The notes below the pieces were generated by a model, which did no database searches, had not been told where the DNA came from, and worked only from the letters and a program-made list of their open reading frames with translations. A DNA stretch of 64,000 nt, taken from assembly GCA_028282325.1 (NCBI GenBank), contig JANQID010000048.1, forward strand, positions 1-64,000, read 5' to 3'. Shown in pieces: positions 1 to 64,000 of the stretch. A program made the position numbers and the translations under genes. Each line of letters opens with the position of its first letter. Position 1 is the first letter of the stretch. The DNA is from Chloroflexaceae bacterium. GTDB lineage: Bacteria; Chloroflexota; Chloroflexia; Chloroflexales; Chloroflexaceae.

Positions 1-12
1 CCAACCTGGACC

Positions 13-125
13 TATAGCAATCCTATTCAGGTTGCGAAGCCACGGTAGTGCCGCCTTCAGGCGGCGAAGGGAACCGCCTGAAGGCGGCACTACGCAATCT
101 TTACGACTGCGGTAGGATTGCTATA
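13..125. repeat. 113-bp MITE-like palindromic repeat, copy 1
   Basis: Terminal inverted repeats TATAGCAATCCTA (13-25) and TAGGATTGCTATA (113-125) flank an inner perfect 20-bp stem, GTAGTGCCGCCTTCAGGCGG at 45-64 against its complement at 74-93, with a 9-nt loop. A second copy of exactly the same length and orientation lies at 29500-29612. No ORF is inside, so it would need a transposase in trans. The TA at each end suggests a TA target duplication as in IS630/Tc1-type elements, but this is inference. Confidence 0.85.
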
Positions 126-127
126 TC
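100..127 (+). promoter_or_regulatory. possible MITE-borne extended -10 promoter for the CHAT gene
   Basis: TTTACG (100-105), a 16-bp spacer, then TGC followed by TATATC (122-127). The right terminal repeat of the MITE supplies the TGCTATA part. The CHAT start codon is at 149. This is inferred from sequence pattern only. Confidence 0.35.
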
Positions 128-148
128 AACGATTGGGAGGACTTGGTC

Positions 149-2236
149 ATGCCCATTCCCGACACCGATCTGAACCGCGACCTCATCCCGCGCGTTTTCA
201 CGCCCGCCGCCACTGTGGGCGAACTGCTGGCCCTGTTCCAGGACCACGCGCAGCCGTACGCGTGCTACGCCGTCGCGCGCCTGGCCACCGACGCCTATGA
301 TGCACTCGCCCTGATCGATCTCGATGATGCGGCGCAGCAATACGGGCGGGCGTTGTTGGGAATGACGCTGGGCGCCGTGCCCGGCTTGCTCCAGCCCGCC
401 GCACCGGGGCGGCAGGACGCCACCGGACCGGCCACCGCCGAACGGGCGCTGCACGCCGCGCCGCGCCGCCGCCTGGTCGTTTGCGACGCGGCGGGCGATG
501 TAGCGGGAATTATGGTCGCCCGCCCGCTGAGCATAGCCAAGGGCATCGGCCCGCTCGACCTGCTCCGGCCGACGACGCTCGCGGGCGCGGCGGCGCCCGC
601 GCTGCCGCCGCACCTCAACACACGCTTCGACGGGCTAGCCCCCGGCCAGCCACTGACCGTAGGCCGGCGCGCGCCGCTGATCGTGTGGGTCGGCGCGCCC
701 ACCGACACGGCCCGCAACCGCCACAGCGCGCCCTTTCGCTTCAGCTTCCCCGACGCCCAGGCGCCGGTCGCCTTCACCGTACACTTGCACGCCGCACCCG
801 ACGCCTGGACGGTGAAGGTGGTCGAACCGACGATGATCGTCGCCCCGCCCGGCATCACATCGCAGGAAGCCGAATTCCTGGTGACGGCGAAGCAGCCGGG
901 CCGCGACACGCTGCACCTGTCCGTCGAGCGCGCCGACACGGGCACGACCGTGCAACACCTCTGCCTGCCGGTCTACGCCGTGCAGGAAGCTGCCGCCGCG
1001 CCGCCGCCGGTTGTCCGCGAGCGCGTCGCGATCAGCCTGCCGCTGGAAGATGCAACGATCGCCCGGCGACAGGTTGAGATCGCGCTGCTTCCCGGCGAGA
1101 ATTCCGAGTCGTTCACGGCGGTCGTGCGCGGCGATCTGGAGGGGCATGCCGTCTGGCAAATCTATCGCGTACCCGTGAGCGTGGCAGAGGTGCAAAACGC
1201 CGCGCTGCGCCTGCGCCAAGAGCTGGAGAAGATCGTCTTCTACCCTGACCGATACGCCAACGTTCACCGCCCGTTCACCAGCCGCGAGATGCTAACGATT
1301 GACGAGACGCTGGCTCGCCAGGCCGCCGCGCCGCTGGCCGACGCCGGGCAGCAGGTCTGGCAACTGCTCTTCCAGTCGCCGCGCGCCCCCGCCGAACTGG
1401 CGCAGTTCGGCGCCGATTTGCGCTCCCTGCCGCACGGCGGCACGGTGCAGATCGTGCTTCACAGCCAGCGCTTTATCATTCCCTGGACGCTGCTCTATGA
1501 CAAGCCCGGCCCGATCACCGCCGAGACGCTCGACTGGACTGGCTTCTGGGGCTATCGCTACCGTCTGGAGGTGATTCCGCCGGGTCGCTATCCCGCGCTC
1601 ACGATCGACGACCGCCCGCCTGGCCTGCTGGCCCTCTTCAACGATGAGGCCAGCCTGCGCACCTTCGCCGCCGCACAGGAGCAAGCCCTGCGCGAACGCC
1701 TGGGAATCGAGCAGTGCGCCTGCATCTGGGGCGACCCCGCCGTGCGGCAGGCGCTCGGCGCGCCCGCACCCGCCGCGCTGGTGTACTGCTACTGCCACGG
1801 CGACCACGCCAGCGGCGCGGTCAAGGCGGCGGCGCTGGCGAGCGAGTCGGCGCTGACATTCAGCGCAAACGCCCGCTTGCGGCTGGCCGACCTGCGGCGG
1901 CTGCCGACGGCCTACTTCGCACGCCGCCCGCTGGTCTTCCTCAACGCCTGCGAGGGCGCGACCCAGGACGCCTTCTATTACGACGGCTTTATGCCCTACT
2001 TCATCGAGGAACTCGGCGCGCGCGGATTCATCGGCACGGAAGTGAAAGCGCCGATCTTCCTGGCACACGACGTAGCGCTGCGCTTTATGGAAGCATTCGC
2101 GGCGGGGCGGCCGGTGGGCGACATCCTCTGGCGACTGCGGCGGCACTACCTGAACAAACACCACAACATTCTGGCGTTCAACTACAGCCTCTACTCTCCG
2201 GGCGACGTGCGGCTGGCGGCGGAGTCTGCGATTTAG
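149..2236 (+). CDS. CHAT-domain (caspase-like) protein
   Basis: A 695-residue protein whose C-terminal third looks like a CHAT domain, the caspase/separase-like cysteine protease fold. The catalytic pair is visible: His550 in YCYCHGDH and Cys601 in LNACEGA, followed by the GFIGTE and GDILWRLRRHYL segments usual for CHAT proteins. The first 430 or so residues hold beta-rich segments of unknown kind; no TPRs are apparent. The ATG at 149 is preferred over an in-frame TTG at 143 because GGGAGG (134-139) sits 9 bases upstream. The gene starts 23 bp after a MITE, which may carry its promoter. The substrate is unknown. CHAT proteases elsewhere act in regulated proteolysis and cell-death-type defence; that role here is inference. 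Confidence 0.85.
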   Translation: MPIPDTDLNRDLIPRVFTPAATVGELLALFQDHAQPYACYAVARLATDAYDALALIDLDDAAQQYGRALLGMTLGAVPGLLQPAAPGRQDATGPATAERALHAAPRRRLVVCDAAGDVAGIMVARPLSIAKGIGPLDLLRPTTLAGAAAPALPPHLNTRFDGLAPGQPLTVGRRAPLIVWVGAPTDTARNRHSAPFRFSFPDAQAPVAFTVHLHAAPDAWTVKVVEPTMIVAPPGITSQEAEFLVTAKQPGRDTLHLSVERADTGTTVQHLCLPVYAVQEAAAAPPPVVRERVAISLPLEDATIARRQVEIALLPGENSESFTAVVRGDLEGHAVWQIYRVPVSVAEVQNAALRLRQELEKIVFYPDRYANVHRPFTSREMLTIDETLARQAAAPLADAGQQVWQLLFQSPRAPAELAQFGADLRSLPHGGTVQIVLHSQRFIIPWTLLYDKPGPITAETLDWTGFWGYRYRLEVIPPGRYPALTIDDRPPGLLALFNDEASLRTFAAAQEQALRERLGIEQCACIWGDPAVRQALGAPAPAALVYCYCHGDHASGAVKAAALASESALTFSANARLRLADLRRLPTAYFARRPLVFLNACEGATQDAFYYDGFMPYFIEELGARGFIGTEVKAPIFLAHDVALRFMEAFAAGRPVGDILWRLRRHYLNKHHNILAFNYSLYSPGDVRLAAESAI

Positions 2237-2304
2237 CGCACAGATCGAGTATCGACGAGCATCATCGGCTTCAACTGGATGGAGCGTTGCCCGTTCCCGG
2301 CCCA

Positions 2305-2466
2305 ATGCAGGTTCGTGTTCTCGTTTTATACCCTCTCAGCGAGGAGTGGGGCGAGCAGGAGTGGTTGCAGGCGGCGGCGCGGAATCCGGCGTTCGCATTT
2401 CTGAGCGACCCCAAAGAAGATATTTACACGCTGGCCGATGGGGAGCCGTTTGATGACGAAGTATAA
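2305..2466 (+). CDS. small antitoxin-like protein of a MazF/PemK-type pair
   Basis: A 53-residue acidic protein ending in YTLADGEPFDDEV. This tail resembles short antitoxin-like proteins encoded just upstream of MazF/PemK-type toxins in Chloroflexota and cyanobacteria. Its end overlaps by 14 bp an ATG at 2453 that opens a toxin-like reading frame, the usual arrangement of such pairs. The toxin partner is broken after about 26 residues, so this antitoxin is probably an orphan or decaying. No clear ribosome site precedes the ATG. The reading frame is open for a long way upstream through the CHAT gene, so the start is uncertain. Confidence 0.5.
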   Translation: MQVRVLVLYPLSEEWGEQEWLQAAARNPAFAFLSDPKEDIYTLADGEPFDDEV

Positions 2467-2531
2467 AGTCGTGTTGACGCTCTCTCCGTTTGACGACCTT
2501 TCCAGCAGCAAGGTTCGTCCGGCGGAATGCT
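2453..2531 (+). pseudogene. 5' remnant of a MazF/PemK-family toxin gene
   Basis: Translation from the ATG at 2453 begins MTKYKVVLTLSPFDDLSSSK and continues VRPAEC, matching the start of MazF/PemK-type endoribonucleases (a YKVVLxPFPFDDL..SKVRPALCL pattern). Homology stops at about 2531, and the frame closes soon after at a TGA at about 2582. Exactly where it stops, a minus-strand fragment of an old yellow enzyme-like gene begins. The toxin therefore looks truncated by a recombination junction and would have no catalytic body. Confidence 0.6.
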
Positions 2532-2862
2532 CCAGCCAGGGAACTGGGCGATCCGAGTATCTTCGCCGGCGCATATCGTGATATCAAGCAAACTCGCCCC
2601 AGTTGCCACGGCCCGTTTGGCGATCACACGCGCGTCTTGCAAGCGAATCCCACCGAACTCAAACTCCTCGACGGCCAGACGAAGTCCGATCAACGGATGC
2701 TACCAAACGATGCTACCCATTCTGAGATTCTTCGCTGCGCTCAGAATGACACCATACGGTGTCTCCCATACTGTTTGGTAGCGGTCCGAACCAGCGGCGA
2801 ATCTGCCCGATGATGTCGAGCAGGATAGCCAGACGGTCGGCAAGACCGCGCAGAAACTCACC
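2532..2862 (-). pseudogene. fragment of an NADH:flavin oxidoreductase (old yellow enzyme family)
   Basis: Read on the minus strand, 2862 to about 2783 gives GEFLRGLADRLAILLDIIGQ then IRRWFGP, like the ENR.RFLLEVV.AIR segment of old yellow enzyme relatives. After an 84-bp palindromic insert (2699-2782), 2698 to 2532 gives HPLIGLRLAVEEFEFGGIRL then QDARVIAKR, like the usual PIGLRLS.DEF.PGGLTLEDA..IAK segment, ending in AQFPGW. The frame is broken at the insert by a stop and a shift. Only about 80 of the roughly 350 or more residues remain, so it cannot be functional. Confidence 0.6.
2699..2782. repeat. 84-bp palindromic mini-element inserted in the flavin-oxidoreductase fragment
   Basis: Bounded by 10-bp inverted repeats GCTACCAAAC (2699-2708) and GTTTGGTAGC (2773-2782). 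Inside is a second hairpin, CATTCTGAG (2718-2726) against CTCAGAATG (2740-2748). The inner core on the minus strand reads TGTCATTCTGAGCGCAGCGA, a dispersed repeat motif I recognise from many bacterial genomes. It splits the minus-strand pseudogene between its FGP and HPLIGL segments. Confidence 0.6.
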
Positions 2863-2998
2863 GCAAGCAGACAAACATCTGAAATACGACTATACTTACA
2901 AGACACGCTGTCACGGTGATGTAATGTGATCATCTTGTCGGTGACAACGCCAGCGCAGTACGATTCTGCTGAGGGTTTCACGCCAACAGGCCACCGTT

Positions 2999-5900
2999 AT
3001 GTCCACCACCGGATTTTTCCAATTTATGCGCGGCAATAAAGCGCTGCGCCGCCACCGCACTGCTATCCGCGAGCGCATTCAAAACGAACCGGCGATCCGG
3101 TTTCTGCCCGCGTTGATCGACCTGCCGCTTTTGCCGGAGCATTCGCTCGACGCGGTCGTCGGTCAGTTGCGCATACAACCCGCCGCGCTGGGTTTGTATG
3201 GACCCATCGGCGGCGGGCGCAGCCTGGCGCTGCTGCAAATCGCCTGGCACTGGATCGACGATCATCAATCGGCCCCGGTTTTGCACTTGCCCCTGGCCCA
3301 ACTCGACGCGCGCAATTTGTCGCCTCGCGCGATTCTGGCCGGGAAGATCCACGCCTGCGGTTTGCCCGACCCCGCCAACCTCACGGAATCTGCGCAGAAG
3401 GCATGGTTATTGCTCGTCGATCAGTGGGAAGAATTGCCCGCCGACCGCCGCGAAGCGTGGCAGGATTTCCTGCTCGATCTGAGACACACGTGGCCGGAAG
3501 CGCGCCTGACGCTGGCGCTGCCCAATGCTCTGCCGCGCTGGCCCGACATCCTGACGGTGACGATGGCGAAGCCTTCTGAAGAACAGATCGCGCGCTGGCT
3601 GGAACACATATTGCCCGACGATTCGTTAACTCCGCTCCTCGACGCGCTGGCGCCGCATGGCCAACTGGCCCCGCTACGTGACCGCCTGCGCGACATTGTG
3701 CTGCTCGCCTGGGTCTACCACAACGGCGAACTGCCCACATCGCCGCTGAAGCTGTATGACACTGCGGCAACGCTGCTGGAAAACGCCGCCGCGCCAGGCG
3801 AGGATGCCCAGCCGACGCCGCCAATCATCGGAGACTCTGCGCTGCGGGCATATGAGCAGGCCCGGCAGATCGCCGCAAGCGGCAACCTGGCTACACTCCT
3901 CCAGCTTCACAACAACGAACGCACCGATGTTGCACGCCTGCTCGCCGAATTGCTACCCAACCCCGCCCCACTCTTTGCAACGCTCTGGCAAGACGTGAAA
4001 GCTTCCCCCGCGCAACTCCTGGTGCTGAGCGACTGCCTGCGCGTACGCCCTGACGTCGATCCGCAATGGTCGTTGCGCACACTCCATGCGCTGGTCGATC
4101 AGGCGAATAAGCCTCGTTACCGCGCCCGATTGGATATGCTCATTCCGACGCTCCCCGCGATCCTGGAGCACAGCACACAACAATCCGACGACGTCCGAGA
4201 CCAGGACATCGCCGCGCTGTTGCAGCGCATCGCTCCGATGATAGGAGCGACGTCGCTGATCGCGATTGGTGAGAAACCCGCACTGCCGTCGCGGCTGCGC
4301 TGGGCCGCCGCCGCGAGCCTGGCCAGCCTGCCCGAACCGGATCGCCCGAACACGCTGCCGCAATCGTCCCAATCGACGCCGCCCGATCCGCTGGCCCAGA
4401 CGTTGCGCATCTACATTGCCGCGCTGGCCGGATCGACCTCGTGCCAACGCCTTGCCGACGTCGACCCAGCCTGGTGCGATGTGCTACTCTCCCCGCAAGT
4501 GAGCCAGAAACGCCGCAGCGAGGTTGCCGCAGCGCTGCTCAACGATGCCGCCGTCCCGCTTGCCGACCGCATCCGCGCGCTGCGTTTGCTACCGAGCAAT
4601 CCATCAGACGATCTGCTCCAACTCCTGATGCGCATCAGTGTCGAGGCTGAGCCGACGCTGCGCAATGCCGCAACGCACATCTTACGCCAACACGACCCGC
4701 GCCAGAGCCTGCACTTTCTCAGCCGCACGTTGTTGGAGAGCGCAGAAGACTGGGCTGTGCAGCGTTTCGCCCTGGAGCAGGTCGGTGCTTACAAACATGG
4801 CGAAAGCAGTGCGTTGCTGGCCCGCTGCACCATCGCCCCAAACATTCCGCTGGTCGGACGAATTCACGCCGTTGAACTTTTAGCCGCACGCCCCAATGTC
4901 GGGCCGCTGCTCCTCCGGCGCATCGTACGCGCCGAACGCACGCATCCGGCTGTACGCGCCGCCGCAGCCCGTCGGCTTGGTCAAATGCCAGATGCCGGCA
5001 AGGAGGCCATTGCTGTGCTGATACAGACGGCGACCGGCGATGCGTCAACCCTCGTGCGCCAGGCGGCAATCCAGGCATTGGGAACCATCGGAAGCCGCGG
5101 CGAAGGCGTCGCTGAGGCGCTGACTACTCTACACGCAGCGCTCTCCAGCGCGGCCGGCAATAGCGAAATCATCGCCGCCGCCGCACAGGCGCTGGGGCGC
5201 ATCGGGGCCGATGAGAGCGTTCCCGCCTTGCGCGCGCTGTTGAGTACCGACACGACAGCCTACCTGCGCTCGATCTGGCTGGAGCGCAACCCACAGTTGG
5301 CCAGCCAGCCAGCCAGTCAGTGGAGCGATGTTGATCTGTCCGATGAACACCGCACTGCTCTGATGACGCTGTTGAGCGATGGCCAGACGCCCGCCGACGC
5401 TCCCAGCACGCTTGACGAGCTGGTCGTGTACGAAGCGAACCTGGTGCGCATCGCCGCCGCCGAAACGTTAGCCGACATTGCAAACCATGCCGACAACGCC
5501 GACCACACCGGCCAGCACCCGGCCTACAACGCTCTATTGCACACAATCCGCGCCGAATTCCCGCCGAAGATCATTCACCACCTGCTGGAATGCCTGAAGC
5601 GAGCCAGCTCTGACAATGGCCTGAGCGCTGTAGAAAACCTGCTTTCTGATTCAGGGCTTGACCCCATTCTGCGCTGGCAAGTTATCGAGCGCCTTGGGCA
5701 GAATCCGAACGCAGCCTCGTTCCTGCTGCATTACCTGGAACGTTATCCCGACGATCCCTTCATCAGCAGCAAACTCGTTCACGCGTTGGGCCGTCAACAT
5801 ACTACTCAAGCGCTGCCGATTCTGCGTCAGCTCGCGACCCGACCCGACGGCAATCCCCACTTGCGAACCCAGGCGATCAACGCGCTGGGGCAACTGGAAA

Positions 5901-6787
5901 GCCCGGAAATCCAGGAAACGCTGCTCGACATCACCGCCACAGCCTACACGCCCGCCGCTCTGCGCGGTCTGGCGGCGGAGATGTTGCCGAAGGATCTCTC
6001 TAGCGCCGCCTGTCGGACGCTCCGCAATTTGTTGGGCGGCGAACGCCAGCCGCCTGAACTGGCTGCGGGCGTTCTGCATGCCTTGGGCCGCGCACGTGAC
6101 CGCGCGGCGCTGCCGTTGATGCTGCGCTACCTGCACAGCGACCAGACTATCGACGCGATAGCGGCGCTGGACGCTATCGCCGACCTCGGCGACGCCAGCA
6201 TCACCCCCGAACTGGTGCGCGTGACTCAGCGCAATGCCGTCGGCCCCAATGTGCGGCTGCGCGCGGTGGGAGCGTTGTTGCGCATCGGCGGCGACGAGTA
6301 CATACCGCTGCTCCGCAACTATATCGATCACGCGATGCTGCCTATGCGCATGCAAGCGCTCGACTACTTGCTCGAAATACGCCCTCACGATCCCCGCCCG
6401 CTCGTGCTGGCCGCCGACCGCACCGTCCCTCTCGCGCTGCGTTTGCGCTCGCTGGCCGCGCTGGAACGGCGCACCGAAGCACGCGAAGTTATCGCCCGGA
6501 TCGCCGCGGACACGAGCGACGAGCCCCAGATCCGCTTGCAGGCTACGGCGCTGCTTAGCAATATGAGCGGCCCCAGCATTGTGACAACTCTGGTGCAATG
6601 CATCCGTGAAACCGACAACCCGCCGCTGCTGCGTCGCTGCTGTGTCAACACGCTGGCCGAGCGTACCGACAAATCCAATCCCGACGCTATCGATGCTCAG
6701 AATGCCCTCAGCAAGATCGCCGATGATCCCGCCCAGCCCGCCGAGAACCGGGTCTGGGCTGCGCGAGCGCTGCTTCAGCAGGAGTAA
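2999..6787 (+). CDS. NTPase-like plus HEAT-repeat protein, 1262 residues
   Basis: A very large, probably cytoplasmic protein. Residues 60-150 look like a P-loop NTPase of STAND or AAA type: GPIGGGRS at 68-75 in the place of Walker A, and LLLVDQWEE at 137-145 as Walker B. The P-loop lysine is replaced by arginine (Arg74), so ATP hydrolysis is doubtful. From about residue 290 to the end the protein is a long run of HEAT-like helical repeats, with blocks such as VRAAAARRLGQM, VRQAAIQALGTIG and LRTQAINALGQL, which usually form a protein-binding solenoid. It is followed after 21 bp by a response regulator, so the two are likely co-transcribed. The architecture recalls STAND sensors, but the partner and function are unknown. 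Confidence 0.8.
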   Translation: MSTTGFFQFMRGNKALRRHRTAIRERIQNEPAIRFLPALIDLPLLPEHSLDAVVGQLRIQPAALGLYGPIGGGRSLALLQIAWHWIDDHQSAPVLHLPLAQLDARNLSPRAILAGKIHACGLPDPANLTESAQKAWLLLVDQWEELPADRREAWQDFLLDLRHTWPEARLTLALPNALPRWPDILTVTMAKPSEEQIARWLEHILPDDSLTPLLDALAPHGQLAPLRDRLRDIVLLAWVYHNGELPTSPLKLYDTAATLLENAAAPGEDAQPTPPIIGDSALRAYEQARQIAASGNLATLLQLHNNERTDVARLLAELLPNPAPLFATLWQDVKASPAQLLVLSDCLRVRPDVDPQWSLRTLHALVDQANKPRYRARLDMLIPTLPAILEHSTQQSDDVRDQDIAALLQRIAPMIGATSLIAIGEKPALPSRLRWAAAASLASLPEPDRPNTLPQSSQSTPPDPLAQTLRIYIAALAGSTSCQRLADVDPAWCDVLLSPQVSQKRRSEVAAALLNDAAVPLADRIRALRLLPSNPSDDLLQLLMRISVEAEPTLRNAATHILRQHDPRQSLHFLSRTLLESAEDWAVQRFALEQVGAYKHGESSALLARCTIAPNIPLVGRIHAVELLAARPNVGPLLLRRIVRAERTHPAVRAAAARRLGQMPDAGKEAIAVLIQTATGDASTLVRQAAIQALGTIGSRGEGVAEALTTLHAALSSAAGNSEIIAAAAQALGRIGADESVPALRALLSTDTTAYLRSIWLERNPQLASQPASQWSDVDLSDEHRTALMTLLSDGQTPADAPSTLDELVVYEANLVRIAAAETLADIANHADNADHTGQHPAYNALLHTIRAEFPPKIIHHLLECLKRASSDNGLSAVENLLSDSGLDPILRWQVIERLGQNPNAASFLLHYLERYPDDPFISSKLVHALGRQHTTQALPILRQLATRPDGNPHLRTQAINALGQLESPEIQETLLDITATAYTPAALRGLAAEMLPKDLSSAACRTLRNLLGGERQPPELAAGVLHALGRARDRAALPLMLRYLHSDQTIDAIAALDAIADLGDASITPELVRVTQRNAVGPNVRLRAVGALLRIGGDEYIPLLRNYIDHAMLPMRMQALDYLLEIRPHDPRPLVLAADRTVPLALRLRSLAALERRTEAREVIARIAADTSDEPQIRLQATALLSNMSGPSIVTTLVQCIRETDNPPLLRRCCVNTLAERTDKSNPDAIDAQNALSKIADDPAQPAENRVWAARALLQQE

Positions 6788-6808
6788 TCAGGAACAGGAG
6801 AATGAATC

Positions 6809-7636
6809 GTGACATCCAAAATTATGGTTGTAGACGATGAGGCGCTGATCTGCCAGCTCCTGATGCATCAACTCGGCATATCAGGCTATGAGGTCGTCAC
6901 GTTTCAGAGCGGAACGTTGGCGCTAGAACACCTGCTCATCGAAAATCCCGACCTCGTGTTGCTCGATGTGATGATGCCGGAGATCAGCGGATGGGATCTG
7001 TGTCGTCAGATACGCGCATGCTCCGCCGTGCCGGTCATTATGCTGACTAGCAAGCAGGGCGATAACGACACCGTTGTCGGGCTGAACAGCGGCGCCGATG
7101 ATTACATCATCAAGCCGTTTCACCTGGCGCCGCTTCTAGCGCGGATCGAAGCCGTCCTGCGCCGCGCCCGACCGGCGAACGCACGGGAATCGTCGCGTCT
7201 GCTCGCAGCGCACAATAGGAACGGCCTGACAACGACAATGCCCATCGCCACGTCTGCGCCACAATCAGCAACCTTGTCGGCAGCCAGTCAGCCAGAGACG
7301 CTTTCATCTGACAACGCACCTTCACTACCGTCACAACTTGGGCCACGCCTCGCCGCCACGCGCAAGCAACGCGGCCTGAGCCTCCACTCCGTTGAAAGCG
7401 CATGCGGTATCCGCTGGGAATATCTCCAGGCTTTAGAACAAGAGAATTTCGTCTATATCCCCCACGATCAGCAACATCGCGTTATGCGTATCTACAGCGC
7501 ATTCCTCCAGGTCGACATCAGCGATTTCGTTGAGCACAAAGCGCCGCGCGCATTATACCCATGGACAGCTTCGTGGATGCTCGGCGCTACTCTGTTCGTG
7601 GTAATGGTCATTATGATCGGCCTGTATATGCTGTGA
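6809..7636 (+). CDS. membrane-anchored response regulator with RodZ-like HTH
   Basis: A 275-residue protein with an unusual domain order. Residues 1-120 are a CheY-type receiver: acidic pair DD at 9-10, phospho-acceptor Asp53 in LLDVMMP and Lys102 in IIKPF. A low-complexity Ser/Thr/Pro linker follows. Residues about 180-240 are a RodZ/HTH_25-like helix-turn-helix (LGPRLAATRKQRGLSLHSVE), and the last 22 residues form a single membrane helix. The GTG start at 6809 has AGGAG 8 bases upstream. It could report phosphorelay state to a membrane-tethered DNA- or protein-binding module. No histidine kinase is encoded nearby. The HTH may bind cytoskeletal partners, as in RodZ, rather than DNA. Confidence 0.85.
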   Translation: MTSKIMVVDDEALICQLLMHQLGISGYEVVTFQSGTLALEHLLIENPDLVLLDVMMPEISGWDLCRQIRACSAVPVIMLTSKQGDNDTVVGLNSGADDYIIKPFHLAPLLARIEAVLRRARPANARESSRLLAAHNRNGLTTTMPIATSAPQSATLSAASQPETLSSDNAPSLPSQLGPRLAATRKQRGLSLHSVESACGIRWEYLQALEQENFVYIPHDQQHRVMRIYSAFLQVDISDFVEHKAPRALYPWTASWMLGATLFVVMVIMIGLYML

Positions 7637-7743
7637 TTCCATTGCCCACGCGTGGATCAAAATCGCCGGCTCCATCGTCTTACAATACACGTCTACACAT
7701 CCGTACACTACCCTGATTGACCATACAAACGATGGAGGCAGCA

Positions 7744-9042
7744 ATGCAGCGACTCGCACTCGTGATTCTGGTTCTGGGTCTCCTGCTCAGTCTGGCGGGG
7801 CAACCGCCCGCCGCCCACGCGCAAATACCTCCGCCCAACGTGCGCGTGACCCAGATCGATACCAGCGCATATCCTGAGATTACGCTCTACGTCTCAGCGA
7901 CCGATGCCAATGGCCAGCCAATCGCCAATTTGAGCCGCGCCGATTTTGCCGTCACCGAGGACGGCGCGCCGGTCGATCTCATCGGCTTCAGCGGCGGAGC
8001 ATCATCGGGCGGCGCGCATCAGATCAACACCGCTTTGGTTATCGACCGTTCCGGTAGTATGCAAGATGAGCACAAACTCGACGGCGCCCAGGAAGCAGCC
8101 CGCGCGTTCGTCAACCAGATGCAATCCGGCGATTATACAACACTAATCGCCTTTAACCATCGCACCGGCACGCCCCAGACGTTTACCAACCAGCGCGACC
8201 GTCTCGAGCGCGCGATCGACCGCCTGCGCGCCGACGGCGGCACCGCTCTCTACGATGCGCTGGTCGCCGGAGTCGATGCGCTGGAGGCGCGAGAAGGACG
8301 CCGCGTGCTGCTCGTGCTCACCGACGGGCAAGATGAAGATAGCAACAGAAGTCTTGACACTGCGATTACCTACGCTAACGATTATGAGCAACCGGTCTAT
8401 GTTGTGGGTCTAGGGGAACGCAACAACAACGATATCAACGGCGTTGACGAAGATGTGCTGCGGCGCATCGCCGAGCAGACCGGTGGCGAGTACTTCTATG
8501 CGCCCGGCGCCGATGAACTCGCGGCGCTGTATGCCCGCCTGGCCGGCAACATTCAGGCCGAGTACGCTCTGACCTATCGAAGCCCGCGACCCTTCTACGA
8601 CGGCACACGGCGGGACATCCAGGTCAGCATCGGCGCTGCAATCAGTAGCGGCTCCTACACCGAACAACATCTGATCAACGTCCGGTCGAATCCACTGGTA
8701 GGCCTGCTATTGCTGCTCCCACTGCTCGGCATGCTCATCTTGCCGGGCATCAATCGCCGCAGAGGCTACAACCGCCCGACGCACGACTCGGCGGCGGCGC
8801 AATCAGCGCCCATCAGCCCGATTACTGTCACGCCTGGTGACGTACCGCGCTGCCGAGAGTGCGATGATCCATTGACGCCCGGCGCCCAATTTTGCAGCGC
8901 CTGCGGGACGGATCAGAACGGCGAGTCAGGCCCCACCGCCGAACGGCGAACGTTCTGTGATCAGTGCGGTCAGTCGCTGCGTCCCGGCGCACGTTTCTGC
9001 CCACGCTGCGGCGCGAGCATCCCGGCGCATCAACAAGCCTGA
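7744..9042 (+). CDS. secreted/membrane VWA-domain protein with C-terminal zinc ribbons
   Basis: A 432-residue protein. A signal peptide covers residues 1-27 (cut near AHAQ). A von Willebrand A domain follows, with the metal-binding MIDAS motif DRSGS at 101-105 and the later LLVLTDGQDED strand. A membrane helix (PLVGLLLLLPLLGMLILPG) lies near residue 320. The C-terminus carries two zinc ribbons, CRECDD..FCSACG and CDQCGQ..FCPRCG. The VWA part should be outside and the zinc ribbons inside the cell. The ATG at 7744 is chosen because GGAGG (7734-7738) lies 5 bases upstream and the signal peptide starts there. The FHA-like membrane gene follows after 10 bp, so the two probably work together. Confidence 0.85.
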   Translation: MQRLALVILVLGLLLSLAGQPPAAHAQIPPPNVRVTQIDTSAYPEITLYVSATDANGQPIANLSRADFAVTEDGAPVDLIGFSGGASSGGAHQINTALVIDRSGSMQDEHKLDGAQEAARAFVNQMQSGDYTTLIAFNHRTGTPQTFTNQRDRLERAIDRLRADGGTALYDALVAGVDALEAREGRRVLLVLTDGQDEDSNRSLDTAITYANDYEQPVYVVGLGERNNNDINGVDEDVLRRIAEQTGGEYFYAPGADELAALYARLAGNIQAEYALTYRSPRPFYDGTRRDIQVSIGAAISSGSYTEQHLINVRSNPLVGLLLLLPLLGMLILPGINRRRGYNRPTHDSAAAQSAPISPITVTPGDVPRCRECDDPLTPGAQFCSACGTDQNGESGPTAERRTFCDQCGQSLRPGARFCPRCGASIPAHQQA

Positions 9043-9052
9043 GGAGTAAGCA

Positions 9053-9919
9053 ATGAGCAAGCAACAGCAAATTTACTATACCGCTATCTTCGGCGGCCTG
9101 GGCGGACTGCTGGGCTGGTGGATCATCGGCAGCTTCGCGCTGCCCGACAATATCTGGCTTTATGTGACCATAGCCGGCGCAGGGTTAGGGCTCTTCATCG
9201 GCGGCATGATCGCCGCCAGCGACGGAGCAATAGTCAAACGCGCGCCCGTTCGCGCTATGCGCGACGGCATTCTGGGAGCGCTAGCGGGAGCGCTGGCCGG
9301 ATTGATCGGCCTGCTCATCGCCCAAGTAATCTGGTTCATTCTGCCCGGCGGCGGTTTTGTCGCACGCGCATTAAGCTGGATGCTGATGGGCATGCTGATC
9401 GGCATGGGCGATCTGCTGGTCAGCCGCCGCAAACAACGTGCGCTCTACGCCGGATTGGGCGGTTTAGGCGGCGGGCTGGTCGGCGGGTTAATCTACGAAG
9501 GACTGACCCAACTCTTCCTGGCCCAAAGCGGCGCAGCCCAGATCGCTCTGAGCGGGCTGGGCCTGATGATTGTCGGCGCGTGCATCGGCGGGTTGATACC
9601 GCTGGCGCGGCAGGTGTTCTCGCGCGGCGAGTTGCGCGTGCTCTCCGGCGAACAGCGCGGACTGGCGCGTGAAGTCACCGACCGCGCAACAATCGGGCGC
9701 TATGACGGCAACGATCTCTACCTGCCCGACGCAGGGATTGCCTGGAAACACGCCGTCGTTCACCGCGCCAACGGCGGATTTATGCTCGATGTCTTGCCTG
9801 TCGCGGAGTCGGCGGTGTACATTGGCGCACAACCGATTGCACCGGGAGACAAGCGAGCGCTGCATAGCGGCGACCAGTTGCGCATCGGCGAAGCGTTGGT
9901 CGAGTTTATCGCCAAATGA
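9053..9919 (+). CDS. polytopic membrane protein with C-terminal FHA-like domain
   Basis: A 288-residue protein. The first 190 residues form about six glycine-rich hydrophobic helices (for example FGGLGGLLGWWIIGSFALP). The last 90 residues resemble a forkhead-associated fold: REVTDRATIGRYDGNDLYLP matches the conserved GR..G.D core, followed by KHAVVHR. FHA domains bind phosphothreonine peptides. GAGGAG precedes the ATG. It is coupled to the VWA/zinc-ribbon gene. The pairing recalls VWA plus FHA sets that accompany Ser/Thr kinases, but no kinase is encoded here. Confidence 0.75.
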   Translation: MSKQQQIYYTAIFGGLGGLLGWWIIGSFALPDNIWLYVTIAGAGLGLFIGGMIAASDGAIVKRAPVRAMRDGILGALAGALAGLIGLLIAQVIWFILPGGGFVARALSWMLMGMLIGMGDLLVSRRKQRALYAGLGGLGGGLVGGLIYEGLTQLFLAQSGAAQIALSGLGLMIVGACIGGLIPLARQVFSRGELRVLSGEQRGLAREVTDRATIGRYDGNDLYLPDAGIAWKHAVVHRANGGFMLDVLPVAESAVYIGAQPIAPGDKRALHSGDQLRIGEALVEFIAK

Positions 9920-9927
9920 ACCTTAAT

Positions 9928-9993
9928 GCCGGACAGGCGGAGCGAACAGCGCAAACTTGACCAACAAAACGGCTATCGCTTCGCTTGTCCGGC
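9928..9993 (+). terminator. inverted repeat, possible terminator after the FHA gene
   Basis: GCCGGACAGGCGGAGCGA (9928-9945) pairs with TCGCTTCGCTTGTCCGGC (9976-9993) with two mismatches and a 30-nt loop. There is no T-run, so rho-independent termination is uncertain. Confidence 0.4.
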
Positions 9994-10061
9994 CAATCAC
10001 ACTATCCCGCGCTTCCTCCGTTTTTCCGCATAGGAAAACGATCTTTTCCGCTTTACCGGCG

Positions 10062-10090
10062 TTGACACCTCCTGCATGCCGTGCTATACT
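10062..10090 (+). promoter_or_regulatory. sigma70-type promoter for the cox2-like/ctaAB genes
   Basis: TTGACA (10062-10067), exactly 17 bp, then TATACT (10085-10090). The first gene starts at 10165, leaving a leader of about 68 nt. This is the best consensus promoter in the window. Confidence 0.75.
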
Positions 10091-10164
10091 ACACCCAACA
10101 TTTTTTGTGAAGAAACACACGATCAATATACCCGCCCCCGCGCGGACATGGCCAGGAGACTGTT

Positions 10165-10401
10165 ATGGTTGAATTAGATCTTTTGAGCGGTATCAACTGG
10201 CTGATCTTCTGGTCAGCCGCGCTTGTTTTCGTCCTCGTTCAAAGTTTGCTGGTCTATTCGGCGGTGCGCTTTCGGCGCTCCGGTCGCCAACCCGCCGAGA
10301 CGTTCGGCAAAACCCGACTCGACCTGATCTGGGCTATCGGCCCGGCGATCGTGATGGCGGGGTTCTTCGTCTTCTCGCTCCAGGCTATGCTCGCAGGCTA
10401 A
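10165..10401 (+). CDS. small membrane protein like the N-terminal helices of cytochrome c oxidase subunit II
   Basis: A 78-residue protein with two membrane helices. The segment VRFRRSGRQPAETFGKTRLD then LIWAIGPAIV closely follows the YRRR..PP..HGNTRLEIIWTVIPA pattern between the two helices of oxidase subunit II, but the CuA-binding cupredoxin domain is absent. It precedes the heme A/heme O synthase fusion by 64 bp, and a strong promoter lies upstream. It may be an assembly factor or a small oxidase subunit; the role is inferred from context. A CAGGAG-type site precedes the ATG. Confidence 0.7.
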   Translation: MVELDLLSGINWLIFWSAALVFVLVQSLLVYSAVRFRRSGRQPAETFGKTRLDLIWAIGPAIVMAGFFVFSLQAMLAG

Positions 10402-10465
10402 TACGTCGTCGACATAGCCGTACCAGCGTAGCACGGCCATATGTTAAACAATTCCAGGGCAAGCT

Positions 10466-12310
10466 ATGACTTCTCCGTCACGAACTGCGCAATACCAACG
10501 CCTCTTGATCGCCAGTGTATTTGCTGTCGCTGTGTTGACCTTGCTGGGGGGCATCGTGCGGATCACCGGAAGCGGCAATGGATGTCCCGACTGGCCGCTT
10601 TGCTACGGTCAACTCCTTCCGCCGCCCCAGCCTGAAGCCTGGATTAATTTCTCCCATCGCTTGGGATCGCTCGGTGTCAGCTTGCTGCTTATGGCAACGA
10701 CTATCGCCGCCTGGCTGCGACGCTACTCCAACCGTTGGACGAGCGTTCCTCCGCTGTTCTTACCGCTGCTGCTGCTGCTGCAAATCTTGCTCGGTGGCGT
10801 AATGACCGCCCTAAATATGCCCGCGCTGGCCGTTGTGATGCACCTGGGGCTGGCGTTGCTGATGCTGGCCGCCTTGCTCGTACCGGCGACGGCGCTCACC
10901 GTTGCCGATGAACGACGCGAACAGCGACTGGGTGGTCAGACCGCTCGCCAGTCCCGTCGCTACACAGCGGCGGCAATCGGCGCGGCAGCGGCAACCTGGC
11001 TGATGGCGTTGAGCGGCGGCGGCGTGGCTGCCAGCGACGCTGGTCTGGCCTGCAACGGCTTCCCTGATTGCAACGGCCAACTCCTACCTCTCTGGGGCGG
11101 CGCCGACATTGCGATAAACTCACTGCACCGGGGTGCAACGGCGGTCGTCGGCCTGCTCATCGCGTGGCTCTTCTGGCGTACCTGGAAAACGCGGCGCGAC
11201 GATCAACTGTTGACACGCACGATCTCGACGGCCCTGGCGCTGACGCTGAGTATGGCCAGCATCGGCGCGCTCAACGCGCTGCTGGAATTGCCGCCCGCGC
11301 TGCGTATCCTGCACCAGGGTCTGGCACTGGCCCTGTGGAGCGCGATGGTTGTATTCGGCACGCTGTCGCTGCGTCGCCCCATTCCCGCTGCCGAGTGTTC
11401 TACAATCAACGCCGCAGCGACAAAAACCGCCATCGCCGCGAAACAACCCTCGCTGATCGCCGATTATATCAGCCTGACCAAACCCAAAGTCATTTCGCTG
11501 TTGCTGGTCACCACCCTGGCCGCAATGTTCATCACCGACCAGGGTTTGCCATCGCTCGGACTGATCGCCTGGACGATGATCGGCGGCTACCTGGCCGCTG
11601 GCGGAGCGGGCGCGATCAACTGCACGTTCGACAGCGACATCGACATTAATATGGGACGCACCAGCCGCCGCCCGGTGCCGAGCGGGCGCATCTCGCGGCG
11701 CAATGCATTCCTGTTTGGTCTGGCGCTTAGCGCTATCGCCTTTGTTGTTTTGGCAGCGTTTACAACATTGCTCGCGGCCATACTGGCGATGATCGGCGTC
11801 GTCTACTACGCCCTGCTCTACACCCGCTGGCTCAAGCGCTCCACCTGGCAAAACATTGTCATCGGCGGCGGCGCTGGCGCCATTCCGCCCCTGGTAGGAT
11901 GGACCGCCGTGACCGGCTCGTTGAGCTTGCCCGCGATCCTGCTCTTCGTGATTGTCTTCTACTGGACGCCGCCGCATTTCTGGGCGCTGGCGCTGGTGAA
12001 ACAGAAAGACTACGCCCGCGCTGGCGTGCCAATGCTGCCCGTCGTCGCCGGAGACGAAGAGACCCGCTGGCAGATCCTGCTCTACTCGTTGCTGCTGGTC
12101 TTCCTCAGCCTGCTGCTGACCCCGCTGCGCGCGATGGGGCCCATCTACCTGTTGCTGGCACTGGCTTTGGGCGGCCTGTTTATGCGCTACGCCTGGAACG
12201 TCTGGCGCGATGGCAGCCAGACGCACATCTGGGGGCTGTACAAATACTCACTGCTCTATCTGGCGTTGCTCTTCGTCGCAATGGTGATCGACCGTCTGGT
12301 TTTGGCATAA
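10466..12310 (+). CDS. ctaAB: fused heme A synthase / protoheme IX farnesyltransferase
   Basis: A 614-residue membrane fusion protein. Residues 1 to about 310 are CtaA/COX15, which oxidises heme O to heme A; they show GGIVRITGSGNGCPDWPLCY near the start and a second GLACNGFPDC motif in the other half. From about residue 330 the protein is CtaB/COX10, which farnesylates heme b: SLTKPKVISLLLVTT, then the UbiA-type NCTFDSDID near 384 and the later WTPPHFWALAL motif. Joining consecutive pathway steps in one chain is known from Chloroflexus and Roseiflexus. It supplies heme A to aa3-type oxidases; no oxidase catalytic subunits are in the window. Confidence 0.95.
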   Translation: MTSPSRTAQYQRLLIASVFAVAVLTLLGGIVRITGSGNGCPDWPLCYGQLLPPPQPEAWINFSHRLGSLGVSLLLMATTIAAWLRRYSNRWTSVPPLFLPLLLLLQILLGGVMTALNMPALAVVMHLGLALLMLAALLVPATALTVADERREQRLGGQTARQSRRYTAAAIGAAAATWLMALSGGGVAASDAGLACNGFPDCNGQLLPLWGGADIAINSLHRGATAVVGLLIAWLFWRTWKTRRDDQLLTRTISTALALTLSMASIGALNALLELPPALRILHQGLALALWSAMVVFGTLSLRRPIPAAECSTINAAATKTAIAAKQPSLIADYISLTKPKVISLLLVTTLAAMFITDQGLPSLGLIAWTMIGGYLAAGGAGAINCTFDSDIDINMGRTSRRPVPSGRISRRNAFLFGLALSAIAFVVLAAFTTLLAAILAMIGVVYYALLYTRWLKRSTWQNIVIGGGAGAIPPLVGWTAVTGSLSLPAILLFVIVFYWTPPHFWALALVKQKDYARAGVPMLPVVAGDEETRWQILLYSLLLVFLSLLLTPLRAMGPIYLLLALALGGLFMRYAWNVWRDGSQTHIWGLYKYSLLYLALLFVAMVIDRLVLA

Positions 12311-12363
12311 CTGGCACCGCCTGATTGTTACAAAAGGTACAACTAGTTATTCCCTTCAATATC

Positions 12364-12372
12364 TGGTATACT
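12364..12372 (+). promoter_or_regulatory. extended -10 promoter for the Fe-S insertion gene
   Basis: TGG followed directly by TATACT (12367-12372). The -35 region, TAGTTA at 17 bp, is weak, as is usual for extended -10 promoters. The ATG is at 12439. Confidence 0.55.
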
Positions 12373-12438
12373 GTCAATCGCGTTATTTAGATTATTCCCT
12401 AACGGTATGGCAACGCAAAATGTAAGGAGGAGCTACGG

Positions 12439-12879
12439 ATGGCGACCATCGAGCAAGATATGATCCGGGAGCAGGCGTCTATCGCCCCTCTACTGACAAT
12501 TAGCGAGACGGCCGCGCAACGACTACTTGCGATGATGCGCGAGAAAGAACTCGAAGGGTATTCCCTGCGTGTCTTCGTTGCGGGCGGCGGCTGCTCCGGT
12601 TTGCAATATGGTATGACATTTGACAATGAGATACGCGAGGATGAGCACACCCTGGCAGCATATGGGCTCAGCATGATTATCGATCCCGTCAGTGCGCGCT
12701 ATATCACCGGTGCATCGATTGACTACGTCGATAACATTATGGGCGGCGGCTTCAAGATTGACAACCCGAACGCCGTCGCATCGTGCGGTTGCGGCCACTC
12801 ATTCCGCACCGACGAAGGCGCCGATGACGCCGATGCATCCGGCGGTTACGGCTGCTCATCGTCATCTTGCAGTCGATAG
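12439..12879 (+). CDS. erpA: iron-sulfur cluster insertion protein, ErpA/IscA/HesB family
   Basis: A 146-residue A-type Fe-S carrier that hands clusters to apo-enzymes in the cytoplasm. The three family cysteines are present: one in GGGCSGLQYGM and two in the CGCGHSF motif. The core of about 105 residues is normal. The N-terminal 20 residues and the Ser/Gly/Cys-rich tail (GYGCSSSSCSR) are additions, and the tail adds two cysteines that could also touch metal. AAGGAGG lies 9 bases upstream of the ATG. The gene is closed by a perfect hairpin at 12889-12916. The symbol is by family; IscA-type is equally possible. Confidence 0.9.
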   Translation: MATIEQDMIREQASIAPLLTISETAAQRLLAMMREKELEGYSLRVFVAGGGCSGLQYGMTFDNEIREDEHTLAAYGLSMIIDPVSARYITGASIDYVDNIMGGGFKIDNPNAVASCGCGHSFRTDEGADDADASGGYGCSSSSCSR

Positions 12880-12888
12880 AATTCCTTT

Positions 12889-12916
12889 GAGGGGCAAGAT
12901 GACTATCTTGCCCCTC
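12889..12916 (+). terminator. perfect 12-bp hairpin after erpA
   Basis: GAGGGGCAAGAT (12889-12900) and ATCTTGCCCCTC (12905-12916) with a 4-nt loop. It lacks a clear T-run. It sits between the erpA stop and the likely start of the DUF309 gene, so it either ends erpA or moderates expression of the next gene. Confidence 0.65.
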
Positions 12917-12928
12917 ATAACGCTTCTA

Positions 12929-13285
12929 ATGAACTATCCCCCGGCCTACTTCGAAGGCATACGTCTATTCAACGCCGGACATTTCTGGCACGCTCACGAG
13001 CAATGGGAGTTTTGCTGGCTCAAATCGGTTGAACCAAACGCGACGTTCTACAAGGGTATTATCCAGGCGGCGGCGGCGCTGGTAAAGTGGCATCAGGGCA
13101 ATCGATGCGGCATGCAGCGCAACTGGGCGAAGAGTCGCCGCAAACTGCGTCAGTTGCCCGACCATTTCCAGGGCCTTGACATACAAGCGCTGATTATGGC
13201 AATGGATCAATTTGTCGCCGCCCAGACCGCCAATGCCAACGACATCCCGCCGCCGCTGCTGACGTTGCACATTCTCGAAGGCTGA
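12929..13285 (+). CDS. DUF309 family protein
   Basis: A 118-residue protein beginning MNYPPAYFEGIRLFNAGHFW then HAHEQWE, the signature of DUF309: a small helical domain with conserved His-Glu pairs, found in many Chloroflexota and cyanobacteria, with no firmly known function. An earlier in-frame ATG at 12899 lies inside the hairpin at 12889-12916, so the ATG at 12929 is preferred. Neither has a good ribosome site. The protein is predicted to be soluble. Confidence 0.8.
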   Translation: MNYPPAYFEGIRLFNAGHFWHAHEQWEFCWLKSVEPNATFYKGIIQAAAALVKWHQGNRCGMQRNWAKSRRKLRQLPDHFQGLDIQALIMAMDQFVAAQTANANDIPPPLLTLHILEG

Positions 13286-13319
13286 TGTTTGGGCTGTGAA
13301 TCCAAAGGCCGATCCAGTG

Positions 13320-13328
13320 TGCTATAAT
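13320..13328 (+). promoter_or_regulatory. extended -10 promoter for the TPR gene
   Basis: TGC followed by a perfect TATAAT (13323-13328). No -35 match is evident. The ATG is at 13369, giving a leader of about 35 nt. Confidence 0.6.
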
Positions 13329-13368
13329 ACGAATCAAGCTAACAAATCCCCAGATTGAGAGGCCAGCA

Positions 13369-14649
13369 ATGCTGGACGAATTCAGACGCGAGGAAGCGCT
13401 CCGTCATTTTCAACGCGGTTTAGCTCTCGAACGAGCGAACCGCCTTACAGAAGCCGTAGAAGAATATCGCCAGGCAATCACCCATGATCCGCATCTTGGC
13501 GAGGCCCATAATGCGCTGGGGTTCTACTATCAGCGTCACGGCCTGCTGGCCAAAGCCGCTGAAGAATTTCACACCGTCGCCAATCTCGAAGCCACGTTCC
13601 TGGCGTATTTTAATGTCGGCTATATTCTGGTCGAATTGGAGCGTTATGAAGAAGCGCTTAACGCTTTTCAACAATGTCTGCAACTCTCGCCCGACGACTC
13701 GGCCACGCATTACGAGATCGGGCTGATCTATTTCTCACGCGGCGAATTTAGCGATGCGCTCAACTATTTGCAACGACCTCTGAATAGCTACCCTGAAGAC
13801 TGGGAAATCCACAACTTGATCGGCAAGTGCCACATTGGCCTGCGACACTACGAAGATGCGCTGAGTGTTTTCGGTCGCGCGTTGGGTCTGGCAAACACTC
13901 CCCAGGCCCAGGCCGAAGTGATCGAGAATATTTCCACTGTCGAACGCCATCGCGAATTTCGCAATTTGAACAGCGCCAAAGATCAGTTGTATGCTGAAGA
14001 CGGTGTGGTCTATCTCGGCTCCTCGCAGGATGATGGCCTTTCAGTCGCCGAGTTTGAAGAATATCACTTCACCTATCCGGATATCGGGACAACGCTCCAG
14101 CGATTTCTGGCGCTCCAGGAAAGCTATCGCTGGCAATTCACCGCGATTGTGTCGGTGGATCGGTTGGCGCGCCCGCTCGCACTCGCCATTAGCCAACTCT
14201 TGAACATCCCGTTACGTTCAGTCAAAGAACTCCAATCCGACGATATGGCTCTTTTGGTTATGGCCGTCGCCAGAGAGACCGAGTTGCTACTGCTGACCCT
14301 GGAGCATATGCCTTGCTCATCGATCTCCTTTTGCCTGGGGCTGAACTGGCTCCGGCACAACCACCGCCGGATCTACCCTGAAGTCATCGGCATAGCCGCT
14401 CGGAAAGCCAGCAGCGTACCGTGGGAACCAGAACTACGCCGCTTGCACGCCGATGGGGCACCGTCGCACCAGATCAACGCCTGTATCGATGCGGCAACTG
14501 AGCAGATTATTCAGGCAGTGCATGAAACCCCGCTCGACATCAATCTGCCCAAACAAATGCGTTACTACACACGCCAGCACCGGCGGCTCAGCTTTCCCAC
14601 ATTGTCCGAAGCCTGCATAATTGAACGATCCGAAGCCTCGCACGTCTAA
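13369..14649 (+). CDS. TPR protein with an uncharacterised C-terminal domain
   Basis: A 426-residue soluble protein. Residues 1 to about 200 hold about five tetratricopeptide repeats, for example LTEAVEEYRQAITHDPHLGE and YEEALNAFQQCLQLSPDDS, a protein-docking surface. Residues about 210-400 form a separate alpha/beta domain. Its stretch ISQLLNIPLRSVKELQSDDM hints at a phosphoribosyltransferase-like fold, but the diagnostic acidic PRPP loop is not visible, so I do not assign an enzyme. It has its own extended -10 promoter and precedes the TPR-RsbU phosphatase gene on the same strand, though that gene also seems to have its own promoter. Confidence 0.75.
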   Translation: MLDEFRREEALRHFQRGLALERANRLTEAVEEYRQAITHDPHLGEAHNALGFYYQRHGLLAKAAEEFHTVANLEATFLAYFNVGYILVELERYEEALNAFQQCLQLSPDDSATHYEIGLIYFSRGEFSDALNYLQRPLNSYPEDWEIHNLIGKCHIGLRHYEDALSVFGRALGLANTPQAQAEVIENISTVERHREFRNLNSAKDQLYAEDGVVYLGSSQDDGLSVAEFEEYHFTYPDIGTTLQRFLALQESYRWQFTAIVSVDRLARPLALAISQLLNIPLRSVKELQSDDMALLVMAVARETELLLLTLEHMPCSSISFCLGLNWLRHNHRRIYPEVIGIAARKASSVPWEPELRRLHADGAPSHQINACIDAATEQIIQAVHETPLDINLPKQMRYYTRQHRRLSFPTLSEACIIERSEASHV

Positions 14650-14691
14650 CTGTCCCCGCATCACTCCTTAACCGCCTGAACATCATTTGTG

Positions 14692-14700
14692 TGGTACAAT
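14692..14700 (+). promoter_or_regulatory. extended -10 promoter for the TPR-phosphatase gene
   Basis: TGG followed by TACAAT (14695-14700), 81 bp before the ATG at 14782. There is no good -35. Confidence 0.5.
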
Positions 14701-14781
14701 CGCGCGTAGTAAAGCCCTGTTGAAGCTACGGCGCGATGCAAGCGCGCAACATAGATCTAAACAATCGCACGAGGCTGCGTT

Positions 14782-16914
14782 ATGGCTCCTATGGCTGAAA
14801 CAGCCGATCTGACCGCTCTCAATATTGAAGCGCGGCAGCAATTTACTATGCGTCGCTTTCGGCGCACACTGGCGCTTCATCTGCAAGATCTGCCGGATCA
14901 CGCCCTCGAAGGTTATCCCTGGCTCCTGCTTTATCAAGCATTCTTACATCAATACATATACAGCAACTTTTCCCGCGCTTCACACTATCTCGACGTAGCC
15001 CAGATGCATTTTGAAAACGCCGATGACCTCGAAGGCGTGTTGTGGACGAATGCCGAACGCACCCATCTCAACGTATATGACCGTGACTTCAAAGTTGGGC
15101 GGATTATGGCGCGTCAGGCTTTGCATATTATTGATTTCACACCTGAGATCGCCACACCTGTCTTGCGTATCGAACTGTTGCTAGGTCTTGCCCGTTGTTT
15201 GATCGGGTTCGATCAGACGATCGAAGCGCTGGAGGCCATCGACACTATTCGGTCGATCCTCAACGAGGAAACCGATCCCTGGATTCGCCACATCGAGCAG
15301 ATCCAATTCCTCAGAACCCACGCGTCGCTGGATATGCGCCAGGGACGGTTCGACTATGCAATCGAAATGATTGAAGCAGCGATCCTCAAAGCGCAGGACT
15401 ACGCCGAGTCAGCGCCCTTTGAAGTCTGGTGTCGCTACCAACTTGGCCTGATGTACTGGCGTAAGGGGGAGTTCTCGATCGCATCGCAGCAACTAGACAC
15501 CACCCGACGGCAAGCCGAACAATGGGGACATCACGCACTCTGGGGCTGGACAATAGCCGCCCAGGGGCATATGCTGCGCGACCAGGATGAACTTGCTGCA
15601 GCGCGCGAAGCCTACCGACTGGCCGAGGGATGGGGAGAGGAAGTGCATGGCCCCACCTTCCTCTTCATTCGCGAGGGTAAACTTGCCGAAGCTCGTTGGG
15701 CATGCCACATCCACCTGCAACTGGCCCGCCATCACGAATCGCCCGTCGATATCGCCGACAGTGATCTGCTGTTCGGCCTCATTGAACTGCGCACCGGTCA
15801 TATCCAGCGGGCGATCGAGCACATCGAGCAAGCGTTGAGCGTCTACGTCAACCACGGATATGACTATGCTCTGGCCAGCGCCCGAATCTACCATGCTGTT
15901 GCGCTGCTGAGTCTCCAACGCTCCGCTGAGGCTGACATATCGCTGGAGCAGGCATTAAGCATCCTGGCACGCGAGAAAAGCTACAATTGCGCTTGGTGGA
16001 TGCCCGATATTGTTGAAGTCGCGTTGATGCGTGCCATTCAACAGCGGATCGAGTCGCAGTATACCCGCCGATTATTGAACCACCGTTATCTCCATTCGCT
16101 GCCGCCCCTCACGACGCTGGGCGCGGAAACGCCGCGCACGCATCACCCCAGCGCCGAGCTTGAGATCGCCCGTCAGACCCAACTGAGCCTATTGCCTGAA
16201 GCGCCGCCGCTGCTGCCCGACCTCGACATCGCCGGACTGTCGATCCCCGCCGAGAACGTAGGCGGGGACTTTTTCGGTTATTACACCGGCGATCAGACGA
16301 ACGGCCAATGCACAACGCTCAGCCTGGCCCTGGGAGATATTTCTGGCAAAGGTCTGCAAGCCGCCCTCTTGACAAGCGGAACGGTGGTTGCACTCACCAG
16401 CGCCGTGGTTGGGCAACCGTCGCCAACCTTGTTGTTAGAGCGCGTACACACAGCATTGCATCCGCTCATCGCCCGGAGTCGCCTAAATGTGGGGTTGTCC
16501 TATACAAGCATATACAAAAGCCGTATTGAGCATCACTGCACACGCTGGACGCTATGCACCGTGAATGCCGGCAATATCCCGCCGCTCATTCGCCGTACAA
16601 ACGGACAGATCGAGTGGCTCGAAGCTATGGGACTGCCGCTCGGAACCGTCCAGCTCACTACCTACCATGAAGCCTGTACGGACATACAGACCGGAGATTT
16701 GCTTATCCAGATCAGCGATGGTGTGATCGAAGCAATGAACCCCCAACGCGAACTGTTCGGCTTTGAACGTCTGGAACAAACCATCGCCTGCGCTCCGGTC
16801 AATGAAGGCGCGCGCGCCGTCGTCGCCCACATACTCACCGCTGTGCAGACCTATGCCTCCGGCGCTTTGCAACACGACGACATCACGATCATCGTCGTGC
16901 TGGTTCGTGATTGA
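14782..16914 (+). CDS. TPR-containing PP2C-type (SpoIIE/RsbU) serine phosphatase
   Basis: A 710-residue protein. Residues 1 to about 440 are helical TPR-like repeats (RGEFDYAI-type units and AIEHIEQALSVYVNHGYDYA). After a linker, ELEIARQTQLSLLPEAPPLL opens the RsbU/SpoIIE phosphatase domain, with the metal-binding GGDFFGYY and LGDISGKGLQAALL and the closing HDDITIIVV motif. Enzymes of this type dephosphorylate anti-sigma-factor antagonists in partner-switching pathways. The TPR half replaces the usual sensory PAS or GAF domain. No anti-sigma factor or STAS antagonist is encoded nearby, so the target is unknown. Confidence 0.9.
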   Translation: MAPMAETADLTALNIEARQQFTMRRFRRTLALHLQDLPDHALEGYPWLLLYQAFLHQYIYSNFSRASHYLDVAQMHFENADDLEGVLWTNAERTHLNVYDRDFKVGRIMARQALHIIDFTPEIATPVLRIELLLGLARCLIGFDQTIEALEAIDTIRSILNEETDPWIRHIEQIQFLRTHASLDMRQGRFDYAIEMIEAAILKAQDYAESAPFEVWCRYQLGLMYWRKGEFSIASQQLDTTRRQAEQWGHHALWGWTIAAQGHMLRDQDELAAAREAYRLAEGWGEEVHGPTFLFIREGKLAEARWACHIHLQLARHHESPVDIADSDLLFGLIELRTGHIQRAIEHIEQALSVYVNHGYDYALASARIYHAVALLSLQRSAEADISLEQALSILAREKSYNCAWWMPDIVEVALMRAIQQRIESQYTRRLLNHRYLHSLPPLTTLGAETPRTHHPSAELEIARQTQLSLLPEAPPLLPDLDIAGLSIPAENVGGDFFGYYTGDQTNGQCTTLSLALGDISGKGLQAALLTSGTVVALTSAVVGQPSPTLLLERVHTALHPLIARSRLNVGLSYTSIYKSRIEHHCTRWTLCTVNAGNIPPLIRRTNGQIEWLEAMGLPLGTVQLTTYHEACTDIQTGDLLIQISDGVIEAMNPQRELFGFERLEQTIACAPVNEGARAVVAHILTAVQTYASGALQHDDITIIVVLVRD

Positions 16915-16997
16915 CCTCCGCCACCGAGCCATTCTCTATTCCCCCAAACATCCGTCTTCGCATCTTCACAAACGCCTATACAGTTTACACGGAATCG

Positions 16998-17006
16998 TGT
17001 TATAAT
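16998..17006 (+). promoter_or_regulatory. extended -10 promoter for the UvdE-like gene
   Basis: TGT followed by a perfect TATAAT (17001-17006), 38 bp ahead of the ATG at 17044. Confidence 0.6.
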
Positions 17007-17043
17007 TTTAACATTGGGCGTTTCGCTGTGCGAGAAGGGGGTT

Positions 17044-17991
17044 ATGATGTTTCGGCTCGGCTTTCCGGTGCGCATCGTCGGCAGACCCGCCTTGCGTATG
17101 CACGCTTCCCGCCCGGCGGAAACCATCCACCTGAGTCGCAATTTGATCGCCCTGCGCGACGTGCTGCTCTATTTGCAGCAGATCGATGTTCACTTCTATC
17201 GTCTGGCTTTTCCCTTGCTCCCCGCAGAAGCACCTTATGCGCCGATCGCCGAATGCGCCGCCGAACTGGCCGAGATCGCCGCGCACCTTGCCACTCATAC
17301 CACGCGGCTGACCTTTCACCTCGATCACTCGACAACGCTCAGCACGCCCGATGAAGCTCTGGCTATGCGCAACCTGGCAGTGATCGAGGCCCATGCCGCG
17401 CTCCTGGCCGCCCTCGACGGACTCGCGGGAAAACGCACGTACGGCGCAATAGTCATTCACATCGGTGGCAAAGCGGGGAATCAATGGCGCGCAACGTTGA
17501 AGCGGTTTGCATCACGATACCGGACGCTCTCAACGCAGGCGCGCAATCGGCTGGTCGTTGAGAACGACACCAACGGGTTCAGTCTGGGACGACTGCTCTG
17601 GCTACATCGGCTGTGCCGCATACCGATTGTTTTTGATGTCTTGCACTGGCATCTGGCCAACCCTGAGCGCCTACCGCTGAGCGTCGCCCTGGGGCTGGCG
17701 CTCGCAACCTGGACAGCCGGCATCGCGCCCAAAGTCCACCTCAGCACCGCTCGTAGCGAGGCCCACGTGCTGCCGCCACGACAGGGCCAGAGCGGGCGGG
17801 TTCTGGCTCCCCGCCCTGGGCAGCACGCCGACTTCGTGGCCATCTCCGATCTGCTAGGACTCCTCGACGCAGCGACCGGGCTGCCGGCGTTCGATATTAT
17901 GTTGGAAGCAAAAGCTGGCGATCTGGCCCTGCTACGATTGCGTCAGGAAATCGCCCGACTAGCCCCCGAACGTGCAGCACGACTCGCCTAA
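17044..17991 (+). CDS. uvdE: UV-damage endonuclease, UvdE family
   Basis: A 315-residue TIM-barrel protein resembling UVDE, which nicks DNA 5' of UV photoproducts using metal ions. Visible family features are TFHLDHSTTLSTPDEALAMR, AIVIHIGGKAGNQ (metal-binding His), LVVENDTNGF (metal-binding Glu) and IPIVFDVLHWH (Asp and His). The ATG at 17044 with GAAGGGG upstream is chosen; a frame extension to 17014 has no start support. The gene is monocistronic behind its own promoter and convergent with the LuxR-type regulator; the two stop codons are 11 bp apart. Confidence 0.85.
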   Translation: MMFRLGFPVRIVGRPALRMHASRPAETIHLSRNLIALRDVLLYLQQIDVHFYRLAFPLLPAEAPYAPIAECAAELAEIAAHLATHTTRLTFHLDHSTTLSTPDEALAMRNLAVIEAHAALLAALDGLAGKRTYGAIVIHIGGKAGNQWRATLKRFASRYRTLSTQARNRLVVENDTNGFSLGRLLWLHRLCRIPIVFDVLHWHLANPERLPLSVALGLALATWTAGIAPKVHLSTARSEAHVLPPRQGQSGRVLAPRPGQHADFVAISDLLGLLDAATGLPAFDIMLEAKAGDLALLRLRQEIARLAPERAARLA

Positions 17992-18001
17992 ACGCCCGGC
18001 G

Positions 18002-18625
18002 CTAGAGCAATCGCTCGCGGCGAGCAGCGGCAACCACCTGGCCGCGATTTTTTACGCCAAACCGATCACGGAGGTGCTCGACATGCTTGCGCACCGTTCC
18101 AACACTGATATGCAGGCGATCGGCAATATCCTGATTGCTCAAACCTTCATCCAGGAGTCGAAGCACTTCACGCTCACGTTGTGACAAAGGCAGCGGCTGC
18201 AACTGAATCTCCCGCCATTGCGCAGGAGTAAATGCGAGCCTGCCGGCGCTGACCGATTCGAGCGCGGCAATAATCTCCTGCGAGTCGCTATCCTTGCTGA
18301 CAAACCCGATGGCGCCTTCCTGAGCAACAATCTGCAGCCAGGGGTACTCAGGCATCGCTGAGAGCACCATCACTTTCGGTTTTGGATTGAGCTGCTGCAA
18401 TTCACGAAGAGTTGCAACGCCATAATCCGGCTTCGAATCGCCATAGGGCGTATCTTTAATCTGCAAGTCCAGCACTGTCAGATCGGGCTTCGTCATAACC
18501 GCGAGGCTTATCGCTTCGGCCATATTGCTTGCCCGGCCTACAATTGTAAATCCGGATATCATTTCCAGCAGTCGGGTTAACGCCTCGGCCAGATAGCCGC
18601 TATCTTCGACAATCAATACTCGCAT
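18002..18625 (-). CDS. LuxR/NarL-family response regulator
   Basis: A 207-residue regulator. Receiver residues 1-120 start MRVLIVEDSGYLAEALTRLL and have Asp53 in LTVLDLQ as phospho-acceptor. The C-terminal LuxR HTH reads LSQREREVLRLLDEGLSNQD with TVRKHVEHLRDRF as recognition helix. The start at 18625, with GAGAG upstream, is preferred over an extension to 18709 that adds no receiver sequence. An insertion in the receiver (LQIKDTPYGDSKPDYGV) after the phospho-Asp is longer than usual. No histidine kinase lies next to it. Confidence 0.9.
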   Translation of the reverse strand: MRVLIVEDSGYLAEALTRLLEMISGFTIVGRASNMAEAISLAVMTKPDLTVLDLQIKDTPYGDSKPDYGVATLRELQQLNPKPKVMVLSAMPEYPWLQIVAQEGAIGFVSKDSDSQEIIAALESVSAGRLAFTPAQWREIQLQPLPLSQREREVLRLLDEGLSNQDIADRLHISVGTVRKHVEHLRDRFGVKNRGQVVAAARRERLL

Positions 18626-19236
18626 ATCCGAACTCTCCCATCTGCTGAAACGCCTCGCGCCTGCGAATGGTTGACGCTGACCGCGGGTCGTTCCTCTCGC
18701 GGCTAACATCAGGGCGCATAGCGCACGAAATGCGATAATCTCGATTGTTACGCTCTTTTACGTACCCAGGAATACGTAGGAGATCGGTAGGCTTAACATC
18801 ACCGATACACTATAGTTAGAATGAACTTAATTACATTCAACCGTTACGCCGCGTAGCAGCACCAAAATGCTAGCATCCGCAAGCAGTATGGCAGCGTGGC
18901 TTGGGTGGTTGTTGTCTCAAAAACGATCCCTGCGTCCAACCAACTACAAATGCTCCACCCACCGAACCTCGCAGCGGGATCGCAACACTACCCAACAACT
19001 TGACTATATGGAGCGGATAACCGCAGAGGCTGGCGCGCCTATCAAGAATTTTACTACATAAATTAGTTCTGTACAACGTTCACCCGGATGCTCATCGGCA
19101 AAATGGGGTCATTCTTTTCGTACAGAAAGCTTTTGCACAGTATCTAAAGGCATTTGTCAAACCTGACACACCCGACATACGACTACCATAGGCATAATCT
19201 TTGCTATAAGCATTGCAAATGATAAGGAGAGCAACT
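18626..19236. other. 611-bp intergenic region with two operator-like repeats
   Basis: No supported gene. TACGTA occurs twice (18759-18764 and 18773-18778), spaced 8 bp. Just beside it ATCGGT (18783-18788) and ACCGAT (18801-18806) form an inverted pair with a 12-bp gap. These lie 130-180 bp upstream of the divergent LuxR-type regulator and could be regulator sites; this is inference. The remainder (18850-19200) shows no coding signature. Confidence 0.4.
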
Positions 19237-19446
19237 ATGGACGGATGGCTGTTGATTGTCATTGTCATCGGGATCTTTACCCTGGCATACAGCGCCCCAA
19301 CCATGCCGCCCGATTCCGAACCTGATGTCATCGTTGTGCATATGCCGGATCGCAACAGAACTGGCGGCTGTCTGTTAGGGCTCTTGCCTCTGGCGGTTGT
19401 TTTCGGGCTGATTGTCAATGAGATGATCAAGAACGTCTACGTCTAG
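19237..19446 (+). CDS. small two-helix membrane protein
   Basis: A 69-residue protein with hydrophobic helices near residues 4-20 (WLLIVIVIGIFTLAYSA) and 46-62 (LLGLLPLAVVFGLIVNEMI) joined by an acidic-to-basic loop. AAGGAGA (19223-19229) lies 7 bases before the ATG, good translational evidence. I do not recognise a family. It is followed by a similarly sized membrane protein gene at 19613. Confidence 0.65.
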   Translation: MDGWLLIVIVIGIFTLAYSAPTMPPDSEPDVIVVHMPDRNRTGGCLLGLLPLAVVFGLIVNEMIKNVYV

Positions 19447-19612
19447 CCAACTCATTGCAATGCTGCGAGCAAGATCTCCCCGGATGTCTGCACTCGCGAG
19501 CCCTGGACGCTTCCGCAATGCCCTGCACTTGTCACATGCCCTGAATACCGCACGAATAGTACTACGACCTATCTCTGCGCGAACGAATATTTTTAGCAAA
19601 GGAGAAGCCACT

Positions 19613-19810
19613 ATGAGCAGTTTTGTCATCAGCATAGCATTTATTGGCCTGCTGATCAGCATCTTCATCGTTGAGCTAAGCGCTGCGCTGCGCGGGCGAG
19701 GAATTCGCATCACAAACTGGTTCACAACCGTGCTTATTCTTATCATCTTGTCTGCATTTATCGCCTCGACGGGCTCTCACGACTACACCCTCGCCAGCCA
19801 CGCCCTCTAA
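19613..19810 (+). CDS. small membrane protein
   Basis: A 65-residue protein with two hydrophobic helices (SFVISIAFIGLLISIFIVEL and TTVLILIILSAFIAST) and a basic loop RGRGIRIT. AAAGGAGAAG stands before the ATG at the right spacing. Family unknown. The size, topology and neighbourhood are shared with the gene at 19237, but the sequences are not obviously homologous. Confidence 0.6.
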   Translation: MSSFVISIAFIGLLISIFIVELSAALRGRGIRITNWFTTVLILIILSAFIASTGSHDYTLASHAL

Positions 19811-19943
19811 TCGAGCAATTCGTTTGATAGCCCGAACCACCACAGGCCTGGGAAAGCGAAGCCCAGGTTTGCATGCAAGCGAGACATACGATGGCGCAAT
19901 ACAGCGTTGCATTGATGCCGATGCGCTTTGCGCTGACAGACCA

Positions 19944-19952
19944 TGATATAAT
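19944..19952 (+). promoter_or_regulatory. extended -10 promoter for the cyclophilin gene
   Basis: TGA followed by a perfect TATAAT (19947-19952); start codon at 20010. Confidence 0.55.
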
Positions 19953-20009
19953 CGAAGCCTGTTCATATCAATTTTCACTCTGAATATTACGATCAACAGA
20001 GGAATAATC

Positions 20010-20687
20010 GTGAGTCAGCCAAAGCGTTCTCAGAAGGGCCAATCGCCCGCGCAATCAGATTCTCTTTCCGTATCCGGCATCATTTCCGCGATCATTGTCT
20101 TGCTCGTCCTGGGCGCGTTAGGCTTTATGCTGTATAACCGCGCCAACGATGATCAGACTGCGACGACCGATCCGCAGAATGTTCAGGCTGCACTGCCGCC
20201 GATGCTGATTGAGCCTGATCAGAACTATACGGCCACTATCACCACGCCACGCGGCGATATTGTGCTCAAACTACTGCCGGACATCGCGCCGCAGACGGTC
20301 AACAACTTTGTCTTCCTGGCGCGTGAAGGGTTCTACGACGGACTTACCTGGCATCGGGTCATCGACGGCTTTATGGCCCAGGGCGGCGATCCGGAAGGCA
20401 CAGGAATGGGTGGAGCCGGATATAACATTCCGGCTGAGTTTACCGACCAGATTCTTTTTGATCGACCCGGTCTGGTTGCTATGGCTCGCTCGGCGGATCC
20501 AAACAGCGCCAGTTCGCAATTCTTCATCACGACCGGCGCAGCGCCACATCTCAACAACAGCTATACCATCTTTGGCGAAGTAATTGAGGGCCAGGATATT
20601 GTCGACGGAATCCCGTTGCGCGATCCTGAACTGGCGGCAGAACCGGGCGAGGAGATGATCAGCGTCGTCGTTACCGAGGGCGAATAA
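20010..20687 (+). CDS. membrane-anchored cyclophilin-type peptidyl-prolyl isomerase
   Basis: A 225-residue protein. A single membrane helix at about 25-45 (IISAIIVLLVLGALGFMLY) follows a short basic cytoplasmic start. A compact bacterial cyclophilin occupies residues 72-225: TITTPRGDIVLKLLPDIAPQ, FHRV-equivalent TWHRVIDGFMAQGGDPEGTG and the SSQFFIT loop, all normal. The isomerase faces outside and probably helps fold secreted proteins. It starts at GTG with AGAGGA upstream. It ends at a perfect palindrome shared with the convergent MutL-like gene. Confidence 0.9.
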   Translation: MSQPKRSQKGQSPAQSDSLSVSGIISAIIVLLVLGALGFMLYNRANDDQTATTDPQNVQAALPPMLIEPDQNYTATITTPRGDIVLKLLPDIAPQTVNNFVFLAREGFYDGLTWHRVIDGFMAQGGDPEGTGMGGAGYNIPAEFTDQILFDRPGLVAMARSADPNSASSQFFITTGAAPHLNNSYTIFGEVIEGQDIVDGIPLRDPELAAEPGEEMISVVVTEGE

Positions 20688-20732
20688 GGGTTTTCTGCAA
20701 CCACACATATACAAACGCCCCCGCGTTTCAAA

Positions 20733-20760
20733 ACGCCCAACGCGTATACGCGTTGGGCGT
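20733..20760. terminator. bidirectional terminator-like palindrome
   Basis: A perfect 28-bp palindrome (14-bp arms, ACGCCCAACGCGTA and its complement). It lies between the convergent cyclophilin and MutL-like genes, 46 bp and 29 bp from their stops. There is no long T-run on either side. Confidence 0.6.
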
Positions 20761-20788
20761 CAACATAAGACAATAGCCTAACTATAGG

Positions 20789-22915
20789 TCACCTCTTCCT
20801 AAACCGCAGCCAGCCGCCTTTCTTTGGCTCCTCGACTGTCGCCCGCAGACTGGACAAATCATCACTCAGACCTTCCGCAGACGGCTCGTCGTTTTCGGGC
20901 AGCGCAAGATCGTCTAATGAGATCCGTCGCCCTTTTGGTTCTGGCTCAGCCGCCCCCTCAGCTACCTCCTCATTCGCCAACCAAGGCGGCATCACCGGCT
21001 CATCATCGGCGCTATCCGACGATTCGGCGGACTCGCTTGCTACAGCTTCCATTGAATCATTCGCTGCAACGTCAGACTCAAACGGTATAGACGCCAGGAC
21101 TGGAGGGGTAGTATACGGATTCGATCCGTGTTCGACACCTAGCGCCACCAGCCATTCCCACAACCTGGCTCGGCGTTCGTTGTCATCTTCGGGCAAGCGC
21201 AGCGGTCGTCCGCGCGCATCGATCACGACGCCCAAAGCGCTGCCGCCGATCGCGGCTACGTCGGAACTCACCTCTACACCCGGCGCGTTACGACCAATGC
21301 GCACATGCGGCGCGGGACGCAACGTTAAGTGGCCTCGTCCGCCTTGTTCAAGCGGCAGCCGTACTATCTGACCATGATTGACCGTCACTCGTTGGGTGTG
21401 TCCGCCTCGGGCCGCCAGTTCAACTTCGAGCGCAGCTTCTCCAGCTTGGCCTTCCCCCACTATCACCACACAGGTAGCCAGCGGAACATTGCGCAGGACA
21501 TCGCGATCAAACATCATAACGGCTGCATCAGCATCAAACGCCGCCAGCGCCCCGCAAACGGGCAATAAACCCAGGCTATCCAGGTGCAATTCTATCGCCA
21601 GCGTCTCCTGGTTGGCGGAGGAGGGAAGCACATCGAGCACATCGAGCGCCACCAGTGCCGGATGCGGCGCATTCGCCAGCACCCCGCCGCCGAGTACGAT
21701 TAAATCGTGGGAAGGGAGAGCGCATTGATCTTCAAGCGCATTCAATGTGAGTGACAGGGCTTCGCGAGCAATAGCATGCTCAATGTAGAGATCTTCGCGC
21801 CGCGCGGGAACAAGATGCGGTCGAATCAACTTGTTCAACAACCAGTGCGTCAACACATCTTCGTTAATTGGGAAGGGCAGCCAACGCGCGATGTTCGCAA
21901 CGCCCCGTTCAGCAAGCACAGTGGAGAGACCGTACGCCATACCGCAATTCCCTAGAACAACGGGGTAATAGCTTCCTGGTTCGGCCAGAAAAGCGCTGCT
22001 GCTGGCTGCACCAAGATTTATTGCCAAAACCCTGCGCCGATAGCGCTCAGCGAGGAAGCGCGTCATTAAGCCTTCAGCGCTACAGACAGTTGTCACCGGC
22101 GTCTGGCTCAGGCGCTGCAACGCCGGCATACCAGGCAACCGCGAAAGCGCCAGCTCATTGTAGAGGCATTCAATCTCTCGACGCGCCGCATCGAGATTCT
22201 CACGTTCAAGCGACGGACGAACGTTGTCAACCACAAACATCTTGGCACAGCCAGATAATGCTTCCATTACGCTATCGCGGGCGGCGCTATTACCGGCATA
22301 TATCACAGGTAAGGCATCAATATCAGATCGACCGCCATTGGTCTGCGCCGGCGGCGCAATAGCCAGAGCTACAATGTGCGCCAGTCGGCAAGCTGCATTG
22401 AGGCTTCCGCCTTCCAGACCCCCTGTCAGAATAATAGCGTCAGGACATGTTGTCAGCAACTCCTGTACCTGGCGCTCGATCCACAACGCGTTATCTCCGT
22501 TGGTTGCACTGGCGCCGCCATCAAGCGTGATCACTTGCAAAATACTGGTATACACGCTGCGCACAGCATGCACTGCACTACGAGCGGAGAAATCGCTTGC
22601 CACTGCCGCGACTACCAGCGACAAATCGCCAGCCGCACTGCTGATCGCAATGACATGATCGACCCCGTCACGTTCGCTGGTTTGCGGCATCAGTAACTGG
22701 CCCTCATACACCAGTTTACGTCCGGTTATCTCGGAGAGCTGCGCCGCTGCCTCAAGCACGCCGTACAGCACACTTTTATAAGGCGGGTCAATGCTGCTCA
22801 CTGTTTCGGCGCGACCGATCATCCGGATTTCACCATCGACGCTGTCTACCAGCGTTACCCGCGTGGTCAGACTGCCGATCTCAGCAAGTAATATCGCGCC
22901 TTTTTCGTCTGACAT
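20789..22915 (-). CDS. MutL/GlmL-like ASKHA-fold protein
   Basis: A 708-residue protein of the MutL (glutamate mutase L) family, an ASKHA ATPase fold. Family features are AILLAEIGSLTTRVTLVDSV at the start, IILTGGLEGGSLNAA, VIYAGNSAARD, RVLAINLGAASSSAFL and LIVLGGGVLANAPHP. In clostridia the relative sits next to glutamate mutase and may chaperone cobalamin; no mutase is nearby here. The last 80 residues are acidic and disordered and contain MPPWL (codons at 20978-20989), matching the WL motif repeated in the large upstream protein. It ends a five-gene minus-strand cluster with DUF6754-like and membrane proteins, which suggests a structural or secretory role instead. Confidence 0.85.
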   Translation of the reverse strand: MSDEKGAILLAEIGSLTTRVTLVDSVDGEIRMIGRAETVSSIDPPYKSVLYGVLEAAAQLSEITGRKLVYEGQLLMPQTSERDGVDHVIAISSAAGDLSLVVAAVASDFSARSAVHAVRSVYTSILQVITLDGGASATNGDNALWIERQVQELLTTCPDAIILTGGLEGGSLNAACRLAHIVALAIAPPAQTNGGRSDIDALPVIYAGNSAARDSVMEALSGCAKMFVVDNVRPSLERENLDAARREIECLYNELALSRLPGMPALQRLSQTPVTTVCSAEGLMTRFLAERYRRRVLAINLGAASSSAFLAEPGSYYPVVLGNCGMAYGLSTVLAERGVANIARWLPFPINEDVLTHWLLNKLIRPHLVPARREDLYIEHAIAREALSLTLNALEDQCALPSHDLIVLGGGVLANAPHPALVALDVLDVLPSSANQETLAIELHLDSLGLLPVCGALAAFDADAAVMMFDRDVLRNVPLATCVVIVGEGQAGEAALEVELAARGGHTQRVTVNHGQIVRLPLEQGGRGHLTLRPAPHVRIGRNAPGVEVSSDVAAIGGSALGVVIDARGRPLRLPEDDNERRARLWEWLVALGVEHGSNPYTTPPVLASIPFESDVAANDSMEAVASESAESSDSADDEPVMPPWLANEEVAEGAAEPEPKGRRISLDDLALPENDEPSAEGLSDDLSSLRATVEEPKKGGWLRFRKR

Positions 22916-23035
22916 AAGCTTGCTTTCACAATCACAACATCGGTGAGGCGATAGGAAGTCGTACTGGCGGCAAGGTTCGTCCTTTCACCCATCCATACCG
23001 CAATCGATGTTGATTATGGCAATGCAGACAGCTTC

Positions 23036-23677
23036 CTAAAGCAAACGTTGGAACCAGGAAATGATGAATTCAGCACGCTGATTCAGCGCTGTAATATACG
23101 TGAGTAACGAACCTGCGAAGAAAAAACCAAAGGCGATCATCAACAACCAACGACCAATCCAGGCGCTCCCGCTCACAACTCGACCGAGCGGCGTATCACG
23201 TGGTGCGGTGAAATAAAAATAACTCAAGGTCGCAACCACGCCGAGGGCGAGCAGGATCATCCCGCCAAGTTGTACCGGATCAGCGCCGGTTGGTCGCACC
23301 GTGTCCAATATTTGCGGCAGCAACGTACCGGTCAGCGCGCCGCCAAGGGCGAGCGCAGCGCCGACCCCAAACAGCAATCCTAGTGGAATATTGGCCAGCC
23401 ACGACCACGTCTGGCGGCCAACCACACGAGGTACCAGAAGCAATCCGAGAACGAATGGCGTGATGCGCAGAGCCGTCGCTGCAGGATTATTCAGAGTGGC
23501 CGCGATTTGAAATGCGTTTGGCTTCAGCACCTGATGGTACACCACAACGAATGCCAGGCCAAGCGAAACCCCGACAAAAAGGTACTGCACGATGCGAAAC
23601 AACGCGTTGTCGCCGATGAGTCGGCTGAAGACGAGCAGTGTCAGAATAATGGGAATAAGTTGGAGCAGCGTCAGCAT
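23036..23677 (-). CDS. polytopic membrane protein of the MutL/WL-repeat cluster
   Basis: A 213-residue protein with about six membrane helices (for example LLQLIPIILTLLVFSRLIG and LLMIAFGFFFAGSLLTYITA). The start is ATG 23677 or GTG 23680; the upstream WL-repeat gene's stop lies 2-5 bp before, so translation is probably coupled. No family recognised. The position between the WL-repeat and MutL-like genes suggests a membrane component of the same complex. Confidence 0.75.
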   Translation of the reverse strand: MLTLLQLIPIILTLLVFSRLIGDNALFRIVQYLFVGVSLGLAFVVVYHQVLKPNAFQIAATLNNPAATALRITPFVLGLLLVPRVVGRQTWSWLANIPLGLLFGVGAALALGGALTGTLLPQILDTVRPTGADPVQLGGMILLALGVVATLSYFYFTAPRDTPLGRVVSGSAWIGRWLLMIAFGFFFAGSLLTYITALNQRAEFIISWFQRLL

Positions 23678-23682
23678 CACAA

Positions 23683-26600
23683 CTACGCCTTTTCTTGCCG
23701 GCGCGAGATTCTCTGGAACAGCGCGCTTGCAACTCCGCCGATCAGAACCAGAACCACAAACGCCACAACGGTAAAGCTTTGTTGACCGACCGACTGCGCC
23801 ACCTGCACATCTTCATATGCGCCGCGCGCCGCAGTATATGCCAGAGCTCCCTGCTTGCCCGCCAGATGCAACACATTTGGGCTACGCAGGTAAGGTTGAA
23901 CGATTGGTTCGGTCTCAGAAGGCATCAAGAAAGCCATCGGCACATTTGGCGCCATCCGATGCACTTGCTCGATCCAGCCCTGTACATCTTGTGGATGATC
24001 GGCCATTACCACAACCAATGCCACGTCGTCAACAGTCTGCAAACGCGGTGTAGGGGGATCACTCGTCAAGTCGTTGGCCAGGGCGCCGACGCTGGCGTCG
24101 CGCCCGGCGAAGTCCGATTGCAATACAACGCGCAAGTTCTGCGCGATGTTCCGCAGGGCCAGTTCACCGCCAGGACGATAGCCAAGCAACACATAGTCGC
24201 GCCCGGCGCCTTGATAATCGGCTTCACGCAACTGATCACGCAGATTAAAGGAGAGAATGGTTCCTTGCTGATCGGTGCTGAGCAATACCATCCCGACTCG
24301 ACGTTCGATCAAGTGTCCGGTAACGGCCTGTTCGAGGGGAACGAGTTCGCTACTCCGCTGGGCGTCCCATTCGTACGCAAGCAGGACAATATCATCGGCG
24401 TCAAGTCCCTCGATAGCCTGCTCTAATTCGGCGGCACCTGCGGCTTGCGGCGCATCAACCTGGAAAACGCCGCTCAGCGATGGAACCAGAAAGCCCGCAA
24501 TAATTACCAGGGCGAACACGACATAGAGCGCTCTGTCAAGGCCAATTCGCTGCCAGATCGTCGGTTGTGGCGGCGCAGCTTCAGGAGTGACCTCAGGGTA
24601 TGGCATTGCCGCCAGATTCCGCAACAGCACAGATGCGTCGAGCTGTTGCGGTGACATCTGGTATAGCGGGCGAGGCGAGATAGCAACAGGAGGAACCGTC
24701 GTCGCTACCGCAGCATCGGCGTCTTCTTCATCCAGGAAGCCCAGTCGCGACAGCCAGCCAAGCGCTTGCGAGTCTGGCGTCTCTGCTGGAGGCGACGGTT
24801 CAGGAGGACGCAACCAGCTTGGCAAATCAGCGCCGCCGAAGAAATCATCGCTCTCGCCGGGAACGATTGATGTGTCATCTGGCTCAGATCGCCCCGCCGG
24901 AAATGTCTCAATGCCGGCATCTTGCGACAACTCAGGCGTCAGCGACTCAGACGCGCGCATCGTCGCCGTATCGGCAACTTCATCATGCTCGGCGCCGCGT
25001 AACCAATTGGGCAAACCGGAGATATCGCTGCCCTCGTGACCAAGCCATGGCACATCGGGAGATTGGCCGGAAGTTTCGTCTAGAGAAGGCTGCTGTGCAA
25101 CTTCCGGCTGATCATACAACCAGTCAGGCAACCCCGCATCGCTCACCGCCGCCTCAGGCGTCTCCGCAGGGGTCGCACCGCCACCTTGCAGCCAGTCTGG
25201 CAACCCCGCATCGCTCACCGCCGCCTCAGGCGTTTCCACATCGGTCTTATGTTCGCCCCGAAGCCAGCCTGTCAGCCCTTCGTCGCCATCACTCACCGCC
25301 GCCTCAGGCGTTTCTGCGTGGGCTTCGTCCCCAATTCCCAGCCATTCCGGTAGTCCTTCGCCGCTATCGCTCACCGCCGCTTCAGGCGTCTCCGCAGGGG
25401 TCGCGCCGCCACCTTGCAGCCAGTCTGGCAACCCTTCATCGCCATTACTCACCACCGCTTCAGGCGTTTCCGCAGGGGTCGCACCGCCGCCTTGCAGCCA
25501 GTCTGGCAACTCCGCATCGCTCACCGTCGCTTCAGGCGTTTCCGCATGGGATGTATCCCCAACTCGCAGCCACTCCGGCAATCCTTCGTCGCTATCGCTC
25601 ACCGCCGCTTTAGGCGTTTCCGCATGGGATGCATCCCCAACTCGCAGCCACTCCGGCAATCCTTCGTCGCTATCGTTCACCGCCGCTTCAGGCGTTTCCG
25701 CATGGGATGCATCCCCAACTCGCAGCCACTCCGGTAGTCCTTCGTCGCTATCGTTCACCGCCGCTTCAGGCGTTTCCGTACGAGCTTCGTCGTCTCCCCG
25801 AAGCCAGTCCTGGGTTGCATCCGCTTTCGCTGAAGATGCTTCTTCCTGCGGCTTCACGTTGCTCTCTTGCAGCCAGCCAGGCAAGTCCTCAGAAGGAGTC
25901 GCATCTTCCGCATCCGCTTCGGCTGCTAACCACGAAGGCAGCGCTCCTGATAGCGACTCGGGAATATCCTGCGACTCAGACGGCGTGTCTCCGGCTATAT
26001 CACGAAACCAATCAGAAGCCGACTCACCGCTCCCTGGCATTTCTGACGACGCAGATGAAGCATTATCATCATCATCGCCTCTGAGCCAGTCGGGCAGTTC
26101 ATCGAGCGAAGGCAGAGGCATCTCTGCCGATGATCGCTCTTCGCCCGAAAGTTCGCCTGGCGTCGTTGCAATATCTTGCTCAAGCTCCTCAGGCGAAATA
26201 TTTTGCAGCCAATCAGGAATATCCCCATCAACTCCGGAGACTTCAGCCTCCACCTGCTCCTCGCCTGTCGCATCAAACGGCAAAGAAGCCTCTTCCTCAG
26301 AAGCAGCTTCGGACTCCTCCCCCATGCTCCGCAGCCAATCAGTCGCCCCAACAGGCATTCGAAAGCGTCGTTGCGAGGAGGGCATTTGAGGCGGCTTAAA
26401 ATCCTCTGGCGGCGGCGCGCCAGGCGCTTCTTCAGACGGCTCGCTAAGCCACTCGGGGGTAGTTTGTAATGAAGCGCTATCCGGCGTATTTACTGGCCCA
26501 GATTGATCAATCTGGCGCAGCCAGTCGGGGGCGTCATCTTCCCCTTCCGCATCCGTGGTGTGCTCCTGATATGATGAGAGGGTCTGCTCAGGCGAAGCGA

Positions 26601-26859
26601 CTTCGGCGTCCATCGGAACCTCACCGACCTCTGCCTGCAATTCGCGCAACCAGTCTGGGGTAGCGTTTTCGTCATTGGCAACCGCTGAGTCGGTGCTCAT
26701 CAGCCAGTCGGGAGAATCCGACGACGCCGGAGGGGGCATCATAGATGGCACCTCAGCAGCCGCACCCAGCCAGTCCGGAGCAGAAGCATCCGGCGCGCTA
26801 CGCGAGCGAGGGCGAGGCGGCAGTGGCACATCGCGCAACCAGGGCGGCAGGTGATCCAT
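23683..26859 (-). CDS. large WL-motif repeat protein with membrane segments
   Basis: A 1058-residue acidic protein. Residues 1 to about 700 are low-complexity and carry some 25 copies of a short (L/I/A)P(D/E)WL motif, starting with LPPWLRDV at the N-terminus. In the middle the motif sits in near-identical units such as LPDWLQGGGATPAETPEAAV and LPEWLRVGDASHAETPEAAV, encoded by tandem DNA repeats at about 25130-25800. A membrane helix (ALYVVFALVIIAGFLVPSL) near residue 760, a folded extracytoplasmic region of about 220 residues and a final helix (FTVVAFVVLVLIGGVASALF) follow. The WL motifs look like linear binding sites on a flexible tether. The ATG at 26859 with GGGGA upstream is preferred over TTG 26871. 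Family unknown. Confidence 0.8.
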   Translation of the reverse strand: MDHLPPWLRDVPLPPRPRSRSAPDASAPDWLGAAAEVPSMMPPPASSDSPDWLMSTDSAVANDENATPDWLRELQAEVGEVPMDAEVASPEQTLSSYQEHTTDAEGEDDAPDWLRQIDQSGPVNTPDSASLQTTPEWLSEPSEEAPGAPPPEDFKPPQMPSSQRRFRMPVGATDWLRSMGEESEAASEEEASLPFDATGEEQVEAEVSGVDGDIPDWLQNISPEELEQDIATTPGELSGEERSSAEMPLPSLDELPDWLRGDDDDNASSASSEMPGSGESASDWFRDIAGDTPSESQDIPESLSGALPSWLAAEADAEDATPSEDLPGWLQESNVKPQEEASSAKADATQDWLRGDDEARTETPEAAVNDSDEGLPEWLRVGDASHAETPEAAVNDSDEGLPEWLRVGDASHAETPKAAVSDSDEGLPEWLRVGDTSHAETPEATVSDAELPDWLQGGGATPAETPEAVVSNGDEGLPDWLQGGGATPAETPEAAVSDSGEGLPEWLGIGDEAHAETPEAAVSDGDEGLTGWLRGEHKTDVETPEAAVSDAGLPDWLQGGGATPAETPEAAVSDAGLPDWLYDQPEVAQQPSLDETSGQSPDVPWLGHEGSDISGLPNWLRGAEHDEVADTATMRASESLTPELSQDAGIETFPAGRSEPDDTSIVPGESDDFFGGADLPSWLRPPEPSPPAETPDSQALGWLSRLGFLDEEDADAAVATTVPPVAISPRPLYQMSPQQLDASVLLRNLAAMPYPEVTPEAAPPQPTIWQRIGLDRALYVVFALVIIAGFLVPSLSGVFQVDAPQAAGAAELEQAIEGLDADDIVLLAYEWDAQRSSELVPLEQAVTGHLIERRVGMVLLSTDQQGTILSFNLRDQLREADYQGAGRDYVLLGYRPGGELALRNIAQNLRVVLQSDFAGRDASVGALANDLTSDPPTPRLQTVDDVALVVVMADHPQDVQGWIEQVHRMAPNVPMAFLMPSETEPIVQPYLRSPNVLHLAGKQGALAYTAARGAYEDVQVAQSVGQQSFTVVAFVVLVLIGGVASALFQRISRRQEKA
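25130..25800 (-). repeat. coding tandem repeats (WL units)
   Basis: Degenerate tandem units of roughly 70-100 bp inside the WL-repeat gene. On the + strand each has a GCCGCCTCAGGCGTTTCC-like block (coding for ETPEAAV) and a CAGCCA(G/C)TC.GG block (coding for PDWL or PEWL). Near-identical units, for example at 25560-25800, point to recent expansion by slippage or unequal recombination. Confidence 0.8.
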
Positions 26860-26907
26860 CACAGTCCCCAAATTATCGTCCAGATCCAGCGTACGCTGGA
26901 CAGAAAG

Positions 26908-27564
26908 CTATCGATCAAGGTATGGCTGATCAAATCCGAGGAATACGCGCACGCCAGCGACAAGCGTCCCAATCGCAACTCCTATCAGCAAACCACGCGC
27001 GCCAGCTAATGCCGCATAATCATTGACCCAACGCAACGCCTGATCAAGGTATGGTACCGTCGCCACTAGCGGCAGTTGAAGCACCAGTACAACCAACGCC
27101 ACGACGACGATAACGATGGCTTCAGCACTTCGGCGCTGAAATGATCGCAATGCAACGCTAAGGCTGAAAAACGCCAGCAGCGCCAGCAAACTACTTGCCA
27201 GCGGCTCGTAAACAATTTCAAAGAAGCGACGAATCGGCTCTTCAGCAAGATTTTGTGGAAGTACTGTTATGCCCGGAATGCCGACAATACCTACGACTAC
27301 CACCGTCAGCATACCAAAGAGCAAGACAGCGCTGTAGCCCCATTCACGATCCCGACGAACCATTCGACGCACATGCGTAGCAGCGACGCTTGCCAAACCG
27401 ACCAGAATCCCTAGCGCCGTCAGAGTCGCCGCCCAATCAACCAGAACAAACGCAACACTCGCGACTGAAGGTATCACCCCAACAAAATCAATCAACACTA
27501 TCAGCCCAACGATGCCAACAATCAGGATGGCAAGCAGTCGTTTAGGATCGTTCAAAAATTGCAT
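26908..27564 (-). CDS. polytopic membrane protein of the MutL/WL-repeat cluster
   Basis: A 218-residue protein with about six membrane helices (LLAILIVGIVGLIVLIDFVG and IVIVVVALVVLVLQLPLVAT among them) and a short basic loop HVRRMVRRDREW. A GAGG site precedes the ATG, and the DUF6754-like gene ends 15 bp upstream. No family recognised; membership of the cluster is its only functional clue. Confidence 0.75.
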   Translation of the reverse strand: MQFLNDPKRLLAILIVGIVGLIVLIDFVGVIPSVASVAFVLVDWAATLTALGILVGLASVAATHVRRMVRRDREWGYSAVLLFGMLTVVVVGIVGIPGITVLPQNLAEEPIRRFFEIVYEPLASSLLALLAFFSLSVALRSFQRRSAEAIVIVVVALVVLVLQLPLVATVPYLDQALRWVNDYAALAGARGLLIGVAIGTLVAGVRVFLGFDQPYLDR

Positions 27565-27579
27565 TCTTCAACCTCGATC

Positions 27580-28380
27580 CTAAGCGCCCGGCAACAGCGG
27601 CAACCCGAGGAGCGGCTGAGCCAGACTATACACCACCCCGCCCAATATCAGCAAAATAATTGTCGTGCGCAGCAAATCGTGCGTCATCAAACGCGATTGC
27701 GAAGGCGCGGCATCAGACAGATATGCCTCAGCGGCGAAAATCTCTTCACCGATCAATGTATCCTGACAACTCAGGAACATCACCGGCAACGCAGCCGGAG
27801 AAGTTGTACCGGCAACCTGATACACATGGCGTTGCATCCCATCTGCGCCGATCAAGAGAAACTCCTGACCAAAGCTGCCGATCAGTTGGCTGGCTTCAAG
27901 TTGCTCCCGCTCATAGAGCGACATTACGCCAGTAGCATAGGCGACGGGATCTTGATGCGCGACAAGTTGCACACGCGACGGATCGTAGTCCTGCGTTCGA
28001 CCTGCCTGTTGATAGGCCTGGCGCAGTGAGCCGCGCAGGGCAAGGTGCGACACTGCATCGCCGCTGCTCACCAGAATAGACGCGCTTTTGGCCGCAGCTT
28101 CATTGGCAAGCCGTTCAGCCGCGAGCAACCCGGCGATAGTCTCGGCTGACGTTGCGCGTCCCAATACCCCCGGACCAACCGTACCGTTTCCCGGCGAGAT
28201 GTGTACAGCGCGACCTGTTTCCGCGCTTCGCGCCAGCGCCGCACGCAATGCAGCAAAGGCGGGCAATGATCGGCGCGCCAGCTTTGATCCCTGCAACGCC
28301 CGGTTATGATAAATCAAGGTCGTAGCAGCAATAACGGCAAGCACCAACAGCAGCAAGATTGTCTCAGCGGGGAGGTTCAT
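27580..28380 (-). CDS. DUF6754-like membrane protein, first gene of the cluster
   Basis: A 266-residue protein with an N-terminal helix (AETILLLLVLAVIAATTLIY), a cytoplasmic alpha/beta domain and a C-terminal helix. The core, AETGRAVHISPGNGTVGPGV then SAETIAGLLAAERL, DPVAYATGVMSLYEREQLEA and LIGSFGQEFLLIGADGMQR, fits the DUF6754 pattern seen widely in Chloroflexota; the function is not established. It opens the operon running to the MutL-like gene, with all five genes on one strand and mostly tight spacing. Confidence 0.7.
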   Translation of the reverse strand: MNLPAETILLLLVLAVIAATTLIYHNRALQGSKLARRSLPAFAALRAALARSAETGRAVHISPGNGTVGPGVLGRATSAETIAGLLAAERLANEAAAKSASILVSSGDAVSHLALRGSLRQAYQQAGRTQDYDPSRVQLVAHQDPVAYATGVMSLYEREQLEASQLIGSFGQEFLLIGADGMQRHVYQVAGTTSPAALPVMFLSCQDTLIGEEIFAAEAYLSDAAPSQSRLMTHDLLRTTIILLILGGVVYSLAQPLLGLPLLPGA

Positions 28381-28487
28381 TGACCTTTCGCGCCTCTCAA
28401 ACAGCCGACAATTCTTTACAGATTCTTCCGTTTATATGCTTTTGAGTGTAACGCAAAGGATTAGCTTTGTCAACAGTCCGCCACACT

Positions 28488-28733
28488 CTAAAGCGACAGC
28501 ATGCGGCGTAATTCCTGCCAACTCGACTCGTCTGTCAACGCTTCAGCGTATTGTCTCCAGCGATCCATCGGGATAAGGGGTTGGATAAAGAGAGCGCATT
28601 GAGCAGAGAGGACATCAACAGGGTGAAGAATATCGAGGGCGATGGCAAACGGAGTGCGCAGACCGGCATGCGTTATCGAATCGGCAAGCTGTCGCAGCGT
28701 TTCAGAGCGTTGTTCGCAAGGCTGCATATCCAC
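28488..28733 (-). CDS. small protein of unknown function
   Basis: An 81-residue soluble protein (MDMQPCEQRSETLRQLADSI...) overlapping the 3' end of the SRPBCC gene by 32 bp. The overlap suggests translational coupling. The helical sequence with WRQYAEALTDESSWQELRRM near the end looks protein-like, but no family is recognised, and an alternative start exists two codons in. Confidence 0.5.
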   Translation of the reverse strand: MDMQPCEQRSETLRQLADSITHAGLRTPFAIALDILHPVDVLSAQCALFIQPLIPMDRWRQYAEALTDESSWQELRRMLSL

Positions 28734-29175
28734 TCCGATTCTCGGCAGTCTGCTTGAGAGAATCTAAAAATTCAGCCGCCAACAATTCAAAGCGTTGGCG
28801 TTGGGTCGCATCGAGCACTTTGATCAGGGGACCGGGAAGATCAATATAATCGATGCGTTCAAGACGATACATCATGCTGCCTAGCGGTGTAATCCGGCAG
28901 GTATTAGCGCCGGTGAGCGGCGGGACGTTTAAGCGAAACTTCGTAGCGCGCTCAAAAGGCTTGTAGCTGGTAACTTCGAGGTCGGCATAGGCGATTTTTC
29001 CACGGAGACGAAACCGATACCCGCAGCGTGGCTTGCCAAGGCTGAAGTGCTCCACTTGCAGATTCTTCATCGCTGGCATCCAGCCGGGCCAACCGCCAAA
29101 ATCATCAAGTACGGACCAGATGTATTCGGGGGGAGCGACAGTCGTTGTAACAGCAGCAATTCTGTACTTTTCCAT
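28702..29175 (-). CDS. SRPBCC-fold (polyketide cyclase/START-like) protein
   Basis: A 157-residue protein with the SRPBCC hydrophobic-pocket fold: IAAVTTTVAPPEYIWSVLDD then FGGWPGWMPAMKNLQVEHFS, and a C-terminal long helix FELLAAEFLDSLKQTAEN. The ligand is unknown. The ATG at 29175 is chosen because a TGG-TACAAT extended -10 ends only 6 bases before it, implying a leaderless message. The longer frame start at 29205 would lie upstream of that promoter. Confidence 0.8.
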   Translation of the reverse strand: MEKYRIAAVTTTVAPPEYIWSVLDDFGGWPGWMPAMKNLQVEHFSLGKPRCGYRFRLRGKIAYADLEVTSYKPFERATKFRLNVPPLTGANTCRITPLGSMMYRLERIDYIDLPGPLIKVLDATQRQRFELLAAEFLDSLKQTAENRSGYAALRTTL

Positions 29176-29181
29176 ACCGTT

Positions 29182-29190
29182 ATTGTACCA
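29182..29190 (-). promoter_or_regulatory. extended -10 promoter giving a leaderless SRPBCC mRNA
   Basis: On the minus strand TGG then TACAAT (hexamer 29182-29187), followed after six bases by the ATG at 29175. Transcription would start at or next to the A of the start codon. Confidence 0.6.
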
Positions 29191-29201
29191 TGAGCGCCTG
29201 C

Positions 29202-29490
29202 TCAATGACGATCACGCCAGTACACCCAGCGCCGCCGAAGTTGATCGGCTGTCCAGCGCGCCGGCAGATATTCACCATCCGCTGTTACCACAACCGAGCG
29301 CACGCCTCCTGGCACATACCCGTAGGCACGGACAATGCGTGCATCGAGTACGGAACGATAGAATAATACAGCGGCGATCTCTGCGTAGGGAAGCGCCAAG
29401 CCATTATAGCCAAGCCAGCATGTGTTCACACTCGTCCGCCGTTAGCTCATCATACACAACAAGAGAATCAGCGTTCTTTCTCGACCGGAG
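29202..29490 (-). pseudogene. frameshifted small gene beside the MITE
   Basis: One minus-strand frame reads ASELRSRKNADSLVVYDELT then ADECEHMLAWL and stops. A second frame carries on without a break in sense: GYNGLALPYAEIAAVL... to SVVVTADGEYLPARWTADQL then RRRWVYWRDRH and a stop at 29202. Joining them gives a coherent protein of about 90 residues. The break lies near 29405-29415 in a TTGGC-rich stretch, consistent with loss of a 5-bp repeat unit. The 5' frame runs into the MITE at 29500. A GTG at 29457 is a possible original start. A sequencing error cannot be excluded. Family unknown. Confidence 0.5.
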
Positions 29491-29499
29491 TTCAGACGC

Positions 29500-29612
29500 T
29501 ATAGCAATCTTACTCAGGTTGTGAAGTCACTGTAGTGCCGCCTTCAGGCGGCGAAGGGAACCGCCTGAAGGCGGCACTACGCAATCTTTACGACTGCGGT
29601 AGGATTGCTATA
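29500..29612. repeat. 113-bp MITE-like palindromic repeat, copy 2
   Basis: Same length and orientation as copy 1 (13-125). Inner 20-bp arms at 29532-29551 and 29561-29580 are identical to copy 1. The right half is identical; the left end differs by several C/T changes, so the left terminal repeat has two mismatches to the right one. It lies 17 bp past the recG stop. Confidence 0.85.
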
Positions 29613-29629
29613 TATCAGCAAAATACATT

Positions 29630-32212
29630 TTAGCCAGCGCCTTCAGCGCGCGTCCAGAATGCCTCAACCTTATCGCGCAGCAGCGAATGCTCTTCGCGTT
29701 CAAGCCTCGGATCATCGGCCAGAATGCGCTGCGCCTCCAGGCGGGCGGCATAGAGCAAGCGTGTATCAGCCAACTGCGCAATTTTGAGATCGGGCGTCCC
29801 GCTCTGGCGCGTGCCGAAGAACTCGCCCGGTCCCCGCAGTTGCAAATCGATTTCCGCGAGCTTAAAGCCGTCAGTTGTCGTTTCCATCGCCCCTAGCCGT
29901 TGGGCGGTTGTTTCACCGTCGTTGTCGCTGACAAGGATGCAATAGCTTTGATGCACGCCGCGTCCGACCCGACCACGAAACTGGTGCAACTGCGCCAATC
30001 CGAAACGCTTCGCCCCTTCGATCATCATCGTTGTCGCATTGGGAATATCGACGCCAACCTCAACAACTGCGGTCGCAACCAGAATATCGAACGCATGGTC
30101 GCGGAATGCCGCCATAACCGCATCTTTCTCACGCGGCAGCAAACGACCGTGCAACAACGCAACCCGTAGATCGGGGAACACCGTGTGCTGTAACCGTTCA
30201 TACATCTCTTCCGCCGACGGCAGATCGACCTTCTCACTTTCCTCAACGAGCGGACAAATCACAAACGCTTGTCGGCCTTTGGAAACTTCCTTGCGGATAT
30301 GGCGATAGGCTTTCTCCCTATCGTTACGCGTAATCCAACGAGTGCGGATATCCTGGCGGCCCGGCGGCAATTCGTCGATTACCGATGTGTCCAGATCGCC
30401 ATAGATCGTCATTGTCAGAGTGCGCGGGATAGGCGTGGCCGTCATCACCAGCAAATGCGGGTTGAAGCCTTTGTCCTTTAACCGCTGGCGCTGTTCAACG
30501 CCGAAGCGGTGCTGTTCATCAATGCAGACCAAGCCCAAGCTGTTGAAACGAACGCTTTCTGTCAGCAGGGCGTGCGTTCCCACCACGAAATCGACCTCGC
30601 CGTCGGCGATGCCTTCAACAACGCGCCGCCGCTCTTTTGCGCCCAACCCACCGGTAAGCAATGCAACCCGCACGCCCTCGCCGCCCATATCCTCTGCTTC
30701 AGTCATTCCCAAAAGCTGTTTAATTTCTTCCAGACGCGCTACTTGCTCCGGATCCACGCGCGATTTCCAGTCACCATCAGCGTTGACTTCGGCAACTGCA
30801 CGCTTGTGGTTGCGCGGAACGCGTACGTTGGTCAGTAGCTTGCGCAATCCTCGGTAATGCTGCTCGGCCAGAATCTCGGTCGGCGCCATCAACGCACCCT
30901 GGAATCCATTGGCGATCGCTTGAAGCAACGCGGCAGCGGCAACAACCGTCTTGCCGCTGCCGACATCACCCTGGAGCAAGCGCGCCATAGGAACAGGACG
31001 GCTCATATCGGCAAAGATTTCGTCCATTGACCGCGCCTGCGCTCCGGTAAGCTGAAACGGCAAGCGGGAGAGAAAATCATCGTGGACAGCTTCGTTGAAA
31101 GTGAACGCATAGCCGTGTTCGCCCTGCCAAAGCAATTTGCGCTGGACAACGCCAATCTGAATGAAGAAGAACTCATCGAAGCCGAGGCGTCGTCGCGCCC
31201 GCTCCAACACCATCTGGTCGCTAGGAAAATGGATCTGGGCCAGCGCGGTTGCAAGGGGCAGCAGATTGGCGCGCTCACAGACGAGAGGCGGCAGGTGTTC
31301 GGGTACCAGCGGCGCCGCACGATCAACCACTTGTTTGATAATCCGACGGGCGTTGCGTTCGTGCAACCCCTTGGTCAACGGATGCACCGGCGCCAGGCGA
31401 CCGGTATGGATCAGTTCATCGTCGCTAAACGGCTCCCAATCAGGGCCAGTCATCTGGCGCAAGCCCTGGAACATAGTAACTTTCCCGCTGAGCACCAGCT
31501 TGCGCCCGATCGTAAACTGGCGCGCCAACCAGGGCGACCCAAAAAAGACTACTTTCAACTCGCCGCTCGCATCATGCACTTGCACCTCAACGCCGTGGCG
31601 ACCGGTGCGCGTGCCAAACGTGCGCACGTCTAGCACTTCGACAACGATTGTTTCTACCGCGCCAACCGTCAGATCGGCGATCTGTTTGCGCGAGGTGTAA
31701 TCATCGTAGCGATGGGGAAAATGGTAGAGAAGATCCTCGACAGTACGCACACCCAGACGTTTGAAGGCCAGCGCGTTCCCACGACCGATGCCAGGAGCTA
31801 CCTCAATTGGATCGGAAAGCGCCCACTGACCGTCAGAGGCTGGCTTTTTCGTCGTCTGGCGTTTACGAGATAGCCTCGGCGCTTCATCAGGGACCAGATG
31901 CTGCTTTGCCGCCCTATCTTGGTCGGACATATCGGATGCTTCAGCAGAATGTTGCAAACGAAACAGCGCCCGCAATTCTTCGAGCGCCTGCAGCAAACGT
32001 TCCTGGCGGGTCGCCGGCTCAAGCGCATCATAATCGGCGAGCAATGCCAGCGCCCGACGAACTGCCGGAATCTCCTGAGCGCCGTTCGCATCGGAAGCCC
32101 AGGAAGCGAGGAAACGGCTCAAACCGCCAACGACGACCGTGTTGTTGCATCCGCCGCGCTGCTCCTCAGCAAGCGTTTTGCCCAGAGTGATAATGTGATC
32201 GCGTCCCTGCAT
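29630..32212 (-). CDS. recG: ATP-dependent DNA helicase RecG
   Basis: An 860-residue helicase that remodels stalled forks and branched DNA. The wedge/OB domain is at about 200-330. Helicase motifs include Walker A GDVGSGKT, MAPTEILAEQH, DEQH box in VCIDEQHRFGVEQR, MTATPIPRTL, and RecG-typical FRGRVGRG near the end, with the TRG-type C-terminus. An N-terminal extension of about 130 helical residues precedes the region ending in ALSDPIEVAPGIGRGNALAF, which looks like a helix-hairpin-helix; this extension is common in Chloroflexota and actinobacterial relatives. The upstream Clp-N/coiled-coil gene ends 12 bp before, so they are probably co-transcribed. Confidence 0.95.
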   Translation of the reverse strand: MQGRDHIITLGKTLAEEQRGGCNNTVVVGGLSRFLASWASDANGAQEIPAVRRALALLADYDALEPATRQERLLQALEELRALFRLQHSAEASDMSDQDRAAKQHLVPDEAPRLSRKRQTTKKPASDGQWALSDPIEVAPGIGRGNALAFKRLGVRTVEDLLYHFPHRYDDYTSRKQIADLTVGAVETIVVEVLDVRTFGTRTGRHGVEVQVHDASGELKVVFFGSPWLARQFTIGRKLVLSGKVTMFQGLRQMTGPDWEPFSDDELIHTGRLAPVHPLTKGLHERNARRIIKQVVDRAAPLVPEHLPPLVCERANLLPLATALAQIHFPSDQMVLERARRRLGFDEFFFIQIGVVQRKLLWQGEHGYAFTFNEAVHDDFLSRLPFQLTGAQARSMDEIFADMSRPVPMARLLQGDVGSGKTVVAAAALLQAIANGFQGALMAPTEILAEQHYRGLRKLLTNVRVPRNHKRAVAEVNADGDWKSRVDPEQVARLEEIKQLLGMTEAEDMGGEGVRVALLTGGLGAKERRRVVEGIADGEVDFVVGTHALLTESVRFNSLGLVCIDEQHRFGVEQRQRLKDKGFNPHLLVMTATPIPRTLTMTIYGDLDTSVIDELPPGRQDIRTRWITRNDREKAYRHIRKEVSKGRQAFVICPLVEESEKVDLPSAEEMYERLQHTVFPDLRVALLHGRLLPREKDAVMAAFRDHAFDILVATAVVEVGVDIPNATTMMIEGAKRFGLAQLHQFRGRVGRGVHQSYCILVSDNDGETTAQRLGAMETTTDGFKLAEIDLQLRGPGEFFGTRQSGTPDLKIAQLADTRLLYAARLEAQRILADDPRLEREEHSLLRDKVEAFWTRAEGAG

Positions 32213-32224
32213 CGCTATCTGTTC

Positions 32225-33151
32225 TTATTCGGAGCGGCGCCAAACACCGCCAACCTCGCGCTGTTCATCAACATCATTCGTCCGTTCAACGCCAGCCTCA
32301 CGTTCAAAACGTCGCTGTTCGAACCAATGACGGAGCGAGATTTCCTTCTCTAGCATCTCACGGGCATGAACAAAATTTTCCTGCGTCAGTTTAAGCATAT
32401 CGCGAAGATGCTGGTTCTGCAACTCTAAAGTTGCGATCTGTTGACGCGCCTGCTGTAATCCAGTCCGCAATAAAGACTCTTCACGCTGCTCGATTTCAAG
32501 GTTTTGTTGCAGCATGCTTACTTCTTCTTCAAGCGTCGCGATACGCAACTTCAACTCAACCACGCCATCGTTCGATTTCGTAGCGGCGATCATACTCGCA
32601 TTGGAAGCTCGGCGTTCGTCTGCACGTTTCACGCGATCCTGAAGCGATGGATGCTCATCCGGACGACCAACAGCTTGCTCACGCAATTCACCTGCCGACC
32701 GGCGCAAATCAAGCGCCTGATAGACACGCTCCTTCGTCACCCCGAACGAACGCAAGATCTGTGAGGCGACCCATCCAGGCTCATCACACATTGCAATCAA
32801 CATATGCTTCGATCCCACATAAAGGTGCCGCAAACGCCGCGCCTCATCCCGCGCGTTGCGAATCAAGCGCGTTGTACGCGGAGACAGGATATGCGTCGTA
32901 TGCAAACGGGAGCGTGGCAGAGCTTTTGGCAGGCGCTTCAATTCAACGTCGAGTCGCTGTGTCAGCGCATCATGCGACACTTCAAGGCAATCCAACACCA
33001 GCGAGATCAAACCTTCGGCCAACAACGCCATCAACACATGTTCGACTTCCAGTTGACGGTGCTGATACCGTTGTCTTAGCGCTACAGCTTCGCGAAAAAC
33101 CTCCCTGGTACGTTCAGCAAATGGAAGTGTCTCGTAGTGATCCAGCCGCAT
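32225..33151 (-). CDS. Clp N-domain protein with long coiled coil
   Basis: A 308-residue protein. Residues 1 to about 150 contain two Clp repeat (N-domain) units as in ClpA/ClpC (YQHRQLEVEHVLMALLAEGL, then LRHLYVGSKHMLIAMCDEPG), which normally bind substrates or adaptors. From about 195 to 290 a coiled coil follows (LKLRIATLEEEVSMLQQNLE then IEQREESLLR). There is no AAA+ ATPase module. It may be an adaptor that senses proteins like ClpC does, but no Clp partner is nearby. A GGAG site precedes the ATG. Confidence 0.8.
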   Translation of the reverse strand: MRLDHYETLPFAERTREVFREAVALRQRYQHRQLEVEHVLMALLAEGLISLVLDCLEVSHDALTQRLDVELKRLPKALPRSRLHTTHILSPRTTRLIRNARDEARRLRHLYVGSKHMLIAMCDEPGWVASQILRSFGVTKERVYQALDLRRSAGELREQAVGRPDEHPSLQDRVKRADERRASNASMIAATKSNDGVVELKLRIATLEEEVSMLQQNLEIEQREESLLRTGLQQARQQIATLELQNQHLRDMLKLTQENFVHAREMLEKEISLRHWFEQRRFEREAGVERTNDVDEQREVGGVWRRSE

Positions 33152-33346
33152 GATCGCACTCCGGAAACGTTATTGAAGAACCGTCTGCTCAGAAGAATGA
33201 GAATATGATGAGGCAAGTCGCCTGGCAATGTCAATACCAACAACACATTGACACCCAGGACATCAACGCATAGCATACGCGTGTATGAGCCGACACCCCG
33301 TATATGAAGCTATGCTCTGCGCTACACCAGACCTCACCGCCAGATA

Positions 33347-34198
33347 CTATGCCTCCAGCCCTTCAAACACGACCACTCCCATCGAGCCAGGGCCGAGATG
33401 AATGGCGGTGCCAGGGCCAAACTGAGCAACCTGGATCTGCTCGCGTGGGAAAATCGGCTCGATTTTTTCCTGAAGCTTCTCCACATCCTCGGGCGTTGTC
33501 GAATAAAGAATGGTTACATTCTGGACATGGGGAAAATCTTCGATAAAGGTATACAATCCTTCAATCGCCTTGGCTCGGGTGCGGGTGCGCTCATACGGTA
33601 CGATCTCACCTTCATCGAGGATCATCAGCGGTTTGATGCGCTGCATCGAGCCTAAAACAGACGAGGCGATGGAGAGCCGACCGCTTCGTTCCAGATAGTC
33701 CATCGTATCAACAAAGAAGGCAATATGGGTGTGGCGAATCATGCCATTAATAAGCTGGAACACCTCATCTGGCGTCGCCCCGTCCTTGATCGCTTGCGCT
33801 GCGGTGAGAACTACCAGACCCATGCCCATCGAAGTTGATTTACTGTCGATCAACTCAAGCCGATTCGTCGAGGCCGGTAATTTGCTCCGCGCCTGAGCCG
33901 CAGACGCCATAATGTCTCCAAAATGAGCGCTCGCATGAACAGAGAAAATATAATCGCATTCTAATGCCAGGCGACGATAGAGATGCTCAAAAACAAGAGG
34001 AGAAGGCGCCGATGTACGAAACTGGCACGTACCATTCTGCAACAGCTCATAAAACTGCTCGGTTGAAATATCCACCCCCATACGATAGATGCGATCATTG
34101 GCGTGGATCAGAATAGGTACAACTTCGATCCCCAAATCTTCCACTACGCCCGGATCAATATCAGCCGTACTATCTGTAACAATCTTCATACTACTCAT
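33347..34198 (-). CDS. DegV family (fatty-acid-binding) protein
   Basis: A 283-residue protein. It starts MSSMKIVTDSTADIDPGVVE, the DegV signature, and contains TSAPSPLVFEHLYRRL, SVHASAHFGDIMASA and the ending GPGTAIHLGPGSMGVVVFEG. Family members (FakB) bind fatty acids and present them to the FakA kinase for phosphorylation; no FakA is in this window. AGGAG with a 7-base spacer selects the ATG at 34198 over a start at 34252. Confidence 0.9.
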   Translation of the reverse strand: MSSMKIVTDSTADIDPGVVEDLGIEVVPILIHANDRIYRMGVDISTEQFYELLQNGTCQFRTSAPSPLVFEHLYRRLALECDYIFSVHASAHFGDIMASAAQARSKLPASTNRLELIDSKSTSMGMGLVVLTAAQAIKDGATPDEVFQLINGMIRHTHIAFFVDTMDYLERSGRLSIASSVLGSMQRIKPLMILDEGEIVPYERTRTRAKAIEGLYTFIEDFPHVQNVTILYSTTPEDVEKLQEKIEPIFPREQIQVAQFGPGTAIHLGPGSMGVVVFEGLEA

Positions 34199-34342
34199 CG
34201 CGGAACTCCTGCCGACGAACAAATCATTGGGCAACGCGACCCGAATCCTCACTCTCTTATGGTGTCATTACGCCGTTCATACCAACATCTATATCTATCG
34301 CGCCATTCGCTAGAATCAGCCAATCAAGACGCAACATAAAAA

Positions 34343-34372
34343 GGCCAGCCTCCAGGAAAGATGCTGGTCTCT
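34343..34372. terminator. imperfect hairpin between ilvE and degV
   Basis: GGCCAGC and GCTGGTC arms around 34343-34372 enclose a short loop. It is a modest stem without a clear T-run and may act as a weak attenuator upstream of degV. Confidence 0.3.
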
Positions 34373-34442
34373 CCAGACATGATCGGACGCCTATCTGCAT
34401 CTACAGCAAACTGACCAGATCGTATGGTTCAAACACTACAAT

Positions 34443-34483
34443 AACAATCGTGCAGCACTCTATGAAACTGCACGATTGTTTTT
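34443..34483. terminator. strong hairpin downstream of ilvE
   Basis: AACAATCGTGCAG (34443-34455) pairs perfectly with CTGCACGATTGTT (34468-34480), followed on the + strand by T residues to 34483. It is 52 bp past the ilvE stop. The T-run is on the opposite strand, so termination of ilvE rests on the stem itself; it may act in both directions. Confidence 0.65.
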
Positions 34484-34531
34484 AGAATGTCCGGTATTAT
34501 AGCCGATGCTTATGCGCGATGCAACACTTTT

Positions 34532-35458
34532 TTACATGTGAACGTATTCCATCCAGCCATAGCGATCTTCGCGCTCGCCTTGCACAATCGCAAAGAACGC
34601 TGATTGTACGGCTGTGGTCAGCGATCCGCGCGCGCCGTTTCCTATCACCATGCGATCAACTGAACGAATAGGCGTCACCTCAGCTGCTGTGCCCGTGAAG
34701 AACAGCTCGTCGGCAATGTACAGCATTTCGCGCGGGATGGTTTGCTGGCGAATTTCGCCCCCTTGCTCACGGATCAGACGCATCACCGTGTCGCGGGTAA
34801 TGCCTTCTAAAATCGATGCGCCCATCGGCGGCGTATACACGATTCCATCGCGTACGAGAAACAGGTTTTCGCCGCTGCCCTCGCTCACGTTTCCGTACAC
34901 ATCCAGCACAATGCCTTCGCTATATCCATCGGCAAGCGCTTCCATTTTGACAAGTTGTGAGTTGAGATAATTGCCGCCGGCCTTGGACAAAGAGGGCAGC
35001 GTGTTGGGCGCGAAGCGATTCCACGATGAAACGCACACATCAACGCCTTTCTCCATCGCCTCAGCGCCGAGATATTTGCCCCACTCGATAGTCGCAACTG
35101 CCACTTCCACTGGACAAGGGGAAGGATCAACCCCCAGACCGCCAAAACCTCGATAGACCACCGGGCGAATATAGCCTGATTCGAGTCGATTTGCCTGCAC
35201 AGTCATTTTGACCGCGGCGATCACTTCTTCTTGCGTGTAGGGTATCTCCGTACGATAAATTCTCGCCGATTCGAACAATCGCCGAATGTGGGGAGTCAGT
35301 CGAAAGATCGCGGTGCCCTCCGGCGTCGCATAGCAACGAATGCCCTCAAAAAAGCTGCTGCCATAATGTACGGCGTGCGAGAGCACATGAATGGTAGCTT
35401 TGTCCCACTCAACGAGCTGACCGTTAAACCAGATGTAATCCATTTTCTTGATCGCCAT
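34532..35458 (-). CDS. ilvE: branched-chain amino acid aminotransferase
   Basis: A 308-residue class IV PLP aminotransferase making leucine, isoleucine and valine from their keto acids with glutamate. It shows [20 protein letters not shown], the PLP lysine in [16 protein letters not shown], the [10 protein letters not shown] loop and the [20 protein letters not shown] block, all standard for IlvE. Length is normal. AAGGAG precedes the ATG at good spacing. It is last in an operon after rdgB and the MBL hydrolase. Confidence 0.95.
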
Positions 35459-35489
35459 CGGTCACTCCTTACCCATAACATTTGCAAAT

Positions 35490-36311
35490 TTACAGCAAGG
35501 TCTTCTGCCGTAAGAGATTATCCTCCCGCCACACAGCGACACGATCGACAGCCGGCATCGATTTGCGCGGCAGCGCAGACAGGTTCAGTCCGGACACCAC
35601 GCCAGCCATCTGCAATACCAGATCTACCTGCTGCACAGCCCGCCGTGGTGAATTCGCATGCTCAGATAAATGCGCCAACCAGACATCGCGCGCGCGCCCA
35701 TCCGAGCCAATCTGGGCTAACAACTCACCCGTCTGGACGTTGTCAAGATGGCCACGCGGACCAAAGATGCGCTGGCGGGTCGGCCAGGGATACGGCGCAG
35801 ACATCAACAGTTCCCGATCGTGGTTCGCTTCAATCACGAGCAAATCGCACGGGCGCAATGCTTCGACAATCGATGTCATCCAGCTTCCCAGGTCAACCGC
35901 AATGCCAACCGACACCCCCTCGGCGGTGATGCGATAGCCGACCGGATCGGCGGCGTCGTGCGGCACCCGAAACGCCATAATATCGAACGGCCCGATGCTG
36001 GCCCGCTGACCCGCCGGCACCACTTCGACCGCCGCCCCGTCAAGACGCGCATCCAGCGCCATACGCGTGCCATCGGTGCAAACGACCGGCGCCTGGCAGC
36101 GCCGCGCCAGCGGGCCAGCGCTGAGCGCATGATCGCTATGCTCATGCGTGAGTAAAATAGCTTGAACCTGGTCGAGATCAACGCCGAGATAGTTGAGCAT
36201 ACGCGTGACCGTACGCACCGCGATACCGCAATCAACCAGCACTGCCGCATTCGCCGCCTGAATCAGCAATGCATTGCCGCTACTTCCCGAAGCCAGCGAT
36301 GCAACGAGCAT
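35490..36311 (-). CDS. metallo-beta-lactamase-fold hydrolase, YycJ/WalJ type
   Basis: A 273-residue MBL-fold hydrolase. Start LVASLASGSSGNALLIQAAN and metal motif LTHEHSDHALSAGPLARR are typical of the YycJ/WalJ-like exonuclease-type group. Further metal ligands are in MAFRVPHDAADPVGYRI and LLVIEANHDRELL. It lies between rdgB (2-bp gap) and ilvE. The substrate is likely nucleic acid by family, but other phosphodiesters are possible. Confidence 0.85.
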   Translation of the reverse strand: MLVASLASGSSGNALLIQAANAAVLVDCGIAVRTVTRMLNYLGVDLDQVQAILLTHEHSDHALSAGPLARRCQAPVVCTDGTRMALDARLDGAAVEVVPAGQRASIGPFDIMAFRVPHDAADPVGYRITAEGVSVGIAVDLGSWMTSIVEALRPCDLLVIEANHDRELLMSAPYPWPTRQRIFGPRGHLDNVQTGELLAQIGSDGRARDVWLAHLSEHANSPRRAVQQVDLVLQMAGVVSGLNLSALPRKSMPAVDRVAVWREDNLLRQKTLL

Positions 36312-36313
36312 AG

Positions 36314-36919
36314 TTATGCCGCTCCAGATTCTATTTGCCAGCGGGCGAGAATTTCACGCGCGGCCTGCGCAGCAACTGCGCGATGGCTGATCGCATTTTT
36401 TTGCTCCGGCGTCATCTCGGCCAGGGTCATATGCGCGTCGAGCACATAGAACAGAGGATCATAGCCAAAACCGCCTTCGCCCCTCGGCTCAAATTCGATC
36501 ACGCCGGACAACGTCCCTTCGGTATATTCAATTGCGTAGCCAGGGCGCGCCAGAGCAATGCAGCAGACAAAACGAGCCACCCGATTATGGAATGGTACAT
36601 CTTCGAGTTGCTTCAGCAAATACTCAAGCTGCGCCCGACCCGTCACGCCGCCATAGCGTGCGGAATAGACCCCCGGCGCACCATTCAGCGCAGCGACTTC
36701 AAGGCCGCTGTCATCGGCCAGCGTTGGCAGGCCGCTCAATTGCATATACGTCTCGGCCTTGAGCCGGGCATTCTCGGCAAAGGTCGCGCCGGTTTCTTCA
36801 ACTTCATCGTCGATTCCAACATCGGTCAACGTGCGCAACTCAATATTCAACCCAGCGAAGATCTGGGCATACTCACAGAGCTTGCCCGGATTACGAGTCG
36901 CGACGAGCAGCGGAAGCAT
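36314..36919 (-). CDS. rdgB: RdgB/HAM1-type non-canonical purine NTP pyrophosphatase
   Basis: A 201-residue house-cleaning enzyme hydrolysing dITP and XTP. Family motifs are VATRNPGKLCEYAQIFAG at the start, EETGATFAENARLKAE, ADDSGLEVAALNGAPGVYSA and GFGYDPLFYV, with the terminal SHRAVAAQAAREI. It has no anomalies. It is the first gene of an operon behind a TTGACA/TAATCT promoter. Confidence 0.95.
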   Translation of the reverse strand: MLPLLVATRNPGKLCEYAQIFAGLNIELRTLTDVGIDDEVEETGATFAENARLKAETYMQLSGLPTLADDSGLEVAALNGAPGVYSARYGGVTGRAQLEYLLKQLEDVPFHNRVARFVCCIALARPGYAIEYTEGTLSGVIEFEPRGEGGFGYDPLFYVLDAHMTLAEMTPEQKNAISHRAVAAQAAREILARWQIESGAA

Positions 36920-36962
36920 AGGAAAGATCTCTTTCTGATAGTCGCTGTTTCTTGTTCAAATG

Positions 36963-36991
36963 AGATTACATTTTTTCGGGCGTACTGTCAA
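36963..36991 (-). promoter_or_regulatory. promoter of the rdgB operon
   Basis: On the minus strand TTGACA (36986-36991), a 17-bp spacer and TAATCT (36963-36968). The leader to the ATG at 36919 is about 36 nt. Confidence 0.7.
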
Positions 36992-36995
36992 GCCT

Positions 36996-37024
36996 TTGAC
37001 GCTGACTACGCTATCGAGTAGAAT
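36996..37024 (+). promoter_or_regulatory. promoter of the UbiA-family gene
   Basis: TTGACG (36996-37001), a 17-bp spacer and TAGAAT (37019-37024). Its -35 box is only 4 bp from the -35 box of the divergent rdgB promoter. Confidence 0.7.
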
Positions 37025-37062
37025 GCAACAACATTAGAAACACACGGATCAACAATTGGATA

Positions 37063-38022
37063 ATGTCAATGCAAAAAGTATCAGCCAGGACTGCCGCATC
37101 TGCAAGCCCAGCAACCGGGTTGGCATCCTTAGTGTATCTTGTGCGCACAATGCGCCCGCGCCAGTGGATAAAGAATGTCTTTGTCTTCGCTGCAATCGCG
37201 TTCTCGGAGAACCGTCTCTGGTGGTCCGCCCCCGAAAAGCTGCTGAACGTCGTCATGGCGTTTTTCGTTTTCTGTATGGCCGCCAGTGCGATCTATCTGA
37301 TCAACGATCTCGTAGATATTGAGAAGGATCGGGCGCACCCGCGCAAGCGCAACCGACCGCTGGCATCGGGCAAGTTGAGACCTGCACTGGCTGTCATCGC
37401 GGCTGTCGTGCTCATTGCAATAGCTTTGCCGGCTGCCTACCTCATCGACCCAGACTACGGCTTTTTGAGCGTCTTAACGACGTATATCATCATACAGGGA
37501 ATTCTCTATTCGTACTTGCTCAAGAACATCGTTATTCTTGACATTCTTACCATTGCAGCCGGGTTTGTATTGCGCGCAGTGGCCGGAGCCGTCGTGATTG
37601 GTATTCCGATGACCCCCTGGCTGCTCGTCTCGATGGGGCTGCTGGCCATTTTTCTGGGCATCGGCAAGCGACGCCACGAGCTGGTGCTGCTGGAAAACGG
37701 CGCCGGAGAGCACCGCCGAATCTTGTCGGAATACTCGGTGCCGATGCTCGATCAGATGATCTCGATTGTAACCGCCAGCGTGATTATGGCATACAGCATG
37801 ACAACCTTCTCCGCGCCAGCCGTTCCCCGCGATCCCTTCCCAATGCTGATGCTGACGATTCCGTTCGTCGTCTATGCGATCTTCCGCTACCTGTATTTGA
37901 TTTACCAGCGCGGCGGCGGCGGCAGCCCGGAAGATCTGGTTTTGAAAGACCCACCCTTCGCAACGAGTATTGGGCTGTGGGGGATAGCCGTGCTCGGCAT
38001 TATGTTGCTCTTCCCTGCATAA
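37063..38022 (+). CDS. UbiA-family prenyltransferase, decaprenyl-phosphate phosphoribosyltransferase-like
   Basis: A 319-residue protein with eight or nine membrane helices. The first aspartate-rich motif reads NDLVDIEKDRAHPRKRNRPL, the form typical of decaprenyl-phosphate 5-phosphoribosyltransferase (Rv3806c type), which makes the arabinan precursor in mycobacteria. A second motif, LGIGKRRHELVLLENGAGEH, also fits. In Chloroflexota the end product is not known. Isopentenyl phosphate kinase follows 47 bp later, a sensible partner because both belong to polyprenyl supply and use. A sound promoter stands upstream. Confidence 0.8.
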   Translation: MSMQKVSARTAASASPATGLASLVYLVRTMRPRQWIKNVFVFAAIAFSENRLWWSAPEKLLNVVMAFFVFCMAASAIYLINDLVDIEKDRAHPRKRNRPLASGKLRPALAVIAAVVLIAIALPAAYLIDPDYGFLSVLTTYIIIQGILYSYLLKNIVILDILTIAAGFVLRAVAGAVVIGIPMTPWLLVSMGLLAIFLGIGKRRHELVLLENGAGEHRRILSEYSVPMLDQMISIVTASVIMAYSMTTFSAPAVPRDPFPMLMLTIPFVVYAIFRYLYLIYQRGGGGSPEDLVLKDPPFATSIGLWGIAVLGIMLLFPA

Positions 38023-38069
38023 TCTGCAATCAGCGGCGCCAGTATGCCGCATACTACATTCAATAGCTT

Positions 38070-38876
38070 ATGCGTATCTTCATCAAATTCGGCGGCTCGG
38101 TCATCACCGACAAGCGCGGTCAGGAAGCGCCGGATATGCCGGTAATTGAACAGCTGGCCGGCGAGATGCATCACGCGCGCCGAGAGCACCCCGATCATCA
38201 GATCGTGCTTGGCCACGGCAGCGGCTCGTTCGGGCATCACTATGCTGCACGCTACGGCATTCATCGCGGCCTTGGCTCTTCTGACGACTGGATAGGCTTC
38301 GCGCTGACCGCCAACGCCGCGCTTCGTCTGAACCGGATTGTTGTTGAAGCGTTGCTGGCAACTCATGTTTCCGCCCTTTCACTTCAACCTTCGGCCACGC
38401 TGCAAAGCCAGGCCGGCATCGTGCAACAGTGGAACATCACTGCGATCGGCGCCGCGCTTGATCGCGGGCTGGTTCCGGTGATACACGGCGATGTAGCCTT
38501 CGACGTTGCACAGGGCAGCGCGATCATCTCAACCGAAAAGCTGTTCGAATACCTCGCGCTGGAAACCGACCTCAAACCCGATCGCATCGTGCTCGTCGGC
38601 GAAGATGCCGTTTACACCGCCGATCCGAGACTCGATCCGCACGCTCAACCGATTCGGTTGATTACCTCGGCGAACATCGAGGGTGTCTTGCACGCCGCCG
38701 GTGATTCGCACGCCGTTGATGTAACCGGCGGTATGCGCAGCAAAGTTGAGCTGATGTGGCGTCTTGTCCAAGCCATCCCCGGTCTTGAAGTTCATCTGAT
38801 CGGCCCCAAACGCAATTTGCTCGCCCGCGCCCTCACGGATCAAGCTGCTGGCGAAGGAACCGTGATACGCGTATAA
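38070..38876 (+). CDS. isopentenyl phosphate kinase
   Basis: A 268-residue amino-acid-kinase-fold enzyme. IFIKFGGSVITDK is the ATP-binding start, and VLGHGSGSFGHHYAARYGIH carries the isopentenyl-phosphate-binding histidine diagnostic of IPK. Later HGDVAFD, DRIVLVGEDAVYTADPR and VDVTGGMRSKVELM complete the fold. It phosphorylates isopentenyl phosphate to IPP, the last step of the alternative mevalonate pathway, which is established for Roseiflexus-type bacteria. The mevalonate-pathway partners are not in the window. Confidence 0.9.
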   Translation: MRIFIKFGGSVITDKRGQEAPDMPVIEQLAGEMHHARREHPDHQIVLGHGSGSFGHHYAARYGIHRGLGSSDDWIGFALTANAALRLNRIVVEALLATHVSALSLQPSATLQSQAGIVQQWNITAIGAALDRGLVPVIHGDVAFDVAQGSAIISTEKLFEYLALETDLKPDRIVLVGEDAVYTADPRLDPHAQPIRLITSANIEGVLHAAGDSHAVDVTGGMRSKVELMWRLVQAIPGLEVHLIGPKRNLLARALTDQAAGEGTVIRV

Positions 38877-38919
38877 TGCTGATATATCGTTCATCTTCAA
38901 TCACCGTCGGGCGCATGCT

Positions 38920-39888
38920 ATGCTGGCCGAAGATTTCATCGCTCTCAAACGCAAATCCTGGCAACGACTCAGCGCTTTGATCGACCGCAGCCAGCGCGGT
39001 CTGGCGAATCTTTCTGCCGAAGAACTTCAGGAACTGGGCCGCCTCTACCGGCAGATCACCTCCGATCTGGCAGTCGCTCGACGTGATTTTCCGAATCATT
39101 CCGTCAGCACCTACCTCAACAACCTGGTGGCCCGCGGCCACGGCGAAGTCTACAAGCAAAAAGGCGTGCGCATTCAGCAGTTTCTCACGTTTTTCACGAG
39201 CACGTTTCCGAATACCTTTCGTGCAACCTGGGGATATACTTTCGCCGCATTTCTGATGTTTTTTGCGCCCGCAGTGATCAGCTTCATCATCGCTTATCGC
39301 GATCCCGGTATGACAACCGTACTATTCCCCGGAATGGAAGACACGCTCACCGATATTCAGAATGGTCAGGAATGGTGGCAATCAATCAATGACAACGGGC
39401 GCACCTCCTCGGCGTCATTGATTATGACCAATAATATTCGGGTGACATTCATTGCGTTCGCCGGCGGAGCATTGCTCGGCGTGCTGACGCTGTACGTGCT
39501 GGCGCAGAACGGCTTAATGCTGGGAACTATCGCCGGCGCATCTCAAGCGCTTGATTTTGCCGACAATCTCTGGGGATTCGTCGCCGCCCACGGTATGATC
39601 GAACTCAGCGTCATTTTTATTGGCGGAGGCGCCGGTTTGCAACTCGGCTGGTCGGTATTGCGTCCCGGCCTGTTGACGCGCCGGGCGGCGCTGGTTGTTG
39701 CGGCGCGCCGGGCGGTTCAGTTGCTGTTTGGTTGCGTCCCGTTGCTCATTGTTGCCGGCATCATCGAGGGGTTTATCTCACCCGCCGACTTGCCCCTCAC
39801 ATTCAAGATTGTCGTCTCGTTGGGATCAGGCCTGCTGCTCTACGGTTATCTTACCCTCGCCGGTCGCCCCGCCGATCAAAGCCGGTGA
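38920..39888 (+). CDS. SpoIIM-like (stage II sporulation protein M family) membrane protein
   Basis: A 322-residue protein. The N-terminal 90 residues are soluble helices (FIALKRKSWQRLSALIDRSQ). Five or so membrane helices follow with the family landmark NNIRVTFIAFAGGALLGVLT and the helical end HGMIELSVIFIGGGAGLQLG. In non-sporulating bacteria the family is of unknown role and is often found beside RDD or MoxR/VWA genes. Here it follows the IPK gene by 43 bp. Confidence 0.85.
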   Translation: MLAEDFIALKRKSWQRLSALIDRSQRGLANLSAEELQELGRLYRQITSDLAVARRDFPNHSVSTYLNNLVARGHGEVYKQKGVRIQQFLTFFTSTFPNTFRATWGYTFAAFLMFFAPAVISFIIAYRDPGMTTVLFPGMEDTLTDIQNGQEWWQSINDNGRTSSASLIMTNNIRVTFIAFAGGALLGVLTLYVLAQNGLMLGTIAGASQALDFADNLWGFVAAHGMIELSVIFIGGGAGLQLGWSVLRPGLLTRRAALVVAARRAVQLLFGCVPLLIVAGIIEGFISPADLPLTFKIVVSLGSGLLLYGYLTLAGRPADQSR

Positions 39889-39904
39889 TTACCGACGCTC
39901 TGCA

Positions 39905-41980
39905 TCAAGGCGTTGCCGGGCAATCCGACGGTTCCGCCACAAGCCGAATATGCTCCAAGCGAGTCCATCCTCCGTCGCCCGTTCCTACCGGATCGAGACG
40001 CAAACCCGTTACCATTCCGCTCCATCCTAGTTGTTCGGTCAAGTCAAGGCAATAGGATCGCATCTCCATACCAGGCTCAAGCTCCCAACGAAGCGAACGT
40101 TCCTCGGATGCCTGCGCTTGCTCATCGAGGAAAAAAAGCTGGGCATCACGCACCGCCGTCGTTGCCGCCATCCGAATCTCTATCGACCGATAACGCTGCG
40201 GATCGATAGTTGCAGGAGGGCTCATCAGCCAGGGATCGACGCCGGGCGTCAGCGTCCAACCGGGCGCGTCGGATAAACTCGATGCCGTCTCTGCGTTGCC
40301 AACTCGCCATCCCCAATGGCCTCGCGTGAAATCCCAACCACCCCGCTCAATCAGTTGCTGCGCCGAAGGCAACCGATAATAGGTTGGCAGTTCAGCAGGG
40401 AGATCGACACGCTCCAGCCCGGATGCATACGCCGCAAAACATGCCGTCACTTGAGATTGCTCAAGACCAAAACGCTCCAAAAGGCCCACACGACCCCACG
40501 CCCCGGCAGATGCATCGAGTGTCGTTGGCGTCGGTTGCAACACATCCGCCCCGATCAGCACCGCTGCGCCATGCTCCAAAGCGGAGTCAATGCGCTGACG
40601 TACAAGAGTGCAAGCCGCTTCCCAATCGCCCGAACTGTCGAACAGCGCCTGATTGAGCGAGAAAACATTGGCGCGTTCTTCGTAATAAGGCAGGTATAAC
40701 TCTTGCAAACCATCCGGTACTATGAGCAGATCGTCGGGCATACTCTCTTGCGCCAGGGCTTCGGCAATCCGGCGCTGCAAGTCGGTATCAGCATCCCCAC
40801 GGCGCATGATCGCAGCATAGTTGATCGTCAACATCGCCGCCCCAATCGCCAATACCGCCCAGACGCCGGGACGCCAGATTGTTGGTCGCGCCACAAGCGC
40901 CAGCATCAGCAACAACAGCGCCGGCGGCAGACTTGCGATCCAGAACTCGATGTTATCCGGCTCCCACCAGAGAAAAAACGCGCCATAAGCCCCTAACCAG
41001 CTCAGCAACACCAGAGCCGGACGACCATACACGCGCACAAGCGAGAAAATATGCCAGACAAACATAGCAACCAGACCTACACCAAACCACGCACCGCCGG
41101 GTTGAGCCAGCGTATCGGCGAGTCCTGCACCCAGATCTGCCCATTTGTCACCGGTGATTGAACCGCCCCACCAGCCCGTACGCGCATAGCCGGTTATCCA
41201 TTCCAGAAACTCAGCCCACGAGCGAAAGCCGCTGATGACGCCACCGACCAGCACATAGCTGCCAACGACGATCAGACCTAAAACCAACGCATACGCAGTT
41301 CCCATCTCGATACGCCGCCGCCAGGCGGACGGAGCAAGCGCTTTCCGATCAGCGCCAGCCGAATCGCGCGCGAACACGAGCAGTGCTATCACGGGAACGC
41401 TCAATAACCCATTCGTCTGATGAAACAAGACGGCCAGACCTTGAACCAGACCCAACAGCGCAAACCCACCGACCGTCGGATATTCCAGCAAGCGCAGCAA
41501 GAGCGTCAAACATACAATCAACAAGAGGGCGGCAATCGTATACACTTCCACTTCGACAGCGTAATACCAATATGCGTAACTGCTCCCCAACAGCAGTGCG
41601 CCGCCCAGCGACAGATCGACGCGCCGGGTGATGGTCTTAACCAGCGCGAAGAACAAAGTGACGCCAAGCGAACCGGCCAGAGCATTGACGACCTGAAGCG
41701 GAATTAGCGCACCGTCCGTATAGCCAGATGCCTGCGCCAGACGACTCACCAGAGCGCCGAGCAGCCCATACGCCAGATGGTGGGGATGGAACAGCTCTTG
41801 CCACGGCTTGCGATCAACGTCGAGCACGTAGGACAGGGCATCAAACGTATGCACCTGCGTAAGCGTCGTGAGATAGAGGACCAGGCTAGAGATCCACACT
41901 AATGCGGGAAGGAGAATCTGAAGATGCCGAAGAAGGTCAGCCGGCGCCGAAGATCGTTCACGGTCGTTCAAGCTCGTCAT
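39905..41980 (-). CDS. GT-C-like polytopic membrane protein
   Basis: A 691-residue protein. The first 400 residues have about ten to twelve membrane helices. The loop after helix 1 has FDALSYVLDVDRKPWQELFH then PHHLAYGLLG, reminiscent of the acidic/basic loop of GT-C glycosyltransferases and DUF2723 proteins. The last 290 residues form an extracytoplasmic domain, ending in a beta-rich carbohydrate-binding-like part (LDLTEQLGWSGMVTGLRLDP). The substrate is unknown. A DUF192 gene ends 13 bp upstream, and the Tad genes precede that, so glycosylation of pilus proteins is a possible but unproved role. Confidence 0.7.
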   Translation of the reverse strand: MTSLNDRERSSAPADLLRHLQILLPALVWISSLVLYLTTLTQVHTFDALSYVLDVDRKPWQELFHPHHLAYGLLGALVSRLAQASGYTDGALIPLQVVNALAGSLGVTLFFALVKTITRRVDLSLGGALLLGSSYAYWYYAVEVEVYTIAALLLIVCLTLLLRLLEYPTVGGFALLGLVQGLAVLFHQTNGLLSVPVIALLVFARDSAGADRKALAPSAWRRRIEMGTAYALVLGLIVVGSYVLVGGVISGFRSWAEFLEWITGYARTGWWGGSITGDKWADLGAGLADTLAQPGGAWFGVGLVAMFVWHIFSLVRVYGRPALVLLSWLGAYGAFFLWWEPDNIEFWIASLPPALLLLMLALVARPTIWRPGVWAVLAIGAAMLTINYAAIMRRGDADTDLQRRIAEALAQESMPDDLLIVPDGLQELYLPYYEERANVFSLNQALFDSSGDWEAACTLVRQRIDSALEHGAAVLIGADVLQPTPTTLDASAGAWGRVGLLERFGLEQSQVTACFAAYASGLERVDLPAELPTYYRLPSAQQLIERGGWDFTRGHWGWRVGNAETASSLSDAPGWTLTPGVDPWLMSPPATIDPQRYRSIEIRMAATTAVRDAQLFFLDEQAQASEERSLRWELEPGMEMRSYCLDLTEQLGWSGMVTGLRLDPVGTGDGGWTRLEHIRLVAEPSDCPATP

Positions 41981-41993
41981 CAGGAACTAAGCG

Positions 41994-42383
41994 CTAGGAG
42001 AGATTGTGCGGTGGCGGCGTCAAAACACAGGCGTCGCCGACTTGCGTGCCTGTCTCTGCGATAATGCCTGCGGGCAATTCAAGCACAGAGCGCGCACCCC
42101 AGATACCGGCAAACGGGCGTGACGGCGGCATTGCCTCGCGCAACCCTACCACATAATCATTGCGATCAAGAAAGAGGACATCAATTGGAAAACGCATAAA
42201 GAAGGTATGAATGCTCCACTCAGGATAAATGAGCAAACCCCCGCCCTGTTGCAACCCAGAACGCCCCATTAGACCGCGACCACGCGACCAGAACGTACGC
42301 GCCAGTTCACACTGCTCCGCCAGCACACGACCATTGGTCTGATTAACTACGCGGATATGACTCACCTTGTGTGTGGGCGTCAT
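41994..42383 (-). CDS. DUF192 family protein
   Basis: A 129-residue protein with the DUF192 layout: ELARTFWSRGRGLMGRSGL, then EWSIHTFFMRFPIDVLFLDR and ELPAGIIAETGTQVGD. The family forms a small beta-barrel; its function is undefined. It is usually secreted in Gram-negatives, but no signal peptide is seen here. It sits between tadC and the GT-C-like gene on the same strand, 57 bp after tadC. Confidence 0.85.
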   Translation of the reverse strand: MTPTHKVSHIRVVNQTNGRVLAEQCELARTFWSRGRGLMGRSGLQQGGGLLIYPEWSIHTFFMRFPIDVLFLDRNDYVVGLREAMPPSRPFAGIWGARSVLELPAGIIAETGTQVGDACVLTPPPHNLS

Positions 42384-42440
42384 AGTATGTATATGTCCGA
42401 TCGCTGTCCAACGGTTGGTTTGGTTAGTTGCCGTTCATTC

Positions 42441-43361
42441 TCACAAACCGCCAATGCCGCTCATAATCTTGGGCACCGCCGGGCCAAGGATAACGACAAA
42501 AAGCGCCGGAAAAATCAAGAATACCATGGGAAAAAGCATCTTGATAGGCGCTTTCTGGGCCGCCTCTTCCGCGCGTTGCCGTCGACGAACACGCATCTGA
42601 TCAGACTGAATGCGCAAGATCTTGGACAGTGAGACGCCCAATTGATCGGCCTGAATCACCGCTGCAACAAACGTCTGGATATCTTCAACGCCGGTTCGCG
42701 TCGCCATATCCTTGAGCGCATCCCGCCGCGCCCGACCCAGGCGCGTATCCGAAAGTACCCGTTTGAACTCCGCGCTAAGCTCATCATCCCACTTATCAGT
42801 CACACGCTGCAACGCAAGATCAAAGGCCAGACCGGCTTCGACGCTAATCGTAAGCAAATCCAGGGCATCAGGCAGCGCTTTGGTAATATTTTTCTTGCGC
42901 TGCGACACACGCCGACCGAGCCACATCACCGGCAGCATATAGCCCAGCACCAGGCCAATGGCGCTGTACATCGCTGCCTGGGGAAGTTCCATCGTTGTGA
43001 ACGTCACAACAGCGAAGATACCAAAAAGCACAATCGCGAGCACAACCCGCAGCCCGACAAACATCGGCGGTGTAATCCCGCCAGGATTGCCGGCCTGTTG
43101 CAAATTTACGCGCAGTCGTTCAGCGCTCTGCTTGGGGCCATACTTCCCCAGCGTTGCAAGCAACGTGCGCGCCATTGGGAGCAAAACGCGCTCATAGAAC
43201 GGCTGCTGAAGCTCCATTTCTTCGAGCGTCATTGCTCGTTCGGTGAACTGGCTTAAGCGATCACCAATAACATCCGGCTGGCGTGATCGCATCAAACCGA
43301 AAATGATAAGCGCCAGACCGGCAACGAGGACGACGCCAAAGATAATGATCGGTGTCATCAT
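42441..43361 (-). CDS. tadC: TadC-like T2SS F-domain membrane protein
   Basis: A 306-residue inner-membrane platform protein of the Tad pilus. A T2SS F domain occupies about residues 155-285 (ALPDALDLLTISVEAGLAFD and the ending RAEEAAQKAPIKMLFPMVFL). Helices lie at the N-terminus, near 100-130 and at the end. It follows TadB with almost no gap. The ATG at 43361 is preferred to GTG 43364 because GAGGTGTG stands directly upstream. Confidence 0.9.
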   Translation of the reverse strand: MMTPIIIFGVVLVAGLALIIFGLMRSRQPDVIGDRLSQFTERAMTLEEMELQQPFYERVLLPMARTLLATLGKYGPKQSAERLRVNLQQAGNPGGITPPMFVGLRVVLAIVLFGIFAVVTFTTMELPQAAMYSAIGLVLGYMLPVMWLGRRVSQRKKNITKALPDALDLLTISVEAGLAFDLALQRVTDKWDDELSAEFKRVLSDTRLGRARRDALKDMATRTGVEDIQTFVAAVIQADQLGVSLSKILRIQSDQMRVRRRQRAEEAAQKAPIKMLFPMVFLIFPALFVVILGPAVPKIMSGIGGL

Positions 43362-43367
43362 CACACC

Positions 43368-44372
43368 TCACACTTCGATATCGATAATCTTCATAATCGC
43401 AAAGTAACCGATCACAATCATAGCTCCCGCTGTAACCGGGAGACAACACCAGTGTTCCGGAGGAAAGCCGAACGAGAAAATAGGCGCCATGTATTCTGGG
43501 TTGATCACCGAGATCATAATCCCCAGAGCAATTGGCAAACCGGTAATGACATACGCAGAAATACGCCCCTGCGCTGTCAGCGTCTGGATCTCGCCCTTAA
43601 TACGCACTCGTTCGCGAATGGTATGGCCAATTGTATCAAGAATCTGAGCCAGATTCCCGCCCACTTCCATTTGAATATTGACCGCCGTGATCAACAACTC
43701 AAGGTCGTCTGACGGCAAGCGACGGAGCAAACTCCCCAACGCTTCTTCGGTTGAACGACCCAGACCGACTTCCTGAACAACACGCTTAAACTCGGTTGAA
43801 ACCGGCGCCGGCGATTCACGCGAAACCATATCAAGCGTCTGCAGAAAACTGTAACCGCCTCGCAGCGCATTCGCCATCATTATTATAGTATCGCCGAGCT
43901 GGTCATTGAAGGCTTTCACCCGATTACTAGCACGAAAACTCACGTAGATATTGGGCACGAAAGAAAACAGAACCGCTCCCACTAGAGCGGCAAGAAACAT
44001 CGCTTGAGCATTTGCCCGCCCGATCAGCAAACCGGCGCCCGCGCCAACCACTGCGGTCAGAAGCTTCAGGCCAATGAACTCGGAAACGGTCAGTTTTAGA
44101 TCGGCGCGAGCCAGATCACGTGCTATATTTCCCCCGCGCTTGCTTTTGGAGACTACAGCATCGATACGAGCCAACGCCTCACGTCTGCCGTCGCTAGTAG
44201 CCTCTAAACCTTCTCGGCCTGCAAACTTAGAGAGGCGTTCGTTCATCTGGACATCTCCAGGACCACGCCGCATCACAAGAATTGCAAGAGCGCTCAGTAC
44301 GACGATCAGGCCAACACCACCCACAATCAGCGGCAGCATCTCAAGTGCAAGCATGTTCTCTATCATTGGCAT
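43368..44372 (-). CDS. tadB: TadB-like T2SS F-domain membrane protein
   Basis: A 334-residue inner-membrane platform protein. The F domain at about 170-300 contains LGDTIIMMANALRGGYSFLQ, VSTEFKRVVQEVGLGRSTEE and EVGGNLAQILDTIGHTIRER, typical of TadB. An N-terminal helix and two central helices are present. With TadC it forms the platform that couples the CpaF motor to pilin insertion. Confidence 0.9.
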   Translation of the reverse strand: MPMIENMLALEMLPLIVGGVGLIVVLSALAILVMRRGPGDVQMNERLSKFAGREGLEATSDGRREALARIDAVVSKSKRGGNIARDLARADLKLTVSEFIGLKLLTAVVGAGAGLLIGRANAQAMFLAALVGAVLFSFVPNIYVSFRASNRVKAFNDQLGDTIIMMANALRGGYSFLQTLDMVSRESPAPVSTEFKRVVQEVGLGRSTEEALGSLLRRLPSDDLELLITAVNIQMEVGGNLAQILDTIGHTIRERVRIKGEIQTLTAQGRISAYVITGLPIALGIMISVINPEYMAPIFSFGFPPEHWCCLPVTAGAMIVIGYFAIMKIIDIEV

Positions 44373-44466
44373 CTCTCAACGCTAGCCAGTAATTTCATAG
44401 ACAGCGCACCGAAGCAGCGATCACGTCATTAAGCAGGACTGAAATATCCTCATGATCGTAAGCACG

Positions 44467-45876
44467 TCAGAAACGGAAGCGATCACTGGTATATCCAAAG
44501 ACATTAGGCGGCAGATAAATGTTGAGCGCTTCGAAGCGATCGACAAACTTGGGTCGCACGCCCGTTGGGCGTAACGAGCCAAGAATTTTGCCTTTTTCAT
44601 CTACGCCGGTCTGTTCAAACGCAAAGATCTCCTGAAGTACAACCACATCGCCTTCCATACCTTGTACTTCAGTAATCGAAGTCAACTTTCGACTACCATC
44701 CTTCAGACGGCTTTGCTGTACAATCACATCAACCGCCGCGGCGACTTGCTCACGAATAGCGCGCACAGGCAAGTCCATACCTGCCATCAAGCACATCGTT
44801 TCGATACGGGCGACCGAGTCACGCGGGCTATTGGCATGGACAGTCGTCATTGAACCATCGTGACCGGTATTCATTGCCTGAAGCATATCCAGCGTTTCAC
44901 CGCCGCGGCACTCCCCGACCACAATCCGCTCAGGACGCATACGCAAACAGTTGATGACCAGCTCACGAATTGAAACTTCGCCCCGACCTTCAACATTTGG
45001 CGGACGCGATTCAAGCGTAACGACGTGTTCCTGGTGCAACTGAAGCTCAGCCGCATTTTCTACTGTGATAATCCGCTCGTCAGCCGGTATAAATGATGAT
45101 AGAACGTTCAGCGTCGTCGTTTTGCCGGAGCCTGTTCCACCCGACACCACAACATTTAAGCGAGCGAGCACGCACGCCGATAAAAACTCGGCCATCTCGC
45201 TAGACAACGAGCCAAAGCGGATCAGATCCTCAACGGTCAGAGGATCACGGCGGAATTTACGAATGGTGATCACCGGCCCGACCAGCGAGAGCGGACGAAT
45301 AATCGCATTAACACGGCTCCCATCAGGCAAGCGGGCGTCAACCATCGGCGATGATTCATCGATGCGACGACCAAGCGGGGCGACAATGCGGTCAATAATG
45401 CGGAGAACGTGCTCATCATTATTGAATGTGATATCGGTCTTAATCAGTTTGCCCTTTTTCTCAACGTAAATCTGCTTTGGTCCATTGACCATAATTTCAC
45501 TGATGTCATCGTCGGTCAGAAGTTGCTGCAGCGGACCATAGCCAAGAATATCCGCAGCGATACTCTCGAACATACGCGATCGCTCAGCGCGCGTCACCAC
45601 AACGCTCTCGCTATCAAGAATCGTGTTAAACACCTCCTCGACTTGTTGCCGCACTTTCGCGGCATCTGACAAATCGAGCTTGGGATCCAATTCATTGATC
45701 AGCTTATTCTGCACCCGCACTTTGAGCTCATTAAACGTATCATCTTCTCGTTCGTGAGGTATAGGGCCATGCCGGCCAGCGTCTCCGCGGCGAGGCAAAC
45801 TGCCGCTTACCCGTTGACCGCCAGCCTGAGCGTCGTCGCCGGGTACTGTACCACCGATGCGCTTCAACAATGACAT
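44467..45876 (-). CDS. cpaF: CpaF/TadA-type secretion ATPase, copy 1
   Basis: A 469-residue hexameric motor ATPase of the Tad pilus. N-terminal domain features [20 protein letters not shown]. The ATPase core has Walker [13 protein letters not shown], Walker [16 protein letters not shown], and the aspartate and histidine boxes (EMxxxMN-like [20 protein letters not shown]). Length is normal. It is cotranscribed with cpaE and tadBC. A second, diverged copy lies at 60243-61742. Confidence 0.95.
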
Positions 45877-45899
45877 AGAAGGCCCCCTTCAGGTCGCTA

Positions 45900-47162
45900 C
45901 TAGCGCTTCGTCATCAACCGCGAGAATAAACCGCCGCGCTGCGCCGACTGTTCAGACGCCGGCTGGGTATTTGTTTTCGCGCTCGGCTTTGCCGCGCTGG
46001 CAAGTTCACGAGCCAGTGTCAAGATATCGCGAGATGCCGCATGCGTTGGCTTACTCATAACCAACGGCACACCTTGATTGATCGATAATGTAATATCTTG
46101 CGCGGCATTTGCGATTTGCAATCCCACTTTGCGCTTGATATTCTCTTCGACATTGCTTACGCGAATACCCAAACGGCTGTCGGCTTTGTTGAGCACAAGC
46201 AAGATCTTTTCCTGCGCATACTCCAAAAGATCGGCCACTTCCAAGAACAATTTAATATTCTTTATGCAAGGCATCTCAAGAGTCATTAATGCCACAACCC
46301 GATCGGCGGTGTCAAGGATCGCCAATGTACGATCTTGGAACGACGAATGTGTATCAACCACAACATAGTCGAACTCTTTGCGCATAAGTTCAAGAATTGA
46401 TCGCAGATGATCCGATGTCACCAGTTCACCCATCTGAGGATTCGACGGGGCGAGAAGAACTTTCACCTGCGATGTATGAACTGCCAGCACATCATTAAGC
46501 AAATCGCGATCAAGCTCTGCGATGCGATTCGTTAAGTCAATAATAGTGCGATTGGAAACCAGATTCAGGATAACGTCCTGCGCTCCGAAAATGACATTCC
46601 CATCAACCAATGCAACCCGCGCATTGGTTTGTTGACGTAAAGCCACCGCAAGGTTCGCCGCAACCGCCGATACGCCAACCCCGCCTTTCGGACTAAACAC
46701 TGCGATAATCTGCCCTTGCGAACTGTCATCATCGCTGACTACTCCGCCACTGGGCGTTTGAGAAGCGCGCGGACGCGTCGCCGCCAGTCGATGCACATGG
46801 CGAATTGACTTATACAGATCGTCAGCACTGATCGGCTTGGTGAGAAACTCGCGCGCTCCAGCAAGCATCGCGCGCCGCAGATAATCGGTTTCTCCCTGCA
46901 CACTCATAATGATGACCTGGATGCCAGGATCCTGGGTCATAATAGCTTCCGTCGCCGTGATGCCATCCATATCAGGCATATTGATGTCCATCAAAACGAC
47001 ATCAGGCCGGTATTGCTGCGCCATTGCAATTGCCTCGCGGCCATTGCCGGCTTTGGCGACAACCTCAATATCTTTCTCGAAAAACAGCAATTTCTCGAGT
47101 TGATCGCGTGTATCGACGATATCATCGACGATTAAGACACGGATCTTACCTTCCTCTGTCAT
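45900..47162 (-). CDS. cpaE: response-regulator/CpaE (TadZ) fusion
   Basis: A 420-residue protein. Residues 1-125 are a true receiver domain with DD at 13-14 and Asp59 in VVLMDINMPDMDG. From about 155 it is the MinD/ParA-like CpaE ATPase domain that targets Tad pilus assembly. The deviant Walker A reads FSPKGGVGVSAVAANLA: the signature lysine is kept, but the P-loop lysine is valine, so ATP turnover may be impaired. Many CpaE proteins have a degenerate receiver; this one keeps the phospho-acceptor, suggesting live phospho-control. GAGGAG precedes the ATG. Confidence 0.9.
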   Translation of the reverse strand: MTEEGKIRVLIVDDIVDTRDQLEKLLFFEKDIEVVAKAGNGREAIAMAQQYRPDVVLMDINMPDMDGITATEAIMTQDPGIQVIIMSVQGETDYLRRAMLAGAREFLTKPISADDLYKSIRHVHRLAATRPRASQTPSGGVVSDDDSSQGQIIAVFSPKGGVGVSAVAANLAVALRQQTNARVALVDGNVIFGAQDVILNLVSNRTIIDLTNRIAELDRDLLNDVLAVHTSQVKVLLAPSNPQMGELVTSDHLRSILELMRKEFDYVVVDTHSSFQDRTLAILDTADRVVALMTLEMPCIKNIKLFLEVADLLEYAQEKILLVLNKADSRLGIRVSNVEENIKRKVGLQIANAAQDITLSINQGVPLVMSKPTHAASRDILTLARELASAAKPSAKTNTQPASEQSAQRGGLFSRLMTKR

Positions 47163-47197
47163 GCACTCACTCCTCTATGCAGACGGATCTGTAGGCG

Positions 47198-47243
47198 ATA
47201 ATCCGTAGCTCCTTGTCAGTCTGACAATGGAACTACGGATTAT
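47198..47243. terminator. long intercistronic hairpin between cpaB and cpaE
   Basis: ATAATCCGTAG (47198-47208) pairs with CTACGGATTAT (47233-47243), and the arms continue inward through an imperfect region to GTCAG/CTGAC. The stem totals about 22 bp. It lies between the cpaB stop and the cpaE start, so it may adjust the cpaB:cpaE ratio. Confidence 0.6.
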
Positions 47244-47265
47244 ATATGGACGCATACGCCCTAAA

Positions 47266-48285
47266 CTATGGTATACGCGTTGGCGCAGGCGTGAGCGTCG
47301 GTTCAGCGCCGAGCGCCTCTTCTTCGCTAATCACACGCACCTGCAATGGTCGCGGAATTGGAACGCCGAATTCTGAGGTTAGCAAATCAAACGTTGCGCC
47401 GATAGTTGGCTCATACGCATCATCGCCAGCCCCACGCAGCACCAGGGATATTCTGGCGTCGGTGCTCTGAGCAAATTCGATCAATTCAGCTTCCTGATCG
47501 TTCACCGCCAGGATCAACACCCATTGCCCGGTTGTAATAGTCGTATCGTTGGTCGCCTCATTATCAATCGGTTGACCTGATGAATCTACCGCCGGCGGCC
47601 CCGTTGTTTCAGGTTGCTCAGCCTGTGCCGTTTCCTCGGGTGTAATAGAGGGTCGTAAGATCTTTAACACTTGAACCTGCTGAATGAGCGTTTTGGTAGT
47701 TGCGGTTTCCAAAATATCCCGTTCACGCACAGTTACCGGAACTACCTGGCCGGCTTGCTCTTCCAATTTGCGTTCGGTGGGCAACGAGACCACCCGTGTA
47801 ACGATAAATGTTGCAACCACATCTACCGTATCACCGGGCTTGATCTGGTCGGCCACGCCCGACATGCTATTGACCTGGAATGGATAAGCTTTGTCACGTG
47901 GACGATCGCCTTCAGCGGTCGGTATCTGCTGAGACAAGCCCGGATCAGTCAGGTCGCGCTGATTGATCAACTCTTCAGCCTCAATCGGATTGACTGTCAA
48001 TTTGCCTAAAACTTCGCCGATACTGGTAAAGTTCTGATCTGGGTTGTATTCAACCGTATCAATCGTCGTTAGTTCCAGCAAGGTAGCATCGGTTATCACG
48101 GTATTCGCCGGAATAGCAAACCTTGCTATGACTACATCCACACCCGGATCGTCTGTCGGTGACGGCGACGCCGCCTCACTGCCTAGCCCTCCTGGCGTAG
48201 ATTGCTGGAGGAACAGGAATAGCGCCCCGGCGCCGACGATGAGAATAAGACCGATCAGGAGAATGAGCACGCCTCCACGCCTCAT
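47266..48285 (-). CDS. cpaB: CpaB/RcpC-like Tad pilus assembly protein
   Basis: A 339-residue membrane-anchored protein. A single helix lies at residues 4-26 (RRGGVLILLIGLILIVGAGA), followed by an SAF domain (VIARFAIPANTVITDATLLE) and the long RcpC/CpaB extracellular domain with NSMSGVADQIKPGDTVDVVA. AAGGAA precedes the ATG at 48285, which starts right at the helix. In diderm bacteria CpaB works beside a secretin; none is present here. Confidence 0.85.
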   Translation of the reverse strand: MRRGGVLILLIGLILIVGAGALFLFLQQSTPGGLGSEAASPSPTDDPGVDVVIARFAIPANTVITDATLLELTTIDTVEYNPDQNFTSIGEVLGKLTVNPIEAEELINQRDLTDPGLSQQIPTAEGDRPRDKAYPFQVNSMSGVADQIKPGDTVDVVATFIVTRVVSLPTERKLEEQAGQVVPVTVRERDILETATTKTLIQQVQVLKILRPSITPEETAQAEQPETTGPPAVDSSGQPIDNEATNDTTITTGQWVLILAVNDQEAELIEFAQSTDARISLVLRGAGDDAYEPTIGATFDLLTSEFGVPIPRPLQVRVISEEEALGAEPTLTPAPTRIP

Positions 48286-48342
48286 GGGGGTTTCCTTCCT
48301 TATCAGAGAGCATACAGAAGGACCAGAGACACAATACACCAT

Positions 48343-48351
48343 ATTATAGCA
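48343..48351 (-). promoter_or_regulatory. extended -10 promoter for cpaB
   Basis: On the minus strand TGC then a perfect TATAAT (hexamer 48343-48348), giving a leader of about 50 nt to the ATG at 48285. Confidence 0.55.
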
Positions 48352-48449
48352 CACACAAGCAAGTTATGACGTGTTCAAACTGCTTTTCAAAGCATTACGA
48401 TGCTATACAGGCGCTGCTCTGGCATTTATGCGATTCAAGTTAAGACACT

Positions 48450-48480
48450 CAGGAGGAGCGTTTGAGAAGCGCTCCTCCTG
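48450..48480. terminator. terminator hairpin after the kelch-like gene
   Basis: CAGGAGGAGCG (48450-48460) pairs perfectly with CGCTCCTCCTG (48470-48480) over a 9-nt loop. It is 24 bp past the stop of the minus-strand gene and separates it from cpaB. Confidence 0.6.
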
Positions 48481-48503
48481 ATACAATCGTCAATACGGCG
48501 CAT

Positions 48504-50954
48504 TTAGCGCAGCGTTATCGGCAAATAGACATAGCTATCCGTATCAACATCGCCGGTAGATACCACTGTCAGCGGTCCCACGACGTTATTACCCTCGCCG
48601 CCTTTATCGCCTTCATTCACGAGGTTATCCGGGTCAATCGCCAGATACACCTGGTATGTGCCTGGCGTTGTAAAGAAGATGGTCGGATTGGTGATCAATT
48701 TATCACTCGAGTTGTACCAAGATCCCGAAGGAACAGTATAGGTCGCGCCTGCACCAAGTCGCGCCTTGTTGATCATCGCGTAGGCGTCGGTACACGCCGG
48801 ATTCTGCCCTCTGGGAGTCGGCAGCGTCGGGGCGCTCAACGTCCCGCCAGGGTCGGAAATGCACAACGCAACGAAGAAATCGCCGCCGGAAAGACCGCGC
48901 GCCCGTTCTTCATAATCCGCCGGCTGGGTTGGCGACTCGAATGTATTCTCGTTGATGATGGTTACAGTTAAGCCCCGCAGTGTGTCGCCATCCTTATCTG
49001 CATCGAATGTTTCCGCTTTCAGGTCAGGGCTTCCGGGCAATATACGCACCAAGCTGATGTTTAGCAGCGAAGGCGACTTCTGCTCATTGCTGCTTGAGAA
49101 ACGCGCCCGATACTGGAAACACGTCGCTTCCGGCTGTGGATCGAGAGGATATTCGTTGTCCCCATCGTCAGATTTGTTCGGATCAGCATCTGCGTCACTG
49201 ATGGCAGTCCAATCGCCCCAGGATATCGATGAGCCGGTGCATTCCCCGGATGCTGTCACCGCAACTCGATACTCCGGCTCGATGTCCATATTGGCGGATG
49301 CCCGATCTATCTCCGTGGTCCAGCTAATCTTCTTGATCGCAACATTCGTAGCATTGAATTGCACGTTGATTGGATCCGAGTAATACCAACCACTGGGGAC
49401 AAGCTTGTTCAGATCGTTCTCATCGACGCCGCCGATTTTGCCGTAGTACAATGTATTGTTGAGATTCGCACCTTCGTTCGACCCGGCAATGGCATAGATC
49501 CAGGCAGCGCTTGGCTCGTCTTGCGTCGGCGTAGCCGGCACGATCACTAGCGGAGCGTCGGCACGCGGCTGCGGCAACACATCGCTGCTATTGATGAAGA
49601 AATCCGTCACCGATGGACTGGCATCAAGATCAAGGACGTTCAGATCGTCTTTGACATAGGCTGTGATCACCGAGTCAAGGTATTGATCCTGGTTGGGATC
49701 ATAGCCGCCGACCAGATAGAGCTTGCCGGCGTAGGCAGCGCCATCCATTTGCACACGCGTCGCCGGCAGCGAAACTTCAACATCGCCTTCGCCCGGCGTC
49801 TCGTCCCAGGTTAAGGCGCCGGTACCGCTGTTGATATCCGCACGGAACATCCGCACATTGTAGGCATCGGACGGCGGCGTGCCTTCGAATGGCTTTTGCT
49901 GGCCGCCGACCACAAAAAGCGCCTCGCGGCTAGTAACGCTGCCGCCGCCCACGTCAAAGCTCGCGCCGATGACCGCCGCATGCCACAATCCCACATCATT
50001 TCCGCTTACAGTCAGTGGAATATCGGGCGCCGTCGACCAGTCGCCAAGACTCCCTGTCGTTGTGTTAACCTCGGCATAATATACCTTTTTCGCCCCTTCA
50101 GTCTCGGAAGTCGGGAAGCCGAAAGCGCCGCTCAGATAGGTTCGCCGCCCGCCAACCAGGTACACATAGGTTTTGCCGCTGCTCGTCGTCACGGTAGTCG
50201 CTCCTGCAAACTCGAGTCCATCGGAAGTGGATAGCGACGGCATCGAGTTAGCCGGGATCTTTGGACCTTCGCTCCAGGTAATCTCGCCGGTTGCCGAGTC
50301 AACAACGCCGATTTGCACCGCATAGCTGGAGACATTGTATCCGGGCTCGTCACACGCAATTGAGCCACCCATCACGTAGATATACCCGCCGCCGTCGCCG
50401 GTCGAGAAGCCGGTAACAGCCGCTCCGCTGCGCTCCGCTACCGGAGCTGTACAATCGACCGTACCACCAAGACTACTAAAATCATTTCCCAGGATTGCCG
50501 GCAGTTCGGTGTTCAACAGCCAGTCATCCCCTTCCGGATCATCATTGGGATTGCCCGGGTTGCCGTTGTCCGGGTTTACTTTGGTCCAATAGACATCCTT
50601 TGACGTGCCTCCGGTCTTGCTTCCGGCGACGACGAATACCCTATCACCCAACGCCACTACACCAACGCTGGACAAGCCTTCGGGCAGCACGCCGGTTGAA
50701 TTGCGCCAGGCTTTCAGATCTCCTGAACGCGCTAATTGAACGGCTCCCGTTTCGTCCGGGCTGTCACCCTGGAGCGAGTTCAGCGCGGTTCGGTAGAGTG
50801 TACCGCTGGTGAAGCTCTCCAACGTATCACCGATCATCTGGGGCACTTCCGCCGAATACACCGACCGCCCCGGCATCGCCATAGTCAACATAAGCAATAC
50901 AATAACAAGCGCCAGACCTCGCGTCCGATGATCACGACTGACACCGCGAGCCAT
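48504..50954 (-). CDS. large secreted kelch/beta-propeller-like surface protein
   Basis: An 816-residue exported protein. A signal peptide lies at about 10-36 (GLALVIVLLMLTMAMPGRSV, then YSA). Six or so kelch-like blades follow with GD.VFVVAGSK, IYVMGGSIACDEPGYN, YVYLVGGRRTYLSGAFGFPT, LFVVGGQQKPFEG, LYLVGGYDPNQDQYLD and IYAIAGSN. The C-terminal third contains a CARDB-like beta-sandwich and the end YVYLPITLR. The start is at 50954 where GAGGAGG stands; an extension to 51014 is not supported. It lies between the TadG-like and CpaB genes and may be a pilus-associated or pilus-secreted adhesin. Confidence 0.8.
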   Translation of the reverse strand: MARGVSRDHRTRGLALVIVLLMLTMAMPGRSVYSAEVPQMIGDTLESFTSGTLYRTALNSLQGDSPDETGAVQLARSGDLKAWRNSTGVLPEGLSSVGVVALGDRVFVVAGSKTGGTSKDVYWTKVNPDNGNPGNPNDDPEGDDWLLNTELPAILGNDFSSLGGTVDCTAPVAERSGAAVTGFSTGDGGGYIYVMGGSIACDEPGYNVSSYAVQIGVVDSATGEITWSEGPKIPANSMPSLSTSDGLEFAGATTVTTSSGKTYVYLVGGRRTYLSGAFGFPTSETEGAKKVYYAEVNTTTGSLGDWSTAPDIPLTVSGNDVGLWHAAVIGASFDVGGGSVTSREALFVVGGQQKPFEGTPPSDAYNVRMFRADINSGTGALTWDETPGEGDVEVSLPATRVQMDGAAYAGKLYLVGGYDPNQDQYLDSVITAYVKDDLNVLDLDASPSVTDFFINSSDVLPQPRADAPLVIVPATPTQDEPSAAWIYAIAGSNEGANLNNTLYYGKIGGVDENDLNKLVPSGWYYSDPINVQFNATNVAIKKISWTTEIDRASANMDIEPEYRVAVTASGECTGSSISWGDWTAISDADADPNKSDDGDNEYPLDPQPEATCFQYRARFSSSNEQKSPSLLNISLVRILPGSPDLKAETFDADKDGDTLRGLTVTIINENTFESPTQPADYEERARGLSGGDFFVALCISDPGGTLSAPTLPTPRGQNPACTDAYAMINKARLGAGATYTVPSGSWYNSSDKLITNPTIFFTTPGTYQVYLAIDPDNLVNEGDKGGEGNNVVGPLTVVSTGDVDTDSYVYLPITLR

Positions 50955-51069
50955 CACACACCTCCTCGGTAATTGGCAACTAAAAGCCGGGCTGCACGAG
51001 AGCGATATGCCCATCCCACAGCCCGGCCCCTCTCGCTTCTACCCTGCCGTTTATCCCGCGTTTGCACGC

Positions 51070-53634
51070 TTACTCGGTCTCAGGACAGGGTTGACCGTTC
51101 AACTTGAGTTGGAGCGGCAGTTGCATCACGCCGCCCAGGCTCTGCGAGCCCGATGGAATATCAATGGTGATGTCCGTCACCGTCTCTGTACCGCCGCGAT
51201 CGATCATACCATACTGGCGCGCCATTGTGGGCGGATCCAGCGGATGCCGATAGTACATATAGGAGATCAATCGATACGTGCCGCGCGGAATATTCGTAAA
51301 CGCATAGCTCAACGAGCCATCTTCGGCGTCGTGTTCGATATATGTCTTGGCAATCAACTGGTCGCCCTGGTAGAGGAAGACCTCGCCAACGCCTGGATAC
51401 GACAGATCGGGCAAATTCGTCACGCTTTCAGGCGTAAATGTCTCCAGCCACGCATTGTCGGCCTTGGGAATACACAGACCGGTCTCGACTTTGGTGCTGA
51501 TCTCGGTTACAATCTGATCCACGTTCGTCGTTCCATCCGGATATTCGATCAACGTCGGCGCTTCATAATAGTACGACGGGAAAGAAGCCACGCCGGTGCG
51601 CAAACCGGTGTCCGGCAAGTACGACAACGCCAGCGCGAAGACCTCGATATCATTCGCCTTCAAATAATCGTTACTGACATTGATCATCCCGGTGATCGGG
51701 CGATCAAGGATCTTTCTGCCTTTCCTGTAGGTGCCGCCGACTTCATTGGTCATACACTCGACGCTCTCAGCTATCTTGCTAAGCGAACGACAATAGTGCC
51801 CTCTCGGATAGGTGCTGTTGCCGCTAAAACCGGCGCTGAGGTCTCTCGTGTCTGTGATATCGACAAAGTTATTCGACACGCCGTCGGTGACAAACAATGT
51901 AACCCGCTTGTAGTCGACGCGTTGCCCCTGGAACATCGTGTACGGCTGGCGGGCGTCAAATAACTGCGCCGCTTTATACAATCCGGCTCCGCCATTCGTA
52001 CCACCCTGTGTCTTGTACGAATCGCCCCTATACGCGCCGGCATCTAGAACAGCATCAACCAGATAGTCCTTATCGCTGCTCCAATTGCTGACCATATTGT
52101 TCATGACTTTGTCCTTAAACCAGACGACGCTCATCTCATCCAGCGGACGGGTCGCATCATAATCAGCGCTGCCGGTAAAATTCGAGAGTTCAATCAAGCG
52201 TATTAACGCCTGTTTGGCGACATAAATACGGCGTTCATCCTCGTTGCGCCAGGCCCAATCGGGCTGACCACAATTATAGTTGACAACCCCCGGACCACCG
52301 TTTGTACATTGCCTATCCCGGCTACCCTTAGAGCCAAGCCCGGCAAAATTCATATTCATCGACCCCGACCCGTCCAGCACGACGACATATTGAATCGGCT
52401 TGCGATCCTCAGGGATGAGCTGATATTCCGGCCAGATCTGAACGCCGCCCTCAAGCCCGAACACCTGCGGCGCGACTGCGGTCGTCGTGCATGCCGTGCT
52501 GTTTTTCAGGTCGGTGCCGAGAAAAATTAGCTCGACATACTCGCGCTCAAGCGTGTCGATCACCTCGATGCCAAAGTCGCGGATAACGAAAGCGCCCAGC
52601 TTGCTCGTACGATAAATAGCATCTGTATCAGAGCCGCGCGCCGCATTGTAGATCGGCAGGAACATCACTGTACCGCGACCGCCGTCCACTTTGTGCGCAT
52701 TGAGCAATGTCTCGACATCGATCACGCTGGCATCCGTACCGAATAGCCAATCGCCTTCGTTCATTTGCTGTGGCTTAGTCGGGTAAATATCCGGCTCCGG
52801 CTGGCCCGTATCGGGCGGCCACGTCGGGATCTCTGTAAAGCCTAGGGCGACATTGCCGTCGCCGGACAGGCTGGCGCGCAACGCATCCAGGCTGGTCGCC
52901 GGGTTGCCCTCCGGGTCGGTATTTTCACTCCAGCGCGTCCATCCAAATTCACTCGTGCTGGCTTCATCATCAAGGTATAACCGACGCCAGGAAAGATTGC
53001 GATAGACCCCGCCTGCATCATCGCCCCAGATCTCAGGCTGGCCGGGAAGCGGCTCGCCGGGATCAACGAACATTGTTCCGCTGGCATCAATTACCTCGCC
53101 GTTGATCGTCAGCGGATAGACGCTGCTCGTCGGCGGGCACTGGCCGGCATAGGCCTCAACGCTGATCGGCAACGTATCCTGACCGACCATACGCGCAAAG
53201 AACGTTTCTTCTGTGCCGTCAATCTCGACCTTGATATAAGTTGTGTCCACCGGAACGTACTGGCCGCTCTCATCAATAATCGGCGACCGACCCTCAACCG
53301 GCTTGCCATCCGCAGCGAGATAGGTTCCAATGAACGTACGTTCGCCAGAGTCAATATCGATGCCGTTGCTATCCAGCGATTCGGTAATCGCCGTATAGAC
53401 ATCTGCATTGGTAGTGCTCGAGCCTTGCTCGATATATACATCCATCGCTGCCACGGCTGCGGCGTTGCTGGCGCTGACCGCCCGGCGATGCTCAGCATAG
53501 GTATTGCCAACATCCACCGCCAGACCGACAATCGCGACCAGCACCAGAATCATCAGTGCAATCAGGGGAATGCTTTGCCCGCTCACACGTTGATGAACAA
53601 TGCGAAGCTGCGTTATTTTACGCTTGCCGTCCAT
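51070..53634 (-). CDS. TadG-like pseudopilin with VWA domain
   Basis: An 854-residue protein. The N-terminal TadE/G-like helix reads GQSIPLIALMILVLVAIVGL with the following AVDVGNTYAEHRRAVSASNA, as in TadG. A VWA domain begins near residue 425 (QYVVVLDGSGSMNMNF, MIDAS DGSGS) with an insert before TLFVTDGVSNNF. The C-terminal part carries a B-type carbohydrate or SdrD-like fold (GVGEVFLYQGDQLIAKTYIE). The size is unusual: most TadG proteins are 400-600 residues. It would form a surface or tip component. Confidence 0.85.
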   Translation of the reverse strand: MDGKRKITQLRIVHQRVSGQSIPLIALMILVLVAIVGLAVDVGNTYAEHRRAVSASNAAAVAAMDVYIEQGSSTTNADVYTAITESLDSNGIDIDSGERTFIGTYLAADGKPVEGRSPIIDESGQYVPVDTTYIKVEIDGTEETFFARMVGQDTLPISVEAYAGQCPPTSSVYPLTINGEVIDASGTMFVDPGEPLPGQPEIWGDDAGGVYRNLSWRRLYLDDEASTSEFGWTRWSENTDPEGNPATSLDALRASLSGDGNVALGFTEIPTWPPDTGQPEPDIYPTKPQQMNEGDWLFGTDASVIDVETLLNAHKVDGGRGTVMFLPIYNAARGSDTDAIYRTSKLGAFVIRDFGIEVIDTLEREYVELIFLGTDLKNSTACTTTAVAPQVFGLEGGVQIWPEYQLIPEDRKPIQYVVVLDGSGSMNMNFAGLGSKGSRDRQCTNGGPGVVNYNCGQPDWAWRNEDERRIYVAKQALIRLIELSNFTGSADYDATRPLDEMSVVWFKDKVMNNMVSNWSSDKDYLVDAVLDAGAYRGDSYKTQGGTNGGAGLYKAAQLFDARQPYTMFQGQRVDYKRVTLFVTDGVSNNFVDITDTRDLSAGFSGNSTYPRGHYCRSLSKIAESVECMTNEVGGTYRKGRKILDRPITGMINVSNDYLKANDIEVFALALSYLPDTGLRTGVASFPSYYYEAPTLIEYPDGTTNVDQIVTEISTKVETGLCIPKADNAWLETFTPESVTNLPDLSYPGVGEVFLYQGDQLIAKTYIEHDAEDGSLSYAFTNIPRGTYRLISYMYYRHPLDPPTMARQYGMIDRGGTETVTDITIDIPSGSQSLGGVMQLPLQLKLNGQPCPETE

Positions 53635-53802
53635 AAGAAGCCTCCAAACCTTGAGAGTTGAAATAAAAAATGCGTATTGTCAGAAATCGCCGCCGTTTTA
53701 CGAAATGATCCCGATTCACCGCCTAGGCCTTGAGCCGCCCGGTTGACAGAGACGCAAAGACTGCCGGCGCAGCCGGTTTACCCCTTGGAAGCAAGTCGTA
53801 AT

Positions 53803-54360
53803 CTAACCGCTGTATGTGCTGCGTATCTGGAGCGTATAAGAAGCTGAAATAGGAAAGCTGTTGGCAAACGACGGCGATAAGGGAAATACGAGCTGGTAAT
53901 CATAGCGCACCGTTACCCGAATATGACAATCAGCCGCTGCGCTCATCATTTGCGCGGGAGTACATGGCGAAGACAAACCCGTACCGCGCCCATTCTCAAT
54001 CGTAATGTAAGCATCTAGCACTCCTGACTGGCCCGCATCATCAATACCATCGTTATTCAGGTCGAGCAGATTGGCGAAGCCGCGGCTATCGTCTCCGGCA
54101 GCATGTCGCACCCGATTTACAATCTCCGCCTCATTCAGGCGCACATCGATCACATCGCCGCCGCCATCGGTGATCACCTCTGGATAGCTGCCGAAAGTTG
54201 CGCCCTCCTGGGCTGCTGTACGCAATCCCTGGAGCGTAAAAAAGATCAAGCCCAGATCAACGGCCGCCGCGATAAGAAAGAAGATCAGCGTCGCCGCTAG
54301 CGTAAACTCAACTAATGCTTGCCCCGGGGTGCGTATCCATCGTTGCATGGTGTTCACCAA
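53803..54360 (-). CDS. TadE-like pseudopilin 1
   Basis: A 185-residue protein with the TadE motif GQALVEFTLAATLIFFLIAA then AVDLGLIFFTLQGLRTAAQE: Gly before the glutamate-containing helix, a type-IV-like cleavage and assembly signal. The extracellular remainder has a pair of cysteines (SSPCTPAQ..DCH). The GTG at 54360 has a GAGAA site; the ATG at 54348 is an alternative. It follows the second TadE gene and precedes the TadG-like gene. Confidence 0.85.
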   Translation of the reverse strand: MVNTMQRWIRTPGQALVEFTLAATLIFFLIAAAVDLGLIFFTLQGLRTAAQEGATFGSYPEVITDGGGDVIDVRLNEAEIVNRVRHAAGDDSRGFANLLDLNNDGIDDAGQSGVLDAYITIENGRGTGLSSPCTPAQMMSAAADCHIRVTVRYDYQLVFPLSPSFANSFPISASYTLQIRSTYSG

Positions 54361-54383
54361 TTGATTCTCGTTGCTCGTTTAAA

Positions 54384-54989
54384 CTACTGTTGATCGCGCC
54401 AATCTCGCATTTGTCTCGCTGCGGCAATATCGGCAACACAGGCAATTCCATTTGGCGAGTCAGGATTGGCGCCTAGATTCTCGAGCGATCGCCGCGCTGT
54501 TACATCAATCGTCACTGTACCATTTTCGCCAATACTAAACAGACCGGGCAGTGGTGTCAACAATGGCACCTGGTAAACGATCGACACTTCAATCGGTCCG
54601 CGCACCGCCAGATTACGGGTTTGATCATCATACACAGTGGGAGTTGTGTCCGACGGATACGAGATCGTGACATCGCCGCTAATATCAGGTTGAAACATCA
54701 GCGCTTGATCTTCCACTGCGCTGAGGATGGTATTGGTACAATCATCGGCGCGAAAACCGCCAAGTTCAGCCCAATCCGCATCAGGCGGCGGGTTATCTGC
54801 GTATGCAAGCCAACTCTCGCGCGGCGGCATCTGAGCGGCGACTTCGGCTCCATTCCGTACTGCATTGGAGACCGTTGCATAAGAGAAAATGTAGTAACTA
54901 AAGTCGATGATGCCAAAAATAATAAACAATAATAAAGGCAGGATGAATGCCATCTCAATCAGCGATTGACCACCATTTCGCCGTTGCAT
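54384..54989 (-). CDS. TadE-like pseudopilin 2
   Basis: A 201-residue protein beginning MQRRNGGQSLIEMAFILPLL then LFIIFGIIDFSYYIFSYATV, a textbook TadE helix. The extracellular domain has cysteines in DDCTNTIL and IACVADIAA. It is the first gene of a run TadE, TadE, TadG that leads to the Tad assembly genes. A GGGAGA site precedes the ATG. Confidence 0.9.
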   Translation of the reverse strand: MQRRNGGQSLIEMAFILPLLLFIIFGIIDFSYYIFSYATVSNAVRNGAEVAAQMPPRESWLAYADNPPPDADWAELGGFRADDCTNTILSAVEDQALMFQPDISGDVTISYPSDTTPTVYDDQTRNLAVRGPIEVSIVYQVPLLTPLPGLFSIGENGTVTIDVTARRSLENLGANPDSPNGIACVADIAAARQMRDWRDQQ

Positions 54990-55023
54990 ATCACAATCTC
55001 CCTGGTGTCATATATCTAGCCTG

Positions 55024-55053
55024 ATTATAAAATTCGGGTACTATAGAGGACAA
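55024..55053 (-). promoter_or_regulatory. promoter for the tadE/tadG genes
   Basis: On the minus strand TTGTCC (55048-55053), an 18-bp spacer, then a perfect TATAAT (55024-55029), 35 bp before the ATG at 54989. Confidence 0.5.
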
Positions 55054-55147
55054 TAGGCAAAAGGTACCAAATGCTTAAAAAAGCGTCATTTTTGAACATC
55101 TTAATGCGTCAGAGCCGTCTGTATATTGTTCCGCTATGACAACTTCA

Positions 55148-55156
55148 TGGTATACT
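55148..55156 (+). promoter_or_regulatory. extended -10 promoter for the gene at 55188
   Basis: TGG followed by TATACT (55151-55156), 31 bp before the ATG, with AAGGAG also in place. Confidence 0.6.
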
Positions 55157-55187
55157 ATAATGATGTAATGGCTGCCAAGGAGTCCGT

Positions 55188-55811
55188 ATGAGCAACCCAT
55201 CCCATATCACTGAACTCGATCTTGTCGTTGGTTCATTGATCACCACCCATCCCGACGAAGATCACGCAGAGTTTGAAGAAGAGCGCGACACCATCTCGAT
55301 TATCCAGGATCAATTGCACGATAAAGGCATCGTTGCCGATCTGCTGGCTCAGCCCGGCGTCGAAGCCTGGAGCAGCGGCATTGAAACGCTCGGATCGCTC
55401 TATCAGCTTAGCCGAATGGCAGTACGCCTGGAGCGCAACAAAGATATTATTCAGGTGTTAGAAGATGGGCCTGTGATCTATGACGATCTCGACAGCGCCG
55501 TTACCAAGGTCTGGGATAATTTGACCACCACGCGTTTTACACACCTGGTCAACTTACAAGGCATCAACAGCTACTACCTGCCCGTTGACTTTGAGCAGCC
55601 CCTCTGGCTTCCTTTTGAGAATGCGGAGGGCGAATCGGATGAAGCTTTTTTTGGTTCTTCGGTTCGACTGTACCGTGAATTGACCGATCTGAGCACGTTG
55701 CTTGATCAGGCCGACATAGCACCATCCGCCGCCGCATATCAGTGCCTGAAAGTGTTGCGCGATGCAGCAGCGAACAGCTTGCATTCTGGCTTGCCGATTA
55801 TTGTCTGGTGA
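55188..55811 (+). CDS. protein of unknown function
   Basis: A 207-residue acidic soluble protein. It has no recognised motif. It is mostly helical at the start (EFEEERDTISIIQDQLHDKG), with a short beta-like middle (FTHLVNLQGINSYYLPVDFE) and a helical end. An AAGGAG site and an extended -10 promoter support it. The stop is about 105 bp before miaB, so co-transcription is possible but not evident. Confidence 0.8.
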   Translation: MSNPSHITELDLVVGSLITTHPDEDHAEFEEERDTISIIQDQLHDKGIVADLLAQPGVEAWSSGIETLGSLYQLSRMAVRLERNKDIIQVLEDGPVIYDDLDSAVTKVWDNLTTTRFTHLVNLQGINSYYLPVDFEQPLWLPFENAEGESDEAFFGSSVRLYRELTDLSTLLDQADIAPSAAAYQCLKVLRDAAANSLHSGLPIIVW

Positions 55812-55916
55812 TCTCTGTGATCAGCTTCTAACTTCTAACCGTCCGCAGTAATGGATGGCAGGCCGGGCCAACCTTTACAACCGGTCCCTGAGGGCTTTGA
55901 ATAGTCATTTGTCCGT

Positions 55917-57284
55917 ATGATCAATGTACAGTTTTTTGACACACCCAATATCGCGCCTCACTTAAGCCGCCCTGACCGTAACGCTGCTCCACGCAGCCAT
56001 CGCTACTACGTCTGGACTGTCGGTTGCCAAATGAACGTGTCCGATGCCGAGCGTTTGGAAGCCGCTCTGCAAGGCGTCGGCTACACGCCGGCAGCGACGC
56101 CTGAAGATGCCAGCTTTATCGTGCTCAACTCGTGCAGTGTACGCGCTAGCGCTGAAGAGCGCATTATTGGCAAGCTGTGGCAACTTGCCAACATCAAGCG
56201 CCATCAACCTGACACCCGCATCATTTTATGGGGATGCATGGTCGGTCCACACAATCAATCGATATTTCGCGATCAACTGCCAATGGTCGATCACTTCGTA
56301 TCACCATCTGCGGTCGATGAAGTGGTCGCCCTGGCGCCAAACCCGATCTACCAACTCGACGAGCCGGCATTGCCGGTGCGAGACTGGAGCCATCCACCGG
56401 TTTCGGTATATGTGCCGATACAATACGGCTGCAATATGACATGCTCCTATTGCGTTATCCCGCTACGCCGCGGCAGAGAGCGCTCACGACCGCTAGAGGA
56501 GCTAGTCGAGGAAGTCCATCGAATTGTCGCCCGCGGCGCAAAAGAGATTACTCTGCTCGGTCAGATCGTTGACTCGTGGGGCCATGATCTGCCAGGTCGT
56601 CCCCAACTGGCCGACCTGATCACCGCCATACACGCAACGCCTGGGCTCGTACGCCTACGATTTCTGACATCGCATCCGGCATGGATCACCGAACGCTTGA
56701 TCGAAACCGTAGCACAGCTTCCTCGCTGCCAGCACGAAATCAATCTTCCTGTACAATCCGGCTCTGACCATGTGCTAAAGCTAATGCGGCGGGGCTACAC
56801 TACTGCGCGTTATCGTGAATTGGTCGCCAAAATTCGCGCAGCAATGCCCGATGTAGCCCTGACTACCGATATTATCGTCGGGCACCCCGGCGAAACAGAG
56901 GCTGATTTTGAAGCAACGCTCGCTCTGGTTGAAGAGATCCGTTTCGACAAGATCCACATCGCGGCGTTTTCTTCCCGCCCAGACACATTATCCGCCGTAC
57001 AAGAGCAAGATCCGGTCCTGGCGGTCGCCGAAGCCGAAAAGGAACGCCGCCGCCGTGAACTGGAACAGTTGAACGAGCGTATCGTCTCCGAGCTCAATGC
57101 CCGTTTTCAAGATCAGACGGTCGAAGTATTGGTCGAAGGCGAATCCAAAGGCAAATGGCGTGGACGTACCTATGGAAACAAGCTGGTCTTTTTCACCCAC
57201 TCTGACGATTGGACCGGAACGTTAGCGCGCGTACGAATAACCCATACGCGGCCCTGGTCATTACAAGGGGAAATTGTAGCATAG
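55917..57284 (+). CDS. miaB: tRNA-2-methylthio-N6-dimethylallyladenosine synthase MiaB
   Basis: A 455-residue radical-SAM methylthiotransferase modifying A37 of tRNAs. The UPF0004 domain carries the three auxiliary-cluster cysteines Cys37 (GCQMNVSDAERLE), Cys73 (NSCSVRASAEERI) and Cys107 (WGCMVGP). The radical-SAM triad is Cys172, Cys176 and Cys179 in GCNMTCSYCVIP. A TRAM domain closes the protein. All six cysteines are present and the length is standard, so it should be active. MiaB and related paralogs differ subtly; MiaB is the best fit. Confidence 0.9.
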   Translation: MINVQFFDTPNIAPHLSRPDRNAAPRSHRYYVWTVGCQMNVSDAERLEAALQGVGYTPAATPEDASFIVLNSCSVRASAEERIIGKLWQLANIKRHQPDTRIILWGCMVGPHNQSIFRDQLPMVDHFVSPSAVDEVVALAPNPIYQLDEPALPVRDWSHPPVSVYVPIQYGCNMTCSYCVIPLRRGRERSRPLEELVEEVHRIVARGAKEITLLGQIVDSWGHDLPGRPQLADLITAIHATPGLVRLRFLTSHPAWITERLIETVAQLPRCQHEINLPVQSGSDHVLKLMRRGYTTARYRELVAKIRAAMPDVALTTDIIVGHPGETEADFEATLALVEEIRFDKIHIAAFSSRPDTLSAVQEQDPVLAVAEAEKERRRRELEQLNERIVSELNARFQDQTVEVLVEGESKGKWRGRTYGNKLVFFTHSDDWTGTLARVRITHTRPWSLQGEIVA

Positions 57285-57366
57285 AGCATATGCTTTATCA
57301 TCTGATTTCTGGAACTACGGCATTGTGCGAACACCTCATACTATGCCATATAACAAGGAGCGACTG

Positions 57367-58212
57367 TTGGCAAAGCAAGATGAGAAACAACGTCTTCGCC
57401 GCCGATTGCAAGAATACGCGATCGAGCTGGCAACAACCAATCGTTGGGAAGATGCGATGGAAATTAACCGCAAAATCTTGACCATCGGTGAAGATCCGGA
57501 AACTTATAATCGTCTCGGCAAAGCGCTTATGGAGCAAGGGAATTACGAAGAAGCGCACGACGCCTATCAGCAAACATTGCGCCTGAATCCGGTCAATACG
57601 ATTGCTCGCAAAAACCTAGCGCGTCTTGAATCGCTGCTCGCACGCGGCATCAAGCATAGCAACGTTGATCGCAGTTTACGCCAACAAGTTGACTTGCGCA
57701 TCTTTATTGCTGAAACTGGCAAGACTGCGCTTACTACTCTGGCCAACGTCACGCCCAGCCCAGTGATTGATGCCCTGATAACTGGCGAGAAAGTGGAGCT
57801 TCATGCTGAGGAGCGCAACGTCTTCGTCCTTGATGCCGAAGGGAATTATCTTGGTCGATTAGAACCGAAGCTTGGGCAACGATTGGTAGAACTGATACAC
57901 GGTGGAAATCGGTATGTGGCTGCCATTGCGCAATCTGACCCACGCCAGGTGCGTATTTTGATCCGCGAAGTCTATCAAGATCCGAGTCAGCGCGGACGGC
58001 TCTCCTTCCCGGGTAAACTCGGCGAGAGCTTGCTCTATGTCTCAAGATTGCGTTATGATGAATATGTCGATGAAATTCTCGACGAAGAAGAGATAACCGA
58101 CGAAACTGATCAACTCGAAGAGGACAACATACCCGGCGGCGACGAAGAAGAAATCGGGCTGGAAGAGATTGAACAAGATAGCGGCGATGATGACGATGGC
58201 GCCGATGAGTAG
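57367..58212 (+). CDS. TPR protein with acidic C-terminus
   Basis: A 281-residue protein. Residues 1 to about 85 form TPR-like helices (EYAIELATTNRWEDAMEINR, then YNRLGKALMEQGNYEEAHDA). The middle 110 residues form an alpha/beta domain (LHAEERNVFVLDAEGNYLGR), and the last 50 are almost all Asp/Glu. The start is probably TTG 57367, since AAGGAG (57355-57360) is six bases before it; ATG 57343 and GTG 57325 lack such a site. I recognise the type as common in Chloroflexota but know of no function. Confidence 0.75.
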   Translation: MAKQDEKQRLRRRLQEYAIELATTNRWEDAMEINRKILTIGEDPETYNRLGKALMEQGNYEEAHDAYQQTLRLNPVNTIARKNLARLESLLARGIKHSNVDRSLRQQVDLRIFIAETGKTALTTLANVTPSPVIDALITGEKVELHAEERNVFVLDAEGNYLGRLEPKLGQRLVELIHGGNRYVAAIAQSDPRQVRILIREVYQDPSQRGRLSFPGKLGESLLYVSRLRYDEYVDEILDEEEITDETDQLEEDNIPGGDEEEIGLEEIEQDSGDDDDGADE

Positions 58213-58446
58213 ATAGTATTCTCTAGCAACGCTTATGTGCAGCGAGGGCGTATGATAGCGTCCTTGCTGCAACATACCATAATATTTTTATGTGCCGATC
58301 CTACGATCCAGGTAGCACTGCTGTACTATTGCCAGATCATCTCTCCAGAACTATACTTGATATATCATTACACCGCCTTTTCCCACTCAATTCACTCCCA
58401 CAACGCACACAAGCACATTTCACGACCATAACCCGGAGGATCGCAT

Positions 58447-58761
58447 ATGGAAATGCGCATTGATGATCGAGGGAAATTCTTTACACAACACATCACCAAG
58501 GAAACAGTCGAGACCTACATCCAGACCGCCAGACACACGATCATCGGTCAGATCCACGTGCGCCCGGATCAACGGCTCAAAGACGCGCTAAACGAAGAAC
58601 ATGAAGAATTCTTGGCAGTCACTGACGCATCAGTCTATGACCTGCAAGGCGAACAACTTCTCTTCCAAAGCGGTTTTCTTATTATCTCGCACCAACATAT
58701 TGAGTTTCTAAGTCCCGTAGAAGCCGTGCAGAAACCGACCCTGGCTTGCTTGCAGAAGTAA
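58447..58761 (+). CDS. small protein of unknown function, DUF6812-like
   Basis: A 104-residue protein with pattern IGQIHVRPDQRLKDALNEEH, EEFLAVTDASVYD and ISHQHIEFLSPV. It resembles a small beta-rich family (tentatively DUF6812) seen in Chloroflexota. GGAGGA (58435-58440) lies six bases before the ATG. The AAA ATPase gene follows after 12 bp, so the two are surely co-transcribed and may function together with CpaF copy 2. Confidence 0.7.
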   Translation: MEMRIDDRGKFFTQHITKETVETYIQTARHTIIGQIHVRPDQRLKDALNEEHEEFLAVTDASVYDLQGEQLLFQSGFLIISHQHIEFLSPVEAVQKPTLACLQK

Positions 58762-58773
58762 AGAGGAACATTC

Positions 58774-60147
58774 ATGAACGTCCGCTTGCATACGTTTACA
58801 TCTTCCGATGATGCGAATCAGAACCAGGCCACATCGGCGTTTCCTGATATTCCCACACAACCAAACTCTATCGAAGAGACAGGGTTAGGCAAGGGTTTCT
58901 TGACCGATCTCGTCCTCAAGGTCATTTATTTTCAAGGCAGTATTACCGGCCAGCGCCTGGAAGAAACAATCAAGCTCCCCTTTCTCAATGTCATCGATAA
59001 GATCTTAGATTTTCTCAAGCTTGAAGAATATGTTGACATTACGGGAGCCGAGGGCGGTTTCAGCGAACGTTCGTTTCAGTATGTCATCACGAACAGAGGG
59101 CGCGCAAAAGTTCAGGAAGTTTTGGATCGAAACCAGTATGCAGGCCCCGCGCCAGTGCCGCTCCAAAACTATATCGAAATGGTCAAGCAGCAACAAATTG
59201 GTGACATCGTTGTCGATCAAGCGGCAATACGTGATGCCTTCAAACATCTGGTGGTCAACGATCGAATGCTCGATAAAATTGGTCCAGCGGCAAACTCTGC
59301 ACGATCCCTCTTTCTCTATGGACCTCCCGGCAACGGAAAAACAACGATTGCCGAAGGCATTGCCCACCTTCTGTCGGGCCATGTTTTAATTCCGTACACC
59401 GTCGAAATCGACGGCCAGATCATCAAAATCTTTGATCCGCTTAATCACAAAGTGATCGTTCAGAACGAGGTTACGCCGTTAGAAGCTGCTGGTCCGTTTG
59501 GCGCAGCGCCGCAGACGACGGACAATACTCCTGACGCGCGCTGGATTGTCTGCAAACGCCCCCAGGTGGTTGTCGGCGGCGAGTTGATCCTTGAGCAACT
59601 TGAGCTGATCTTCGACCCGATTGCAAAAATTTATGAAGCGCCGTTTCAGCTAAAAGCCAACGGCGGTTTGTTCTTGATCGATGACTTTGGCCGCCAGAAA
59701 TGCCGCCCGCAAGATTTGCTCAACCGTTGGATCGTCCCGCTTGAGAAGCGCATAGATTATCTGGCGCTTCAGACCGGCAAGAAGCTTGCGGTTCCGTTTG
59801 ATGTATTAATCGTCTTCTCTACCAATCTCTCGCCGAAGGATCTGGTAGATGATGCGTTTTTGCGTCGTATTCGTCACAAAATCGAGGTTCCTAATCCCTC
59901 GCCAAATGAGTTTCGCGAGATTTTTAAACTGGTCTGCAAAGCCAAGAAAATCCCTTACAGCGATGAAGGTTTGCGTTATTTGATACAAGAGCATTATATG
60001 AAAACTGGTCGTGAGCTCCGTTCATGCCACCCGCGCGATCTATGCGACCAGGTTCTCGATGAAGCCAAGTATCGCGGAATGCCGCCGTCGCTCAACAAAG
60101 ACTTGATTGATCGCGCCTGTGAAGCGTATTTTGTAAAGCTGGCCTGA
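58774..60147 (+). CDS. AAA ATPase with N-terminal winged-helix-like region
   Basis: A 457-residue protein. Residues about 35-120 look like a winged helix (FLTDLVLKVIYFQGSITGQR). The ATPase core has Walker A LYGPPGNGKTTIAEGIA, Walker B GGLFLIDDFGRQ, sensor 1 VLIVFSTNLSP and the arginine-containing LVDDAFLRRIRHKIEV. It contains a family-specific insert after Walker A (EIDGQIIKIFDPLNHKVIVQ). It sits between the DUF6812-like gene and the second cpaF, a layout that suggests a regulatory or assembly ATPase for that machine. Its exact role is unknown. Confidence 0.8.
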   Translation: MNVRLHTFTSSDDANQNQATSAFPDIPTQPNSIEETGLGKGFLTDLVLKVIYFQGSITGQRLEETIKLPFLNVIDKILDFLKLEEYVDITGAEGGFSERSFQYVITNRGRAKVQEVLDRNQYAGPAPVPLQNYIEMVKQQQIGDIVVDQAAIRDAFKHLVVNDRMLDKIGPAANSARSLFLYGPPGNGKTTIAEGIAHLLSGHVLIPYTVEIDGQIIKIFDPLNHKVIVQNEVTPLEAAGPFGAAPQTTDNTPDARWIVCKRPQVVVGGELILEQLELIFDPIAKIYEAPFQLKANGGLFLIDDFGRQKCRPQDLLNRWIVPLEKRIDYLALQTGKKLAVPFDVLIVFSTNLSPKDLVDDAFLRRIRHKIEVPNPSPNEFREIFKLVCKAKKIPYSDEGLRYLIQEHYMKTGRELRSCHPRDLCDQVLDEAKYRGMPPSLNKDLIDRACEAYFVKLA

Positions 60148-60242
60148 TACCGACGAACTATAGCCGGTTCTATTCCTTGCTGCGTCATCGCAAAGGCAAA
60201 GCATAGATATAAACTATAGCCTACGTTCTTGAGGAGGAAGCA

Positions 60243-61742
60243 ATGTCATTGTTGAAACGTCTGGGAAGTTCGCCAGCGCCTCAACCGCAAGACAGCGCAT
60301 CGAACCAACCATCGGCCGCATCAAAGCCTGTTGCCCCTCCGCCGCCGGCAAACACGCCCCAGGAGCCGATCGCCCGTGAGCAACCGACGGATCTGCCTCC
60401 CCCCGCCGCGCATCTAAGCGAACAAACAGTGTCAGCTACGCCATCTGACGCTGCCGCAACAGACAAATTGCTTGAGCTTTCACTCTGGATCGCCGATCGC
60501 ATTCAGGCATCGCTTGGCTCGCAGACCCAGCTTAAGCCATTACCAGAAACTGAGCGTCTGTTGCAAGAGCGCTTCGCCAAAATCTATCATCAGGCGAACA
60601 CGCGCCTGCCAGACTCACAAGTGAAGCAATTGTTCGCCCTGGTTTACGATGAAATGACCGGCTTCGGGCCAATTCAACAACTTCTGAATGAAGACACCGT
60701 CTCTGAAGTGATGGTCAATGGCCCTGACAAGGTATACATTGAGCAAAAAGGCAAGCTGAAGCTGTCCTCCGTTCAATTTGCAAACGATGATCACGTTCTC
60801 AAGGTTATTGATCGGATTATCCGCCCTTTGGGAAGGCGCATCGATCGCAAATGGCCGATGGTTGATGCACGTTTGCCCGATGGAAGCCGCGTGAATGCGA
60901 TCATTCCTCCATGTGCTATTGATGGCTCAACAATCACAATACGCAAGTTCAGCAAAAATAAACTCAAAGTCGATGATCTCATTCGATTCGGCTCACTCAC
61001 TCCCGAAATGGCTGAGTTTCTCCGCGCCTGCGTTGTAAGTCGTTTGAATATCGTGGTTGCAGGCGGCACCGGCTCAGGTAAAACAACCCTGCTCAACGTA
61101 CTCTCGAATTTCATCCCCGACGATGAACGCATTGTTACCATTGAAGACAGCGCCGAACTTCAACTGGCGCAGGATCACGTCGTTCGACTGGAAGCCAAGC
61201 CGGCTGAACTGGACGGCACCGGACGAGTAGCCATTCGCGATCTGGTTATCAACTCACTGCGTATGCGTCCAGAGCGCGTCGTCATTGGCGAATGTCGCGG
61301 CGGCGAAACGCTGGATATGCTCCAGGCGATGAATACTGGTCATGACGGCTCGCTTACCACACTCCACGCCAACACTCCCCGCGATGCCATCGCCCGCATG
61401 GAAACGATGTCGATGATGGCAGGTATGGATATGCCCATAGAAGTCATCCGAGAACAGATCGCATCCGCCGTCGATTTGATCGTGCAACAGACTCGCCTTG
61501 AAGATGGGCAACGCAAAATATCCTATATCACCGAAGTCCAAGGCATGGAAGGCAATACAGTCGTTCTTCAGGACATTTTCAAGCTTGAGATCCTGGGAAA
61601 GACGCCCGAAGGCAAACTCAATTGCGAACTACGACCCACCGGCGTGCGCCCGCGCTTTACGCCGCGTCTCGAAGCCCGCGGCTTCAAGCTGGCTGCAAAT
61701 ATCTTTGGCGCTCAGATACCCGGACAACGCGGACGTTGGTAA
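60243..61742 (+). CDS. cpaF: CpaF/TadA-type secretion ATPase, copy 2
   Basis: A 499-residue motor ATPase, clearly homologous over the core to copy 1: YGPLQQLL becomes FGPIQQLLNEDTVSEVMVNG, Walker [13 protein letters not shown] and Walker B MRPERVVIGECRGGE are intact, and [20 protein letters not shown] is kept. It differs by a Pro/Ala-rich N-terminal tail of about 75 residues and a divergent C-terminus. A GAGGAGG site lies before the ATG. It is not next to tadB/tadC but follows the AAA ATPase. Whether it powers the same pilus or a second secretion system is unclear. Confidence 0.9.
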   Translation: MSLLKRLGSSPAPQPQDSASNQPSAASKPVAPPPPANTPQEPIAREQPTDLPPPAAHLSEQTVSATPSDAAATDKLLELSLWIADRIQASLGSQTQLKPLPETERLLQERFAKIYHQANTRLPDSQVKQLFALVYDEMTGFGPIQQLLNEDTVSEVMVNGPDKVYIEQKGKLKLSSVQFANDDHVLKVIDRIIRPLGRRIDRKWPMVDARLPDGSRVNAIIPPCAIDGSTITIRKFSKNKLKVDDLIRFGSLTPEMAEFLRACVVSRLNIVVAGGTGSGKTTLLNVLSNFIPDDERIVTIEDSAELQLAQDHVVRLEAKPAELDGTGRVAIRDLVINSLRMRPERVVIGECRGGETLDMLQAMNTGHDGSLTTLHANTPRDAIARMETMSMMAGMDMPIEVIREQIASAVDLIVQQTRLEDGQRKISYITEVQGMEGNTVVLQDIFKLEILGKTPEGKLNCELRPTGVRPRFTPRLEARGFKLAANIFGAQIPGQRGRW

Positions 61743-61786
61743 GCTTGGCGAGCATATTTCACTCACGTCAGTTACGTAACCATAAT

Positions 61787-63313
61787 ATGGACGATACCAC
61801 AATCATCGTTGGAGCTGGTTTGGGTGGTCTATCGGCTGCAATTCATCTGGCAATTCAGGGTCAGCGAGTTATCGTCTTCGAGAAAAATGAGCGTGTTGGC
61901 GGCAAGCTCAATATCGTCCAGGAAGCAAGATATATATTTGATACCGGTCCATCGCTCTTAACAATGCCGTGGACCATTCGCGAGACGTTCACCGCTGCGG
62001 GGCGCAACGTTGAAGACTATCTTGAACTACTCCCGGTTGAACCGACGTGCCGCTACTTCTGGCCTGACAACACGCAATTCAATGCCTGGCAACAACTCCC
62101 TCTGTTAACCCAAGAGATCGCGCGTCTCGAACCGGCAGACGTTTTGGGGATGTTTCGCTTCCTGCATTACTCTGCTCAGATCTACGATATTGTCGCTGAT
62201 GCCTTCCTGCTACGTCCCTTCGATGGCATGCGCGATCTGATTACCCCAGACCTGGTGAGTAAGGGATGGAAGATAGATGCATTCCGCAGCGTGGATACAG
62301 CAGTGCGAAGTTTCTTCCGCAGCCCCTATCTCCAACAGATTTTCAACCGCTATGCGACCTACAACGGTTCATCACCATACCTCTCGCCTGCAACCTTCAA
62401 TGTCATCGCCTATATCGAATTCACCGAAGGCGGATGGTACATTCGCGGCGGTATGTACGAACTCGGTCGCGCCCTTCTGCGCCTGAGTCAGGAGTTGGGC
62501 GTTGAAGTGCATACCCAGACCGAGGTGCGCTCGCTGATCAATGAACAAGGTATCGCTCGCGGAGTCCGGCTGTCAAATGGCAAGCAAATCGAGGCTGCAC
62601 AGGTCGTCGTAAACGCCGATCCACGTTACACGTATGCAGGCATATCTCGACGCTCTCATCAACTCCATCACGCAGATCAGCCGCTCCTCGCCGGATCGCC
62701 GCGCATCGCCAGACAGATGACACGGTTGGAGCCCTCGTGCGCAGGTTTTATTATACTTCTAGGCATTAATCGTACGTACGAACAACTTGCGCACCACAAC
62801 ATTTTTTTCAGCCAGGACTATCCGCGTGAATTTGCCGCAATTTTTGCAAAAGGCGTGCCGGCGCCCGACCCGACTGTTTATGTGTGCAACACCAGTCTGA
62901 CCGATCCACACCACGCGCCGCCGGGCCACTCAAACATGTTTATCCTGGTCAATGCACCAACACTCAATGCACGGGTCAATTGGGATCGAGAGGTCGGCAA
63001 TTACCGTGATGTCATTCTGCGCAAACTCGAGCGGATGGGGTTGTCCGATCTGCGCCGACACATCGTATACGAACAGATAATCACGCCCGCCGATTTCGAG
63101 GCTCGCTATAACGCAGTGGGCGGCGCTATATATGGCCTCGCCTCGAACAGTCGCTTTGCCGCTTTTCTCCGCCCGCCTCTGCGCGCACGCGATACAAAAC
63201 GCCTCTACTTCGTTGGCGGGGGCACACATCCCGGCGGAGGGATTCCTCTTGCTTTACTTTCCGGTAAAGCTGTTGCTGAACGGATCAAGCAGGACAGCCA
63301 TCGTATCAAGTAG
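61787..63313 (+). CDS. crtI: CrtI-family phytoene desaturase / carotenoid oxidoreductase
   Basis: A 508-residue flavoprotein. The dinucleotide-binding motif is TTIIVGAGLGGLSAAIHLAI then QRVIVFEKNERVGGK. GGWYIRGGMYELGRALLRLS is conserved in CrtI-type desaturases, and the C-terminal FAD motif reads LYFVGGGTHPGGGIPLALLS. It probably introduces double bases into phytoene-derived carotenoids; it may instead be a CrtO/CrtN-like enzyme. The ATG at 61787 is preferred; a longer frame from 61622 overlaps cpaF and lacks a domain. The -10-like CATAAT directly before the ATG is probably coincidental. No other carotenoid gene is near. Confidence 0.85.
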   Translation: MDDTTIIVGAGLGGLSAAIHLAIQGQRVIVFEKNERVGGKLNIVQEARYIFDTGPSLLTMPWTIRETFTAAGRNVEDYLELLPVEPTCRYFWPDNTQFNAWQQLPLLTQEIARLEPADVLGMFRFLHYSAQIYDIVADAFLLRPFDGMRDLITPDLVSKGWKIDAFRSVDTAVRSFFRSPYLQQIFNRYATYNGSSPYLSPATFNVIAYIEFTEGGWYIRGGMYELGRALLRLSQELGVEVHTQTEVRSLINEQGIARGVRLSNGKQIEAAQVVVNADPRYTYAGISRRSHQLHHADQPLLAGSPRIARQMTRLEPSCAGFIILLGINRTYEQLAHHNIFFSQDYPREFAAIFAKGVPAPDPTVYVCNTSLTDPHHAPPGHSNMFILVNAPTLNARVNWDREVGNYRDVILRKLERMGLSDLRRHIVYEQIITPADFEARYNAVGGAIYGLASNSRFAAFLRPPLRARDTKRLYFVGGGTHPGGGIPLALLSGKAVAERIKQDSHRIK

Positions 63314-63442
63314 TCAGTTTGAAACGATCATATCTCTTACGACTGAAACACTGTATTATCAGATCTTATAGCATCAGTACCCTGCACTGTGCATAGATTC
63401 GGTGCAATTCTTTAATATTATCGTCAAGTATCGATAAGCGTC

Positions 63443-63471
63443 TTGATCATCCTCAGCCTGCATGCTATGCT
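63443..63471 (+). promoter_or_regulatory. promoter for the structured RNA candidate
   Basis: TTGATC (63443-63448), a 17-bp spacer ending in TGC, then TATGCT (63466-63471). It combines a -35 and an extended -10, and the predicted transcription start (about 63478) falls just before the closing helix of the RNA. Confidence 0.55.
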
Positions 63472-63477
63472 ATTGCC

Positions 63478-63870
63478 GTAACCTCAAGAGCAGCGCAACG
63501 TGAAAGGACTATTTGACAGTCGAAAGGCAGCCGGAACTCTGCAAGCGGCGTACCCTAATTTAGCATGATTATTTGAGGGACGATCGTAAGTTAGGAAAAA
63601 ATGACAACATAAGGTTGTTGTCAAGGAAACTAACAAGCAAGCGCCAGATTTCTGAAGGAGAAATCGGATGCTCTGCAAGTGGAAGGAAGGTTATTTCGTA
63701 GGAAAGCCGAGATCGCGGACAGATGATGTATAGCTGCGAGACGAGCGAAGCCTGGATGTAAAAGCTGGCGCAATAACGGTGTATTGTATGCAGAGCGACA
63801 GTCTGGGATACTGCGAGACAAGTAAATTGTCAAAAAAGCGAGTAACGGCGCATGCTCTTGAGGAGCCTCT
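63478..63870 (+). ncRNA. large structured RNA candidate, about 390 nt
   Basis: No supported ORF. The ends pair: CCTCAAGAGC (63482-63491) with GCTCTTGAGG (63854-63863), then GCGC (63493-63496) with GCGC (63848-63851). Inside are TGACAACA/TGTTGTCA (63602-63609/63616-63623) nested in GTTAG/CTAAC (63590-63594/63630-63634); GATTTCT/AGAAATC (63647-63653/63659-63665); GCGCCA/TGGCGC (63641-63646/63766-63771); GCTCTGCA/TGCAGAGC (63670-63677/63789-63796), which crosses the previous pair as a pseudoknot; and GACAA/TTGTC (63817-63821/63827-63831). CTCTGCA at 63537-63543 could pair instead with the same TGCAGAG. A-rich internal joints look RNA-like. I do not recognise the class; it lacks the RNase P core, tmRNA and 6S features. 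Confidence 0.65.
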
Positions 63871-63931
63871 ACGACGTTCTTTCCTCCATCGCCCCGGCGA
63901 AATTAAAAAGTAAGGTGTACTCTCTTAAGCC

Positions 63932-63971
63932 GATGGCTGAAGGTGATGTATAGGCATCATCTTCAGCCATC
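63932..63971 (+). terminator. 17-bp hairpin, possible terminator of the RNA candidate
   Basis: GATGGCTGAAGGTGATG (63932-63948) pairs with CATCATCTTCAGCCATC (63955-63971) with one G-T pair and a 6-nt loop, followed by an A/T-rich stretch without a true T-run. Confidence 0.5.
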
Positions 63972-64000
63972 ATTATATTGCGTATTGCGCAGCCAGGCTT

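Follow-up and report, generated by a model that had tools for sequence, protein, structure and literature searches.

Positions 63482 to 63863 of the plus strand of the window (the whole 64,000-nucleotide stretch analysed here, from a filamentous phototroph of the Chloroflexaceae) constitute a real, conserved, non-coding structured RNA. In our judgement, this is probably an independent gene for a trans-acting structured RNA of about 385 nt, representing a new RNA family restricted to two families of the Chloroflexales, with a scaffold as its most plausible role. The RNA shows the features of a stand-alone structured non-coding RNA gene, namely covarying base pairs, its own conserved promoter, terminators in many of the relatives, and no conserved ORF; these, together with the dyad conserved along with the promoter, the closed fold, and three different genomic settings, lead us to infer that the RNA acts in trans, its expression and its regulation through the dyad being likewise predicted. 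Two points speak against an independent gene: the window copy has no classical terminator, and the linkage to crtI is also compatible with the RNA serving as part of the crtI transcript. What is new is the RNA family; its broad kind, the large structured non-coding RNA gene, was already known, and no new mechanism is claimed. The preliminary description had proposed a large structured RNA with its own promoter at this locus, a proposal that homologues, covariation, and the conserved promoter strongly support.

Fold of the RNA and covariation among homologues

The RNA body, delimited by the two strands of its closing helix (63482–63863, plus strand), showed a minimum free energy of −124.6 kcal/mol versus a mean of −101.9 for shuffled sequences (z = −4.0), and none of the 100 shuffles was equally stable. 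The minus strand likewise folded well in single-sequence folding (z = −4.7), so this approach left the strand undecided and homologues were needed. In their alignment, G.U cells outnumbered A.C cells by 208 to 98 on the plus strand, compared with 166 to 184 on the minus strand, an excess that favours the plus strand as the RNA strand, in agreement with the promoter and the terminators.

Covariation was analysed in an alignment of 32 full-length sequences, all from the first family, for which RNAalifold gave a consensus of 102 pairs, using as null model sequences simulated without structure on the maximum-likelihood tree. Thirteen of the 102 consensus pairs covaried at E < 0.05. When all column pairs were tested, a setting of low power with 32 sequences from one family, three pairs were recovered at E up to 0.1, all of them Watson–Crick. 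Compensatory changes were found in the closing helix and in several inner helices, and two-sided changes affected 13 of the 24 core pairs. The closed fold suggested earlier for this segment is therefore borne out, both by its stability against shuffled sequences and by an exact, covarying closing helix.

This closing helix pairs 63482–63490 with 63855–63863, and its full supported extent over the homologues is 63481–63496/63849–63864. It is common to 20 extracted loci and includes covarying pairs and compensatory variants such as CCTCAAGAG/CTCTTGAGG, CCTCAAGGG/CCCTTGAGG, and CCTCGAGAG/CTCTCGAGG. Inside it, a stem at 63517–63521/63825–63829 belongs to the architecture supported over the homologues and is followed by the conserved core (63528–63692), in which a stem (63528–63546/63675–63692) encloses three stem-loops. 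The core, defined by R1 and R3 matches and by two-sided changes, is common to the main copies of the RNA and to the second subtype described below. Its first hairpin (63547–63585) is also part of the architecture supported over the homologues. The second (63586–63638) consists of a GTTAG/CTAAC stem, a purine-rich internal loop that reads GGGGAAA/GGGAGA in most relatives, and a variable tip, and it is supported by pair counts and by changes from UA to CG and from AU to CG. The third (AGCGCC..GGATGCT, 63640–63672) is the local helix with the best covariation, its 13 pairs being 100% paired in the 32 sequences and six of them carrying two-sided changes. Finally, the 3′ domain contains one hairpin at 63706–63746, 92% paired and with one covarying pair, and another at 63764–63796, with two-sided changes in eight of its ten pairs, all of these elements lying on the plus strand.

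The size of the RNA, its complex fold, and the conserved unpaired purine-rich loop would be compatible with a catalytic RNA, either a self-cleaving or a trans-acting ribozyme. However, no Rfam ribozyme or intron model matched at E up to 10, and we consider a catalytic role improbable.

Two long-range helices had also been proposed to cross and form a pseudoknot. Both of them, GCGCCA/TGGCGC (63641–63646/63766–63771) and GCTCTGCA/TGCAGAGC (63670–63677/63789–63796), are present in the window, but over the 32 homologues only 76% and 82% of their cells pair, respectively, with one pair of the former broken in 29 of the 32 and no two-sided compensatory change in the latter. In addition, both compete for strands with the covarying local hairpins 63640–63672 and 63764–63796, the second of which occupies the 3′ strands of both long-range helices. 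Poorly paired, without covariation support, and sharing their strands with covarying hairpins, the two helices were not accepted as a pseudoknot; such pairing, for instance of 63670–63677 with 63789–63796, may at most form as an alternative or transient state.

Promoter, upstream dyad, and 3′ end

The promoter attributed to the RNA (63443–63471, plus strand) proved to be conserved in relatives as a sigma-70-type extended −10 promoter. In the window, it consists of a −35 element TTGATC (63443–63448), a spacer of 17, and an extended −10 element TGC-TATGCT, whose hexamer TATGCT (63466–63471) is accompanied by the extended TG, with a predicted start near 63478. The form TTGA-N-TGCTATnAT was found directly before the closing helix in all 35 main copies examined.

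Upstream of this promoter, a dyad ATCGTCAAGTATCGAT (ATCG-N8-CGAT, 63420–63435, plus strand), whose centre lies about 50 bp upstream of the predicted start, was near-invariant in the 35 main copies, where it reads ATCGTTAA-N4-CGAT or a near variant. The pattern combining dyad and promoter occurred exactly once each in the window genome, G029, and G042, always at the RNA gene, and it had 0 occurrences in 27 genomes lacking the RNA. The dyad is likely a regulator site. A wider regulon was rejected, as the sole other match to the dyad in four genomes corresponded to a repeat-rich Chloroflexus stretch without promoter context.

Regarding the 3′ end, terminators formed by a hairpin and a T-run, at 40–250 nt downstream of the closing helix, were detected by a simple script in 22 of the 35 main copies. 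No classical terminator was found at the window copy, which presents instead a 17-bp palindrome (63932–63971), identified by its own reverse-complement match, between the RNA gene and the convergent fabD. The hairpin described earlier after the 3′ end is thus real, with 16 Watson–Crick pairs and one G.U pair, but lacks a U-tract; it is a possible end signal.

In several genera, the tail between the closing helix and the terminator includes two to five spaced copies of a 28–29 nt unit, GGGAACTGTACGCACGTCGGTAACCTATC and variants, located just downstream of the closing helix (L073:6347–6404, L080:1462–1595, L082:5595–5724, and L096). This unit, absent from the window, possibly represents a repeated protein-binding or pairing site.

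Distribution, subtypes, and genomic setting

A blastn-type search of 60 relatives recovered about 19 genomes of the same family with the locus, the hits falling mainly in a 60-nt core. The covariance model of the core (R1) extended this to 45 of 158 Chloroflexia genomes, 35 of them among the 41 genomes of its own family and the other ten in the Roseiflexus family. In an even draw of 400 Chloroflexota genomes, the RNA was present in 29, all from those same two families and none outside them. When 32 negative genomes were searched with model R2 under more permissive settings, scores were only 18–20 bits, a level equally reached by an unrelated contig, and the candidate distant homologues were rejected for that reason. 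Judged by this distribution, the inheritance of the RNA is vertical.

The hosts include, from the first family, Oscillochloris and Candidatus Chloroploca and, from the second, Roseiflexus. Also among them are genomes G029, G061, and G042, which we take to be Chloroflexus aurantiacus, Chloroflexus aggregans, and Roseiflexus sp. RS-1, respectively. The RNA, of about 385 nt in the window, ranges from 340 to 420 nt in most relatives. In loci L104 and L112, the closing strands are separated by 693 and 503 nt, respectively, with a variable part of the RNA enlarged in both genomes.

A single copy is present in the window genome. In seven genomes of the Roseiflexus family, a second, diverged copy was found beside a purL-like gene, and six of these copies were extracted (L106–L111). 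Their promoter region is strongly conserved (TGCACA, TTAAGGGCTTGTAAA, GTATACTAT) and unlike that of the main copies. A model built from the second copies alone matched the window RNA at 63538–63683 with an E of 6e-5. At E < 0.01 it also detected eleven further loci of the main type, so the two subtypes share homology across the multi-branch core.

A reaction-centre gene scored above the cut-off in 42 of the 45 RNA-positive genomes. However, the RNA is missing from many phototrophic relatives, while the complete genome G045, devoid of reaction-centre genes, keeps it; a link to phototrophy was therefore rejected, and the association is attributed to shared ancestry. In a genome without reaction-centre genes, a SAM riboswitch (RF00162, 82.7 bits) was located at L105:2943–3078, about 3 kb from the RNA.

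The window copy lies between a gene of the crtI family of carotenoid desaturases (61787–63313, plus strand; TIGR02734 crtI_fam, E = 1.1e-126), supported also by tblastn of relatives and with its stop at about 63313, and fabD, located on the minus strand in convergent orientation just beyond the window end (L033:9012–9965). The earlier remark that no supported gene exists between crtI and the end of the window is confirmed, in that the stretch from crtI to fabD has no conserved ORF. Among the homologues, the longest ORFs vary in strand, frame, and place, giving no hint of a conserved coding sequence.

By tblastn, 33 of the 35 main loci, across both families, have crtI directly upstream of the RNA in the same orientation, with gaps of about 50–340 nt, although the proteins of the relatives are only 58–70% identical to the window crtI. 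Downstream genes vary between fabD and a short-chain dehydrogenase (SDR), and the recurrent neighbours identified were crtI, a cpaF/TadA-type ATPase, fabD, fabH, and the SDR. This persistent linkage supports the main rival to an independent gene, in which the RNA would be a 3′ UTR element through which the crtI mRNA is stabilised or regulated, or would give rise to a 3′-UTR-derived RNA feeding back on carotenoid synthesis. Against such a cis or feedback role, which we regard as unlikely, the conserved promoter sits between crtI and the RNA, and the second subtype adjoins purL with a promoter of its own. Furthermore, the two loci of genus g12 (L096 and L101), without crtI in the upstream sequence examined, keep both promoter and RNA, which argues that the RNA gene is independent of crtI.

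The preliminary description had also offered a mobile-element or guide-type RNA among the possible roles, and a large ornate RNA could in principle be an IscB/IsrB or TnpB omega RNA, a HEARO RNA, or the remnant of a group I or II intron. These options are disfavoured and very improbable, given that no Rfam family matches, the window genome has a single copy, the recurrent neighbours identified include no nuclease or reverse-transcriptase gene, and the distribution is vertical. In the same line, no phage or plasmid match was obtained, and the one viral contig retrieved was not a homologue. A large trans-acting RNA, also among the roles offered, remains the best of them.

Proposed role and comparison with known RNAs

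As a trans-acting RNA, the transcript would be produced from its own predicted sigma-70-type extended −10 promoter, probably controlled through the putative regulator-binding dyad that lies about 50 bp upstream. It would fold into a closed multi-domain shape around the conserved multi-branch core, would end at an intrinsic terminator in many relatives, and would act as a stable scaffold, in an RNP or an RNA assembly, and not through translation or only on its own transcript. The scaffold role was judged the most likely one because the fold is large and no adjacent protein gene recurs except crtI; taken alone, this mechanism has in our estimate slightly less than an even chance of being correct. 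More tentatively, the RNA could be the first representative of a new Chloroflexales class of large functional RNAs with two old subtypes, forming an RNP or an RNA-only complex, served by a regulator devoted to this single promoter, and possibly linked to the physiology of carotenoids or of the membrane through its lasting association with crtI, a combination that we find conceivable but doubtful.

Few bacterial RNAs combine such a size with an elaborate fold kept by evolution, and among those whose role is understood, several serve as central machines or regulators. The one presented here is absent from Rfam and occurs in the cultivated genera Oscillochloris, Candidatus Chloroploca, Chloroflexus, and Roseiflexus; these hosts, along with the defined promoter, the operator-like dyad, the domain map, and the existence of another subtype, allow direct tests of its expression, function, and partners.

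The covariance-model scan against Rfam 15 revealed no family over the RNA, whether for the window copy or for those of the relatives, at the gathering score and likewise with E allowed up to 10, and no earlier description of it was found in the literature searched. The Chloroflexi-1 RNA (RF01698), listed for Chloroflexus aggregans (PMC2864571), resembles it in being a candidate structured RNA from the same bacterial order, but its covariance model had no match in the window or at the loci of the genus Chloroflexus, g9 (L084, L089, L090, L095, and L098).

A divergent housekeeping RNA would account for the closed ends and the promoter, and RNase P RNA and tmRNA share with the RNA a closed form of 350–450 nt produced from one gene, just as 6S RNA shares the condition of a stand-alone structured RNA with its own promoter. 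However, all three were located elsewhere in the window genome, namely RNase P RNA (RF00010) at G000:C8:21503–21948, tmRNA (RF00023) at G000:C23:1412–1776, and 6S RNA (RF00013) at G000:C56:61876–62045. No model of theirs matched the RNA locus, and 6S RNA differs in size and fold as well; these identities were consequently refuted, and a housekeeping RNA is barely credible here. With 75.5 bits, the RNase P RNA fell short of the 100 bits that Rfam sets as its gathering cut-off, and it is thus a divergent type A RNA.

Finally, OLE, ROOL, and GOLLD are large ornate bacterial RNAs (PMC12286853). They differ from the Chloroflexales RNA, which is shorter, in their host lineage and in the lack of any sequence or covariance-model match. 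Both sides coincide in being large structured non-coding RNAs with a conserved, covarying fold and without a known catalytic role, and by analogy a scaffold or assembly role might be shared with them, the formation of oligomers by the Chloroflexales RNA being hypothetical.
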